From Roseburia sp. AM59-24XD (GTDB lineage Bacteria > Bacillota > Clostridia > Lachnospirales > Lachnospiraceae): 52,867 nt of DNA. The notes below the pieces were generated by a model, which had not been told where the DNA came from, searched no databases, and worked only from the letters and a program-made list of their open reading frames with translations. The stretch covers positions 1 to 52,867 of the forward strand of contig NZ_QUET01000026.1 in NCBI RefSeq assembly GCF_003478445.1, written 5' to 3'. Numbering within the stretch: position 1 is the stretch's first letter; every line of letters starts with the position of its first letter. Position numbers and translations under genes: made by a program. This document shows, one piece after another, positions 1 through 52,867 of the stretch.

Positions 1-144
1 GTTTTGATCTTGAAAATCTTTTTTAAGATGTGATTCACATCTTTTATTAGAATTTTCAGGGTTGTTTTACTGTTCAATTATCAAGCTTCTCTCAAGCGTT
101 CCCGCTTGTCTGTTGTTCGCTTGTCTTGCGCGACAACGATATAT
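1..144 (-). promoter_or_regulatory. Probable rRNA operon leader (boxA/boxB-like)
   Basis: Read on the minus strand, this leader contains a small hairpin, CAAGCG-GGAA-CGCTTG (93-108), followed by a boxA-like stretch around 71-87 of the kind seen before 16S and 23S genes in Clostridia. Further on, an inverted repeat at about 28-46 (AAGATGTGA arms) could be part of a processing stem. The mature rRNA itself is not in the window, so the assignment rests on the promoter type and leader layout. Confidence 0.5.
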
Positions 145-215
145 AATTTACCACGCGTTTCGACTTTTGTCAACACCTTTTTTGAAATTTTTTTATTTTT
201 TTTGTTTTTCTTCTG
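145..215 (-). promoter_or_regulatory. Strong sigma-A promoter with A-rich upstream element, rRNA-type
   Basis: On the minus strand there is TTGACA (168-173), a 17-base spacer and TAAATT (145-150). Directly upstream of the -35 box (about 174-215) are A-rich tracts like the UP element of rRNA promoters. It points left, out of the window. No protein gene begins between it and position 1, so it most likely drives an rRNA or tRNA operon just beyond the edge. Confidence 0.7.
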
Positions 216-309
216 TTTTCTGCCCTGATATCATAGGACAAAGTCACCACGCATACTCTGTAAATAAGCATATTGCATCGCTCCTTATATGATGTGAAAG
301 GATACTGCC

Positions 310-1145
310 ATGAAACAGTTTATTTCATCTTTGGAACAGGGATCGCTTCTTCAATGTAGTCTTTTCGTATTGTCTGTGATCCTGATCTCCGGAATCTCAA
401 TTGCATATGGACAGACTAAATTAAAAAAAGAAGCTATGACAACCTCGCAGAACATCTCCGCTTCACCGGCTCCTTCTGCCACTTACAGTAAAAGCAGCAA
501 AAAACTTCCTATATATTGCGTAGACACTTCTGATAAGAAGATTGCGCTCTCATTTGATGCCGCATGGGGGAACGAAGACACGAAAAAGATCATGGATATT
601 TTGGATAAGCATAAGGTTCATGTCACCTTCTTTATGACAGGCGGCTGGGTGGAGTCTTACCCGGATGACGTCAAAATGATTGCCGGACACGGGCATGACC
701 TCGGTAATCATAGCCAGAATCATAAGCAGATGTCAAAGCTTTCTCTGGAAGAATGTAAGCAGGAGATTCAGTCCGTCCATGACAAGGTAAAGGAGATTAC
801 CGGTAAAGAAATGATACTTTTCCGTCCGCCTTATGGTGATTATAATGATACGCTGATCACCGCCACGGAGGAATGCGGCTATCACGCGATCCAATGGGAT
901 GTAGACAGCTTGGACTGGAAGGATTACGGAATCGATTCCATCATAAAACGGTCTGTGAGCACAAGCATCTTGGCAACGGTTCCATCATTCTGTGCCATAA
1001 CGGTGCAAAGTATACAGCAGACGCACTGGACACACTGATCACAACATTGCAGGAAAAAGGCTATGAGTTTGTCCCTATCTCGCAACTGATCTATCCGGAC
1101 AGCACCGAAATCGATACGGAAGGACGCCAGCATCCAGCCCGGTAA
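310..1145 (+). CDS. Polysaccharide deacetylase, NodB fold, PdaB-like (frameshifted)
   Basis: A membrane-anchored or secreted deacetylase expected to remove acetyl groups from cell-wall sugars. An N-terminal hydrophobic segment (about residues 14-34) and a Ser/Pro-rich linker lead into a NodB domain. The metal-site motifs are visible: SFDAAWG, NHSQNH and RPPYG. The second Asp usual in motif 1 is absent, as in the sporulation PdaB-type branch. The frame breaks after SIIK near 945-948. The next frame continues with a normal C-terminus (HKHLGNGSIILCHNGAKYT), and restoring one A in the A4 run gives a 278-residue protein. The loss is probably a homopolymer sequencing error. It lies divergently from the presumed rRNA promoter. 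The PdaB assignment is by family resemblance only; a vegetative wall deacetylase is possible. Confidence 0.85.
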
Positions 1146-1220
1146 CCATGCTTTTTCCAAATATGTTATAGTTACAAGACTTTTTGTTGTTTGTCTCATT
1201 CCGCGGATATTATCTCTTTT

Positions 1221-2900
1221 CTATTGGTATTGCCGCAAAAGACGTTCTTCAAAGTCCTTCTGCGGCAGAGGCTTGTCAAAGACATATCCCTGAATGATAT
1301 GGCACCCCACCTTTTCAAGATAGTCGAGCTGCTGCTTTGTCTCTACGCCCTCTGCAACCATTTCCTTTCCAAGCTGGTGCAAAAGCTCGACAATGCTCCA
1401 CAGCATCATCATATCTTTGTCTTTGCCGGCATACTCCTCCTCCAACGGAATAAAGGACTTGTCAATCTTTACAATATCTAAGTCTACCTTCTTCAACATA
1501 TTCAATGAAGAAAATCCGGTTCCGAAATCATCAATAGCGGTATGGATCCCATATTTTTTAAAGCCTTCCACAATCCCCGACATGATCCCATACTGCTGGA
1601 AATCCTCACTCTCTGTGAGTTCCACCTCAATATAATGATGCGAAATGCCAAAATGGTCAATCACCCGGATAACATGCTCTACAAAATCCACCTCTTCCAG
1701 ATGCTTCCGCGAGAAATTGACAGAGATGCATACGTTCTCTTCCCCTCGTTCTTCTCTTGACTTGATCAGGCGGCAGACCTGCTCAAGCACATAATAATCC
1801 AGCCTGCAGATGCTTCCCTCCTGCTCTAATTGCGGAATGAACTTAACCGGCGGCACCAACTTTCCGTCCTGCACCCAGCGGACAAGTGCTTCCGCGCCAC
1901 AGATTCTGTCGGTACGGCTGTCTACCTTGGGCTGATAATATACAACAAAGCCGCCCTGCTCCATAATAGAAGCAAAATTGGAGATCACATTCTGGCGTTC
2001 CATCATTTCCTGATAGATCTGATCGGAATACCAGACAACGCCGCCCACACCACAACTTCTTGCCTCCTGATAGGCAATGCTTGCTCTCGACATAACCTCT
2101 CTTACAGTAAGAACCTTTTCAAGACGGCTGACACCGATCGTCGCACCGAAGATAAAGGTTTGGGATTTTAGTTTATTACTGAAGAACACCTTCATTTCCT
2201 GCAGCTCCCGGATAAACGCATCCGTATTCTCTGTCCGGACCAGAGCAACAAAATTATCACCTCCCAGTCTGGCAAGGTTTTCCTCCTCCTGCAAAAGAGC
2301 CTGGATCTGCGAGGTGTACTGACGCAGGATCTGATCTCCCTCCGCGTAGCTAAAGACTTTATTGACATATTTAAAATTATGTATATTAAAAAATACCACA
2401 CAATATCGTTCCAGTATGCCGCGTGCCATCAGCATCCCTGCAAAGCCGGTAAATGCATATGGATTGGCAGCCCCGGTCTCCATATCGGTATTTAGGATCT
2501 GCTCCAGAAAATTCTGTCTCATATTTCTGTCATACCAGAAAAATACGTCCCGCAGAAGGATTTCCAACTCGTCCCGTCCGTAATCTGTCTGTTCCTCGTC
2601 CCATACAACATGAAACACCACATTTCCTCCGGTTGTAAAGGCAAACAAAAAGTCCGTGCTTTCTCCGAAGCCCTCCTTTGCTGCCAGCATGACACTGCGC
2701 TGCTCTCCGTGAAGCTGATAACGGTTCGGCGGGATCGTAAGTTCCATTTCCACCTTGATCAACCCAAACTCATCTGACACCAGAGCGATTGCATCCACAA
2801 TATACTTCTCGCACTGCTTTAAGTCCACCGCCTCCTGATAAAGACAGTTCCAAAACTTCTTTATTGTAGGATTGAAAAATCCCCCGTTTTCCTTTTCCAT
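1221..2900 (-). CDS. c-di-GMP phosphodiesterase, degenerate GGDEF plus EAL
   Basis: A cytoplasmic signalling enzyme predicted to hydrolyse cyclic di-GMP. The first ~120 residues are an unassigned sensor region. A GGDEF domain follows, with its signature changed to GGDNF, so cyclase activity is doubtful. The EAL domain keeps the catalytic features GAEALVRW, VELTE, DDFGTGFSS, KIDKSF and AEGVET, so phosphodiesterase activity is expected. The start at 2900 is chosen because a Shine-Dalgarno (GGAAGGAGAA) precedes it, and because the upstream in-frame ATG at 2981 falls inside the promoter spacer. Length is 559 residues. It is transcribed divergently from the NSS symporter, and a PilZ c-di-GMP receptor gene lies about 3 kb away. 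Confidence 0.9.
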   Translation of the reverse strand: MEKENGGFFNPTIKKFWNCLYQEAVDLKQCEKYIVDAIALVSDEFGLIKVEMELTIPPNRYQLHGEQRSVMLAAKEGFGESTDFLFAFTTGGNVVFHVVWDEEQTDYGRDELEILLRDVFFWYDRNMRQNFLEQILNTDMETGAANPYAFTGFAGMLMARGILERYCVVFFNIHNFKYVNKVFSYAEGDQILRQYTSQIQALLQEEENLARLGGDNFVALVRTENTDAFIRELQEMKVFFSNKLKSQTFIFGATIGVSRLEKVLTVREVMSRASIAYQEARSCGVGGVVWYSDQIYQEMMERQNVISNFASIMEQGGFVVYYQPKVDSRTDRICGAEALVRWVQDGKLVPPVKFIPQLEQEGSICRLDYYVLEQVCRLIKSREERGEENVCISVNFSRKHLEEVDFVEHVIRVIDHFGISHHYIEVELTESEDFQQYGIMSGIVEGFKKYGIHTAIDDFGTGFSSLNMLKKVDLDIVKIDKSFIPLEEEYAGKDKDMMMLWSIVELLHQLGKEMVAEGVETKQQLDYLEKVGCHIIQGYVFDKPLPQKDFEERLLRQYQ

Positions 2901-2962
2901 CGCTTTCTCTTCTCCTTCCAGCCCTTCTGTATACCATTTTCTACTTATTTCATTTATTATAT

Positions 2963-2991
2963 ATGATATCTGCATTATCATTTAATGTCAA
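2963..2991 (-). promoter_or_regulatory. Promoter of the EAL gene
   Basis: On the minus strand: TTGACA (2986-2991), a 17-base spacer, TATCAT (2963-2968). It overlaps the first possible ATG of the reading frame, which therefore cannot be the start codon. Confidence 0.65.
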
Positions 2992-2999
2992 CTAAATAT

Positions 3000-3033
3000 A
3001 TTCTCATTTAGAAATCCGACACATTCTCATTTA
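3000..3033 (+). repeat. 11-bp direct repeat between divergent promoters
   Basis: ATTCTCATTTA occurs at 3000-3010 and again at 3023-3033, a 23-bp period or about two helical turns. It sits between the -35 boxes of the divergent EAL and NSS promoters, where a shared regulator could bind. Confidence 0.5.
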
Positions 3034-3037
3034 CTAT

Positions 3038-3088
3038 TTTACTTTATCTGCAGAATGGTGTAGTATGTAATATGTGGCTTTTGCCACA
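3038..3088 (+). promoter_or_regulatory. Promoter and leader hairpin of the NSS symporter gene
   Basis: TTTACT (3038-3043), a 17-base spacer and TAGTAT (3061-3066) form a plausible promoter. The leader then carries a short hairpin, TGTGGC-TTTT-GCCACA (3073-3088), upstream of the ribosome binding site. Confidence 0.45.
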
Positions 3089-3114
3089 CAATTTATGTTA
3101 TGGGGGATTTTATC

Positions 3115-4436
3115 ATGAACAATAGAGATTCATTTAAGAATAGATGGGGGTTTATTCTTGCCTGTATCGGCTCAGCAGTGGGCATGGGCAATCTTTGGAT
3201 GTTTCCAACCCGAGTCTCCATGTACGGAGGCGGTTCCTATCTCGTACCTTATTTCATTTTCGTTGCGCTGATCGGCTCCACCGGAGTGATTGGGGAAATG
3301 AGCTTTGGACGTGCCACCAAATCCGGACCTGTCGATGCCTTCGGCACAGCCTGCGAAATGCGTGGTCACAAATGTATCGGACGTATCCTCGGATACATTC
3401 CGGTCCTCGGTTCTCTTGCCATGGCGATCGGTTACACCGTTGTGATGGGATGGATTCTCAAGTATATGATCGGTTCATTTACCGGAACGACACTTGCCCC
3501 GGCTGACGCAGAGGGCTTTGGCACAGAATTCGGCAGCATGGCAACCGCCTTTGGTAACAATTTCTGGCAGCTCCTCGCACTGGCTGCAGGAATGTGCATT
3601 CTAATGTTTGGCGTCAGCCTTGGTATCGAAATGGCAAACAAGATCATGATGCCTGTTTTTTTCTGTCTTTTCGTGATCCTCAGTATTTATGTGGCATTTC
3701 AGCCAGTGCTGTGGACGGCTATAAATACATCTTCCGGATCGACCCAAAAGCTTTCGCTGATCCGACAACATGGATCTTCGCATTGGGACAGGCGTTTTTC
3801 TCCCTGTCGGTTGCCGGAAACGGCACTCTGATCTACGGATCTTATCTCTCCGATTCTGAGGATATTCCGGCTGCTGCGGGCAGAGTTGCCCTGTTTGATA
3901 CACTTGCTGCCCTTCTTGCTGCAATGGTGATCATCCCGGCAATGGCGACAACCGGTGCCAGATTAAATCAGGGTGGACCGGGACTGATGTTTATTTATCT
4001 TCCTGCGTTATTTAAATCAATGCCGGGCGGATATCTGATCGCGATTATCTTTTTCGTTGCTGTCTTTTTTGCCGGTCTGTCCTCACTGATCAATCTGTAC
4101 GAAGCACCGATCGCAACAATACAGGAGCTGTTTCATCTGAATCGTAAAATATCCTGCGGGATCATCGCTGTTATCGCACTCGCAATCTCCATCTGTATTC
4201 AGGGAATCGTATCCGACTGGATGGATATTCTCTCTATCTATATCTGCCCGCTTGGTGCCGGACTTGCAGGCGTTATGTTCTTCTGGGTTTGTGGTAAGAA
4301 ATATGTAGAAACACAGGTAAATACCGGGCGTGAGAAACCGTTCACCAATAAGTTTCTTCCGATCTGCAAATACATCTACTGCCCGATCTGTATTCTTGTT
4401 CTGATCCTTGGCATCGCACTGGGTGGTATCGGCTGA
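3115..4436 (+). CDS. Neurotransmitter:sodium symporter family transporter (frameshifted)
   Basis: An inner-membrane, Na+-coupled importer of amino acids or related compounds; substrate not deducible. The N-terminus has the family's first helix with unwound sodium/substrate site (GSAVGMGNLWMFPTR), and hydrophobic helices run through the whole length. The frame breaks near 3706: the first frame ends shortly after IYVAFQP, and the second resumes with AVDGYKYIFRIDPKAF. Restoring one G gives a continuous 440-residue protein of normal family length. The start at 3115 is chosen over 3100 because GGGG lies at good distance before it. The break is probably a sequencing error. It sits divergent to the EAL gene, with a structured element just downstream. 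Confidence 0.87.
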
Positions 4437-4469
4437 TATATGATTTTACTTTGTAAAAACTTAAAATAC

Positions 4470-4705
4470 CCAGAAGACTGTGATCTGGAAATTGACTTGT
4501 CACTAACGGTTGGATGAACGTGCCTTCCCGTATTTGCCTCTGGGTGTATCCAGGTGTTTCGAAAGGCACTTGCGCTCACCACTACTTACGCCTTGTTTTG
4601 TAAGGCGTTATGTAGTGCTGCGTAGCGCATTGTAGCGCAAGCGTGCCGACCGAAATAACTGGATACACCCAGAGGCCTAAACGATCCAGACACGTTCATC
4701 AATCC
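4470..4705 (+). ncRNA. Structured intergenic element, copy 1
   Basis: Nearly the whole gap between the symporter and thiN folds into one nested structure. Outer stem 4513-4522 pairs with 4691-4700. A perfect 17-bp stem joins 4537-4553 to 4659-4675. Inside, TTTCG/CGAAA (4557-4561, 4651-4655), GGCAC/GTGCC (4565-4569, 4643-4647), TTGCGC/GCGCAA (4570-4575, 4635-4640), CACTAC/GTAGTG (4580-4585, 4612-4617), ACGCCTT/AAGGCGT (4588-4594, 4602-4608) and hairpin TGCG-TAG-CGCA (4619-4629). A 5' block with hairpin CCAGA/TCTGG (4470-4488) and a conserved stretch (4491-4509) precedes it. A second copy at the right end of the window shares the core with compensatory changes. The right arm overlaps the thiN stop codon. 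Function and family are unknown to me; the plus strand is inferred from a G-U pair in copy 2. Confidence 0.7.
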
Positions 4706-5373
4706 TTTGATTCTACAACGATCAAAACACCGGTGCGAAGAAGAATTTCTGCCTTATCCGATGTCTCATCCATCTCATTGCTGATTGCTCTGGCAATCCC
4801 TACTTCAAGCGTATAGTCCTCGATCAGGTATTTCAGCCCTCGCAGTGTCACTCCTGTCACGGTACTTGTCAACGGCAGTAAGGACAGATATTTTCCATAC
4901 ATATCCTGTCTTTCGATTGAAAGCGTACTGTCGGTCAAACGTATCCTGTTACGGCTGTCCACGATATATGCCGGAACCTTCTGCTTCAATGCAAGCATTA
5001 ATATATTAATATTTGCCAGAAAATGATCCAGTCTTCCTCCGGTTGCTCCCAGAAAAGTGATCTCATCCGCTCCCTTTTCAAGGATCCACTCAAGAACAAG
5101 CTGCGTATCCACATAATCCTTCTCCTTGGGATAACGAACCCATTCGCAATGCTCGGAGCCTTCCACCTTTCCCTCACGGTATGCCTCGAGGATTTCAGGG
5201 GATACACTGTCAAAATCTCCCATAAAATAATGAACCGGCATACCAAGCCGGTATGCCGTGTTTAAACCGGAGTCCGCACAGACAACCGTATCATATTCTT
5301 GGGAAGCTGTGTACTCCTCCGCAAAATCCATATTTACTTTTCCACCTGTTATCAATAAAACTTTTCCAAGCAT
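4699..5373 (-). CDS. thiN: Thiamine diphosphokinase
   Basis: Transfers pyrophosphate from ATP to thiamine, giving thiamine diphosphate in the cytoplasm. The 224-residue length fits the family. N-terminal features are LLITGGKVN and CADSGLN, then FMGDFDSV, a YPKEKDYVDTQL segment and LGATGGRLDH, all typical of the catalytic domain; the C-terminal part has the beta-rich substrate-binding fold with TGVTLRGLKY. It begins one base after the PilZ gene stop and closes the long minus-strand housekeeping cluster, a position thiN also holds in many Firmicutes. Its stop codon lies in the right arm of the structured element. Confidence 0.93.
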   Translation of the reverse strand: MLGKVLLITGGKVNMDFAEEYTASQEYDTVVCADSGLNTAYRLGMPVHYFMGDFDSVSPEILEAYREGKVEGSEHCEWVRYPKEKDYVDTQLVLEWILEKGADEITFLGATGGRLDHFLANINILMLALKQKVPAYIVDSRNRIRLTDSTLSIERQDMYGKYLSLLPLTSTVTGVTLRGLKYLIEDYTLEVGIARAISNEMDETSDKAEILLRTGVLIVVESKD

Positions 5374-5374
5374 A

Positions 5375-6220
5375 TTACTTCTTCCGTTCTTTCATAATCT
5401 CTCTTACTGATGACTCAAACTCTCTGCGGTCGCGCTGTTTCTGAATTTGCTTACGCTGAATATCATAAATATAACGGATCAGCTTCTGATCAGACTCCTC
5501 ATAAATGCAGCCGTAATAATAGCGGTACTTGCGGTTTCCTTTGACTTGGTCGTCCACCCGCACGACAACACATCGAACCAGCAGCGGACCGTAATCCGAC
5601 GGAATCCTTGTGTAGAAGCGGTTATCCTTTTCCAAAAGCTCGTTGCTGTAAAATCCCATCCCCGTCTCACTGATATCATGCACAAAGCCGCGCGCCTTCT
5701 TCTCAACGGCTTCCTTCATCGGAACCATTCTGAGACGCTTTTCGATGAATATCTTGCCGGATCTGGAATCCTCTTCCCGCTCCAGCTCCACACCGTTCAC
5801 GTCCACAAGTGCTTCGTACTCTTCCTTCACCAACGGAGCATACGACAGACGCTGTCTGTTGCCCGGCACCTGATAAAAAACGATATCCACATCCGCATCA
5901 ATGGCTACCCGGTACGCCTGACGACGATTAAACGACTGACCTTTGTTGACGATTTCAAAATAATGAACCGGTTCATCGTCCAGTTTACCAAGACCAGCCT
6001 TGACATTCAGCCATTCCCACATCTGATCCTCACTGCGGTAAACCAGACGTATGTTATCCTCCGGGCGAAATTTAAACGCTCTTCCCCCCGCCATGATTGC
6101 GGTCAGACACACTCTCTTGACCCCTGTCTTTTCCACCTTGCTGACAAGTCGATAACGGTATCCGTCACGATCCACATAGACCTCCAGCGTTTTGCCAAGT
6201 GCAATATTCTCAAGAAGCAC
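5375..6220 (-). CDS. PilZ domain c-di-GMP receptor (YcgR-like)
   Basis: A 281-residue cytoplasmic effector. The N-terminal half resembles the YcgR N-terminal domain that precedes PilZ in flagellar-brake type proteins. The PilZ domain begins with the ligand-binding motif NRRQAYR (R-x3-R) and has the second motif DISETGMGF (D-x-S-x2-G), so c-di-GMP binding is expected. The start is GTG at 6220, preceded by a strong AGGAGGTGAT; it overlaps the rpe end by 11 bases, implying translational coupling. A c-di-GMP receptor between rpe and thiN is unusual in this conserved operon. No flagellar or cellulose genes are in the window, so its target is unknown; an exopolysaccharide role is possible. Confidence 0.85.
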   Translation of the reverse strand: MLLENIALGKTLEVYVDRDGYRYRLVSKVEKTGVKRVCLTAIMAGGRAFKFRPEDNIRLVYRSEDQMWEWLNVKAGLGKLDDEPVHYFEIVNKGQSFNRRQAYRVAIDADVDIVFYQVPGNRQRLSYAPLVKEEYEALVDVNGVELEREEDSRSGKIFIEKRLRMVPMKEAVEKKARGFVHDISETGMGFYSNELLEKDNRFYTRIPSDYGPLLVRCVVVRVDDQVKGNRKYRYYYGCIYEESDQKLIRYIYDIQRKQIQKQRDRREFESSVREIMKERKK

Positions 6221-6869
6221 CGGCGATCACCTCCTGTAAATCCCATACATTTTCTCTTATGTTACCGCGAAAAACAGCCGTCCCGGCTACGGCAAGATCA
6301 GTTCCGTTCTGTATGATCTCGCACAGATTATCGCGTGTCACTCCTCCATCAAACTCGATCAGATAGTCATAACCATTCTCACGACGAATCTGATCCAGTT
6401 TCTTTACCTTCTCCAATGTCTCCGGTATCAGCTTCTGCCCGCCAAATCCCGGTTCTACCCCCATAACAAGAACCATATCGATCTGATCTAAATACGGCAT
6501 CAGCACGTTAACATCCGTTCCCGGATTCACGCTGAGCGCTCTTTTGACCGGATACTGCTTCATAACAGTAATAGTCTCACCAATGTCACTGCACGCCTCG
6601 ACATGAACCGTAATGCTGTCCGCTCCCGCCTCGACAAATTCCTTTATATATCTTGCCGGCTCTTTAATCATCAAATGCACATCAAACATCATCTGACAAC
6701 CTGTGCGGATTGATTTGATCACGGGCATACCAAAGGAAATCGATGGCACAAACACTCCATCCATCACATCCACATGAAGAACCTTCAAACCGCTTTCCTC
6801 GAGAGTATGCAACTGCTCCCCCAAGCGCATAAAATCAGCCGATAAAATTGACGGTGCTAATTCGCTCAT
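6210..6869 (-). CDS. rpe: Ribulose-phosphate 3-epimerase
   Basis: Interconverts ribulose 5-phosphate and xylulose 5-phosphate in the pentose phosphate pathway. The 219-residue TIM barrel shows the family motifs APSILSADF at the N-terminus, HVDVMDG, DVHLMI, VMGVEPGFGGQ and FDGGV near the C-terminus; the metal and phosphate ligands are all in place. It follows rsgA with a 32-base gap and overlaps the PilZ gene start, consistent with a single operon. No unusual features. Confidence 0.95.
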   Translation of the reverse strand: MSELAPSILSADFMRLGEQLHTLEESGLKVLHVDVMDGVFVPSISFGMPVIKSIRTGCQMMFDVHLMIKEPARYIKEFVEAGADSITVHVEACSDIGETITVMKQYPVKRALSVNPGTDVNVLMPYLDQIDMVLVMGVEPGFGGQKLIPETLEKVKKLDQIRRENGYDYLIEFDGGVTRDNLCEIIQNGTDLAVAGTAVFRGNIRENVWDLQEVIAGAS

Positions 6870-6901
6870 ATAGTGATACCATGCCTTTCTTTGATTATAC
6901 C

Positions 6902-7791
6902 CTAATATTTTTTCTGCTGGCGCAGTTCCTCATAAAACTGCTTGTAATTGTCGTAACGATCCCTGGATATCTCCTGCCGTTCCAGTGCATTCTTGACACC
7001 GCAGTCCGGTTCATTGATATGAACGCATCCCAGAAAACGACACTCTTGAGACGGCTCCGCAAATTCCGGATAATAATTTCGCAGCTCTTCCTTCTCAATT
7101 TCCGGAAGACGCAGCGAGGTAAAACCCGGCGTGTCCATAATATAGGTCTGACCGCCAATACAGAACAACTCTGTATGACGCGTCGTATGGCGTCCGCGTT
7201 TGATCTTGCGGCTGATCTCTCCGGTCTCCATCTGAGCCTCGGAAACAATATATTCATCACGGAGGATTTCCCCACTCCGGAAGGACCTGCCATCACGGTT
7301 GTCCTGCCCTCCAGAAGCTCTCGAAGCTCCTCCATACCTGTCCCATTTATGGTACTCGTCACAAGTACTCTTGCACCACAGGCCCTGTACTGGGAAACAA
7401 TTCTTTTCGTCTCCTCTTCCTCCTGGTCATCTGATTTATTAAAGCAGATGATCACCGGAATATCCTGCGTCTGCATCATCAGCAGAAACCGGTCAAGAAG
7501 ATTTAAGTTCGGCTTCGGAAAAGACAGTGCAAACACAACGACCGCCTGATCCACATTGGCAGATGCCGGACGGATCAATGCATTCCTGCGCGGCAGTATC
7601 TCGGTGATATTGCCGGTTCCTGCCTGCTCATCCAACATCTCAAACTCCACATTGTCCCCGACCAGCGGTTTGATATTGCGGTTGCGGAATATCCCCTTTG
7701 CCTTGCATTCGATCAGTACATCGGCTGCTGCAGACTCCGGATGGATATAATAAAAGCCTCCGACCCCTCGTATAATCTTTCCTCTCATCAT
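6902..7791 (-). CDS. rsgA: Ribosome small-subunit GTPase RsgA (frameshifted)
   Basis: A circularly permuted GTPase that acts in late 30S maturation. An OB domain (about residues 1-70) precedes the G domain, with FNKSD (G4), GPSGVGKSS (G1) and DTPGFTSL (G3), and ends in a zinc finger with CRFLGCVH and a later Cys. The frame breaks near 7239: the first frame leaves the family sequence after NILFP, while the next continues with METGEISRKIKRGRHTTRH. Restoring one G yields 296 residues, the normal length. Since RsgA is widely needed for fitness and the lesion is one base, an assembly error is likelier than a true mutation. It overlaps the prkC stop by four bases. Confidence 0.9.
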
Positions 7792-9851
7792 TTCGCCGTC
7801 TTCTGGAAGTCCACGGTATAGGTACCGATCGTCTGTCCGTCTTTTGTTACAGTAATCGTTCCGCTGTTCTCACTCCAGCCCTTAACAGGAAACTCCTTCG
7901 GGAAATCGTCGTAGCTTAACGTTCCGCTCCATACCGGCTGTGACTTGCCATCCTGTGTCAGTACTATCTTGATCATCGCCGGATCATCGTCCGGACTACT
8001 GAACGGATTATCCGCTACGGTAACACTTCCCTCATAGCTGTAGGAGGTGCTGTCACTCTTCGGTGTCGAGGTCGGCTCAACCGCCTTCGTTCCAAGACTG
8101 ACGGAATATTCGACCACGCTGCCCTTCTCTACCTTCGAACCCGACTTCTGTGTCTGACTGATTACGGTTCCTTTTGTTTTATCGGAATAAATATAAGTTA
8201 CTTTTGACTTTAAGCCGGCGGAAGTCAGACGCTCCTGCGCTACAGACTCCTTCTTGCCGACCAGGTTTGGTACAACTGCCTGATTGCCCTCTGCCCCCAT
8301 ACTGAGTACGAGATTGACACTGGTTCCCTCATCTACACTGGAGCCGATTACCGGATCCGTGCTGATCACGTTGCCCTTTGCAACGGTGTTGTTATATTCC
8401 TCGGAAACAGATCCTACCTTGAGCTTTGCATTCTCGATCATAGTACGGGCATCTGCCTCTGTCTTATTGGATACATCCGGAATCGTCACACCGGAATCAC
8501 CCTGACTGTAGTAAATAGTCACACGGGCACCCTCGTCTACTATCTCCCCCTCAGCAGGCTCCTGATCCGTAACGATGTTCGGATCTTCATCTGCCTCGAT
8601 CGGCTTAAGCTGCCAGTGAAGATTCTTGTCGGTGAGCATCTGCTCCGCATCCTCCAGGCTCTTACCAATGATGCCCGGCACAACAACCTGACCATCCTCC
8701 GCAACAACTGCCGTTGCTGTCGGTGTCGCTGTCGCACTTGCCACATCCTTATCCTTGCCGGAATGTCCCCACCAACCTGCGAACTTGCCGATGATCAGAA
8801 CAACACCGATAATGATGATCACTGCCACTACGGCACTGCAGATTTTTAAGATCTTCTCCAACTTCGGATCGATCGCATCATCCTCATAATACGGTTCTTC
8901 CTCAAAATTATCATCTGTAACCGGATCCACTGCCCGGGATGCTTCCTTGATCGCATTTAACTCGATATCAGAAATCTTCTTGGTCGGAGAAGGATCTACA
9001 ACCATAGATTCCAGCTTGACATATTCTCCATCCGGCTCGCTGACCGCACGCTTCAGATCAGCGATCAGGGCTGCTGCATTCAGATAACGCAGCTCCGGCT
9101 TCTTCTGCATACACTTGCGAACAATCTTGGATAAGCTCATCGGGATCTCCGGATCCAGTTCATGAAGAGGCGCTGCCTCCTCCTGAATGTGTGACAATGC
9201 CACTGCTACCGTGCTGTCCCCCTCGAAAGGAACATTGCCGGAGAGCATCTCATACATTGTAACGCCCAATGAATAGATATCGCTCTTCTCGTCACTGTAG
9301 CCGCCTCTTGCCTGCTCCGGGCTGATATAATGCACAGATCCCATTGCATTTGAGGTGATCGTATTGGAGGTGGCTGCCTTGGCGATTCCAAAGTCTGTCA
9401 CCTTCACCTTGCCTTCCTTGGAGATAATGATATTCTGCGGTTTGATATCACGGTGGATAATATGATTGTCATGTGCAGCCTCCATCCCCTGTGCGATCTG
9501 CACAGCGATACCGACAGCTTCGTTGACCTCCAGCTTGCCCTTTTTCTCGATGAACTTCTTGAGCGTGATTCCCTCAACTAACTCCATCACGATATAATTG
9601 TAATTCTCATCCTCGTCAACATCATATACATTCACAATATTCGGATGAGATAATCCTGCTACCGACTGTGCTTCCGCACGGAACTTTGCCACAAATTTCG
9701 CATCACTGCTGTATTCCTGACGAAGTACCTTGATCGCAACAAAACGGTTGAGACGATGATCCTTCGCCTTATACACATCTGCCATTCCGCCGGATCCTAC
9801 TTTATCTATAATCTCATAACGATCACTTATCATCATACCTGGACCTATCAT
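7788..9851 (-). CDS. prkC: Stk1/PknB-type Ser/Thr kinase with three PASTA domains
   Basis: A membrane receptor kinase that senses peptidoglycan fragments or lipid II and phosphorylates cytoplasmic proteins. The kinase domain (residues ~10-270) has GSGGMADVY, HRDIKPQN and VTDFGIAKA. An acidic juxtamembrane region leads to one transmembrane helix near residue 340. Outside are a Thr/Ala-rich linker, three PASTA domains (starting around VPGIIGKSLEDAEQML, IPDVSNKTEADARTMI and VPNLVGKKESVAQERL), and an extra C-terminal module of ~85 residues after a Ser/Pro linker. The start follows TTGGAGGAAAAGC. It lies 14 bases after its partner phosphatase prpC and overlaps rsgA. The C-terminal module is not a fourth PASTA by eye. 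Confidence 0.95.
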   Translation of the reverse strand: MIGPGMMISDRYEIIDKVGSGGMADVYKAKDHRLNRFVAIKVLRQEYSSDAKFVAKFRAEAQSVAGLSHPNIVNVYDVDEDENYNYIVMELVEGITLKKFIEKKGKLEVNEAVGIAVQIAQGMEAAHDNHIIHRDIKPQNIIISKEGKVKVTDFGIAKAATSNTITSNAMGSVHYISPEQARGGYSDEKSDIYSLGVTMYEMLSGNVPFEGDSTVAVALSHIQEEAAPLHELDPEIPMSLSKIVRKCMQKKPELRYLNAAALIADLKRAVSEPDGEYVKLESMVVDPSPTKKISDIELNAIKEASRAVDPVTDDNFEEEPYYEDDAIDPKLEKILKICSAVVAVIIIIGVVLIIGKFAGWWGHSGKDKDVASATATPTATAVVAEDGQVVVPGIIGKSLEDAEQMLTDKNLHWQLKPIEADEDPNIVTDQEPAEGEIVDEGARVTIYYSQGDSGVTIPDVSNKTEADARTMIENAKLKVGSVSEEYNNTVAKGNVISTDPVIGSSVDEGTSVNLVLSMGAEGNQAVVPNLVGKKESVAQERLTSAGLKSKVTYIYSDKTKGTVISQTQKSGSKVEKGSVVEYSVSLGTKAVEPTSTPKSDSTSYSYEGSVTVADNPFSSPDDDPAMIKIVLTQDGKSQPVWSGTLSYDDFPKEFPVKGWSENSGTITVTKDGQTIGTYTVDFQKTAK

Positions 9852-9865
9852 GCTTTTCCTCCAAT

Positions 9866-10585
9866 CTATACCTGAACGAGTACGGCTGTAATGTTATCGC
9901 TGCCGCCGTTATAATTTGCCTGATCAATCAGCCGATCTCCTGCTTCCTCCAGAGATCCTGCATGATGGATGATATATTCAATCTCCTCATCCTCCACCAT
10001 ATTTGTCAATCCGTCGCTGCAAAGAAGGATCACATCTCCCTCTCTGACCTGAAGCTCAAAATAGTCTGCCTGCACCATCTCATCAATACCGAGTGCCCGC
10101 GTGATAATGTTCTTCTGCGGATGGACTCTCGCCTCGCTCTCGGTGATATTTCCTATCTTGACCATCTCCTCCACCAGAGAATGATCCGTGGTAATCTGCT
10201 GCAATTCATCTCTCAATAAATATAAACGGGAATCGCCAATGTTGGCAACATAAAGAGTATCCTCCTGTAATGTACATGCCACCATCGTGGTTCCCATGCC
10301 TTCAAATTCAATATCTTCCTTCGCCGACTCATAAACAGCGCGGTTAGCATATGTGATTGCCTCCTCAAAGATTGTAACCGGCGTCTTGCTGGCGCTTTCT
10401 CGAACCTGTGCTACCATATTCTCAATACATAATCTCGATGCACGGTCGCCTGCCTTGTGACCACCCATTCCATCGGCAACGATAAACAGATTCCGGAAAC
10501 TACCCACTGGGCTGTCACTGCAAAACAAGCTATCCTGATTCATGGTCCGCTTAATGCCGACATCCGTTTTTGAATATGACTTCAT
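9866..10585 (-). CDS. prpC: PP2C-family Ser/Thr phosphatase (Stp1/PrpC)
   Basis: Reverses PrkC phosphorylation. The 239-residue protein carries the metal-ligand motifs MNQDS near the N-terminus, VADGMGGHKAGD, ANIGDSRLYL, LLCSDGLTNM and SDNITAV, so it should be an active Mn-dependent phosphatase. A strong Shine-Dalgarno (GGAGGGGAAA) precedes the ATG. It immediately precedes prkC, the standard kinase-phosphatase pair. Upstream is a 154-base gap with a possible promoter and hairpin, so the pair may have its own transcript besides read-through from rlmN. Confidence 0.95.
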   Translation of the reverse strand: MKSYSKTDVGIKRTMNQDSLFCSDSPVGSFRNLFIVADGMGGHKAGDRASRLCIENMVAQVRESASKTPVTIFEEAITYANRAVYESAKEDIEFEGMGTTMVACTLQEDTLYVANIGDSRLYLLRDELQQITTDHSLVEEMVKIGNITESEARVHPQKNIITRALGIDEMVQADYFELQVREGDVILLCSDGLTNMVEDEEIEYIIHHAGSLEEAGDRLIDQANYNGGSDNITAVLVQV

Positions 10586-10624
10586 GTAGTTTCCCCTCCT
10601 TTGTCTTTATTTGGTAACTGACTG

Positions 10625-10647
10625 CAGACGGTTCATAAGGCCGTCTG
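10625..10647 (-). other. Hairpin in prpC leader
   Basis: CAGACGG (10625-10631) and CCGTCTG (10641-10647) form a 7-bp stem with a 9-base loop between rlmN and prpC. There is no T-run after it on the minus strand, so it is a weak terminator at best; it may be an RNA processing or stability element. Confidence 0.35.
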
Positions 10648-10687
10648 ATTGTTTTCATTCGTATTTAATCATTAATATACATATTAC

Positions 10688-10716
10688 ATTTTACTATAGT
10701 GTCCCCAAAAAGGCAA
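10688..10716 (-). promoter_or_regulatory. Possible prpC-prkC promoter
   Basis: On the minus strand: TTGCCT (10711-10716), a 17-base spacer, TAAAAT (10688-10693), about 100 bases before the prpC start in the only sizeable gap of the cluster. Confidence 0.4.
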
Positions 10717-10739
10717 GTAAAATCAGGGAAGCAGCAATA

Positions 10740-11768
10740 TCAGCGATTTTTATTGCGCAATTGTCCACATGCTGCGTCAATATCGCTTCCCATTTCTCTC
10801 CGGATCGTCACATTAATATGGTGGCACTCAAGCACACTCTGAAACTGACGGATATTCTCAGGAACCGAGCGGTGTCCCATCCTTCCCTCCACTGCATTCA
10901 GAGGGATCAGATTGACATGACACAGCATACCGCGCAGCCTTGCGGCAAGCTCCAGTGCATTCTCTCTGCTGTCATTGGTTCCCTGTACCATTGTGTACTC
11001 AAATGTGATACGTCTGCCCGTCTCCTCAATGTACTTACGACACGCATCCATGATCTCGTTCATCGAGAAACGGTTTGCTACCGGCATCATTTCCCGGCGG
11101 ATCTCATCGTTCGGTGCATGAAGCGAGATTGCCAGTGTGATCGTCAGCTCCTCCCTCATCAGATCATAGATCTTCGGCACAAGACCACACGTAGAGAGCG
11201 TAATGTTACGCTGACTGATATGAAGTCCGTTTTCATCGGACAGCATCCGGATAAAACGGATCACGTTCTCATAATTGTCAAGCGGCTCTCCAATTCCCAT
11301 GATGATCACATTGGAGACTCGCTCTCCGATATGACGTTCAATCTCGTAGATCTGATCTAAGATCTCCGAGGTTGCCAGACTTCTTGTCAGTCCTCCCACG
11401 GTGGAGGCACAGAAACGGCAGCCCATCCGGCAGCCAACCTGCGAGGACACGCAGACACTGTTGCCGTGATGATATTTCATCAGCACCGTCTCCACCATAT
11501 TGCCATCGGAAAGCTCCATTAAAAACTTGCGGGTACCGTCCTTTTTCGAGATCTGCTCTCGCCGGATCTGCACGCCGCCAAGACTGCATTTTTCCTTTAA
11601 CCGGTCTCTGAAAGCCTTTGAGAGATTGGTCATCTCATCAAAATCTGTCACCAGTTTCTGGTGCATCCAGGAATAAAGCTGTTTTGCACGAAACTTCTTT
11701 TCGCCCATGGCTTCGATGAAGCTCTGCAGCTCCTTCATATCCATGCTTTTAATATCAATCCGCTCCAT
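10740..11768 (-). CDS. rlmN: Dual-specificity 23S rRNA/tRNA adenine C2 methyltransferase
   Basis: A radical SAM enzyme that methylates C2 of A2503 in 23S rRNA and A37 of some tRNAs. The cluster-binding motif CRMGCRFCAS (C-x3-C-x2-C) is intact, with GGEP-like MGIGEPLDNY and the ISLHAPND segment. The C-terminal Cys needed for the methyl-Cys cycle is present in AACGQLRN. The ATG at 11768 overlaps the rsmB stop as TGATG, and an AAAGGAG lies upstream, so the pair is translationally coupled. A GTG one codon earlier (11771) is the alternative start. Length is 342 residues, as usual. Confidence 0.95.
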   Translation of the reverse strand: MERIDIKSMDMKELQSFIEAMGEKKFRAKQLYSWMHQKLVTDFDEMTNLSKAFRDRLKEKCSLGGVQIRREQISKKDGTRKFLMELSDGNMVETVLMKYHHGNSVCVSSQVGCRMGCRFCASTVGGLTRSLATSEILDQIYEIERHIGERVSNVIIMGIGEPLDNYENVIRFIRMLSDENGLHISQRNITLSTCGLVPKIYDLMREELTITLAISLHAPNDEIRREMMPVANRFSMNEIMDACRKYIEETGRRITFEYTMVQGTNDSRENALELAARLRGMLCHVNLIPLNAVEGRMGHRSVPENIRQFQSVLECHHINVTIRREMGSDIDAACGQLRNKNR

Positions 11769-13195
11769 CACGCCTGCTCCTTTCTCCGAAATGCCGCCAG
11801 AAAGAATCCGTCTCCACCGGCAAGATCCGGCAAAACCTGCAGATATCCTTTCTCAGCACATTCCCCTAATACGCTCTCCGGCAAAAGTGTTTTCAGCATC
11901 ACCGGCTCTAACGGCAGCTTTTCTGCGATCCATGCCGCCTGCTCCTCATTCTCTTCCGGAGCGATCGTACAGGTGCTGTATAAAAGCGTTCCGCCCGGCT
12001 TTAAATAACGGTATACATTCTTCAGTATCTTGCGTTGCTGCACAGCCAATGCCCGGATATCCTCCGGCTTTGTCTTATATTTGATATCTGCCTTGTGTCC
12101 GATCACACCAAGACCGGAGCATGGCAGATCCGCCACGACCACATCAGCGGTCTCTTCCCATTCCGGGATAAATTCCATCGCGTCATGCTTTTTGAGCTTC
12201 ACATTATGAAAACCTGTCCGGATCAGATTCTGACGGATCAGTGTAACCTTTTCCTTGGTGAGATCGCACGCACGGATCAGTCCTTCCCCATGCATCTTGT
12301 CGGCAATGTGGATTGATTTTCCACCCGGTGCGGCACAGACGTCGATCACAACGCTGTCTTCGTTTACCGGTGCTGCCTCTCCCACGATCAGCGAACTTTC
12401 ATCCTGCACCTGAACCCAGCCCTTCTCAAATGCCTCCAGTTCATTTAATCTGCCATAGTCACGGATACGCAGTGCATTCGGAAACAGTCTGCCCTCTTCT
12501 ACCGTAACGCCCTGTTTACGCAAAGAAGCTACGATATCCTCCTTAGACGCTCTGGACAGATTACATCGCAGACTGATGCCGCGTTCCTCATCCAGAAAGC
12601 TTCTTAATATCGCCTCTGTTTGCTGTGGACCGTACTGCTCCATAAAACGTGTCACGATCCATTCCGGCATGGAGTACCACACACTGAGATGACGCACAAG
12701 ATTCTCCTTTGCCTTCGGGTACGGTGTATCCTCATGAAAACGGACCACGTTGCGCAAAACACCATTGACAAAGCCCTTGAGCGGGATCAGATGATTCGTG
12801 CAGGCAAGCCTGACCGCTTCGTTACACGCTGCACTGTCCGGCACCTGATCCATATACATGATCTGATAGACCGCCAGACGCAGGATCTGCCGTACCATCG
12901 GCTTCTGCTTTGCCACCGGAAGTTTGGAGTAACGGTCGATTACATAATCGATCTCCACACAGCGCTCGATCGTTCCCTCGACAAGACGCATCAAAAACGC
13001 TCTGTCTCTCCGGTCAAGTCCCGTCTGTTGCTCCAATATGCGGTGCAGCACTTTATCACAGTATTCACCGTTATCCATTACTGCTGTCATCGCCTCCAGC
13101 GCAAGCTGTCTTACACTTCTTATCTGCCCGCTCCGGCTGCCCGCTCCGCCTGTCTTCTTTCCCGTGTACTGATTTTGTCTTCTCTCCTGTGGCAT
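11768..13195 (-). CDS. rsmB: 16S rRNA m5C967 methyltransferase
   Basis: Uses SAM to methylate C967 of 16S rRNA. An N-terminal NusB-like RNA-binding domain (about residues 35-165) is followed by a Rossmann methyltransferase domain with DVCAAPGGKS and the two Cys motifs DLPCSGLG and YSTCTIAPEENEE. The start at 13195 is preferred because GGAGG lies 11 bases before it; an in-frame ATG at 13213 lacks a visible ribosome site. The basic, Gly/Arg-rich first ~30 residues are probably disordered. It is separated from fmt by a hairpin. The zinc peptidase gene often found here in related bacteria is absent. Confidence 0.93.
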   Translation of the reverse strand: MPQERRQNQYTGKKTGGAGSRSGQIRSVRQLALEAMTAVMDNGEYCDKVLHRILEQQTGLDRRDRAFLMRLVEGTIERCVEIDYVIDRYSKLPVAKQKPMVRQILRLAVYQIMYMDQVPDSAACNEAVRLACTNHLIPLKGFVNGVLRNVVRFHEDTPYPKAKENLVRHLSVWYSMPEWIVTRFMEQYGPQQTEAILRSFLDEERGISLRCNLSRASKEDIVASLRKQGVTVEEGRLFPNALRIRDYGRLNELEAFEKGWVQVQDESSLIVGEAAPVNEDSVVIDVCAAPGGKSIHIADKMHGEGLIRACDLTKEKVTLIRQNLIRTGFHNVKLKKHDAMEFIPEWEETADVVVADLPCSGLGVIGHKADIKYKTKPEDIRALAVQQRKILKNVYRYLKPGGTLLYSTCTIAPEENEEQAAWIAEKLPLEPVMLKTLLPESVLGECAEKGYLQVLPDLAGGDGFFLAAFRRKEQA

Positions 13196-13260
13196 TCCGT
13201 CTGAATCCTCCATCTCTGTATTCGCATCTTTCCCGATGCCCTAACGATATACACAAACGA

Positions 13261-13283
13261 AAGAACCCTTAACGGGTTCTTTC
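13261..13283 (-). terminator. Hairpin between fmt and rsmB
   Basis: AAAGAACCC (13261-13269) and GGGTTCTTT (13275-13283) form a perfect 9-bp stem with a 5-base loop. On the minus strand it is followed by T-rich sequence, so it may terminate or attenuate transcription between fmt and rsmB. Confidence 0.6.
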
Positions 13284-13300
13284 ACAAATAAATCCTCTTA

Positions 13301-14236
13301 TCACGAAAGAATACTTTCCTCTGTCAGAGAATATCCCCGCAGAAACGCTTCTGTATCCATGCGTTTCTTACCCTCTAGCTGCAGAGAACGGATCACCAGA
13401 AGATCTCTTCCGGTCTGCACCGTAAAGTAATCCTTTCCAACCTCCACGATCTGCCCCGGCTTCGCTACCGGTGTCTGCTCCTGAGCCTTCACATCAGCAT
13501 CCCAGAGCTTAAGCATTTTGCCATCCAGATGCGTATATGCACTCGGCCACGGATTTAAACCACGGATCAGTCTTTCTATCACAATCGCATCCTTTGTAAA
13601 ATCAATCTCCCCCAGTGCTTTGGAAAGCATTTTGGCATAGGTATGTTTCTCATGCTCCTGCGGTACCGGAGATAAGGTTCCCTGCTCCGCCTGCTCTAAA
13701 GCCTGTAATAAAAGTGGTCCTCCAAGCCCGGAAAGCTTGTCAAACAGACTTCCTCCGGTCTCCTTCGGATCGAGCGTATACTTCTCCACCAGAAGAATAT
13801 CTCCGGTATCCAGTCCCTTATCCATCTGCATGATCGTCACGCCGCTTTCTTTGTCACCGTCGATCACGGACCACTGGATCGGTGCAGCACCGCGCAGCTT
13901 TGGCAGCAGTGATGCATGCACATTCATACAGCCGTATTTCGGAAGGTTTAATACGCTTTCCGGCAGAATCTGTCCAAACGCAACGACAACGATCACATCC
14001 GGTACAAGCTTCTCAAGCTCCGGCAAAAATGCCGGATCCTTTACCTTTTCCGGCTGCAGCACCGGCACATCTGCCTCCAGCGCCTTCTCCTTTACCGGGG
14101 ATGGCTGCAGCTTACCGCTTCGTCCTTTCGGACGATCCGGCTGCGTGACAACACCGACCACTTCGTGACGGCTTTCTAACAATGCCGCAAGTGTCGGTAC
14201 GGCAAAATCCGGAGTTCCCATAAATACTACTCTCAT
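13301..14236 (-). CDS. fmt: Methionyl-tRNA formyltransferase
   Basis: Formylates initiator Met-tRNA with 10-formyl-THF. The 311-residue protein begins with the transferase fold (MRVVFMGTPDFAVPTL), has the catalytic segment NVHASLLPKLRGAAPIQW with Asn and His, and the DTGDIL motif holding the catalytic Asp. The C-terminal OB-type tRNA-binding domain covers about residues 205-311. GAGAGGTGAC precedes the ATG. It lies 22 bases downstream of def, the usual functional pairing because deformylase removes what this enzyme adds. Confidence 0.96.
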   Translation of the reverse strand: MRVVFMGTPDFAVPTLAALLESRHEVVGVVTQPDRPKGRSGKLQPSPVKEKALEADVPVLQPEKVKDPAFLPELEKLVPDVIVVVAFGQILPESVLNLPKYGCMNVHASLLPKLRGAAPIQWSVIDGDKESGVTIMQMDKGLDTGDILLVEKYTLDPKETGGSLFDKLSGLGGPLLLQALEQAEQGTLSPVPQEHEKHTYAKMLSKALGEIDFTKDAIVIERLIRGLNPWPSAYTHLDGKMLKLWDADVKAQEQTPVAKPGQIVEVGKDYFTVQTGRDLLVIRSLQLEGKKRMDTEAFLRGYSLTEESILS

Positions 14237-14258
14237 ACTCTGTCACCTCTCCACAAGT

Positions 14259-14741
14259 CTATTCTTCTTCCAGATCAGAATTGTTCAAAAGCTCTCCCTC
14301 GACCAGAGAAACATAAAGCTCTCCCTCCAGATGAGCGATCTCATGCTGAAGTGCTCTCGCCAAAAGCTCCTCTCCCTCGACAATGATCTCTTCCATGTTC
14401 TCATTTAACGCCTTTACCTTGCAGTAATTGGCTCTTGTAACGATGCCCGTTTTACCCGGCACACTTAAGCATCCCTCGTAACCGGTCTGCTCACCGGACT
14501 TTTCGATGACCTCCGGATTGATCAGAATGATCGGCTGATCCCCCTCCGGTGACACATCGATCACAACGATCCGTTTCAAAACACCCACCTGCGGTGCCGC
14601 AAGACCAACGCCCTGCGCATCATACATAGTCTCTAACATATCCTCGATCAGTGTCTGTATTCTCGGGGTCATTTTCTTAACTTCCCTTGATTTCTGATAT
14701 AATAATTCATCTCCAATGGTTCGTATTGTACGAATTGCCAT
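14259..14741 (-). CDS. def: Peptide deformylase
   Basis: Removes the formyl group from nascent proteins; an Fe2+/Zn2+ hydrolase. All three motifs are visible: [18 protein letters not shown] (metal Cys) and QHEIAHLEG (HExxH). The last motif has Ala where Asp is common (HEIAH rather than HEIDH); catalytic Glu and both His are kept. The start at 14741 is chosen because an AGGCAGG ribosome site precedes it and homology begins there ([15 protein letters not shown]); the 18-residue upstream extension has no family similarity. The 160-residue protein lies between priA and fmt. Confidence 0.94.
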
Positions 14742-14778
14742 AGTGTTACCTGCCTTTCTCCGGGAAATGCTCCCTGAC

Positions 14779-17012
14779 TTAAAGATTAAAATCAAACTGC
14801 AGTCTGCAGTCCCTGTATGTTTCCTGTGCCTTCATATATTGTTCCAGTCCATTCTTGATCTGACGCAGAATACGGTAATCTGCGCATTTAGCATAGATCA
14901 CATACCGGTATACGTCCTTCGCTTTGGACAAGGATGCCGGTGCCGGTCCCAGTATGACTACCTGCTCATACCGTCTCATCTGCTCTGCCAGCCTGTCCGC
15001 AAGCTCCTGCGCATGTCCACGCTGTTCGGAAAGCACCAATACCCCTAGTATATTAGAAACCGGCGGATAATGCAAGATTTGTCTCTGGATCAGTTCCTGC
15101 TCGTAAAATCCGAGGTAATCCTGCTTCGCAGCCGAAACAATGCTGTAATGCTCCGGCTGATATGTCTGAAGCACGACATCTCCCGGCTTCTCACCGCGCC
15201 CGGCTCTTCCTGCTGCCTGTGCAAGAAGCTGATATGTTCTCTCTGCTGCCCGGAAATCCCCCACATTCAGGGAAAGATCCGCCGCAAGGATCCCTACAAG
15301 CGTTACATTCGGAAAATCATGTCCCTTCACGATCATCTGTGTTCCGATCAGAATATCGGCACTTCCCGCAGCAAAATCCCGAAGGATTTTTTCATGCCCT
15401 TCCTTGCCGGTTGTTGTATCCGCATCCATCCGTAGCACACGCGCCTGTGGGAAACGTTCGCGGACAAGCTGCTCCACCTTCTGCGTGCCGATGCCAAAGG
15501 TTCCGATATACCTCGACCGGCATTTCGGACACAAAGCCGGCATCGTTGCCTGATAGCCGCAGTAATGACACACCAGATGCTCGAGTCTGCCATAATGCAT
15601 ATGTGCTGTCATCGACACGGAGCAGTGCGGGCATTTGATGACCTCACCACACTTCCGGCAGGCACGGAACCCGCATAGCCGCGCCGGTTTAAAAACAGGA
15701 TGATCTGTTCCTTTTTCGCAAGCCGGTCCTGCATAAGCTCCATCAGCTTTCCGCCAAAGATTGACCGGTTCTTCCGTTCCAGCTCCTCGCGAAGGTCCGT
15801 CACCCAGACCTTCGGAAGACTGGCTCCTCCCGCCCTTTTTGTCAGTGTAAATAACGTATAACGCCCCTTTTGTGCCCGATAGTAGGATTCCAGAGAAGGT
15901 GTGGCAGAGCCTAAGATCACACTCGCACCGACCATAGACGCCCTATGTACTGCCACCTCTCTGGCGTGGTATTTCGGCGGCATTTCACTCTGATAGCTTG
16001 TCTCATGCTCCTCATCTATCACGATCAGTCCCAGATGTTCAAACGGCGTAAACAGTGCCGAGCGTGGTCCGATCATAATATCAATCTCCCCCGCCTTGGC
16101 ACGTTCAAACTGATCAAACTTCTCTCCCTGGGAAAGTCTGGAGTGCATGACCGATACGCGCTCCCCAAACCTCCGGTAAAAACGGCTCACGGTCTGAAAC
16201 GTCAACGCGATCTCGGGGATCAGCACGATCACCTGCTTATGCTCTGCAATCACCTTCTCAATGATTCCCATATAGACTTCTGTTTTGCCGCTTCCTGTCA
16301 CACCATGGATCAGGTATGTTTTACGGATACCCTGCCGGTAATCCCCGGTCACGGTATCTACAATCCTTCGCTGCTGGTCATTTAACACCGGTTGTTGATC
16401 TCTTTCACCTGCCCGCATGACCGGATTGCGGTACTGCCTTTCCTCCGTCACGGACACGATTTCCTTTTCCTCAAGCCCGTGCAGAACTGCCATCGTTGTA
16501 CCAGCCTCCTGTTTCAGCCTTTCATAAGGAATTCCCTGCTCAAAATCCTCCTGATTAAGAAGTGCCTGCAGCACCCGGACTCTCGCCTGATTGTGCTTTT
16601 TTGCAAACTCCTGCATGGTCTGTTCCAGTTCACTGCGCGTCTGGCAGGGATATACGGTTTTGCTTACTTTCTTTTTGATCTCACGCCGCACCGGAAGCAC
16701 CGCTTTGATCGCATCGTTCATTGTGGAGCCGTAATTTTCTTTGATCCAATAAGCAAGGGAAAGCAGGTGTGATTCTGCAACCACTCCCTGCTTCACGATT
16801 TCCTTTATTGCTTTGGTTCTTTCCACGTCAAACTTTGCCTCACCGGACAGACCGATGATATAGCCCTTAAGCTCCCGGTTGCCGCTTCCAAAGGGGATGA
16901 TGACCATCGCACCGATCACGGCATCATCGATCATCTCCTCCGGCACAATATACTGAAACGGACGATCCAGGCTTTTGACCGATATATCCACTATCACGTC
17001 AGCAAAAATCAT
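14779..17012 (-). CDS. priA: Primosomal helicase PriA (frameshifted)
   Basis: A replication-restart 3'-to-5' helicase that recognises forks and D-loops. The N-terminal DNA-binding domain (about 1-100) is followed by a helicase core with Walker [16 protein letters not shown] box and [10 protein letters not shown]. Zinc-binding Cys pairs surround the break, including CHYCGYQ and CPKC. The frame breaks near 15668, after LNRRGYAG: the continuing frame reads [14 protein letters not shown] and then [13 protein letters not shown]. Restoring one T gives 744 residues, the normal length. Loss of this zinc domain would be severely harmful, so a sequencing error is likely. It follows murE by 14 bases and leads def-fmt. 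Confidence 0.92.
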
Positions 17013-17026
17013 AAATCTTCTTTCCC

Positions 17027-18496
17027 TTACTTAATAAAATTACCATCACGGACAACGTCAGCTACCAGCTCACGCTCATCCATATGATGCTTCTTTCCTT
17101 TGATCTCCTGATAATCCTCATGCCCCTTGCCGGCAAGCACGATAACGTCACCCTCCTTCGCATTCTCAATTGCGTAGCGGATTGCCTCCGCACGGTCAAT
17201 GATCGTTACATACTTGCCATCTGCCTTCTGCACTCCGGTTACAATATCATCAAGGATCGCCTGCGGCTCCTCGTTTCTCGGATTATCTGATGTAACGATC
17301 GTCAAGTCTGCAAGTCTTGAGGAAACCTCGCCCATCTGAAATCTGCGGTCTCTGGAACGGTTGCCGCCGCATCCAAACAGGCAGACAAGTCTCTTTGGAT
17401 GATATTCCTTCAAGGTTGACAGAAGGCTCTCAAGACTCATCGCATTATGTGCATAATCGATCATCAGTGTAAACTTTGATGATACCGGAACGATCTCTAC
17501 ACGTCCCTTAACACGGATCTTTGACAGAGAATCCAGAATTGTCTCCTCCTTCACGCCAAAATGTCTGCAGATTGCGATCGCCGTCATGGAATTATAAACG
17601 CTGAACTTGCCCGGAATATCGATCTCGACATCCATATCAAGCTTGCCGTTCATATGATAAGCCACACCGAGTGTACCGCCCTTATCCATCAAATGTACAT
17701 TGGAAGCACGCAGATCTGCATCCTCTGAAAATCCGTATGTCTCCACCTCACAGGTATGTCCCTCTAATATCTCCTGCAGATGGGAATCATCGGCATTGAA
17801 AATACCCTGTCGGCACTGTTTAAACAGCAGGCTCTTACAGTGGATATAATCTGCCAGATCCTTATGCTCGTTTGGTCCGATATGATCCGGCTCCAGATTC
17901 GTAAAGATACCATAGTCAAACACAAAGCCGCTGACTCTGTGCAACATCAGTCCCTGGCTGGACACCTCCATGACAACACATTTACAGCCGGCATTCACCA
18001 TCTTCCGGAAGGATTCCTGCACCACATAAGACTCCGGTGTAGTATTGGCAGACGGGATCTTTTCCTCTCCGATGATCGTCTCGATCGTACCGATCAGACC
18101 TGTCTTATAGCCGGAATGCTCAAGAATGGAACGTACCATATAGGTCGCTGTTGTCTTTCCCTTGGTGCCGGTGATACCGATCGTTGTCAGCTCTCTTGCC
18201 GGATGTCCGAAAAATGCTGCCGAGGTCTGTGCCAGTGCCAGTCTTGTATCCTCCACACGGATCACTGTCACATCCTCTGCCACATCCACGTCCCTCTGCA
18301 CAATCAACACCGGGCAGCCGTTCTGTGTTACCTCCGCCGCAAAATCGTGTCCGTCTCTTACCGCACCACAGATGCAGACAAAAACAGCTCCCGGTGCTGC
18401 TTTTCTGGAATCATAGATCAGCGCAGAGATTTCCTGCTCTACATTTCCCTGTACAAGCTGATAGTCTACATCCTCCAACAATGTTTTTAATTGCAT
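17027..18496 (-). CDS. murE: UDP-MurNAc-tripeptide ligase, meso-DAP type
   Basis: Adds the third residue to UDP-MurNAc-L-Ala-D-Glu. The 489-residue Mur ligase shows the ATP loop GITGTKGKTT, the central domain with EVSSQGL and the carbamyl-Lys region, and the C-terminal substrate motif DNPRNEEP. DNPR is characteristic of enzymes that add meso-diaminopimelate rather than lysine. This agrees with dapF directly upstream (20-base gap), which makes meso-DAP, and so indicates DAP-type peptidoglycan. AAAGGAAGAG precedes the ATG. Confidence 0.95.
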   Translation of the reverse strand: MQLKTLLEDVDYQLVQGNVEQEISALIYDSRKAAPGAVFVCICGAVRDGHDFAAEVTQNGCPVLIVQRDVDVAEDVTVIRVEDTRLALAQTSAAFFGHPARELTTIGITGTKGKTTATYMVRSILEHSGYKTGLIGTIETIIGEEKIPSANTTPESYVVQESFRKMVNAGCKCVVMEVSSQGLMLHRVSGFVFDYGIFTNLEPDHIGPNEHKDLADYIHCKSLLFKQCRQGIFNADDSHLQEILEGHTCEVETYGFSEDADLRASNVHLMDKGGTLGVAYHMNGKLDMDVEIDIPGKFSVYNSMTAIAICRHFGVKEETILDSLSKIRVKGRVEIVPVSSKFTLMIDYAHNAMSLESLLSTLKEYHPKRLVCLFGCGGNRSRDRRFQMGEVSSRLADLTIVTSDNPRNEEPQAILDDIVTGVQKADGKYVTIIDRAEAIRYAIENAKEGDVIVLAGKGHEDYQEIKGKKHHMDERELVADVVRDGNFIK

Positions 18497-18515
18497 GATA
18501 TCTCTTCCTTTCCAT

Positions 18516-19370
18516 CTATCCTATTTTCTTAATTGATTCCTCGCTGAGCTCTCCATCGAAAACAACTGATGCCGGACCGGTCATCCATACCGTGTCATTC
18601 GCGCGGTCATAGAAGATCTCAAGATCTCCTCCCAGCAAATGTACGGTCAGATGCTCATCGGTCTTTCCGTTTAATACGCATGCCACTGCAGACGCACAGG
18701 TTCCTGTTCCGCACGCAAGAGTCTCTCCGGAGCCGCGCTCCCACACTCTCATATTGATCTCATGGCGGCTTAATACCTGCACAAACTCGGTATTGATCCG
18801 GTTCGGAAACAATTCATGATTCTCAAAGGACGGTCCGATCTTTTCCAGATTGAGTGATGCCGTGTCATCCACAAATGTCACGACATGCGGATTCCCCATG
18901 GAAACGCCTGTCATACGGTAAACCTTTCCGTCTACCGTAACCGGTTCATCCACAAACTGCTCTTTGTCGGAGCGGATCGGGATCAGGGAAGGCTTTAAGA
19001 TCGGAGACCCCATATTCACCTTCACAAGAGATACCTTTCCCTCCTTCACAGTGAGATCCAGATACTTAATACCACCTTTTGTCTCCACGGAAATACTTGT
19101 TTGGTCCGTCAGACCATAATCATAAACATACTTTGCCACGCAGCGGATACCGTTTCCGCACATCTCTCCTTCGGATCCGTCCGCATTATACATTGCCATC
19201 CGAAAATCCGCCTGATCCGACGGACAGATCAGGATCAATCCATCAGAGCCCACGCCGAAATGACGGTCGCTGACAAACCGGGACACTTTATCCGGATCCT
19301 CAAGCATTTTCTCCATACAATTTACATATACATAATCATTACCACACCCATGCATTTTCGTAAACTTCAT
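18516..19370 (-). CDS. dapF: Diaminopimelate epimerase
   Basis: Converts LL-DAP to meso-DAP for lysine and peptidoglycan synthesis. The two catalytic Cys lie in EMCGNGIRC (first half) and LACGTGTCAS (second half), one in each of the two mirrored domains. The family N-terminus FTKMHGCGNDYVYVN is present, and the 284-residue length is normal. AAGGAAGGGG lies before the ATG. It heads the murE-priA cluster. The 125-base gap upstream is AT-rich with no hairpin; a weak -10 (TAGAAT on the minus strand) may be the cluster promoter. Confidence 0.96.
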   Translation of the reverse strand: MKFTKMHGCGNDYVYVNCMEKMLEDPDKVSRFVSDRHFGVGSDGLILICPSDQADFRMAMYNADGSEGEMCGNGIRCVAKYVYDYGLTDQTSISVETKGGIKYLDLTVKEGKVSLVKVNMGSPILKPSLIPIRSDKEQFVDEPVTVDGKVYRMTGVSMGNPHVVTFVDDTASLNLEKIGPSFENHELFPNRINTEFVQVLSRHEINMRVWERGSGETLACGTGTCASAVACVLNGKTDEHLTVHLLGGDLEIFYDRANDTVWMTGPASVVFDGELSEESIKKIG

Positions 19371-19495
19371 AAATCCCCTTCCTTTCCGTCAGGTTTCCCT
19401 GCCGCATAAACAATATATTTTGTGTACACTCATTCTATATAACAATATACGCAACAAATATTCATTTATTGTCCCATACTTTGCAAATACTGCCA

Positions 19496-20131
19496 TCATT
19501 GACCGGCTGTGATCTGATAACCCATGCCATAACGGTTCACAATCTTAAGCGGTGTTCCCTGTAATTTTCCACGAAGCTTGCGAAGCATCGTATTTAATGC
19601 ATCTGTGGCCTCTTCCTTCTGATTCCATACCTGCCGCAGGATCTCCTGCAGCGTCACAATCTCCCCGGCATGAGTGAGCAGAAGATGAAGCAGCTGGTAT
19701 TCTTTGCCGGTAAGACGAAGCGGCTTTCCCTGCCATTCATAGTCTCTTTTGTCCCGGCACTCCAAAAGACCATTCCGGTAATAAAACGGTCCGTTCTGTC
19801 CCCGGTACAGGCGAAATAATCTCTGCAGACGAAGAAGCAGTACATTGGACGCAGTCCCTGCCGGAACATAATCGTCCGCACCAAGCTCCAGACTTCGGAT
19901 CTCCTCATAGCAACAAACACGCTCTTCATGCCCGACGACAACCACCGGACACTGCCACTTTATACGGAGTGCCTCCAGTCTGCGAAAGCCACTCTCCTGT
20001 CCATTCAGAAAAAGTACCACCGCATCTGCATCCTCTGTCTCCTCACGGACCACCGTCACGCCCTCCTGCTTCACCGCCCGGATCAGCCGCTCACCGCCGT
20101 CCGATTCGTCTGTGTATATCTGCAATCTCAT
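19496..20131 (-). CDS. OmpR-type winged-helix regulator with degenerate receiver
   Basis: A DNA-binding regulator of 211 residues. The C-terminal winged helix (about residues 125-208) is canonical, with LTGKEYQLLHLLL and a recognition-helix region DALNTMLRKLRGKL. The N-terminal half looks like a receiver but lacks its active site: the acidic pair after strand 1 is replaced (YTDESDG), the position of the phospho-Asp reads VVLFLNGQ, and the conserved Lys before the last strand is missing (DDYVPAGT). It is thus probably not phosphorylated and may respond to a ligand or partner. The start at 20131 follows AGGAGG. It overlaps the HydE-like gene by 41 bases, so the two are co-transcribed. No histidine kinase is nearby. 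Confidence 0.82.
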   Translation of the reverse strand: MRLQIYTDESDGGERLIRAVKQEGVTVVREETEDADAVVLFLNGQESGFRRLEALRIKWQCPVVVVGHEERVCCYEEIRSLELGADDYVPAGTASNVLLLRLQRLFRLYRGQNGPFYYRNGLLECRDKRDYEWQGKPLRLTGKEYQLLHLLLTHAGEIVTLQEILRQVWNQKEEATDALNTMLRKLRGKLQGTPLKIVNRYGMGYQITAGQ

Positions 20132-21143
20132 AATGTGCCTCCTGCAGGCTCCTGCGATACTTCTCCAGCTTCTCTGCTCCCGTCTGACCACGCATTAACC
20201 GTCCTTTAAAGCAGTGATACTTCCTACGAAGCGGCTCCGGTGTCAGATCCGCCAGTACCATATCTGCTCCCGCCTGCACACCGCGCAAAACGCCTTCTCT
20301 GTCCGTAAGCTCTACCGTCTGTGATACCGGCAGATAAATATCCGGAAACGACAAACGCAGCAGGGACAGTATCAGATAGGTCAGATCCGGCATGCCGTTA
20401 CGCTCCTGCTCAAACGGCGTCCCGTTCGCCGCCAGAAAGGTATCGACCATCATGATATCCGGTGCAAGCTGTCTCAGAAACGCAAACTCATCCGCCAGCT
20501 CTGCCACACGCTGATACGGTGTGCCGATCATAAAACCACTTCCCACCAGATAGCCAAGCTCCTTTAGCTCCCACAAGCATTGTTTCCGGCGAAGAAGGGA
20601 CATCTGCGCCGGATGAAGCTTCCTATAAAAGCTGTCATTGGCGGTCTGGTGACATAAAATATACCCGGTCGCACCGGCATCCCTCCACTTCTGATAAACG
20701 GCTCTTGACTTCTCGCCGAGGGACAAAAGTACCGTCACATCCTCCGACAGACTACAGATACGCCGGATCATGTCTGCAACCACATCCGGTGTATACCACA
20801 GATCCTCGCCACCCTGCAGCAAAAAGCAGGAAATTCCATGCTCCAATCCTTCCAGACAGCACGCCACCACTTCCTCCGTGCTCATCCGGTAACGCTCAGC
20901 AAACCGGTTATCTCTGCGCATGCCGCAATAATAACAGTTATTCTTGCAATAGGAGGTCAGGTCAATGGTTCCCACCCACATAATGGATGAATCCGGTCTG
21001 CTTTTGCGGATCTGCTCCGTATAGCTGCACAAAAGCTGTAAGAGCTCCCCATCCCGGAAACGGATAAGCTCCGCATACTCGGCACTGCTTAACTGTCCCA
21101 TCACACGCAGACGGTGTGCATACTCCTGCAGACCTTCATTCAC
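20091..21143 (-). CDS. hydE: HydE-like radical SAM protein ([FeFe]-hydrogenase maturase family)
   Basis: A radical SAM enzyme related to BioB and HydE; HydE helps build the diiron site of [FeFe]-hydrogenase. The cluster motif is CKNNCYYCGMR (C-x3-C-x2-C), followed by LLQGGED, a SLGEKS segment and GSGFMIGTPYQ, all typical of HydE. The GTG at 21143 is chosen because AGAGGAGG lies before it and the upstream in-frame ATGs run back into a hairpin. Predicted length is 350 residues. No HydF, HydG or hydrogenase gene is in the window, so a paralogue with another role cannot be excluded. It shares a transcript with the pseudo-receiver regulator. Confidence 0.8.
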   Translation of the reverse strand: MNEGLQEYAHRLRVMGQLSSAEYAELIRFRDGELLQLLCSYTEQIRKSRPDSSIMWVGTIDLTSYCKNNCYYCGMRRDNRFAERYRMSTEEVVACCLEGLEHGISCFLLQGGEDLWYTPDVVADMIRRICSLSEDVTVLLSLGEKSRAVYQKWRDAGATGYILCHQTANDSFYRKLHPAQMSLLRRKQCLWELKELGYLVGSGFMIGTPYQRVAELADEFAFLRQLAPDIMMVDTFLAANGTPFEQERNGMPDLTYLILSLLRLSFPDIYLPVSQTVELTDREGVLRGVQAGADMVLADLTPEPLRRKYHCFKGRLMRGQTGAEKLEKYRRSLQEAHYEIADIHRRIGRR

Positions 21144-21207
21144 TGTTCCAACGCCTCCTCTTCTTATGTTCTTACCTTTCATGATGCCATATTTTCTGCA
21201 GAAACGC

Positions 21208-21245
21208 AAGAGGATACCCGGTCTCATCAACCCGGGTATCCTCTT
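21208..21245 (-). terminator. Strong hairpin downstream of tetR
   Basis: AAGAGGATACCCGG (21208-21221) pairs perfectly with CCGGGTATCCTCTT (21232-21245) across a 10-base loop. It lies just after the tetR stop and before the HydE-like gene. The plus-strand side is followed by CTTTT; the minus-strand T-run is poor. It probably ends the tetR transcript. Confidence 0.7.
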
Positions 21246-21263
21246 CTTTTATTGTATGCCCCT

Positions 21264-21893
21264 TTATTCTTCAAACTGCTTCATCAGTCCACATATTGCT
21301 CTGTCTAACTCTGGCTTTAACTCCTCCAGACTACAGGGTGTTCCGTTTAAGATCACACTGTAGCAGGATGCACTAACCAGCTCCACGATCATATAGATCA
21401 TCAATTCCCTTTGTCGGAAGTTCCTGTCGGATTCTCCCAGAATATCATCAAAGATATCCATACAGTTCATATTCCCCATATTGGAAATACGGATATGGGA
21501 AAACATCGCCCAACTGAGATTTTTGGAGATAAAACGCATCAGTGCCTTATTCTCATTTAACTGATCTACGACATGATTGACCAGAAAAATAACTTTATCT
21601 TCCAAACCGGAAAATTCCTGATTCTCCATTGCTTCCTTGGCACATTCAAAAAGCTTACTTGCTTTGTTGGCGATCAGACGATCCCTGATATCGTATTTGT
21701 CTTTGAAATAAAGATAAAAGGTTCCCTTCGCCATCTTTGCCTGCTTGGCAATATCGGAAATGGAGGTATTATTGATTCCCTTGGAGGTAAACAGCTCGAA
21801 TGCCGACATCAGCAGAGCTTCCTGCTTCTGCTTCTTTTTTTCTGCAACACGCTCAGCCATATCATCCCTCATTTCTATCTGCCCGGACGTCAT
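21264..21893 (-). CDS. TetR/AcrR family repressor
   Basis: A one-component repressor. The N-terminal helix-turn-helix is classical: TSKGINNTSISDIAKQAKM followed by AKGTFYLYFKDKYD. The C-terminal ligand domain (about residues 70-209) is divergent, so no ligand can be named. ATG codons at 21893, 21872 and 21860 are all possible starts; the HTH is complete with any of them. It is the last gene of the MMPL operon, 28 bases after the LxxG protein gene. One perfect palindrome overlaps the operon promoter and another lies just downstream of its -10 box, which suggests that it represses its own operon. In related operons such TetR proteins sense compounds handled by the exporter. Confidence 0.9.
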   Translation of the reverse strand: MTSGQIEMRDDMAERVAEKKKQKQEALLMSAFELFTSKGINNTSISDIAKQAKMAKGTFYLYFKDKYDIRDRLIANKASKLFECAKEAMENQEFSGLEDKVIFLVNHVVDQLNENKALMRFISKNLSWAMFSHIRISNMGNMNCMDIFDDILGESDRNFRQRELMIYMIVELVSASCYSVILNGTPCSLEELKPELDRAICGLMKQFEE

Positions 21894-21921
21894 CTGTCGC
21901 CGGACATCTGAAGTTCTTTGA

Positions 21922-24252
21922 TTAATCTTCGTCTGCTGTCAGCTCTTCGGTTGCCATGATGAACTTCACACTTCCGTCCATTCCATCCGCATTGCCGCTG
22001 AAGCTTGTGTAATCACCGGAGATACTGCTGATCTTGGAAAGTCTGTCGTTCAGATCATCTGCACTGTCTAACATTTCCGTTACCGCATCTGCGATCTTGC
22101 TGATACCCTGCTTATCGAACTCGTTCATACCGTTTTCAAGAGTAGAAGCACCATCATTAAGGGAAGAAATGCCATCTGAAACGGCTCCTGTTGCATTAAC
22201 AAGCTTTGTCATACCGGCAAACAGTGTGCCGGTTCCCTGCTGAAGCTGCACTGCTCCCTTGCGAAGCTTGCTGCTGTTGCCAGTCAGTTTCTTTGCTCCC
22301 TTTGTAATCGTGGATGCATTCTTGATCAGTCCGGATGCACCATCGTTAAGTGCCTTGTTATTGTCCGTCAGCGTTCCTGCCGCTGTGTTCATCTGATTGA
22401 TGCTGTCAGATAACTGTGTCACGCCTGCCTTCATCTGTGCATTTCCATCGGTCAGAGCCTTGGAGCTGTCACGAAGCTGTGATGCATAGCCGGACATTGT
22501 GCCGGCTGCCGTCTCCAGAGAAGCTGCACCTGTGTACAGATTCTGTCCGGTTGCAGTCTTGTCGGTTGCTGCCTTCATAGTTGCAAGAGCGACTGCCAGA
22601 TCTGTCTGACCATTCTTATCGGCATCTCCATCTGCCTTGCCGTTTGTTGCTGCATCTACAGCATCGGCCACCTGCTCGCCGCCCTGAATATACTGGATCG
22701 CGCCCTGAAGTGCTGCGGCTGCCTGCTTTGCACTGGCATCACCGGCTGCTGCGGCTGCCTCGTACTGCTTCTCCATTGCCTCAAGACCTGCAACACACTG
22801 ATCCAGCTCGTCTGTCTTCTTCAGCTTGTTCGCTGCTGCATTCAGGGCAGTAACACCCTGCTGTGCCTGACCAAGACCATCATCCAGCTGACCAATGCCC
22901 TCCTTTAAGCTCTTGGTTCCTGTCGTCATCTGATCCATATTGTCCTTTGCCAGAAGTTTATTAACAGAAGCCACATAGGTATCTACACCGCTCCCGAGCT
23001 TCTCATACTGTGCCGGAAGATCCTTTGTTGCGGTACGAAGCTGACCAATTGCATCAACCAGCTGGCTTGTTCCTGTCGTATACGCCTGCACACCCTTTGA
23101 AAGTGTCTTGGCACCCTTTACATAAGTGGTCACGCCATTAAGCAGCTTATCGGTTCCCTTTGTATAACTTACGATACCGGTCTTTAATGTACCGGCACCA
23201 TCCTTAAGTGTACCTACGCCATCCTTGGCTGTCTTAACCGCATCTGCATATTCGGAAAAGCTGTCACTTAACTTCTCCGTACCTTCATGAAGCTTCTTAC
23301 TTCCATTGACAAGCTGAGAAGAAGCATCGGTCAGATCATCAATCTTATCCGTAAAATCGTCCATATCATCAATCTTGTCAAAATCAAGCTCATTGAACAG
23401 CTGATTCGTTGCTACTGTATAAGTGGAATTCATCTCGAAATTCTTGACATCCGCCTTGATCGTAACAGTGTCGGTAATCTTGTCACTGATCTTTGAGGTA
23501 TCGATATCCATATCATCACCAAAGTCAAGGTTATCCAGATCAAGACTTTCTGCCAGACCCGGGAATCCATAAGCAACAACAACATCATTGTCACCCTCAG
23601 ATACGAGTGTACCATTGTCAATTGTTACATTTTCAAACTTATCAACCGGAAGGATCATTCCTGTCACCATCATAAACGGTGTATAAATATCTGTCTGCTT
23701 TCCCCCCAGTGAAACGGTCTGCTTAGAGTGGTTTGTATACTTGATCGTCATCTCGACCTTACCACTCTTACCAATCAGATCCTTCGGTGCTGTCTCCTTA
23801 CCATCCAGCTTATAAGTAATATTCATGCTTACCGGCAGATTCTTGTCTGTCTTACCCTGATAATAAATATCCTTATCACCGGTATTCCATGTCAGGGAAT
23901 CACCGCTCTGTGTGAACTTCTCATCACCCTTAACATTCTCAATATCCGTCAGATCAGATACATCCTTTACGGTTCCGTTAATGCCGGAGTTTTTCAGCCA
24001 GTCAGATACTACAACATCCTTTACCTGACCTGCCGCATCTGTATTGACATATACGGTTTCCTGCTTGGATACATCCTCCTTATCCAGTCCGCCTGACTCG
24101 CTTGTCTTAACCTTCTCTGTGCTTGACACACTTGCTGCCATGGCATCTACTGCGAATGTATGACCGGCATACTCCACACTGCCCGTCAGAAGACCTGCTG
24201 TCAGAAGACCTGTTAAGCCTAACGCTAAGATTCGTTTCATATTCTTTCTCAT
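21922..24252 (-). CDS. Secreted LxxG heptad-repeat protein, YhgE/Pip-like
   Basis: A 776-residue extracytoplasmic protein. It starts with a signal peptide (hydrophobic residues ~8-26, Ala-rich cleavage region near 40). A beta-rich domain follows to about residue 290. From about 310 to 750 come many heptads of the x3-L-x2-G type (for example LKDGAGTLKTG and LSDSINQM), predicted to form a long coiled coil. This resembles the central part of YhgE/Pip proteins, but the C-terminal membrane helices of that family are missing and the protein ends in an acidic tail. It lies 28 bases after the MMPL gene, so it may be the exporter's outside partner. Confidence 0.8.
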   Translation of the reverse strand: MRKNMKRILALGLTGLLTAGLLTGSVEYAGHTFAVDAMAASVSSTEKVKTSESGGLDKEDVSKQETVYVNTDAAGQVKDVVVSDWLKNSGINGTVKDVSDLTDIENVKGDEKFTQSGDSLTWNTGDKDIYYQGKTDKNLPVSMNITYKLDGKETAPKDLIGKSGKVEMTIKYTNHSKQTVSLGGKQTDIYTPFMMVTGMILPVDKFENVTIDNGTLVSEGDNDVVVAYGFPGLAESLDLDNLDFGDDMDIDTSKISDKITDTVTIKADVKNFEMNSTYTVATNQLFNELDFDKIDDMDDFTDKIDDLTDASSQLVNGSKKLHEGTEKLSDSFSEYADAVKTAKDGVGTLKDGAGTLKTGIVSYTKGTDKLLNGVTTYVKGAKTLSKGVQAYTTGTSQLVDAIGQLRTATKDLPAQYEKLGSGVDTYVASVNKLLAKDNMDQMTTGTKSLKEGIGQLDDGLGQAQQGVTALNAAANKLKKTDELDQCVAGLEAMEKQYEAAAAAGDASAKQAAAALQGAIQYIQGGEQVADAVDAATNGKADGDADKNGQTDLAVALATMKAATDKTATGQNLYTGAASLETAAGTMSGYASQLRDSSKALTDGNAQMKAGVTQLSDSINQMNTAAGTLTDNNKALNDGASGLIKNASTITKGAKKLTGNSSKLRKGAVQLQQGTGTLFAGMTKLVNATGAVSDGISSLNDGASTLENGMNEFDKQGISKIADAVTEMLDSADDLNDRLSKISSISGDYTSFSGNADGMDGSVKFIMATEELTADED

Positions 24253-24280
24253 AACAATACATCCTTTCTGCTAATCCTCT

Positions 24281-26395
24281 TTACGATAACTTTTCTTTCT
24301 TTGCTGCCTTGTCTCGCTGAACAATTCCTGCCTTGCGCATATCCCAAGAAGTCCGCACGATCACTCCGTCAAACAGCCAGAGCATTGCAGGAAGGATGCA
24401 GATAACAACGATCATACTGATCACTGCACCACGTGCAAGCAGGGTTACAATTGATTTGATCATATCTATCTGTGAATACAGACTCACACCGAAGGTTGCG
24501 GCGAAGAATCCGAAACCACTTGTCAAAATGGACTTGATCGAAGTTCTGTGGGCAATTCCAACAGCCTCTGCTTTTGTCGCTCCGTTGATCCTTTCCTTGT
24601 GATAACGGCTCGTCATCAGAATCGCATAATCGACGGTCGCACCAAGCTGGATCGTTCCGATAACGATACTCGTTACAAACGCAAGCGATGTATTCGTGTA
24701 ATACGGAACGGACATGTTGCAGGCAATTGCAAACTCAATAACCGATACGAGAATGATCGGAATTGAGATGGATTTAAAGGTAATCAAGATAATCAAGAAG
24801 ATCGCCGCGATGGAGATCGTATTTACATTTTTCAGATCGACATCCGTTACATCCTGCAGATCCTTCATCAGCGGTGCCTCACCAATAACCATGGCACCCT
24901 TCTGATAGCTCTTTACGATCTTATTGATATCCGCGATCTGCGCATTGACCTCATCCGTCGCCGACTTGTAATCCGAGCAGATAAACATCAGCTCGTAATC
25001 CTTCGTCTGAAGGATATCCCGCAGGCTGTCCGGGATCATGCTCTCCGGCATGTTCGGTCCGATCAGCGAACTAAGACCGATCACCCATTTTACTCCATCA
25101 ACCTCCTCGATCTTATTGCTCATGTTCTTTTTGTCCTTTGCGGACAGGTCGCCGTTTTTCATCAGAACGATATGCATATTACTCATATCAAATTCTTCGG
25201 AAAGCTTATCATTGGCGATTGCACTAGGGATCGTCTTTGGAAGAGACGAATCAATGTTATAGTAAATCTTGTAGTTGGCATTACCATAAGCTGCAGGCGC
25301 GATCAGCACAACAAACAGTGCCAGTGCTACCCAGTGATACTTCACAATTATCTTAGACAGACCGTCCAGATTTGGCAAGAGTGATTTATGAGAAGTTTTC
25401 TCAATTGCCTTGTCAAAAGTGAGGATCAATGCCGGAAGAACAGTTACACAGGCGATCACACCGATGATAACACCCTTTGACATAACGATTCCGATATTCG
25501 TACCAAGACGGAAGGTCATGGAGCAAAGTGCCAGGAATCCGGCGATCGTTGTCAGGGAGCTGCTCGATACGGATACGAAGGTATTCGTGATCGCATGCTT
25601 CATCGCACGCTTGTTATCGTCAGGGAATCTCTCCTTGTTCGCCTCATAGCTTTCCAGCAGGAAGATGGAATAATCCATCGTGACCGCCAGCTGAAGCACC
25701 GCCGCCAACGCCTGTGTGATGTACGAGATCTCACCCAGCATAAAGTTGCTTCCAAGGTTATACACGATCGACATACCGATCGTCGCCAGGAAAATTAACG
25801 GTGTCACAAACGACTCCATCGTGATCAGCAGCACCACAAGCACCAGAGCTGCTGCGATCATAACGTATACCGGCATTTCCTTGAGCGCCAGATCCTTGAT
25901 GTCGGTAACGACACCGGACATACCGGCGGCAAATGCACTCTTTCCAACCGTCTTACGGATATTGGCGATCGCATCCATCGTATCATCCGCCGACGTCGTA
26001 TTATCAAAGAGCGCGATCATCATCGTCGCATCTCCGTTAAAAAATGCCTTCCGAAGCTTATCCGGCATCATCTTGGTCGGCACGGAGATATCCAGTGCAT
26101 CGTCATACCAGAGGACATCCTCCACATGATCGATCGCCTCGATCTTCTTCTCCAGGGCTGCCGCATCCTTCATCGACATATCCTCCACAACGATCATGGA
26201 AAAGGCACCCATACCAAACTCATCTACCATGACATCCTGTCCCTTAACCGTCTCAAGACTGTCCGGGAGATAACTCAGAATATCATAATTCACTCTCGTA
26301 GAAACATAACCGATCCCACTTGGAATCAGCAGGATCACAGCAAGCAAAATAATGATATTTTTATGCTTGGTGATAAATTCTGCAAGTTTCTTCAT
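24281..26395 (-). CDS. MMPL-family RND exporter
   Basis: A proton-driven membrane exporter of 704 residues. It has the RND layout in two halves: a single helix, an extracytoplasmic loop, then five or six helices, repeated from about residue 350. The MMPL core motifs include TMDYSIFLLESYE in the first half and GATVDYAILMTSRY in the second, with the Asp/Tyr pair of the proton relay in each. MMPL proteins move lipids, glycolipids or drugs; the substrate here is unknown. It heads an operon with the LxxG protein and TetR. GAAAGGAAGG precedes the ATG, and the promoter with its palindromes lies immediately upstream. Confidence 0.92.
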   Translation of the reverse strand: MKKLAEFITKHKNIIILLAVILLIPSGIGYVSTRVNYDILSYLPDSLETVKGQDVMVDEFGMGAFSMIVVEDMSMKDAAALEKKIEAIDHVEDVLWYDDALDISVPTKMMPDKLRKAFFNGDATMMIALFDNTTSADDTMDAIANIRKTVGKSAFAAGMSGVVTDIKDLALKEMPVYVMIAAALVLVVLLITMESFVTPLIFLATIGMSIVYNLGSNFMLGEISYITQALAAVLQLAVTMDYSIFLLESYEANKERFPDDNKRAMKHAITNTFVSVSSSSLTTIAGFLALCSMTFRLGTNIGIVMSKGVIIGVIACVTVLPALILTFDKAIEKTSHKSLLPNLDGLSKIIVKYHWVALALFVVLIAPAAYGNANYKIYYNIDSSLPKTIPSAIANDKLSEEFDMSNMHIVLMKNGDLSAKDKKNMSNKIEEVDGVKWVIGLSSLIGPNMPESMIPDSLRDILQTKDYELMFICSDYKSATDEVNAQIADINKIVKSYQKGAMVIGEAPLMKDLQDVTDVDLKNVNTISIAAIFLIILITFKSISIPIILVSVIEFAIACNMSVPYYTNTSLAFVTSIVIGTIQLGATVDYAILMTSRYHKERINGATKAEAVGIAHRTSIKSILTSGFGFFAATFGVSLYSQIDMIKSIVTLLARGAVISMIVVICILPAMLWLFDGVIVRTSWDMRKAGIVQRDKAAKKEKLS

Positions 26396-26427
26396 GACTT
26401 TCCTTCCTTTCTCTTTTCATTTTTCAA

Positions 26428-26448
26428 AAAATGACCGGTAGTCATTTT
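26428..26448 (-). promoter_or_regulatory. Palindromic operator, downstream site
   Basis: AAAATGAC (26428-26435), CGGTA, GTCATTTT (26441-26448): a perfect 8-bp inverted repeat lying between the -10 box and the MMPL start codon. It shares the ATGAC half-site with the palindrome over the -35 box, so it is probably a TetR operator. Confidence 0.65.
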
Positions 26449-26464
26449 CTTTAATCTAAAGGGT

Positions 26465-26493
26465 ACTATATCACAAAAATGACCATTGGTCAA
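26465..26493 (-). promoter_or_regulatory. MMPL operon promoter with operator over the -35 box
   Basis: On the minus strand: TTGACC (26488-26493), exactly 17 bases, TATAGT (26465-26470). The palindrome TGACC-ATT-GGTCA (26480-26492) covers the -35 box, so bound repressor would block polymerase. Confidence 0.75.
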
Positions 26494-26564
26494 TATTCTT
26501 ATTAACAAAAAAATGTCAATTATTTATCACTTATCCCGCAATCCTTTGTGCATATTTTCAACAA

Positions 26565-26607
26565 AAGAAGCCGGATGCTCTGGGATGCCCCAAAACACCG
26601 GCTTCTT
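26565..26607 (-). terminator. htpG terminator
   Basis: AAGAAGCCGG and CCGGCTTCTT arms (26565-26574 and 26598-26607) form a 10-bp stem with a long loop, followed on the minus strand by TTGTTG. It lies 40 bases past the htpG stop and before the MMPL promoter. Confidence 0.7.
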
Positions 26608-26647
26608 GGTACAATTTATGCATATCCGGTCTGCACCGGACATTATA

Positions 26648-28732
26648 TTACTCCTGTGTCAGAAGAAGCATGATCTCATTGCTGCGTGCAACAAAATCCG
26701 TCATCTCCTCTGCAGGAAGCGGCTTATTGGCAAGCATTGCCAGATCATAAAGCTGCTTGCAGAACATATCGACATGCTCTCCCTCTGTATGCTCAAGGAT
26801 ATACTTGACCAGAGCGTTGTTGGCATTTAAGATCAGAGTCTCTCCGCCGCCAAACATGCTCATATCCATGCCCATGCCGCCTGCGCTGTACATCTTCATC
26901 ATATCCTGCATACGGCGTGTCTCCTCGGACAACGTGATCATAGAAGAGATATTCTCATTCTTCAGATTCTGGACCTGCACCTCAAGCTGATCCTTGCCGA
27001 GCGCTTTCTTGAAGACATCACTGAGTGTCTCTGTCTGCTTCTTTAATGTCTCCTCATCGCCTTCTTCCTTCATGGAATCGGAAATATCGGAATCAATTCT
27101 CTGGAAGTGTACCTTGACATCCTCACTCTGCTCTAACTGTGTGATGAATGGCTGGTCAATCGTATGCGCAAGGATCAGAGCATCCATTCCCTGCTCCCTG
27201 AACAGATTGATATACTGACTCTGCTGCTGTACATCCGTCACATAGTAAACGGTCGTCGGCTCCTCTTCCTTCTTCTCGGTCTCCTCGCCGGCTTCCTCCT
27301 TTGCGACATCCTCAGCATCCACAACCTCCGGCTGCTCCTCATCATTGCCCTTGACATTCTCCACATACTCCGGCAGGGTAATGAACTTATCGTCCAGATT
27401 CTTAAAGATGATAAAATCCTTCATCTTCTCCTGGAATTTCTGATCCTTCAGGCAGCCAAACTTGATGAATGGACTGATATCATCCCAGTATTTCTCGTAA
27501 TTCTCGCGGTCAACCTTGTACATACCGGACAGCTTGTCCGCAACCTTCTTGGTAATGTAATCAGAAATCTTCTTAACAAAGCCATCGTTCTGCAGTGCGC
27601 TTCGTGATACATTCAGTGGCAGATCCGGACAATCGATCACACCCTTTAACAGCATCAGAAACTCCGGAATAACTTCTTTGATATTATCGGCGATAAATAC
27701 CTGGTTATTATAGAGCTTGATCACTCCCTCAAGATTATCATACTGTGTATTTACCTTCGGGAAGTATAAAATGCCCTTCAGATTAAATGGATAATCCATG
27801 TTCAGATGAATCCAGAATAAAGGCTCCTTGTAATCATTAAATACCTTACGGTAGAAACTCTTGTACTCCTCATCGGTACACTCATTCGGATGCTTCATCC
27901 ACAGAGGTGTCGTATCACTTAAGGATACCGGACGCTTGTTGATCTTTGCCTTTTCCTTAGCCGGTGAGATCTCAACGGTCTCTTTCTCGCCGTTTTCATT
28001 CTCCTTCTCCTCGGTCTTTGCCTCCTCGGTAAACTTCTCAACAACGACATCATCCTCACGGATATCTGCTGCGTCGATCGTCTCGTACTCCTGCTCGGCT
28101 CCTTCCTTGGAAAGATAAATATTCACCGGCATGAAGGAGCAGTATTTCTCAATGATCTCCTTGATACGGTACTCATTTGCAAACTCTACACTGTCCTCGG
28201 ACAGATACAGTGTGATCTTCGTTCCGACTTCCTTCTTATCTCCGTCAGACATTTCGAAATTGATGCCGCCCTCGGACTCCCAGTGAACCGGGACCGCATC
28301 CTTCTGCCAGGAAAGGGTATCGATTGTTACCTTGTCTGCAACCATAAATGCGGAATAAAAACCAAGACCAAAATGACCGATGATCTGATCCTCATTTGTC
28401 TTATCCTTATATTTCTCCAGGAAATCCGTCGCACCGGAAAATGCAACCTGATTGATATACTCCTTAACCTCAGCCTCCGTCATACCGATACCGGTATCGG
28501 TAAATGACAATGTCTTATGCTCCGGGCTTACCTCAACCTGAATGCTCGCCTTATAGTCCTCCGGGAAATCATACTCTCCCATGACCTCCAGCTTCTTTAA
28601 CTTCGTGATCGCATCACAGCCGTTGGACACCAGCTCACGAACAAAAATATCATGATCCGAATATAACCATTTCTTAATGATCGGGAACATATTCTCTGAT
28701 TCAATTGATAAACTGCCTTTTTCCATCTGCAT
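26648..28732 (-). CDS. htpG: Chaperone HtpG (Hsp90)
   Basis: An ATP-dependent cytosolic chaperone. The GHKL ATP site is complete: ELVSNGCDAI, DTGIGM and GHFGLGFYSAFMVAD. The middle domain includes NVSRSALQ-type catalytic-loop sequence (SRSALQND). At 694 residues it is longer than the ~620-residue E. coli protein, mainly because of two acidic/Lys-rich insertions, one near residue 230 (KTEEKENENGEKE) and one near 480 (EEAGEETEKKEEEP). The ATG at 28732 or the one two codons later may be used. The gene stands alone with its own terminator, a strong promoter and CIRCE elements, so HrcA heat-shock control is expected. Confidence 0.96.
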   Translation of the reverse strand: MQMEKGSLSIESENMFPIIKKWLYSDHDIFVRELVSNGCDAITKLKKLEVMGEYDFPEDYKASIQVEVSPEHKTLSFTDTGIGMTEAEVKEYINQVAFSGATDFLEKYKDKTNEDQIIGHFGLGFYSAFMVADKVTIDTLSWQKDAVPVHWESEGGINFEMSDGDKKEVGTKITLYLSEDSVEFANEYRIKEIIEKYCSFMPVNIYLSKEGAEQEYETIDAADIREDDVVVEKFTEEAKTEEKENENGEKETVEISPAKEKAKINKRPVSLSDTTPLWMKHPNECTDEEYKSFYRKVFNDYKEPLFWIHLNMDYPFNLKGILYFPKVNTQYDNLEGVIKLYNNQVFIADNIKEVIPEFLMLLKGVIDCPDLPLNVSRSALQNDGFVKKISDYITKKVADKLSGMYKVDRENYEKYWDDISPFIKFGCLKDQKFQEKMKDFIIFKNLDDKFITLPEYVENVKGNDEEQPEVVDAEDVAKEEAGEETEKKEEEPTTVYYVTDVQQQSQYINLFREQGMDALILAHTIDQPFITQLEQSEDVKVHFQRIDSDISDSMKEEGDEETLKKQTETLSDVFKKALGKDQLEVQVQNLKNENISSMITLSEETRRMQDMMKMYSAGGMGMDMSMFGGGETLILNANNALVKYILEHTEGEHVDMFCKQLYDLAMLANKPLPAEEMTDFVARSNEIMLLLTQE

Positions 28733-28803
28733 AATTACAACCTCCTGTTTCTTCCTTTATATGCATTCTGTCTGAAATGCAAAAAAATCTGCCATTTTGT
28801 CAA

Positions 28804-28830
28804 TTAGCAATCACCCTTATCGACTGCTAA
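28804..28830 (-). promoter_or_regulatory. Second, imperfect CIRCE element
   Basis: TTAGCAATC (28804-28812), nine bases, GACTGCTAA (28822-28830). Each arm differs from the CIRCE consensus at one position and the 9-base spacing is exact. It lies just past the htpG transcription start, inside the leader. Confidence 0.65.
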
Positions 28831-28847
28831 CAATCATTCTGGTAGAT

Positions 28848-28876
28848 ATCTTAGTACGAAATAAAATAATTGTCAA
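28848..28876 (-). promoter_or_regulatory. htpG promoter
   Basis: On the minus strand: consensus TTGACA (28871-28876), a 17-base spacer, TAAGAT (28848-28853). It is flanked by one CIRCE element upstream and another downstream. Confidence 0.85.
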
Positions 28877-28883
28877 GAAAAAT

Positions 28884-28910
28884 TTAGCACTCTTTCATAA
28901 AGAGTGCTAA
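28884..28910 (-). promoter_or_regulatory. CIRCE operator (HrcA binding site)
   Basis: TTAGCACTC (28884-28892), nine bases, GAGTGCTAA (28902-28910): an exact match to the CIRCE consensus. It ends 7 bases upstream of the -35 box. On the minus strand the hairpin is followed by ATTTTTCTT, so it could also act as terminator for the Ig-like gene before it, which stops at 28937. Confidence 0.93.
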
Positions 28911-28936
28911 ATTATGTATCTGATATTCTTCTGTGT

Positions 28937-29644
28937 CTACCGTGTTACTGCACCGGCGCTTGTCACTGCTGCACCGGAAGAAGGCTGTGCCGGTACCGGC
29001 GTATTCACTGCTGCCGGAACAACTGTAGTTGTAGCCGCAGCTGCCTGATCGGCCATCACTGTCACCTGACAGACTGCACGTTTTCCATTCAATGTTGTAA
29101 ATATAACGGAAACTGTTCCTTCCCTGTGTGCAGTAAGAACTCCCTTCGAGGATACGGACACCGTCTCTGTATCTGTACTTATCCAGGATCCCTTCTTATA
29201 TACTTTCAACATCTTTGCAGGACTGACCGATGCCTTTAAGGTCTTTTTCTGTGCAACCCTCATCTTCAATGAAGAAGACATCTTTACCTTTGTCGGAACC
29301 TTGTCTGCTACAATAACCTTGACCAACTTTCTAAGTTTTTTGTTTTTCTTTGAAGTAACACGAATTGTTGTTACTCCTATTTTCTTTCCTTTGACCACAC
29401 CCTTTTTGGATACGGTTGCGACCTTTCGGTTGGCGATCTCATACTTCACCGCCTTACTCGCTCCATTTGGCGCAATCGATGAAACACCCAGTGTCTGTTT
29501 CCCATGCACTTTCACCAGAACTGTGCTGTAGTTCAACGACATCATGATCGGCTTTGCTGCCGCAGCTGCTTTCCCCGGCATCTGTGCAGTAAGAACTGCC
29601 ACGATCATTACAATTACCATCATTCGCTTCATAACGGATCTCAT
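28937..29644 (-). CDS. Secreted bacterial Ig-like (Big_2) protein
   Basis: A 235-residue exported protein with a signal peptide (hydrophobic residues ~8-20, Ala-rich end near 30). Two Big_2-like domains follow (about 35-115 and 115-200), each with the typical pattern of a basic first strand, VATVSKKGVVKGKK or VSVSSKGVLTAHREG, and a closing strand. The tail is Ala/Pro/Val-rich. No sortase motif, LPxTG or surface repeat is seen, so anchoring is unclear. GGAGGAATAAT precedes the ATG. It lies 65 bases after glf with no clear promoter, so it may be the last gene of the glycosyltransferase operon. Confidence 0.8.
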   Translation of the reverse strand: MRSVMKRMMVIVMIVAVLTAQMPGKAAAAAKPIMMSLNYSTVLVKVHGKQTLGVSSIAPNGASKAVKYEIANRKVATVSKKGVVKGKKIGVTTIRVTSKKNKKLRKLVKVIVADKVPTKVKMSSSLKMRVAQKKTLKASVSPAKMLKVYKKGSWISTDTETVSVSSKGVLTAHREGTVSVIFTTLNGKRAVCQVTVMADQAAAATTTVVPAAVNTPVPAQPSSGAAVTSAGAVTR

Positions 29645-29709
29645 ATTATTCCTCCATTTCTATCCGCCATCGCCCCATTTAATCCATTCTCCTGTCACAG
29701 TTCCCCTTG

Positions 29710-30801
29710 TTACTTCTGTGACGCTGCACATGCCAGAGCAGATGCGATCACCTTGTCCATATCAAAATACTGATATTGTCCCAATCTTCCCCCAAAGATC
29801 AGACCGCTCTCCTTCTCTGCCAGTGCATGATACTGCTGATACAACTCCGTATTTCTGGAATCGTTGACCGGATAATATGGTTCCTCGCCCGGCTTCCATT
29901 CGGAAGAATACTCTCTGGTGATCACCGTCACCGGCTGTGTGCCAAACGTGAAATGCTTATGCTCGATAATACGCGTGTATGGCACATCCGCCGCCGTATA
30001 ATTCACCACGGCATTCCCCTGGTAATTCTCACAGTCTAACTTCTCTGTTTCAAACCGCAGAGAACGATACTGCAAATGTCCCAGACTGTATCCAAAATAT
30101 TCATCAATCGGTCCTGTATACACCGTTGTATCCGCTTCAATCTGTTCACGAACCTTAAAATAGTCCGTATTGCACCGTACCTCGATTCCATCCAGAAGGC
30201 GTTCTACCATCTTCGTATAGCCATCTATCGGGATTCCCTGATAACGGTCATTGAAATAATTATTATCGTAGGTAAAACGCAGCGGCAGTCTCTTTATGAT
30301 AAATGCCGGAAGCTCCGTACATTTCCTGCCCCACTGCTTCTGGGTATACCCCTTGATCAGCTTCTCATACACATCCGTTCCCACCAGACGGATCGCCTGC
30401 TCCTCAAGATTTGCAGGTTCACCGATCCCGGCATCCATGATCTGTTTATCAATGATCGCCTTTGCTTCCGCCGGTGTCTTAATCCCCCACATCTTACTAA
30501 ACGTGTTCATATTAAACGGAAGATTGTAAAGCTCGTCCCCGTAAACAGCAACCGGTGAATTAATATACTGATTAAATTCCGTGTACCGGTTTACATATTG
30601 CCAGATCTTTTTGTCAGAAGTGTGGAAAATGTGTGCACCATAACGATGAACATGAATCCCATCGACCTCTTCGGTATAAATGTTGCCTGCAATATGATCT
30701 CTCTTCTCAATGACAAGACATTTCTTTCCCTGATCCGTCATCTCTCTCGCAAACACCGCGCCAAACAGACCTGCGCCCACGATCAAATAATCATACTTCA
30801 T
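29710..30801 (-). CDS. glf: UDP-galactopyranose mutase
   Basis: An FAD enzyme that converts UDP-galactopyranose to UDP-galactofuranose, the donor for galactofuranosyl residues in surface glycans. The N-terminal dinucleotide fold reads YLIVGAGLFGAVFA, followed by VIEKRDHIAGN and HRYGAHIFHT; the family segments YTQKQWGR and RYQGIPIDGY are also present. The start at 30801 is chosen because AGGAGGG lies directly before it and homology begins at MKYDYLIVG. The 363-residue length is normal. It follows three glycosyltransferase genes, so the polymer made here probably contains galactofuranose. Confidence 0.95.
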   Translation of the reverse strand: MKYDYLIVGAGLFGAVFAREMTDQGKKCLVIEKRDHIAGNIYTEEVDGIHVHRYGAHIFHTSDKKIWQYVNRYTEFNQYINSPVAVYGDELYNLPFNMNTFSKMWGIKTPAEAKAIIDKQIMDAGIGEPANLEEQAIRLVGTDVYEKLIKGYTQKQWGRKCTELPAFIIKRLPLRFTYDNNYFNDRYQGIPIDGYTKMVERLLDGIEVRCNTDYFKVREQIEADTTVYTGPIDEYFGYSLGHLQYRSLRFETEKLDCENYQGNAVVNYTAADVPYTRIIEHKHFTFGTQPVTVITREYSSEWKPGEEPYYPVNDSRNTELYQQYHALAEKESGLIFGGRLGQYQYFDMDKVIASALACAASQK

Positions 30802-30872
30802 ATTTCCCTCCTGTGTGACGGTTCCGGCTTTTCTGCCGGTCTTAACCGCATCTATTATCATAACGCACTAAA

Positions 30873-32588
30873 TTATAAAAGTAAAGTATTGCTCTTACCC
30901 AAAAAATAATATTTTCCAAAAATATTCATGCCCGGATTGCCATGCGGGTCTTCCTTCTTCAGCATGCGATCCCACATCGCAAAAAACAGATGCCAGTGCT
31001 CCTGACTCGCCTTTGAGCATCTCTGCTTCTGGCGCCAGGTCAGCCCCTGCAGCTTCGTAAAGGATACATACGGCGTATATACGCAGTCTCCCCAGCGCTT
31101 TTTCGCCTTGAGGCAAAAAGAAAACCAGGTCTGATCTGAAAAGGCACCCCAGCCGTTCCATTTCTTGGTTCCCACCTCCAGATTTTCCTCCACCCAGTCA
31201 CTGTATACCTCTTCCCGGACAGCAAGCACCGCACCTCCCACCAGAGAAACATTCTGCCTGAATGCAAGGCGGTACATATAGGAGGGATCCTTTCCCGGCA
31301 CGCCCCGGTACAGGCTCATGATCTGTTCCGGACGGTCCGGACGATAACCATAGCCCGCATGAAAGATCCTTCCCCGACCGTCATAGACAACCGGCGCTGC
31401 GACCATATTCTCCCTTGGCACAAGACAGGACAAAAGCTCCGTCAGCCATGCCCCGTCCGGCTGATCCGGGCGGTATCCGGCACGCACCATCACGATTACA
31501 TCAAACTGCTTTTCATCCACATCAAACCTCGGCTGCACCACCGGGTGGATCTCAATCTCATAAGGAAGCCCGGACAACTCCTGTTTAAGCTTCTCCGCCA
31601 GCCGCTCCGTCTCTGCCATTACAAGCACCTTTGTATCCTGCGGCACATCATAATGTACCCGGTAAAACGGTCCATAGCCCTCTGCCGCCTGCACTCTGCC
31701 GACAATCCCGCGGCGCATAAGATGCTCCTCCAAGGCCCGTTTCCCGGCATCTATCGTATACGGCTTTGCCGCAGAGGAGGATGCCACAGAGCCGGCATGA
31801 ATCCTCCAGTAATAACGAACCCTTGATACATGACAGATATTGTCCGCTTCATCCGTCAGACGAAGCAGCATATCATAATCCTGACTTCCGTCAAATTCAC
31901 TCCGGAAGCCTCCCACCTTTTCCAGAAGGCGTCTGGAAAATACAGAAAAATGACAGATGTAATTGTTGCTGCGAAAACTTTCCGGCGAAAAATCCGGTTT
32001 GAAGTGGATATTCTGCACACGGTTTGTTGTTCCGTCGAACGAAAGCTCATCCGTATACACAAACTCTCCCTGATGATAATTGATCTGCTGCATCACATCG
32101 TAAAGTGCTGACGGATGCAGAAGATCATCATGATCCAATAACGCAATATAGTCGCCTGTGCTCATTTCGATCGCACGGTTGGTATTCTCCGAAATTCCCT
32201 CGTTGGACGCAAGTCTCTGATAGCTTATGCGCCCGTCCTTTTCCTGTGCCTTATGCACAAGCTCTGCAATCCTCGCACGGCATGCCTCATCATCACTGGC
32301 ATCTGCCAGACAAAGTTCCCAGTCCGCATAGGTCTGATCCATCACAGACTGCAGCATCTGCACCAGAAACTCCTCGTTTGTATTGTAAAGCGGTACCACA
32401 ATGCTGATCTTTACCTTTCTATCCGGCACCCAGGCAGACTGCTTATTTCGCTCCTCCTCCGATATTGCAAACGGACAGTATCTGCCCCCCAGATAATATT
32501 TGATGTAGGTGCGGTAAAGTACCTTTCTTGCAGTATAAATGACACCGTAATCCCGGCAGAATCTGCCAACCTTTGCCAACATGCTCAT
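30873..32588 (-). CDS. Family 2 glycosyltransferase with N-terminal extension
   Basis: A 571-residue cytoplasmic or membrane-associated enzyme. The GT-A domain begins near residue 60 with ISIVVPLYNT and has the donor-binding DXD region ALLDHDDLLHP and the acceptor-region SQDYDMLLRL. The ~270-residue C-terminal half, from about residue 300, has a second, weaker nucleotide-sugar-like section (GAVLAVREEVY, WGAFSDQTWFS), as in large rhamnosyl- or galactofuranosyl-transferases. Sugar specificity cannot be read from sequence. It lies between another GT2 gene and glf in one operon; adjacency to glf makes galactofuranose transfer plausible. Confidence 0.88.
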   Translation of the reverse strand: MSMLAKVGRFCRDYGVIYTARKVLYRTYIKYYLGGRYCPFAISEEERNKQSAWVPDRKVKISIVVPLYNTNEEFLVQMLQSVMDQTYADWELCLADASDDEACRARIAELVHKAQEKDGRISYQRLASNEGISENTNRAIEMSTGDYIALLDHDDLLHPSALYDVMQQINYHQGEFVYTDELSFDGTTNRVQNIHFKPDFSPESFRSNNYICHFSVFSRRLLEKVGGFRSEFDGSQDYDMLLRLTDEADNICHVSRVRYYWRIHAGSVASSSAAKPYTIDAGKRALEEHLMRRGIVGRVQAAEGYGPFYRVHYDVPQDTKVLVMAETERLAEKLKQELSGLPYEIEIHPVVQPRFDVDEKQFDVIVMVRAGYRPDQPDGAWLTELLSCLVPRENMVAAPVVYDGRGRIFHAGYGYRPDRPEQIMSLYRGVPGKDPSYMYRLAFRQNVSLVGGAVLAVREEVYSDWVEENLEVGTKKWNGWGAFSDQTWFSFCLKAKKRWGDCVYTPYVSFTKLQGLTWRQKQRCSKASQEHWHLFFAMWDRMLKKEDPHGNPGMNIFGKYYFLGKSNTLLL

Positions 32589-32620
32589 GAACTGCCTGTC
32601 TCCTCCGATCCTTTCCTGTA

Positions 32621-33547
32621 TTAATAGTTACCAAGCAGCAATATAATATGAAAGATCCGATCATCCTCCGGACGCTGTCTGTAAATCCCTGACTCCTTTA
32701 AGAAACGGCTTCTTGCCACGAAAGACCTGCGAACCTCCAGAAATTTTACTGCGAGTTTAATATTTTCATTATCCGGTTCCGTCTGCCCGAAAATACGGAC
32801 AAACTCCTCCAGCTGATGACTGATATTCCCACGATTGCCCCGGAATCTTTTCAGGCGCATTTTCCATTCATCCATGCGCTTTGTCTTGGTTCCGAGAACA
32901 TTGCCCTGATGCTGTCTGTAACAAATATGCGGCGTCTCATCATAATAAATCTCACCAAAGCAGACTGCTGTCAGATAAAGCCACCAGTCATGCATCACCG
33001 TAAACTGCGGAAGTTCCCTGGCTATCATATCACGCATCACCCGGTTAAATACCGCCGTACAGCCTGTCACAATATTCTCGATCATGGCATTGCAAAAGCC
33101 CGGACGCATCGGCGGCCGTTCAATCTCTGAGGTAAGCGGCTGCAGCTTTTGATCGACAAGCTTTGGCCGACAGCAGTAAAGTGCCGGCTTCTCCTTTGTC
33201 ATTGTCTCCAGACGTTCGATGGCACTTGTCATCTTATCCGGCATCCAGTAATCATCCTGATCGCTGAACGCATAATAATCAGCCTCGTCCGCCCGCGAAA
33301 GCAGTTCAAAAAAGCTTCGGATCACGCCGACGTTCTCTCCCTGATACCAATGGAGTTTTCCGGGATATCTTACGGCATATTCCTCCAGAATATCCTGTGT
33401 TCCATCTACCGAACCGTCGTCCCGGATCTGTATCTGAAAGGATGCCTTCGCATATTTCTCACAGTCCTGCTCCAGAAGCGAGTCGAGCTGCTCTCTGATA
33501 TATTCGGCTCCATTATAGGTTGACATCAGTATTTGTAGTGTTTTCAT
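32621..33547 (-). CDS. Family 2 glycosyltransferase
   Basis: A 308-residue GT-A enzyme. Features are LQILMSTYNGAEYI at the start, IQIRDDGSVDGT, and the DXD-containing AFSDQDDYWMPDKM, as in rhamnosyltransferase RgpB/WbbL-like proteins; the acceptor His-Asp-Trp (MHDWWLYL) follows near residue 165. Its start lies inside the 3' end of the GT4 gene (35-base overlap), so translation is probably coupled. It makes one of the linkages of the repeat unit; donor unknown. Confidence 0.9.
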   Translation of the reverse strand: MKTLQILMSTYNGAEYIREQLDSLLEQDCEKYAKASFQIQIRDDGSVDGTQDILEEYAVRYPGKLHWYQGENVGVIRSFFELLSRADEADYYAFSDQDDYWMPDKMTSAIERLETMTKEKPALYCCRPKLVDQKLQPLTSEIERPPMRPGFCNAMIENIVTGCTAVFNRVMRDMIARELPQFTVMHDWWLYLTAVCFGEIYYDETPHICYRQHQGNVLGTKTKRMDEWKMRLKRFRGNRGNISHQLEEFVRIFGQTEPDNENIKLAVKFLEVRRSFVARSRFLKESGIYRQRPEDDRIFHIILLLGNY

Positions 33548-34740
33548 TGATCTCCTCCATCACGGACTGATAAATCTCACGCATTTTGCGCTCTACCACC
33601 GGAAGAGCAAAGTCCCTGACTCTTCTGCGGTTCCAGCGTCCCATCTCACCTCGTCTCGTCTCGCGGTCTGTCTCACTTTTGCCGCCCCGTTCCGAAAACA
33701 TACGGCGCACCTTCACGGCGTAATTCTCCGGCTCCCAGTCATCGACAGATAACCGCCCTGCGTATGTTCCAGAAGATCAGTGATTCCGCGGATCCTTGTG
33801 GCGATCACCGGCAGTCCCACTGCCATTGCTCCATCACAGCTACCGGCAGTCCCTCCTGAAAGGACGGAAACACAAAACAATCTGCCTTGCGAAGCATCGC
33901 CGGCACCTCATCCACATAGCCGGCAAACTTGACGCGGTTCTCAAGCCCCTGCTCCTTCACATGCTCCTTAAGCTTGTCCTCCCACGGTCCCGATCCGCAG
34001 ATCACATAGACCAGAGGAAGATCCAACAGCTCTTTCATCGCATCGATCATCACAATATGATTCTTTCGCTTCGTCAGCTCTCCGACGCTGATCAGTATTC
34101 CATAATTGTCCGGAATGCTGTAGCGTTCATAAAGATCCACCTTTGCATCGGTCTTCCCCATGGTATAATCGGTCTTCCGGCTGTCCTGCAGTGCATCCAG
34201 CCGCATGCCGATTCCCATGATCCGCTCTACGCTCCCACGCACCGGAAAGCTCTGCGCTCTGCGGTAATCCTCGTCATTGATCAGGATCAATCTGTCCGTA
34301 AATCGGGACAGATAACGCTCCACCGGATAATAGATCCAGTTCTTCCACGGTGCTCCCTCATAAAAATGAAGACCGTGCGCCGTATAAAGAACAGGCACCT
34401 TGCGTCCTGTTTTCCTACGTACCGCCTGTGCTGCCAGACGTGCCACAACACCACTCATCGGCATATGACAATGGATCAGGTCAAAATTCTCCTGCTCTAA
34501 AAGCTTCTTTAACTGCCGGTATGCTTTGCTTACGCCCGGCGAGAACGGTGAACGCTCAAAATCGATCTGATGACAGGTCAGACCCATCCCGTCCAGACGA
34601 TGATTATCCTTTCCGTATACAACCGTATTAAAATTAGCAGCATAATGAACCTCAAAGCCCATCTCCTGCAGTATCTTCACATTATTGGCTTCAAACTGCG
34701 GCAAAAATCCGCTCACCCTTGTGACTATCAATGCCTTCAT
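33513..34740 (-). CDS. Family 4 glycosyltransferase (two frameshifts)
   Basis: A GT-B enzyme for surface polysaccharide assembly. The N-terminal acceptor domain shows HCHMPMSGVVARL and LYTAHGLHFYEG. The C-terminal donor domain has VGELTKRKNH and the E-x7-E region FPSFQEGLPVAVMEA. Two single-base losses interrupt it: near 33828, after AVME, where restoring G gives AMAVGLPVIATRIRG; and near 33743, after GGYLS, where restoring one base gives DDWEPENYAVKVRR. The corrected protein has 409 residues, normal for GT4. Two lesions 85 bases apart point to a low-quality stretch. It sits between the glycosyl-1-phosphate transferase and the GT2 genes. Confidence 0.87.
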
Positions 34741-34755
34741 ATTCCAATATCCCCG

Positions 34756-36186
34756 CTACTTTTTCACGATTTCCTTCACAATTTCTTCGACTGATTCCGG
34801 ATCCTGATCCGCCACATCCTTCTGCGCCGTCACCTGTCCCTCGGCAACGCCCTCCGTAGCGTCCTTTTTCAGGACTGTTTTCACAGTCATCAGGATCAGC
34901 TTGAGATCCATCCAGAAGGAGTAATTCTCAATATAGAAAAGATCCAGCTTCAGCTTATCGTAAGGAGTTGTATTATATTTGCCGTAGACCTGAGCAAATC
35001 CGGTGAGTCCCGCCTTCACTCTGGTACGGAACGCAAATTCCGGCATATTCTCACAGTATTCTTTAATGATCTCCGGCCGCTCCGGTCTTGGTCCCACAAA
35101 GGACATATCCCCACGAATGATATTAAACAGCTGCGGCAGCTCATCAATACGTGTAGCGCGGATAAAATGACCGACCGGTGTGATACGGCTGTCATTCTCC
35201 GAGGCTAACTTCGCCACGCCGTCGCTCTCTGCATTGACGATCATACTGCGGAACTTGATGATCTCAAACTCCCGGTTGTTCTTGGTGCAGCGCACCTGCC
35301 TGTAAAATACCGGTCCTCTGTCATACAGCTTGATTGCAAGAGCCGTCAGCAGCATCACCGGCGATAAAAGTACCGTAAGCGGTACGGCAATGACCAGATC
35401 AAGTGTTCTCTTGGCAAAACGCTGGTCAAAGCTTAACGTATATCCCTTCGACAAAAGAAACGGTGTATCAAATACATGGATCCGGTCCGCTCCCATCAGA
35501 ATAATATCAGACACCTTCGGAATCACATATGCACGAATCTTATGCGCATAGCAGTATTTCAGAATATCATTTCGCTTGATGGCAGAAATATCACCGATGA
35601 TCACCGCCTGAAACGACTTCATCTTCTCGGCGATCGCATCAATGCCCTCATCCACATTGATCGCATCGTAGATCGCATACTTGTCTCTTCTTGCCTCCAC
35701 CTTATACACCAGATCGGCGGCCGGACGTTCCCCGTAGATCAGCAGGATCTTCCATGGCTGGAAAATACGGTTATAAAAATAGATAATGATCACATTCCAT
35801 ATTGTAGAAACGATCATCTCTACCAGAAATACCAGGCAAAGCTGCCCCGGATTTACAAAGCCAAACGCCAGAAGGCAGATCACCATATATGCTACTATAT
35901 TCGTAAACAAAAGACTCAGATACTGAGACAGCATCACCTCGATCCGGCGAAGCTGTCCGATCTTGAGTCCGCCGTACATGGTCGAAAAGAAGAACATCAG
36001 CAGCGCATACAAAGCAAGCAGTGCATAATGTCCTTTGCGGTAGAAGGTCAGCTGGTACATGGTCGATGCATAGTAACCATACCAGGCATACGCAAAAATT
36101 GCTGTCATTAATATAATATTGACCAAGGATGCAAAAAATAAGATTGTCCTTTTATAAGGGTCGTAATTTTTCATTTCTTTTTCCAT
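34756..36186 (-). CDS. Membrane glycosyl-1-phosphate transferase (initiating)
   Basis: Moves a sugar 1-phosphate from a UDP-sugar to undecaprenyl phosphate, the first step of polymer assembly. The 476-residue protein has four N-terminal helices (about residues 12-140), a Rossmann-like central domain (IYGERPAADLVYKVEARRD region) and a C-terminal catalytic domain. That domain starts with the KRTLDLVIA helix and includes IKFRSM, RIDELPQLFNI and the GDMSFVGPRPERPE motif. Hydrophobic N-terminus plus catalytic domain is the WbaP/CpsE/EpsL arrangement. A Lys/Glu/Asp-rich tail follows. It heads the GT4-GT2-GT2-glf operon. A second enzyme of the same type is at 42329-43807. Confidence 0.9.
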   Translation of the reverse strand: MEKEMKNYDPYKRTILFFASLVNIILMTAIFAYAWYGYYASTMYQLTFYRKGHYALLALYALLMFFFSTMYGGLKIGQLRRIEVMLSQYLSLLFTNIVAYMVICLLAFGFVNPGQLCLVFLVEMIVSTIWNVIIIYFYNRIFQPWKILLIYGERPAADLVYKVEARRDKYAIYDAINVDEGIDAIAEKMKSFQAVIIGDISAIKRNDILKYCYAHKIRAYVIPKVSDIILMGADRIHVFDTPFLLSKGYTLSFDQRFAKRTLDLVIAVPLTVLLSPVMLLTALAIKLYDRGPVFYRQVRCTKNNREFEIIKFRSMIVNAESDGVAKLASENDSRITPVGHFIRATRIDELPQLFNIIRGDMSFVGPRPERPEIIKEYCENMPEFAFRTRVKAGLTGFAQVYGKYNTTPYDKLKLDLFYIENYSFWMDLKLILMTVKTVLKKDATEGVAEGQVTAQKDVADQDPESVEEIVKEIVKK

Positions 36187-36223
36187 TGATATCTTTCCCC
36201 TGTTTCTCCCCTGTCATCGCATT

Positions 36224-36243
36224 AAGAGCCCTCGCAGGCTCTT
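36224..36243 (-). terminator. Short hairpin after gntR
   Basis: AAGAGCC (36224-36230), a 6-base loop, GGCTCTT (36237-36243), immediately after the gntR stop. There is no T-run on the minus strand, so termination is likely weak and may allow read-through into the polysaccharide operon. Confidence 0.5.
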
Positions 36244-36246
36244 TGT

Positions 36247-36930
36247 CTATTTCATCAGATTTTCCATGCCCTGCTTCTTAATATTTTCCAGGGAACGGTA
36301 AATGTGCTCATTGGCAAGCTTCTCTGCCAGCTCCTCGTTCTTCTCGCGGACTGCGTTTAAGATAGCCTTGTGCTCTTCGGCCGCTTTGCCGGCACGCCCC
36401 TGCGAGGACAACGTATTCTTACGGACACGCTCCACATAATGATGATAGTCCGACAGAATATGCTCCAGCACCGTACTGCCGCATGCCTTGTACAACAGCA
36501 GATGGAAACGGTTATCCAGTTCAAATATCTGTTCCCAGTGTTCTCTCTGGATATGAAAATCACTCAGATATGTGATCTCATCCAGATTGTCAAGCTGCTC
36601 CTCCGTAATATTGCGGCACGCCCACTTGGCACAAAGCCCCTCCAGATAAGAGCGGATCTCATAAATATCAAAAATGTCCTTCGCGGTGATGCCATTAACG
36701 TAAGCTCCCTTGTTGGGAATGATCGTCACAAGCCCCTCCAGCTCAAGCTGTCTTAATGCCTCCCTGACCGGCGTTCTGGAAACCCCCATGGACTTACTGA
36801 TCGCCGCCTCTCTCAGCTCATCATTCTGTGCATACTTTCCAGACAGTATATCCTCTCTCAGGCGATGAAAGACCTTACCTCTCAGCGAATATCTGTCCGG
36901 CATTTCTCGTTCTCCATTATAATTATCCAT
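36247..36930 (-). CDS. GntR family regulator, FadR subgroup
   Basis: A ligand-responsive DNA-binding protein of 227 residues. The N-terminal winged helix contains LREAAISKSMGVSRTPVREA and LELEGLVTIIPNKGAYV. The C-terminal all-helical FCD domain carries the metal/ligand residues expected: D in the ELDNRFHLLL segment, and His in DYHHYVERVR and AEEHKAILNA. The start at 36930 is chosen for the GAGG just before it; a GTG four codons earlier is weaker. It lies upstream of the glycosyltransferase operon on the same strand and could control it or a distant target. FCD ligands are usually small carboxylic acids. Confidence 0.9.
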   Translation of the reverse strand: MDNYNGEREMPDRYSLRGKVFHRLREDILSGKYAQNDELREAAISKSMGVSRTPVREALRQLELEGLVTIIPNKGAYVNGITAKDIFDIYEIRSYLEGLCAKWACRNITEEQLDNLDEITYLSDFHIQREHWEQIFELDNRFHLLLYKACGSTVLEHILSDYHHYVERVRKNTLSSQGRAGKAAEEHKAILNAVREKNEELAEKLANEHIYRSLENIKKQGMENLMK

Positions 36931-37083
36931 ATCTATCCTCACTCCGAAGCCTTCTGTCCGGCTCCTTAATTCTTAACCATTGCCGTTATCATAACATATC
37001 TTATCACAATTTAAAAGGGGGCAATCCTATACACATGAGAAGACGCACATAAGAAGAGACTCTCACTGTTTTTCCTTTTTCGG

Positions 37084-37137
37084 TTGAGAAATCATAAGAA
37101 AACGTTTATAATTAGAAAGAGTTACTTTACGAAGTAA
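37084..37137 (+). promoter_or_regulatory. Promoter and palindrome upstream of the polymerase gene
   Basis: TTGAGA (37084-37089), exactly 17 bases, consensus TATAAT (37107-37112). The palindrome TTACTT-TACG-AAGTAA (37122-37137) follows at about the transcription start. It could be an operator or a leader hairpin; the ribosome site GGAGGAAAT comes next. Confidence 0.75.
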
Positions 37138-37161
37138 ATATAATATTATCTGGAGGAAATT

Positions 37162-39090
37162 ATGTCATACAACAAAAACAAACGAAAACAGCCCCAGAAG
37201 GAAGAAAAGTTCCCTCTTGGTCTGCTGCTTCCAATTATTGCATTTCTTGCGATCATTCCGCTGATCACGATGATGCATAACTATAACAACAATCTTGGCC
37301 AGTTTGAGTGGTTTACCACCTACACGGATGTCACAGACTTTTTCTTATATTTTAAAATGGTCTGGATCATCATCACCTGTGGCTATCTGGTCTTTTGCCT
37401 GATATATCTTTTCTTTGCCGTTGAGAAGAATCCAATCTGGATCAAGCAGCTCATTCCGATCGCTGTTTACTGCGGACTGTCTCTTCTCTCTGCGATCGCA
37501 TCCAAGTATTCCTATTTCTCTTTCCACGGAATCTTCGAGCAGTTTGAATCTGTCTGGGTACTTCTCGGGTACGGTCTGATGGTTTACTACAGCTTTTTTA
37601 TCATGCAAAGTGAATCGGCTTTGAAGCGAACCATGAACTGGTTTATGATCGGTATTGCCATCATGTCATTCCTCGGTCTTTCCCAGGCGTTCGGTCATGA
37701 CTTTTTCCAGACTAAGTTTGGTCAGAGCCTGATCAAGCCGTCTACTTACAAGGAAGAGCTCGTTTTTAATTTCGAAAAGGGGCGTCCTTATATGACCTTA
37801 TATAATCCAAACTATGTTGGATTTTATGCTGCACTTACCATTCCGGTTCTTTTGACACTGATCTTTGCCGTCAAAAAGCTCTGGCAGCGTATTGCAAGTG
37901 CTGTATTACTTGTTGCCGTCGTTATTATCCTGTTTGCATCCCAGTCCCGTGCCGGTATCATTGCGCTTGCCGTTTCACTGATCGTAATGCTTCTGTGCAT
38001 GAGAAAGGTTTTCATCAAGAACTGGATCATCGCTGCAAGCGGTATCGTTCTGATCATTGCCGCCTTCTTCGCCGTCAATGCGATGAACAACAATGTTTTG
38101 CTGAATCGTCTGCAGGGGATGTTTACCTCTGAGGCAGAATATTATCCGCTCAAGGAGATCCAGACAAACGAGAATGACGTCACGGTTGTCTACCAGTCTG
38201 CCGAGCGAAACGCCGCAGAGAATGGCAAGACCACCAAAAACGATCAGCTTGTGATCAAGATGCTGCAGGACAAAAACGGAGCCGACTATTTTGAGCTGAC
38301 AGACGGCTCTGGCAAGGAAGTTGGTTTTGCACTTGCAGAGGACGGTGTGACCAACAATATCACCGACCCACGTTTCCCATTCAGCTTTGCGGCCGTTCAG
38401 GATGATTCCTTCCATGGTTTTGAGATTACGATCGATGGCAATGCATGGTATCTTTCCAACCTGATGAACACAGAGGGACAAAGCGGCTACTATTGCCGCG
38501 GCGGCAACAATGCTATGATGAAGCTTGCTACGATCAAAGAGAGCGTTCCTTATCTTGACAAGCATTATAAGCTTGCCAACATGCGTGGTTACATGTGGGA
38601 TCGTTCCATCCCTCTTCTGAAAAAATATTTCTTCCTCGGAAGCGGTCCGGATACCTTTATCATTGCATTTCCAAATAATGACCTTGTCGGCATGTATAAT
38701 TCCGGTCATATCAACGAGCTGATCACCAAGCCGCACTGTATGTATCTGCAGGTTGGTGTGCAGACCGGTGTGCTTTCACTGATCGCACTGCTGATCTTCT
38801 TCGGCTGGTATCTGATCGATTCGATCCGTATCTACTGGAGATGTCATTATTCCGAATATATGACCTTTATCGGCGTCGGTGTGCTTGGTGCAGTGATCGG
38901 GTACCTGATCCTCTGCCTGACAAACGATTCCTGTGTTGCTTTGTCACCAATCTTCTACACACTGATCGGAATCGGGCTCGGCATCAACTATAAGCTCCGA
39001 AAGGACATGGCGTTTGTATTTGAGACATCAGAACCGGCAGCGAACCAGCCGTCAAATAATAAAAGTAAAAAGAAGAAAAAGAGAAAATAA
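37162..39090 (+). CDS. O-antigen ligase/polymerase-like membrane protein (Wzy_C family)
   Basis: A polytopic membrane protein of 642 residues, expected to polymerise or ligate undecaprenyl-linked repeat units outside the membrane. Helices fill residues ~18-310 and ~535-610. The family motif KPHCMYLQVGVQTGVLSL (around 525-540) fits the H-x3-YLQ-x5-G pattern. Between the helix blocks is an unusually large outside loop (about residues 315-525), including a soluble-looking part with VTVVYQSAERNAAENG and FELTDGSGKEVGFAL. The C-terminus is a Lys-rich cytoplasmic tail. It stands divergent to gntR with its own promoter and is followed by a glycosyltransferase gene. Polymerase or ligase cannot be told apart by eye. 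Confidence 0.85.
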   Translation: MSYNKNKRKQPQKEEKFPLGLLLPIIAFLAIIPLITMMHNYNNNLGQFEWFTTYTDVTDFFLYFKMVWIIITCGYLVFCLIYLFFAVEKNPIWIKQLIPIAVYCGLSLLSAIASKYSYFSFHGIFEQFESVWVLLGYGLMVYYSFFIMQSESALKRTMNWFMIGIAIMSFLGLSQAFGHDFFQTKFGQSLIKPSTYKEELVFNFEKGRPYMTLYNPNYVGFYAALTIPVLLTLIFAVKKLWQRIASAVLLVAVVIILFASQSRAGIIALAVSLIVMLLCMRKVFIKNWIIAASGIVLIIAAFFAVNAMNNNVLLNRLQGMFTSEAEYYPLKEIQTNENDVTVVYQSAERNAAENGKTTKNDQLVIKMLQDKNGADYFELTDGSGKEVGFALAEDGVTNNITDPRFPFSFAAVQDDSFHGFEITIDGNAWYLSNLMNTEGQSGYYCRGGNNAMMKLATIKESVPYLDKHYKLANMRGYMWDRSIPLLKKYFFLGSGPDTFIIAFPNNDLVGMYNSGHINELITKPHCMYLQVGVQTGVLSLIALLIFFGWYLIDSIRIYWRCHYSEYMTFIGVGVLGAVIGYLILCLTNDSCVALSPIFYTLIGIGLGINYKLRKDMAFVFETSEPAANQPSNNKSKKKKKRK

Positions 39091-39132
39091 TAACATTCCG
39101 CATAATGATCGATCAGAAAGGAAGATGCCTAT

Positions 39133-40242
39133 ATGAATGCGCAAAAAGTCAGTTTTATTATTTGCACCGACAGTGAGTCCGCTCTTCACGAGTGTGAGAT
39201 TTATATCAAACAGCTCACGGTTCCTGAGGGATTTGTTGTCAATGTTCTGCCGATCCGCGGTGCAAATTCCATGGCAGAGGGCTACAATGCCGGTATGCTT
39301 CAAACCGACGCCAAATACAAAGTATATCTTCATCAGGATGCTTTGATCCTTAATAAGAACTTCCTTCAGGATACACTTGCAATCTTTCAGGAAAACCCAC
39401 AGATCGGTATGATCGGTATGGTTGGAACGAAACAGCTTCACAAAAACGGCTGTATCTGGACAAATCCAATGCGCACCGGCGCACTGCGTTCCCACCTGCT
39501 GACAACCTCCGATGATTATTTTGATGTGCCGATTCCGTCTAACCGCAGCTTCGCTATTGTTGAAGCGATCGACGGACTACTTATGATGACACAACAGGAT
39601 TTCCTCTGGCGGTCAGATCTGTTTACCGGATGGGATTTCTATGATCTGTCCCAGTGTCAGGAATTTGCGCGTGCCGGATACCGCATTGCCGTTCCACACC
39701 AGGAGACACCGTGGGTACTGCACGACAGCGGTGCACAGAATCTGAAAGATTATCATACCTACCGTAAGACCTATCTCGAAGAATATTATCCGGATAATCA
39801 GGTCGAGATTGACGCCTGTAAACGCTTTATTGCGACACAGACAACGGATGGCAGCACTAATACCGCAGTCAGCAGAGACAATGCGGTCAGCACTCTGATC
39901 TCGATGATCGACTTCCGCGACTACGAAGAGGCACTTCATTTCACACAGGAGAATCTGTCCCAAAATCAGGACAATGAACTTTTCTGTATCCTTACGGTAT
40001 TTTTACAGATCTATCAGCAGGAGACAGAAGCCGGTCTTCACGAAGTATTCCTTCCATTGGAGAACGGTTCCCAGACCGCAGGCTGGCTTCCTCTGCATTA
40101 CCAGAGGATCTGCCGCTACATCTGGCGTATCGAAAACGGACTTCCTCAGGAATATCTGGATGAAGCTCATCAGTATTTCAAACGCTGGCATGTATCCCGT
40201 ACAGCACAGGATCGCATCCGCATCCTCTGTCTCCCGGAGTAG
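39133..40242 (+). CDS. Glycosyltransferase-like protein, StrF/GT2-related
   Basis: A 369-residue cytoplasmic protein with a short GT-A type domain. VSFIICTDSE starts the first strand, GYNAGMLQTDAKYKVYLHQD gives the donor-site region with its acidic residue, and an EAIDGLLMMT segment and WVLHDSG near residue 195 complete it. This pattern matches the family of glycosyltransferases related to streptomycin StrF. The last ~140 residues are helical, rich in Gln, with no assigned domain, perhaps a TPR-like helper. AGAAAGGAAGA precedes the ATG. It follows the polymerase gene by 42 bases, so it is likely in the same operon. Donor sugar unknown. Confidence 0.75.
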   Translation: MNAQKVSFIICTDSESALHECEIYIKQLTVPEGFVVNVLPIRGANSMAEGYNAGMLQTDAKYKVYLHQDALILNKNFLQDTLAIFQENPQIGMIGMVGTKQLHKNGCIWTNPMRTGALRSHLLTTSDDYFDVPIPSNRSFAIVEAIDGLLMMTQQDFLWRSDLFTGWDFYDLSQCQEFARAGYRIAVPHQETPWVLHDSGAQNLKDYHTYRKTYLEEYYPDNQVEIDACKRFIATQTTDGSTNTAVSRDNAVSTLISMIDFRDYEEALHFTQENLSQNQDNELFCILTVFLQIYQQETEAGLHEVFLPLENGSQTAGWLPLHYQRICRYIWRIENGLPQEYLDEAHQYFKRWHVSRTAQDRIRILCLPE

Positions 40243-40278
40243 CATTAAAAGCCTTCCCATGCCCTATCCGCTTTGTAA

Positions 40279-41361
40279 TCAATGCAAGTTCTTTAACAGA
40301 GTTACCTCAAAACGGGTAAAGCTTGGTGCATCGGTGCTGCTGTATGCCACAAGGGTTCCTCCCTGCCGCTCCACGATCTCCTTTGCAAGTGCCAGCCCAA
40401 TACCTATACCCTCCGGACTGCCTTCCTGACCACTCCGGTGAACCCTGTAAAAACGGTTGAATATCTTTGGGAGCTCGCCCTGCTCGATGCCCGGTCCCTG
40501 ATCGCTGATCTGCACAATATATGCCATCTGCGTCTCCGACCACAGGATCTGTAGCGTTCCTTCCTGCGGACTATACTCACAACAGTTTTTGATCAGATTC
40601 TGAAACGCCTCTGTCATCCATTCCCTTTCACACCATACCCTGCAATCATGCGCTCCGTGATAATGGATTTGAAGCTGTTTATCCCGGAACCCATCTGCCA
40701 CCAGCTGACCACATTCCCGCAACATCATTTCCAGGTTACAGACTTCCTTTTCCATCGGAAGCATCCCGGATTCAAGCTGTGTCAGCTTCAAAAGCCCCAT
40801 CACCAGCCTGTGAATTCGGTCTGCCTGTCTTCGTGCCTGCACAACCATATCCGACATCGGCGGCTTCGTGAGCTCCTTCTCAAAGATGTCCAAAAACACC
40901 TGAAGCGATGCCAGCGGAGTTTTGATCTGATGAGAAATATCTGTCATCATCTCTTTTAAATATCTCTGCTCTGCATGATGCGACACTTCTCTCTGTCCCA
41001 ATATATGAACACATTCCAACAGATGGCTTTCCAGCCGTCCGACAACGCCTTCCTGATATCGGTGAAACAACTTCTCTTCCCACACTATTTCCGGCTGACG
41101 AATTTCCTCCTCCCTGGCGCTGTCTGCGAGAATCTCCTCCAGCACATCCCCGGTCCGGTCCACTTGTCTACTGAGTCTGCTAAGACTCCAGCCCCCGTAT
41201 ATCCATAATACAATAAGACCCGCCAGCAAAGTAATTCTCTGACAAAGATCCGTCTGCGTATTTCCCACCATCACACGACATATCAGATATACTGCGCCAC
41301 TGCATATCCCGGTCAGAAGGATACTGCTCCATAAATAAAATCTGACTGCTCTTTCCTGCAT
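40279..41361 (-). CDS. Two-component sensor histidine kinase
   Basis: A membrane kinase of 360 residues. Two helices (about 12-30 and 44-60) enclose a very short outside loop, so it likely senses within the membrane or through a partner, as BceS-like intramembrane kinases do. The HisKA domain has MTDISHQIKTPLASLQ, with the phospho-His near residue 145. The ATPase domain shows NLIKNCCEYSP (N box), ISDQGPGIEQGELP (G1) and GIGIGLALAKEI (G2). It follows the response regulator gene by 108 bases. No BceAB-type ABC transporter is in the window. A likely target is the adjacent cps genes, by position only. Confidence 0.92.
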   Translation of the reverse strand: MQERAVRFYLWSSILLTGICSGAVYLICRVMVGNTQTDLCQRITLLAGLIVLWIYGGWSLSRLSRQVDRTGDVLEEILADSAREEEIRQPEIVWEEKLFHRYQEGVVGRLESHLLECVHILGQREVSHHAEQRYLKEMMTDISHQIKTPLASLQVFLDIFEKELTKPPMSDMVVQARRQADRIHRLVMGLLKLTQLESGMLPMEKEVCNLEMMLRECGQLVADGFRDKQLQIHYHGAHDCRVWCEREWMTEAFQNLIKNCCEYSPQEGTLQILWSETQMAYIVQISDQGPGIEQGELPKIFNRFYRVHRSGQEGSPEGIGIGLALAKEIVERQGGTLVAYSSTDAPSFTRFEVTLLKNLH

Positions 41362-41469
41362 TTTATCCTGCCTTCAATCCTTTCTTTCATCGTTGTCCGG
41401 CGTCTTCCTCTGCCTTCCAATTCCTTCTTCCATCGTTAGCTGCACCTTCGGGACCTGTCCTCCGGTTCT

Positions 41470-42204
41470 TTACTCCTTCAGTGACTCCATCCGATACCCC
41501 ACACCGCGTATTGTCGTAATGCAGGATATCTCTCTTCCGGCATCAAGCTTCTGCCGCAGTCTCCTCATATAGACGGACAGCGTATTGTCATCCACAAAGG
41601 CCTCATCGACTGACCACAGGCGTTCCATCAGCTGCTCTCTGGTCAATATCTGTCCGATGTGATGCATAAACACCTGAAATAAACGATATTCACTTAAGGT
41701 CAGCTCCATCCGCAATTGTCCGCGGTACGCACTCATCGTATCCTCATCAAGACGAAGCTCTCCATTGTTATATCCTCCATTGAATGTCCCCGTCTCCTTT
41801 TGTACCGGCACTAATTTCTCCCGACCTGCTTTCCTGGTGTTTGCGTAGATCCTTGCGATCAGTTCCTTCGTCCGAAACGGCTTCGTCACATAATCGTCAC
41901 CATACTGCAGTCCATGAACCACATTGCCCTCATCCTCCAGGGCCGTCAAAAAGATCACCGGGATATCCTCTCTCTCTCCCTTGAACCACTCACATAGTGC
42001 AAAGCCATCACCGTCAGGCAACATCACATCCAAAAGCACCAGATCAAACTGATCCCCCTGTCTTCTCCAGCACGTCTTCGCACCGGCACAGTCAGACACA
42101 CGCGTCACATCAATCCCCTCGCTCGACAGAGCGTATGATGTCCCCATCGCAAGTGTATCATCATCCTCAATAAATAAAACTTTTCTGCTCTCTTGCATTA
42201 TCAT
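41470..42204 (-). CDS. OmpR-family response regulator
   Basis: A 244-residue regulator, partner of the kinase downstream. The receiver has the acidic pair EDDD at residues ~13-16, the phospho-Asp in LVLLDVMLPDGDG, a Thr in FLTALED and the Lys in DDYVTKPF, so it should be phosphorylated normally. A winged-helix DNA-binding domain covers about residues 150-240 (LSEYRLFQVFM, TLSVYMRRLRQKL). ATGs at 42204 and 42198 are both possible starts. It follows the second glycosyl-1-phosphate transferase gene by 124 bases. Confidence 0.93.
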   Translation of the reverse strand: MIMQESRKVLFIEDDDTLAMGTSYALSSEGIDVTRVSDCAGAKTCWRRQGDQFDLVLLDVMLPDGDGFALCEWFKGEREDIPVIFLTALEDEGNVVHGLQYGDDYVTKPFRTKELIARIYANTRKAGREKLVPVQKETGTFNGGYNNGELRLDEDTMSAYRGQLRMELTLSEYRLFQVFMHHIGQILTREQLMERLWSVDEAFVDDNTLSVYMRRLRQKLDAGREISCITTIRGVGYRMESLKE

Positions 42205-42328
42205 TCCCCATTTCTGAACATCGTCTGCTCATAACCGGCATTTTCCTTTTCCCATACATTAAAGAAAAGAGCATGTGGTCTTCTCCGGCAATCCCAAACA
42301 AGACTCACATACTCTTATTAACATATCA

Positions 42329-43807
42329 TTATTCGCCGTCTCCTGCAACAACCAGACGCACTGTTTTAAGGATAATACGGATATCCTCGCTGACAGACCA
42401 CTTCATAATGTAATCTGTATCAAGCTCCACGATTTCCTCGAAATCCGTGATCTGATTGCGACCACTGACCTGCCAAAGTCCGGTGATACCCGGCTTGGAG
42501 GCAAGACGTCCCTTATGGTGTACATGATACTGCTCGTACTCATCCACTGTCGGCGGTCTTGTACCAACAATACTCATATCTCCCTTCAGTACATTGAAAA
42601 ACTGCGGCAGCTCATCAATGGAATACTTACGGATAAACTTTCCGATTGGAATGATTCGCGGATCGTCCTTCATCTTAAACATCAGACCATCCATCTCATT
42701 CTCTTTCATCAGCTCTTTCTTACGTTCCTCTGCGTCCATATACATAGAACGGAACTTATAAATTTCAAAGGTACGACCATTCTTACCAACACGGGTCTGT
42801 TTAAAGAAGATTGGTCCCGGAGACTGCAGATAGATCACCGGTCCAATGAAAATGCTGATAAGCACGGTGAGAAAGCTTCCCACCAGTCCACCTGCAATGT
42901 CCAACAAACGTTTCATCATTACCTGACGCGCACTCGCCAGATGAAGACCTGTTGTAAGAACCGTGTAATTGCCCAGACGCTCCACTGTGCGGTTTGGAAT
43001 ATCATCCGGCACACGAACCAGATTTATATGAACCGTAACGCCGGCACGGATCAGCTCATGATTCAGACGGCGGCTTTTGCGGCTGTCAAGCCACACATTC
43101 AAAAAAACGCTGTCTACCACATGCTCCATCAGATAATCTCTGACACCATGGTAATCGGAAACAACCGGCACTCCCTCGATCTCTTCTGTTGCCGCCGCTT
43201 CCTGCATAACCTTTAATGCATCCTGATCAGCTCCGGACACTGCAGCAGTCTGATCCGCAGATTCATAAATATCATCCATCAGCACAACACCGATGACCTG
43301 ATAATTTCTGTATTCGTCTTGTGAAAGCTCACGGACACACTGCTCAGCCCCATCACGGTTCGTAAAGATCAGCATCTGCTCGACATTCGGATTGCATGTC
43401 ATCTTCTTTCGAAGCATATGCTTGCGCACACAGCGCAGAATATATGTAAAAATAACATGTAATACAAAATAAATCAGAAGACTCTCTCTGGAATAAATTC
43501 CTGTTTCCTGCATCAGGAACAACAAGAATAACGCCATACCGTCAATCGACACACAATGTGTCACAGACTCTAACATCTCCCGAAGATAGCTTCTCCGCAC
43601 GATTGCGGTATGACTGGATCTGATCAAGGATACACAGATATCCAATACAACCAGGATACAAAGCAGTCTGACATAATAGTTTGCCATACCGCTGTCAGCA
43701 CCATGCCGGCAGACATATCCAATATAAAATGCCACAATAATGCTGATGATATCCAATATACAGAAATCCAAATGTTTCAGCCAGCTTTTTTCTCTTCTCA
43801 CATACAT
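42329..43807 (-). CDS. Second membrane glycosyl-1-phosphate transferase
   Basis: An initiating transferase for exopolysaccharide synthesis, 492 residues. Helices in the N-terminal part (about residues 10-125), a central nucleotide-binding-like domain with an acidic insert, then the catalytic domain: KRLLDIAGGLVGSFL helix, YKFRSMYMDA, SIDELPQFFNVL and GDMSIVGTRPPTVDE. The GTRPPT form resembles CpsE/EpsL-type enzymes. GGGAGGTGTG lies before the ATG. It follows cpsD by about 107 bases and is thus part of the cps block. The presence of two such enzymes suggests two polymers or alternative primers. Confidence 0.9.
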   Translation of the reverse strand: MYVRREKSWLKHLDFCILDIISIIVAFYIGYVCRHGADSGMANYYVRLLCILVVLDICVSLIRSSHTAIVRRSYLREMLESVTHCVSIDGMALFLLFLMQETGIYSRESLLIYFVLHVIFTYILRCVRKHMLRKKMTCNPNVEQMLIFTNRDGAEQCVRELSQDEYRNYQVIGVVLMDDIYESADQTAAVSGADQDALKVMQEAAATEEIEGVPVVSDYHGVRDYLMEHVVDSVFLNVWLDSRKSRRLNHELIRAGVTVHINLVRVPDDIPNRTVERLGNYTVLTTGLHLASARQVMMKRLLDIAGGLVGSFLTVLISIFIGPVIYLQSPGPIFFKQTRVGKNGRTFEIYKFRSMYMDAEERKKELMKENEMDGLMFKMKDDPRIIPIGKFIRKYSIDELPQFFNVLKGDMSIVGTRPPTVDEYEQYHVHHKGRLASKPGITGLWQVSGRNQITDFEEIVELDTDYIMKWSVSEDIRIILKTVRLVVAGDGE

Positions 43808-43914
43808 GTGATCACACCTCCCACTTTAATTGTCACACACAGCACATCTGCCACTTACGCAGAATTTATTATCCTGCTGTATATCCCCCTATCGTACGCA
43901 ACGCTATGGGAATC

Positions 43915-44679
43915 TTACTTATCTTCATGACCATATGAACCATACTCCCCATATTGCCCATACTGACCGTACTTCCCATAACCATACTTTCCATAACCGT
44001 ATTTGCCGTAGCCATATTTACCATATCCGTACTTTCCTCCACCCATCGGAACCTTGTTAAGCACTGTTCCGAGAATCTTAACCTCGCTTTTTGCAAGCTG
44101 GTTCTTAACATTCTGTACGAAATGATAACTGATTGCATCTGCCTCAACTACGATGATTGCTCCGTCACACTCCTTGGCAACAATCGCACTGTCGATGACA
44201 GAGCCAAGAGGCGGCGTATCGATCAGCACATAATCATAATTCTCTCTGCAGTATTTAATCAGATCATGAAAATGTGTACTCTCTAAAAGCTCTGCCGGAT
44301 TTGGCACAAACGGACCGGAAAAAATAATATCCATCCCATCGATATCTGTATTCAGACATACTTCATCAAGCGTCTTTTGTCCGGATAAATAATGAGCAAG
44401 TCCGGCATCCACACTTCCGACCTTATATCGTCCTGCCAGCACAGACTTTCTCATGTCGGCATCGATCATGATAACACGTTTGCCACTCTCCGCAAAGGAT
44501 ACGGCAAGATTGAACGCCACACTACTTTTACCCTCGTTTGGCGTACAGCTTGTAAAATCAATTACCTGAACGCCTGATCCACTGAACTGGACATTGGTAC
44601 GAAGTGATTTATATGCCTCATCGACACGATAATCTAACTTCTTTCGTCCTTCAAACTTTACCTTTGCCAACCTTCTCAC
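43915..44679 (-). CDS. CpsD-type tyrosine kinase (BY-kinase) with Tyr-rich tail
   Basis: A P-loop tyrosine autokinase that works with CpsC to control polymer length and export. Walker A is SCTPNEGKSSVAFN, Walker A' VIMIDADMRK, Walker B YVLIDTPPLGS. The start is taken as GTG at 44679, because it overlaps the cpsC stop as GTGA and AAAGG lies just before it; a TTG at 44724 would add 15 residues. The C-terminus has four tandem GKYGY units followed by GKYG, QYG, QYG, EYG and SYG, with 13 Tyr in all. BY-kinases end in a Tyr cluster that is autophosphorylated; the perfect periodic form here is unusual. Length 254 residues. Confidence 0.9.
   Translation of the reverse strand: MRRLAKVKFEGRKKLDYRVDEAYKSLRTNVQFSGSGVQVIDFTSCTPNEGKSSVAFNLAVSFAESGKRVIMIDADMRKSVLAGRYKVGSVDAGLAHYLSGQKTLDEVCLNTDIDGMDIIFSGPFVPNPAELLESTHFHDLIKYCRENYDYVLIDTPPLGSVIDSAIVAKECDGAIIVVEADAISYHFVQNVKNQLAKSEVKILGTVLNKVPMGGGKYGYGKYGYGKYGYGKYGYGKYGQYGQYGEYGSYGHEDK
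43930..44037 (-). repeat. Tandem repeats coding for the CpsD Tyr-rich tail
   Basis: Four 15-bp units coding GKYGY (43978-44037), then units coding three-residue xYG patterns (43930-43977). Synonymous differences between units suggest selection on the protein repeat; copy number could vary by slippage. Confidence 0.75.
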
Positions 44680-45461
44680 CCATTTCCTTTCCTGGAACGC
44701 TGTCCTAACAGAAGACGATTCCAAATTCCACCGGAATGACCTTTACGTTTTCTCTTATCCTTCATCATCTGTTCCATTGCGCCCTCCTCGATCGGAATGA
44801 CACCCAGATTATTCAGACCAAGATACTTCTCAACGTCATCCTCGCTGCAGATCGTATCATTTAACAGATACATCAGCACGATAAAGCCGGCACTTGCCAC
44901 GAGACCTAAAAGACCGCCGATAGCAATATTCTTCTTGGTATTCGGACTGCTTGGACTGTTCTCCAGATGACCGTACTCTACTGTTGTCGGCTCATCCACA
45001 TTCATGATTGCTGCGATTCTGGATACAGATACCTCGCTGATCTCGTCCACGATCTCCTTTGCCATATATGGATCATCTGCTGTCACGGTAATATCAAGAA
45101 TACGTGTATCGGACTGATTATTCAGTGATACCATACCCTTGAGTGTCTCATATTCCATATCCAGTCTGAGATTGTCAATCACAGTCTCCAACACCGGACG
45201 GCTCTGTACGAGCACCATATAATCCTGTGTCAACTGGGCTCCCGCCTGCAGATCGGTCAGTGATGTGAGTGCCGATGTCTGTCCTACGATATAAAGCTTT
45301 GAAGTGGACTGATACTTCGGCGTGATCAGAAACATGGTTCCGATCCCGGCTACTGCTGCAAGGATGATACCTGTCATCAGTATGCTGAACCATCTGGCGC
45401 GCACTACCCCAAAAAGTTCTAATAAATCAATTTCGATTTCTTCATCTTGCTGTTTTTCCAT
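44676..45461 (-). CDS. CpsC-type chain-length regulator (Wzz domain)
   Basis: A membrane adaptor that activates CpsD and sets polymer length. The Wzz domain starts at IDLLELFGVVRARWFS. The first helix is about residues 20-43, followed by TPKYQSTSKLYIVG and an outside helical region; the second helix is about 178-200 (GLLGLVASAGFIVLMYLL). A short cytoplasmic tail (DKRKRKGHSGG region) contacts the kinase in this family. It overlaps cpsD by four bases (with the chosen GTG) and follows cpsB by 30 bases. AGAGGGAATC precedes the ATG. The 261-residue length is typical for the Gram-positive form with a separate kinase. Confidence 0.92.
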   Translation of the reverse strand: MEKQQDEEIEIDLLELFGVVRARWFSILMTGIILAAVAGIGTMFLITPKYQSTSKLYIVGQTSALTSLTDLQAGAQLTQDYMVLVQSRPVLETVIDNLRLDMEYETLKGMVSLNNQSDTRILDITVTADDPYMAKEIVDEISEVSVSRIAAIMNVDEPTTVEYGHLENSPSSPNTKKNIAIGGLLGLVASAGFIVLMYLLNDTICSEDDVEKYLGLNNLGVIPIEEGAMEQMMKDKRKRKGHSGGIWNRLLLGQRSRKGNG

Positions 45462-45491
45462 AGATTCCCTCTTATCTTTCTAATCTCCCGA

Positions 45492-46226
45492 TTAATCAAT
45501 ATATTTGTCAGACAGCATTGTCTCCGGATATTTGTTCAGAATCTTTTGAAGAATGCGTTCTGCATCCGGATTCTGCCCGAAATATCGAAGAGCATCTTTC
45601 ATCAGCGGCTTACGATAATCCATTCCATGACAGTCACTTCCCATAAACTGGATGTAGCCATCCAAAATCAACCGACGATGGTAAGCAGCTCTCCGCTGTA
45701 AAAAGCCACCCACAATACTTTCCGTATTCATCTGGAAATAACATCCCATCTTGGCAAGCTCCTCGATATGGTCATAGTTCTTATACAGTGCTTCATAGCG
45801 TTCCATATGAGCAATGATCGGAATATATCCGGCCATAATGTACTCATGCAGTGAATGGTAAAGCACCTGATACTTGTCAGATGGAAGAAATTCTACCAGA
45901 ATATAGCGTGTTCCAGCCATCGTCAATGCACGACCCTTCTGCAGCTCCTCCACCATCCCCGGACCGTTTAACAGTTCATTACCAAGCGAAACAGTAAAGG
46001 AATGATCAATTTCGTCCGCCTGCTTCTGAAGCAGGGCAAGTTTTTCTTTGAGTTCATCTACCGGATGATTATCTCCCTTCACAGAGAAATGTGGTGTTGC
46101 CACAATATGGCGTACTCCCTGATCATATGCCATCTGAAGCATGTGCTTTGATTCATCCGGACTTTTGGAACCGTCGTCTACTCCTGGTAAGATATGCGTA
46201 TGTATGTCATAAAACCCGGTTTCCAT
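45492..46226 (-). CDS. CpsB-type tyrosine-protein phosphatase (PHP fold)
   Basis: A Mn-dependent phosphatase that dephosphorylates the CpsD kinase. The metal-site motifs are DIHTHILPGVDDGS at the N-terminus, VATPHFS, and FMGSDCHG near the C-terminus, all intact. The start at 46226 is chosen because GGGAGGGAGA lies before it and the family sequence begins at METGFYDIHTH. The 244-residue length is normal. It opens the cpsB-cpsC-cpsD set and follows the five-helix membrane protein gene by 13 bases, so the two are likely co-transcribed. Confidence 0.93.
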   Translation of the reverse strand: METGFYDIHTHILPGVDDGSKSPDESKHMLQMAYDQGVRHIVATPHFSVKGDNHPVDELKEKLALLQKQADEIDHSFTVSLGNELLNGPGMVEELQKGRALTMAGTRYILVEFLPSDKYQVLYHSLHEYIMAGYIPIIAHMERYEALYKNYDHIEELAKMGCYFQMNTESIVGGFLQRRAAYHRRLILDGYIQFMGSDCHGMDYRKPLMKDALRYFGQNPDAERILQKILNKYPETMLSDKYID

Positions 46227-46239
46227 GAAATCTCCCTCC

Positions 46240-47850
46240 CTACTCTGCATAGATCGTATGCAGATAACGTTTCCATATCATCAGCGCGATCGCAACAAGA
46301 ATGCCGAGACATCCCATATACATCAGTACATTGATGCTCCACGCAGCATATTTCTGTAAGAACTGCAGATAATATACCGGCGTTGCCTCAATCTTTGCGG
46401 TCACCTTTAATAATTTTGCAAGCACTGCACCTCCTGCAACAAGACAGGATGATATCAGAATGGAAATGCACATAATGCGTGCCGCCTTATGCGGATAACC
46501 ATACAATCTGCATGCAAGTATAAAAAATACTAACAGCATAATAATGCTGACAATACAGGTCAGATAAAACCATCCAAGGAATGATGTGCGACTCTCATAG
46601 ATCACTCTGCCCAGCTTGAACTGAAGCATGTTCTCATAGGTATCCTTCAGCGTCTCAATCATCTGCTGATTACTCTCATCACTCTTGCCTGTCACCTCAG
46701 TTTTCAGGGCATTTTCAATGCCATCTGTTGAAACAGCAGCATCCTTTTCTCCGGCAAGAACCTTGCTGATATACTGCTTCTCCTCAATATATACACTGGA
46801 CAATGTATAAACCTCAGAGGCAATCTTTCCATCATAGCCTGCTTCCTCAAGCTGTCCCTGTGCCGTTTCGCGGATCATCTGAGTCACCCCGAGGAAATAG
46901 TCACTCTCCATCAACTGGCGCTGAATGGAATTATTATTGTATGCACCAAAATATAATCCCAATGCAACCATCAAAAGAAGCGTCCATCCACCGGCAGAAA
47001 CACCTACTCCTGCTGCAATAATTCCACGAAGCCTGCGGTTTTTTTTGTGCTGGCGCTTGATCATAACAATATAATATACGACAGCAGCAATTGCTGCAAC
47101 TGAAATTCCTGAAATCACCCAGAAAAGAATTTTCCATAATGAAATATGAACAATCTTACTTAAAAAGTTATCCTTCACATCCTGTGCTTTACTGTTGTCG
47201 TCTTTAGAATCGGTATTGTTATTCTGAACAGTAAAAGCTGATCCATTTCCTGAGATCGTCACTTTGCCCTGCTTTGCCTGCTCTCTGTCCACATCCTCAA
47301 AGCCGATGGAATTGCCAAGATCCTCTTCCTTCCCCCAGTTATTCACACCGTTAGAAGACTGATCCGCTGCCGGTGTGGCCGTGGCAGTCTGAGCATCCAT
47401 CTGCTGTGTCTCTGTCTTATCACTTTTGCTGTCGTCAGACTTTGTCCCCGGCTTTCCTAAGATTGTCTTTAATAAAAGCTTATTCTTCGCCTCTTCCTTC
47501 TTGGAATGCTCCGGTTCCGGCGTTGCTGTATCATTACCGGATGCCGGCGCCTCTGAGATCAGATCACAATATCCTTCCTGTACCAGCTCCTGATAACTTC
47601 CATGGAACTGTGAAATGTATCCCTGTGCCTGTGCCGCCGAAAGATCTACACCGTCCTGCGCAAGCTTTGCCTGTCCCTGCCCAATATAGGAGCTCTTCAC
47701 AACATATGTGGCACCGTTATAAGAAAACGACTGGGACACCGCAGAGATCAGACTCTGCTCATTTGCATTGATCTCCCCTGCCTGTACACTGACAGCACTT
47801 AGGGCAAAAGCCGCTATTCCAATTATTAATCCTGTTAATCTGCGTTTCAT
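46240..47850 (-). CDS. Unrecognised membrane protein of the cps locus
   Basis: I do not recognise this 536-residue protein. It has a signal peptide (residues 1-24), a small extracytoplasmic domain (~25-105), and a Ser/Asp/Thr/Gln-rich disordered linker (~105-225). Then come membrane helices near 238-262 and 278-302, an outside domain of about 120 residues (TQMIRETAQGQLEEAGYDGK and after), and three further helices (about 428-452, 460-483, 505-528). It stands between an Ig-like gene and cpsB with gaps of 12 and 13 bases, so it belongs to the polysaccharide operon. AAAGGGAAGTT precedes the ATG. A role in export, anchoring or modification of the polymer is inference from position alone. Confidence 0.65.
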   Translation of the reverse strand: MKRRLTGLIIGIAAFALSAVSVQAGEINANEQSLISAVSQSFSYNGATYVVKSSYIGQGQAKLAQDGVDLSAAQAQGYISQFHGSYQELVQEGYCDLISEAPASGNDTATPEPEHSKKEEAKNKLLLKTILGKPGTKSDDSKSDKTETQQMDAQTATATPAADQSSNGVNNWGKEEDLGNSIGFEDVDREQAKQGKVTISGNGSAFTVQNNNTDSKDDNSKAQDVKDNFLSKIVHISLWKILFWVISGISVAAIAAVVYYIVMIKRQHKKNRRLRGIIAAGVGVSAGGWTLLLMVALGLYFGAYNNNSIQRQLMESDYFLGVTQMIRETAQGQLEEAGYDGKIASEVYTLSSVYIEEKQYISKVLAGEKDAAVSTDGIENALKTEVTGKSDESNQQMIETLKDTYENMLQFKLGRVIYESRTSFLGWFYLTCIVSIIMLLVFFILACRLYGYPHKAARIMCISILISSCLVAGGAVLAKLLKVTAKIEATPVYYLQFLQKYAAWSINVLMYMGCLGILVAIALMIWKRYLHTIYAE

Positions 47851-47862
47851 AACTTCCCTTTC

Positions 47863-48759
47863 CTACTGTTCATTTGTATATATTTGCACATCAGAACGAA
47901 CATCCCCCTGAACATAAACAACTCCACAGTCTGCCACAGAAGGATCTATGGCATTCTGCAGATCGCCCTTCAGATAATATGTCTTCTGAAGTTCCAGATC
48001 CTCTACTGTCCAGTACTCCAGATCGGTACTTTCCCTGCTGACACGGATCGTGCCATCGTGATTCACCTCCGGAGTGCCACCGGTTGCCCCGGTCGCAAGC
48101 GTGAACAGAAGATTTCTTCCACTTGTTTTCTTGGTATACGTCTTTCCATTTAAGCAAACGGTAATATTCCCATAATATTGCTTATTGATCAAATACGCTG
48201 TCATCGTCATACCGTCCTTTTCCACCAGACTGGTAGAAACCACCAGAGTGGAGACATCTGCAGGCACCGGTGACACGGTTGCTGTCGGAGCAGCCGGCTC
48301 CTGTGTTACCTGTGGTGCTGACGATACACCTGCTGTCGCTGTCGCTGCCGCCGGTGACGTTGATATCGGCGCCGGTGCTGCAGACGAATCCGGCTTACTG
48401 CTTTCCGTCGGTACAGCCGTCTTTTTCTTTTTCACCGTCACGGTACAAACAGCCTTTAGCGATGGCTTCTTTACAGACTGAACCGTTATTTTCACCTTGC
48501 CGGTCTTTTTGGCGGTCACTTTACCCTTCGCTGTAACAGAAGCAATCTTCTTATTACTGCTGCGCCACTTTAATCTGCCCTTTGCCGCTTTTCCTTTTGC
48601 TTTAAGCCGGAAGCTTTTTCCTGCCGTGATCGTCTTTTTAGTGGTATTAAACCAAAGAGCTTTCTTGCCGGCATGGCAGACCGACGAAGCAGCATTAAAC
48701 TGACAAAGCAATGCAATCACCAAAAGAATACATCCTGCTTTTCTGCTAACCCTCACCAT
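47863..48759 (-). CDS. Secreted Ig-like (Big_2) protein with Pro/Thr/Ala linker
   Basis: A 298-residue exported protein. After a signal peptide (residues ~8-27) comes one Big_2-like, Lys-rich domain (about 34-112; GKSFRLKAKGKAAKG and IASVTAKGKVTAKKTG). A low-complexity Pro/Ala/Thr/Ser linker (~112-165) leads to a C-terminal domain (~165-298) with VSTSLVEKDGMTMTAYLINK and DLEYWTVEDLELQKTYYLKG, which I do not recognise. It lies 12 bases before the membrane protein gene and so is probably the first gene of the cps operon. There is no clear promoter in the ~100 bases above it; partial read-through of the upstream hairpin is possible. Confidence 0.75.
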   Translation of the reverse strand: MVRVSRKAGCILLVIALLCQFNAASSVCHAGKKALWFNTTKKTITAGKSFRLKAKGKAAKGRLKWRSSNKKIASVTAKGKVTAKKTGKVKITVQSVKKPSLKAVCTVTVKKKKTAVPTESSKPDSSAAPAPISTSPAAATATAGVSSAPQVTQEPAAPTATVSPVPADVSTLVVSTSLVEKDGMTMTAYLINKQYYGNITVCLNGKTYTKKTSGRNLLFTLATGATGGTPEVNHDGTIRVSRESTDLEYWTVEDLELQKTYYLKGDLQNAIDPSVADCGVVYVQGDVRSDVQIYTNEQ

Positions 48760-48803
48760 ATTCTATCCCCATTTCGAAGTTTAACAATCATCATTTCATG
48801 AAA

Positions 48804-48833
48804 ACAGGATCGTTACAAACGTAACGATCCTGT
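48804..48833 (-). terminator. Terminator after the 473-residue Ig-like gene
   Basis: ACAGGATCGTTAC (48804-48816), loop AAAC, GTAACGATCCTGT (48821-48833): a perfect 13-bp stem followed on the minus strand by TTTTC. It lies 26 bases past the stop and just before the cps-associated Ig-like gene. Confidence 0.85.
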
Positions 48834-48858
48834 CATGTTTACTTATTACGCTTGGATA

Positions 48859-50280
48859 TTACTTTGAGATAACGAATCCGTACTTCTCCTGAACTGCCTT
48901 TGCGATATCCAATGTTACATTACCATTCTGAACAGTCACTGTGCAAGCACCTGCTGCGCCTGTGATAGTAGCTGTAACAGTTCCATCCTCTGCAACGGCT
49001 ACGGTAGCTGCGTATGCACCATTACCCTCTACAGAACCAACCTTAAGGTCACTTACTGTATAAGATCCGTTTGCACCCTTAACTGTCAGAGAAAACTCAC
49101 CCTCAACAGCAACCTTAGCAACATCTCCGTCAGCCTTAACAGTCAGATTGTAGTCCTTACCATTGTAAGAAACAACTGCTGTATCCTTACCAGCTTCCTT
49201 ATTTACAACGAATCCACCAAACGCCTTTTTGTCATATGCCTTTGTTACGAAAGACTCCGCTGCCTTAACAGCATCCTTCTGAGCACTTGCCTCGAATCTG
49301 TCGCGGATTGTCTCGATTGCAGCAACAGCACCTGCTGTAATCTCAGCATCGTTACCCTCTCCAAAGCTTACCTTGTAAGAAGATCCCTCAGCAAGAGCCG
49401 GAAGATTATAACTCAGATCACCATTATCCTTAACAACAGGAGCGATTGTCTCAACCGGTGCTGCTGTTGGCTCTGTAGATGGCGATACTACCGGGCTGGT
49501 AGACGGTGACACTACTGGGCTTGTAGATGGTGACACTACCGGTGTCTCTGTAGGTGCTGCTGTTGGAGCAACAGTAGGAACTGTTGTAGGAGCTACTGTA
49601 GCTGTAGGTGCTACTGTAGGAGCTGTTGTTACGGAAGGACCTGTTGTAATTGCAGGATTAGATGCGATAGCTGCACCTGTGACAAGAACTGCAACAGTTG
49701 CTTTCTTCTTGCTTCCGTCCACTGCCTTTACAGTGATCTTAGCATTACCGGCCTTGATACCTGTGATAACACCCTTAGCGTTAACCTTAGCGATCTTCTT
49801 TGCATTTGATGTGAATGCAAGAGCCTTGAGTGTAGCCTTCTTAGGCTTTACAGATGTCTTGATCTTCTGCTTTGCACCAACATTAACTGTAATGTTCTTT
49901 GTTGCTGTAACCTTTGTTACTTTCTTCTTGATTTTCTTAACAACAACCTTTACAACAACTTTCTTGCTGCCAGACTTGATTGTGATCTTAGCGTTACCCG
50001 GCTTCTTAGCCTTTACAAGACCCTTCTTAGATACAGAAGCTACTTTCTTCTTGTTGATCTTGTATGTAACCTTTGCCTTCTTAGGCTTTACAGTTACCTT
50101 AAGCTGCTTTGAACCATAACCTGCAGCTGCGCCCTTGTAAAGAACGATCTTCTTTGTCTTTACTGTGAGCTTCTTTGCCTTAACCGCTGCCTGAGCCGGT
50201 GCTGCAGGAACGATTGATGTGATTACCATTGCTGCAGCGGCTACTGTAGCAATCGCTTTCTTGATTGTCTTACTTCTCAT
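48859..50280 (-). CDS. Large secreted Lys-rich Ig-like (Big_2) protein
   Basis: An exported surface or matrix protein of 473 residues. The start at 50280 (MRSKTIKKAIATVAA) follows TTAGGAGGC; the upstream ATG at 50298 has no ribosome site. The signal peptide ends near residue 32 (PAQAA). Two Big_2-like domains, very Lys-rich (about 33-110, 112-205), are followed by a Thr/Pro/Ala/Val linker with three copies of SPVVSPST and, after about 285, a C-terminal domain with a helix (AVAAIETIRDRFEASAQK) and a beta-rich part. It has no LPxTG or other anchor seen. A promoter and terminator frame it as a single-gene unit. The high positive charge may bind anionic wall polymer or the neighbouring polysaccharide; that is inference. 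Confidence 0.8.
   Translation of the reverse strand: MRSKTIKKAIATVAAAAMVITSIVPAAPAQAAVKAKKLTVKTKKIVLYKGAAAGYGSKQLKVTVKPKKAKVTYKINKKKVASVSKKGLVKAKKPGNAKITIKSGSKKVVVKVVVKKIKKKVTKVTATKNITVNVGAKQKIKTSVKPKKATLKALAFTSNAKKIAKVNAKGVITGIKAGNAKITVKAVDGSKKKATVAVLVTGAAIASNPAITTGPSVTTAPTVAPTATVAPTTVPTVAPTAAPTETPVVSPSTSPVVSPSTSPVVSPSTEPTAAPVETIAPVVKDNGDLSYNLPALAEGSSYKVSFGEGNDAEITAGAVAAIETIRDRFEASAQKDAVKAAESFVTKAYDKKAFGGFVVNKEAGKDTAVVSYNGKDYNLTVKADGDVAKVAVEGEFSLTVKGANGSYTVSDLKVGSVEGNGAYAATVAVAEDGTVTATITGAAGACTVTVQNGNVTLDIAKAVQEKYGFVISK
49475..49546 (-). repeat. Three 24-bp tandem repeats coding SPVVSPST
   Basis: Three adjacent 24-bp copies at 49475-49498, 49499-49522 and 49523-49546 encode the repeated Ser/Pro/Val linker of the large Ig-like protein. 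They differ at a few, mostly silent, positions. Confidence 0.7.
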
Positions 50281-50298
50281 CGTTTTGCCTCCTAACAT

Positions 50299-50605
50299 TT
50301 ATGCCCCTCACCCTGATATACCAGACTGAATCTGATAAATCTCATCTCTTCTCCATCGGTATTTTAATGATAGGCATTTTGTTGTTTAATATAACAATTT
50401 TCGAAACTTATTTTAGTTGATCGAATATCAATTGTCAAGATAACACCCAGCCAATTGATTCGTTTTGTGAATTTCATCTATTTTTTTCTTTTTTTCTCAA
50501 AAAAAACCAACAAACTGCACATTATGACCAATTTCATCTGACACATATATGACATATTTTATATAAACACGCTTACTATTTGTTGCTTTTCCACAACAAC
50601 GACTT
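50299..50605 (-). promoter_or_regulatory. Intergenic region with promoter of the large Ig-like gene
   Basis: On the minus strand: TTGACA (50433-50438), a 17-base spacer, TAAAAT (50410-50415), which gives a long leader of about 120 bases. Beside it is a long run of A/T (50479-50510) and a weak hairpin TTGTTG/CAACAA near 50582-50601 that may end the DUF1275 gene transcript. No other gene is seen here. Confidence 0.6.
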
Positions 50606-51298
50606 CTATTTCAGCTTTTCCAGAGACATCAATACAAAGCTGACCACCAAAAGAACACAGGAAATCCAGATCACATGAATACCGTAATACGAGGAAGTAA
50701 TTCCTCCAATTCCGGCTCCAATCGCAAATGTCGCGATCACACCAAAATAATATCCCATCTGTCGAAGCTGCTCCTTCTTATGTTCCCTTGCATATAAAGA
50801 TAACGCCGCCATACCGCTCCGCAGATTACCGATACACATCGTGCTTGCATACGAATATCCACCGACCTTCCGAAACGACTGCACCTGCATGGCACAGGCA
50901 AAGGAAACTAATATTGTCGCCGCCATATTATACGTCTGCGGTATAAAACCGACCACTGCCAATATCACAATCTCTGCCAGCAAAATTCCCTGTCTCCAAT
51001 GAATCCGCTTTGCATTCCGGTAACGGTACTGAACATTTTCCGCAAGAAGCACTCCTGCCGCAAACGCGAGAAGCGGCAACAGATAACGCAGCCCCTCGTA
51101 CCATCTTCCTTCCATAAAATGCTGGCTCATAAGAACAACATTTCCCGTCTGTGCATTCGAAAAAACCTCGTCCCTGCAGTTATATGTATATGCGTCCTGA
51201 AATCCACCGGACAATGCCAGAAAAAATGAATTGATGAACGCCTCCGACATCTGCCTCTGCGGCAGAAATTCCGCAAGATTGAACCCCTTCTTTGCCAC
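50606..51298 (-). CDS. DUF1275 (YoaK) family membrane protein
   Basis: A 230-residue integral membrane protein of unknown function. The family start FLALSGGFQDAYTY and NAQTGNVVLMS are followed by about six helices (near 20-40, 65-85, 100-120, 125-145, 175-195, 205-225), with MQVQSFRKVGGYSYASTMCIGNLRS in between. These two conserved Asn/Gly segments define DUF1275. GTG at 51298 is used, with AGAGG ten bases before. It has a clear promoter of its own and is divergent from degV. Roles in transport have been proposed for the family but are not established. Confidence 0.9.
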   Translation of the reverse strand: MAKKGFNLAEFLPQRQMSEAFINSFFLALSGGFQDAYTYNCRDEVFSNAQTGNVVLMSQHFMEGRWYEGLRYLLPLLAFAAGVLLAENVQYRYRNAKRIHWRQGILLAEIVILAVVGFIPQTYNMAATILVSFACAMQVQSFRKVGGYSYASTMCIGNLRSGMAALSLYAREHKKEQLRQMGYYFGVIATFAIGAGIGGITSSYYGIHVIWISCVLLVVSFVLMSLEKLK

Positions 51299-51353
51299 TT
51301 GGCAACAACCTCTTTTCTTTCATGATATAAAAATGACTAATTACGCCTATAGA

Positions 51354-51382
51354 AGTATAACTATACAAAATCTCACTGTCAA
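51354..51382 (-). promoter_or_regulatory. Promoter of the DUF1275 gene
   Basis: On the minus strand: consensus TTGACA (51377-51382), exactly 17 bases, TATACT (51354-51359). It lies about 55 bases before the GTG start. Confidence 0.75.
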
Positions 51383-51429
51383 TGCTGCCACTGATACTTT
51401 CCGCCTATGGCAGGATACACAGAAGTTAT

Positions 51430-51458
51430 TTGTATGATTAATGATTTCATGGTATAAT
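51430..51458 (+). promoter_or_regulatory. degV promoter
   Basis: TTGTAT (51430-51435), exactly 17 bases, consensus TATAAT (51453-51458), about 40 bases before the degV start. Confidence 0.7.
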
Positions 51459-51499
51459 TTATATAATTATGTAAAAATCACGCATTAAAGGAGGTCAAT

Positions 51500-52387
51500 A
51501 TGGATCAATATATTTTAAGTTGCTGCTCAACAGCTGATCTTTCCAAGGAACAGTTTGAAGCACGCAATATTTCTTATATCTGTTTTCACTACGAGCTGGA
51601 CGGAACCGCTTACGCAGATGATCTGGGACAATCCATGGATTTCAAGGATTTCTATCACCGCATGGCAACCGGTTCGGACACTAAAACATCCCAGGTCAAT
51701 GCAGACGAATATGAATCCTATTTCCGCAAATTTCTGGAGCAGGGTCTTGATATTCTCCATCTGACCCTTTCCTCCGGTATCTCCGGCTCGATCAATTCCG
51801 CTAACATTGCTGCCGAAATTCTCCGCGAAGAATTTCCGGATCGTAAAATATATGTTGTCGATTCTTTATCCGCTTCTTCCGGCTACGGACTGCTGATGGA
51901 TAAGCTTGCCGATCTGCGCGATGAGGGAAAGGATATTGATGAGGTTCGCCGGTTTGCGCTGGATCACCGCCTAAACGCCCAGCACTGGTTCTTTTCTACA
52001 GACCTTTCCTTCTATGTGAAAGGAGGACGTATCTCCAAGACCTCCGGTGCTGTCGGAACCGTTCTTGGAATCTGCCCTTTATTAAATGTCAACAACACCG
52101 GTCATCTGATCCCGCGCTACAAGATCCGCAGCAAGAAAAAGGTCATCGCAGCGATCGTGGAACGTATGAAAGAAAATGCAGAGAACGGTCTGGATTATGC
52201 CGATAAATGTTTTATCTCCCACTCCGACTGCTATGAAGATGCCAAAACCGTTGCCGACAAGGTTGAGCAGACATTTCCACATTTAAAGGGGCATGTTGAG
52301 ATCAATTATATCGGTACCACGATTGGAAGTCATACCGGTCCGGGAACCGTAGCTCTGTTCTTCTGGGGAAAGGAACGTACCGAATAA
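51500..52387 (+). CDS. DegV family fatty-acid-binding protein
   Basis: A cytoplasmic protein that binds a fatty acid; in Gram-positive bacteria the FakB members of this family present the acid to FakA kinase. The 295-residue protein has the two-domain DegV fold: a first strand YILSCCSTADLS, a TSQVN loop, and TLSSGISGSINSANIA, with Ser residues that hold the carboxylate. SLSASSGYG follows, then the second domain with FYVKGGRISKTSGAVG and IGTTIGSHTGPGT near the C-terminus. AAAGGAGGTC precedes the ATG. It has its own promoter and terminator. No fakA gene is in the window. Confidence 0.93.
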   Translation: MDQYILSCCSTADLSKEQFEARNISYICFHYELDGTAYADDLGQSMDFKDFYHRMATGSDTKTSQVNADEYESYFRKFLEQGLDILHLTLSSGISGSINSANIAAEILREEFPDRKIYVVDSLSASSGYGLLMDKLADLRDEGKDIDEVRRFALDHRLNAQHWFFSTDLSFYVKGGRISKTSGAVGTVLGICPLLNVNNTGHLIPRYKIRSKKKVIAAIVERMKENAENGLDYADKCFISHSDCYEDAKTVADKVEQTFPHLKGHVEINYIGTTIGSHTGPGTVALFFWGKERTE

Positions 52388-52409
52388 GTCTGTGAAAACG
52401 ATATTTTCA

Positions 52410-52447
52410 AAGAACGCCTCCGAGCAAAACAACTCGGAGACGTTCTT
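52410..52447 (+). terminator. degV terminator
   Basis: AAGAACG-CTCCGAG and CTCGGAG-CGTTCTT arms (52410-52424, 52433-52447) form a 14-bp stem with one internal mismatch and an 8-base loop, followed by ATTTTC. It ends the degV transcript, so the structured element further on would need separate transcription. Confidence 0.85.
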
Positions 52448-52558
52448 ATTTTCATTAAACTCAAACTTCGCACACCGATTATTGGATTGCGCCCATACTA
52501 TTTCTTATGTCCGAGGAAAATTAATATAGATTTTTGCCTCAGGATATCTGACGAAACC

Positions 52559-52858
52559 GTGAGCTGGTGGTATTAAAATTGTCTTGTCACTTACGGATTT
52601 CAAAAAGTCTAATTGCTTTGCTGCTTTGATTTTTGATAAACGCATCCTGCCGTACTCGCTCCGAGGTGGGATTCAGATGTTTCGAAAGGCACTTGCACCC
52701 GCCGGTACTTACGCCCCATACTAAATAAAATATTCATATCTTACTGTAAAATCAATATGGCGTTATGTACCGCTGCGTGGTGCAGTGGTAGCGGGAGCGT
52801 GCCGTCCGAAATAGCTGAGCTCACCTACGGAGCTCAGTCGTACGGATGCGTATTTATC
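52559..52858 (+). ncRNA. Structured intergenic element, copy 2
   Basis: Same architecture as the element at 4470-4705. Core: TTTCG/CGAAA (52680-52684, 52807-52811), GGCAC/GTGCC (52688-52692, 52799-52803), CCCGC/GCGGG (52698-52702, 52791-52795), CGGTAC/GTACCG (52703-52708, 52767-52772), ACGCC/GGCGT (52711-52715, 52759-52763) and hairpin TGCG-TGG-TGCA (52774-52784). The outer stem has its own sequence: GATAAA, CGCATCC, CCGTAC, CTCCG, AGGTG and TCAG (52635-52676) pair in order with the right side (52815-52858). The 5' block (GTGAGCTGG at 52559-52567, then 52578-52596) matches copy 1. A G-U pair in the small hairpin favours the plus strand. A weak promoter-like pair (CTGACG near 52548, TATTAA near 52571) precedes it. 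No protein is encoded. Between 52448 and 52558 I see nothing else. Confidence 0.7.
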
Positions 52859-52867
52859 AAAGCATTG

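Follow-up and report, generated by a model that had tools for sequence, protein, structure and literature searches.

Two regions of a 52,867-nt contig of Roseburia sp. AM59-24XD (Lachnospiraceae; NZ_QUET01000026.1), which was analysed over its whole length and is referred to here as the window, carry copies of a repeated sequence that folds strongly, and they raise the question of whether this repeat is a mobile DNA palindrome, a structured RNA, or both. A preliminary description, made from the sequence alone, had proposed a structured, repeated element with two related copies, and this proposal holds: the copies are related in a blastn comparison within the window (E values of 2e-11 and 1.5e-8), and both are far more stable than shuffled sequences when folded (z-scores of -10.7 and -5.1). 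Our results demonstrate that both window copies bear a conserved RNA fold at the tip of a long DNA palindrome, that this palindrome, taken together with its ends, constitutes a non-autonomous transposon (MITE), and that the core is present in about a quarter of the sampled genomes of the family, within unrelated arms and within MITEs of differing ends. We consider it probable that a structured RNA core, functional or selfish and made from one strand, is carried as cargo by palindromic mobile elements.

Alignment to 10 full-length copies from two other genomes identifies copy 1 (about 4438-4709, + strand) as a shortened remnant of a foldback MITE that lacks both termini and also matching portions of both arms. 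It is flanked by convergent genes encoding a sodium-dependent transporter (3594-4436, +) and a thiamine diphosphokinase (4699-5373, -); the stop codon of the latter lies within the 3' arm of the element (4699-4709), so that the element supplies the end of the gene. The RNA core of copy 1, by model span 4549-4662 (+), scores 125.1 bits (E 8e-26) with the covariance model R1, for which it was one of the 12 building sequences, and 103.7 bits with a second model, R2; the minus strand at the same place scores only 26 bits with R1. Within the core, and on the + strand throughout, the consensus structure, with letters checked, places the 5' strand of helix P2, GGCAC, at 4565-4569 and its partner GTGCC at 4643-4647. 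Two sets of covarying pairs follow in helix P3, namely the lower helix GCGCT (4572-4576) with AGCGC (4624-4628), which reads GCACC/GGTGC in copy 2, and the middle helix CACTAC (4580-4585) with GTAGTG (4612-4617), which reads CGGTAC/GTACCG in copy 2. By the consensus structure, positions 4586-4611 hold an internal loop, TT/TAT, around the apical hairpin ACGCCTT-loop-AAGGCGT, and a small GNRA-tetraloop hairpin, GC-GCAA-GC, assigned by the loop census given below, lies at 4635-4642. The preliminary description had named two helices as changing between the copies while keeping their pairing. The exchange of CACTAC/GTAGTG for CGGTAC/GTACCG is correct and belongs to the covarying consensus pairs; the other helix, TTGCGC/GCGCAA, although possible in copy 1, is not the pairing that is conserved: its GCGCAA overlaps the GC-GCAA-GC hairpin, and the conserved helix is GCGCT/AGCGC.

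Copy 2 is a foldback MITE that is cut by the window end (52460-52867, +), as judged from its alignment to full-length copies. It starts at the terminal repeat CTCAAACTTC at position 52460, not at 52559 as had been drawn previously, when copy 1 was also given slightly narrower bounds. Its terminal inverted repeat, CTCAAACTTCGCACA (52460-52474, +), was recognized from the places of the motif CTMARACTTCSCACA in the metagenome-assembled genome (MAG) G001 and from the ends of IS4-family elements. The heptamer CATTAAA (52453-52459, +) abuts this terminus and is likely the left target duplication, 7-bp duplications being found in relatives; the right one would fall beyond the window end. The core of copy 2 (52672-52818, +) has a longer apical loop and scores 108.3 bits with R1 and 85.2 bits with R2, both of which were built with copy 2 among their sequences, and its GNRA hairpin, GC-GGGA-GC, lies at 52791-52798 (+; loop census, letters checked). 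A gene encoding a DegV-domain protein (51500-52387, +) precedes the element. The stretch 48161-48185, within an ORF, also resembles the terminal repeat and was taken as a chance match.

The preliminary description could match the element to no known family, and a search of Rfam 15, which it had proposed, likewise yields no match for either window copy at the gathering score. In a permissive scan only sub-threshold microRNA models were obtained for copy 1 and nothing for copy 2; matches to MIR5635, mir-2013, Mahella-1 and Hammerhead_HH10 were rejected as far below the gathering score. At 20 other core loci, nothing was found at the core at gathering level, the only matches elsewhere in these loci being tRNA and TwoAYGGAY RNA; the latter (RF01731, 98.6 bits) lies at 1796-1961 of locus L158, about 180 nt from the core. 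We found no publication on the element among the openly accessible papers covered by the search, and it may nevertheless have been published.

Full copies of the foldback MITE are quasi-palindromes of about 530-560 nt. They were found in G001 and G300, two of three genomes compared from a single Lachnospiraceae genus; the third does not match. The termini follow CT[CA]A[AG]ACTTC[CG]CACA, most copies starting with CTCAAACTTCGCACA, CTAAGACTTCCCACA or a close variant and ending with the complement. G001 contains 41 blastn places, and with copy 2 as query it was the only one of 299 sampled family genomes to match at E 1e-6. A scan of genome contigs gave one true match, L006, at a contig end of the same MAG; the other four of the five loci (L002-L005) were judged chance matches. 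The 16-mer TTTCGAAAGGCACTTG gave a single chance match (L001) in viral contigs, three further exact patterns gave no matches, plasmids yielded none, and phages yielded only 29-bp chance matches.

Target duplications were analysed in 23 elements with both ends defined, comprising 17 hand-picked long copies and six short forms and leaving aside contig-end fragments and copies with no clear ends; the set contains neither copy 2, which is cut, nor copy 1, which lacks its termini. The flanking 7-mers were identical in 12 of the 23 elements and agreed at six of seven places in two more. Permuted flanks, over 2000 rounds, reached agreement at six or more places in a mean of 1.6 and a maximum of 6 elements, against the 14 observed. 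Eleven of the 12 exact duplications read T.....A. All six short forms, of 44-222 nt, have exact duplications; these shorter, core-less MITEs have therefore moved too, and neither the interior nor the core is needed for transposition. Four palindromes of 44-91 nt (L079, L080, L081 and L083) contain little beyond the terminal repeats and have exact 7-bp duplications. In three copies from G300 (L040, L041 and L042), the terminal repeats depart strongly from the consensus, although within each copy the two ends are altered in the same way. The 360-nt MITEs were considered as pre-insertion forms and rejected, since L033, at least, appears to have lost the core by deletion between short direct repeats. 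In 17 copies, the longest ATG frame spans 25-154 aa, too short for a transposase of about 457 aa, and the frame lengths are not common to the copies. The element thus combines terminal inverted repeats (TIRs) common to an autonomous transposon, target duplications, no room for a transposase and many copies, as a MITE does, and the earlier suggestion of a mobile element that lacks its protein is borne out.

The presumptive autonomous partner belongs to the IS4 family. The motif CTMARACTTCSCACA is present in 70 of 397 family genomes and was found at 34 + 35 places in G001, compared with none for a reversed control; in other genomes of the family it bounds an insertion sequence of about 1.59 kb. 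The transposase of this insertion sequence is an IS4-family DDE enzyme (model NF049925, 589.8 and 615.4 bits in two copies against a cut-off of 250) with the Pfam domains DDE_5 and DDE_Tnp_1. The first 22 nt, CTAAGACTTCCCACACCAATAA, are common to one MITE copy (L008) and one insertion sequence from another genome (L096). In the three insertion sequence copies with both ends, the flanks agree at only five, four and two of seven places, so that a target duplication matching that of the MITE was not observed among them.

The core has a far wider distribution than this MITE. R1 covers the central 114 positions of its 12 sequences, and in the search of Lachnospiraceae genomes that the preliminary description had suggested, with nine candidates scored per genome, it matched 101 of 397 genomes at E 0.01. 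Outside the genus, among the matches listed, the whole model was spanned, with scores of 59-83 bits. R2 was built from 75 matches, 67 of them distinct, and, when searched against 392 genomes from the order, matched 65. In a sample of the phylum, R2 matched 4 genomes out of 299, all four among the family genomes sampled previously; since the rest of that sample gave no match, the search doubles as a false-positive control under stricter filters. When 150 candidates were scored for each genome, 15 matches were obtained in G393, 15 in G208 and 5 in G192, and the number of matches per genome ranges from 0 to 15.

The consensus of the core consists, in this order, of P2 (GGYRC/GYGCC), a U-rich joint, P3, the hairpin AGC-GNRA-GC and P2'. 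P3 in turn comprises a freely covarying lower helix, the stretch CGYCGGUAC/GUACCGCURCG, the internal loop CUUA/UUAUG and an apical hairpin whose sequence is unconstrained; the internal loop may resemble the 11-nt tetraloop receptor. Across 67 distinct cores, which are not independent, as several come from one genome, 95.6% of 2503 pair cells hold standard pairs, compared with 64.4% after shuffling, and 790 pair cells are changed on both sides, compared with 213, in a covariance-model alignment whose fitting to the model favours these pairing figures. The covariation score is 0.820 (shuffled 0.216; slid at most 0.113), and two-sided change is seen in 36 of 38 pairs, barely above the shuffled value of 31.3. 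Covariation had been claimed before from the two window copies; on their own these would be weak evidence, and the case for pairing is carried by the family-wide alignment.

A test that is independent of pairing is provided by the census of the small loop, which is GNRA in 64 of the 67 cores (GAGA 18, GGGA 12, GAAA 12, GCAA 9, GGAA 7, GCGA 6), the others being ACAA (2) and GCAG (1); the third place of the 64 GNRA loops is never a pyrimidine. In addition, G-U exceeds A-C in the core by 67 to 15 in the covariance-model alignment, which leans to G-U, as the inner arm pairs of the same alignment indicate (35 to 4), so that the true imbalance may be smaller. A MAFFT alignment with RNAalifold pairs gives 116 to 31, and RNAalifold may likewise prefer columns that contain G-U. 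The constancy of the GNRA loop together with the excess of G-U over A-C points to selection on the RNA of the + strand. The arms behave differently. In outer arms aligned in a way that does not favour G-U, G-U and A-C stand at 44 and 37, and these arms are either a DNA palindrome or too young for a bias. Within the genus, a strand-neutral criterion applied to an alignment of 57 sequences accepts 160 of the 166 consensus pairs, 65 of the accepted pairs having at least two Watson-Crick types, and the changes show no strand asymmetry (44 G-U to 40 A-C types; 30 to 33 singletons); with no G-U excess there, selection on RNA and mutual correction of DNA arms are indistinguishable within the genus. 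Between subfamilies, interior stretches are better conserved than sub-terminal ones. The earlier view that covariation marks a selected RNA structure therefore applies to the core; the long arms carry no RNA-strand signal, and their covariation may be a property of the DNA palindrome. At the one locus inspected for a promoter, none stands out.

The arms are particular to each locus. In 56 copies, the two arms align with each other at a median score of 19, compared with 6.5 between loci. In G192, cores that are 84-93% identical over 84-90 nt have no blastn similarity beyond them at E 1e-10, and each of four copies has its own mutually complementary arms. The boundary CA[G...C]GT is present at both sides in 14 of the 56 elements, compared with 6 of 56 for the next joint context, and its C is paired. 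Two cores in direct tandem at L134 (1501-1613 and 1656-1754) lie 43 nt apart and have similar arms.

Four orthologous comparisons could be made between G393 and G399. In two of them, the element has 0/139 and 2/140 substitutions and no gaps, whereas its flanks have 10/120 and 20/131 substitutions together with 40 and 35 gap columns. In the third, the element (7/135) is not better conserved than its flanks (10/155), and in the fourth the element has 4/146 substitutions plus 53 gap columns at its outer edge, against 8/128 in the flanks. Because two comparisons thus show no better-conserved element, our confidence in the reading of the core as an RNA cargo was lowered by a shade, and it remains probable. 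In the pair L177/L205, flanks included, two pairs are changed on both sides and still paired, one is changed on one side and six are broken. At the locus of L161, the genome G095 lacks the core, and identities of 75% and 68% leave the junction unreadable. At this locus, the MAG G399 has a divergent pair with half of each hairpin missing, which may be due to assembly; likewise, L208 and L203, from the same fragmentary MAG, have divergent pairs whose hairpins lack half of their sequence, at the apex, through real hairpin deletions or assembly artefacts.

The core is also carried by other mobile DNA. In G701, it lies within a 211-nt MITE with the terminal repeat TAGGCGTTTGCGAAAC; of 12 such elements, the nine of 211 nt all contain the core and three, of 139, 99 and 67 nt, lack it. 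Exact duplications of 9-11 bp flank 7 of the 12, a number reached in none of 5000 random draws of flanks. A search for an autonomous partner with TAGGCGTTTGCGAAAC as terminal repeat found none. Further end sequences were recognized by eye in G668 and G291. The core is thus carried by at least two unrelated mobile palindromes, and probably by more. In G668, the cores of L244-L250 lie inside larger repeats with the terminal sequence ATACTTTATTGTTT, and their flanks are repeated too, giving mosaic palindromes. In G291, the core units of L259-L262 have further inverted repeats alongside (GGACAGGCCCAAATTGCAC-like), and in L261 two cores form a further divergent pair, additional to those counted below.

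With respect to neighbouring genes, for which script-predicted ORFs were used, 19 of the 56 copies lie between genes that run with the core, and 20 between genes that run against it; convergent genes flank 10 copies and divergent genes 3, with 4 left unassigned; 49 of the 56 are therefore placed between co-directional or convergent ORFs. This random orientation to the genes speaks against a cis-regulator. Among the matches listed, 17 pairs of cores lie less than 700 nt apart, with gaps of 103-497 nt, and 15 of them are divergent, two tandem and none convergent; up to 1100 nt, one further divergent and two further tandem pairs are found among these matches. Most of the listed copies are single. 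No linked protein gene was found among the neighbours, the largest cluster of the 175 ORFs compared covering 4 of 57 loci.

The strong preference for divergent pairs, with no convergent ones, would be expected if the cores were non-coding RNA genes transcribed divergently from a common promoter region, that is, an ordinary multicopy sRNA of the host that became mobile by accident, and the strong conservation of two of the four orthologous copies would fit this too. Most listed copies being single, the expansion of the G001/G300 and G701 sets with MITE ends and target duplications, and the range of 0-15 matches per genome all argue against such an ordinary host gene, which we regard as unlikely.

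Another explanation would place the element entirely at the level of DNA, as a large foldback of the REP/BIME type whose arms correct each other by template switching. It would account for near-perfect palindromic arms with no G-U bias, for the symmetry of strands within the genus and for the fact that neighbouring pairs change in blocks, and the divergent pairs and the placement between co-directional or convergent genes are as described for REPs (PMC3733652). We nevertheless hold it to be distinctly unlikely: G-U exceeds A-C in the core in both alignments, the small loop is GNRA with a third place that is never a pyrimidine, and correction between the arms would be expected to erase the conserved asymmetric loops and the extra 3' hairpin.

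It is very unlikely that the repeat acts in cis as a 3' element scattered downstream of genes, whether as a terminator, an insulator or a stabiliser of mRNA. The preponderance of co-directional and convergent ORFs, with only three divergent cases, and the strong hairpins agree with this role, but the strand-specific core has no preferred orientation, and a terminator or stabiliser would need neither the conserved GNRA hairpin nor the internal loop. The core is hardly credible as an RNA guide left behind by an IS605/IscB/TnpB-like element after loss of its protein, as the preliminary description had considered: such a guide would likewise be a structured RNA on a protein-less mobile element, but neither the window copies nor the core at the 20 other loci match an Rfam model at gathering level, HEARO and IS605 models included, TIRs and target duplications are present although IS200/IS605 insertions are not known to create target duplications, the insertion sequence with matching ends is of the IS4 family, and no neighbouring protein family extends beyond the 4 of 57 loci.

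The reading that we prefer, an RNA core carried as cargo, would work as follows. The core would be a non-coding RNA, functional or selfish, made from one strand, and would spread as cargo of whichever palindromic element hosts it, IS transposases (here of the IS4 family) moving the element via its terminal repeats. Transcription would yield a hairpin whose long stem, formed by the arms, varies between copies; selection, or selfish maintenance, would act on the core, which this stem would carry and might also set free. Trimming of the stem by a double-strand-specific RNase, RNase III for example, could conceivably release the pre-folded core, by analogy with the long stems of pre-ribosomal RNA, although we consider this step rather doubtful. 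As to function, an RNA that acts in trans by binding one cellular protein is our leading, if tentative, guess, because the orientation of the core to neighbouring genes is random. It is also possible, though we would not lean towards it, that the core represents a class of compact RNAs with a tertiary fold and is a mobile RNA gene that switches between unrelated palindromic carriers, MITEs of different insertion sequences among them, spreads as divergent pairs, is released from its stem, acts in trans, with a protein or the mobile elements themselves as its target, and extends across the Lachnospiraceae; on that reading, the conserved internal loop ACUUAG/UUAUGU may be a docking site for the GNRA loop. 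How similar cores reach unrelated arms within one genome is left unexplained by the cargo reading, and this counts against it.

MITEs of the IS4 family are known, for example, the IS231-derived cassettes of Bacillus cereus. The element described here resembles them in its TIRs of an IS4-family insertion sequence, the lack of room for a transposase, target duplications, multiple copies and intergenic location, and differs from them in being fully palindromic with a conserved RNA core at the apex, and in that this core also occurs in a MITE with other ends (G701). The bcr1-type repeats of Bacillus cereus are likewise repeated, foldable, mobile and possibly transcribed. HEARO and IS605-orfB RNAs are also structured RNAs on mobile DNA; the element here gives no match to their covariance models and has another transposition signature.

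PMC3733652 describes CGTC-REPs with stems of 8-9 bp and loops of 4-5 nt and GTAG-REPs with stems of 5-13 bp, both with small loops; they lie between co-directional or convergent genes and form head-to-head dimers, and some are nested in longer palindromes. The terms Firmicutes, Clostridi and Eubacterium do not appear in the main text of that paper. GTAG- and CGTC-REPs and REPINs are thus similar to our element in being palindromic and multicopy, in placement, in head-to-head dimers and in nesting in longer palindromes. The boundary CA[G...C]GTC(C) may echo the CGTC tag, and the dimers and the placement of CGTC-REPs have their counterparts in the 15 of 17 close pairs that are divergent among the matches listed and in the 49 of 56 placements. 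In contrast, the stems here are not of 8-9 bp with loops of 4-5 nt, as in CGTC-REPs, but of about 20-60 bp and carry a conserved RNA fold of 85-115 nt, and no neighbouring gene family recurs beyond 4 of 57 loci. A survey of human gut microbiomes names four examples of palindromic RNAs, mostly or entirely from Bacteroidetes, three of which are predicted terminators (PMC8040213). These are likewise structured, palindromic and from the gut; the four named examples set them apart from our element, and overlap with unnamed ones is possible.

Its DNA makes the element a MITE or a REP-like palindrome, and its core makes it a structured RNA. Our findings thus join palindromic interspersed DNA repeats with structured RNAs, two subjects that are usually kept apart. 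They also hold a practical warning, since many copies in the MAG G001 stand at contig ends. Occurring in about a quarter of the sampled genomes of the family, with 15 matches in some of them, the core is abundant for an RNA that has no Rfam model. The element offers a testable case for why bacteria keep such repeats, in that the core, and not the arms, bears the signature of selection on RNA.
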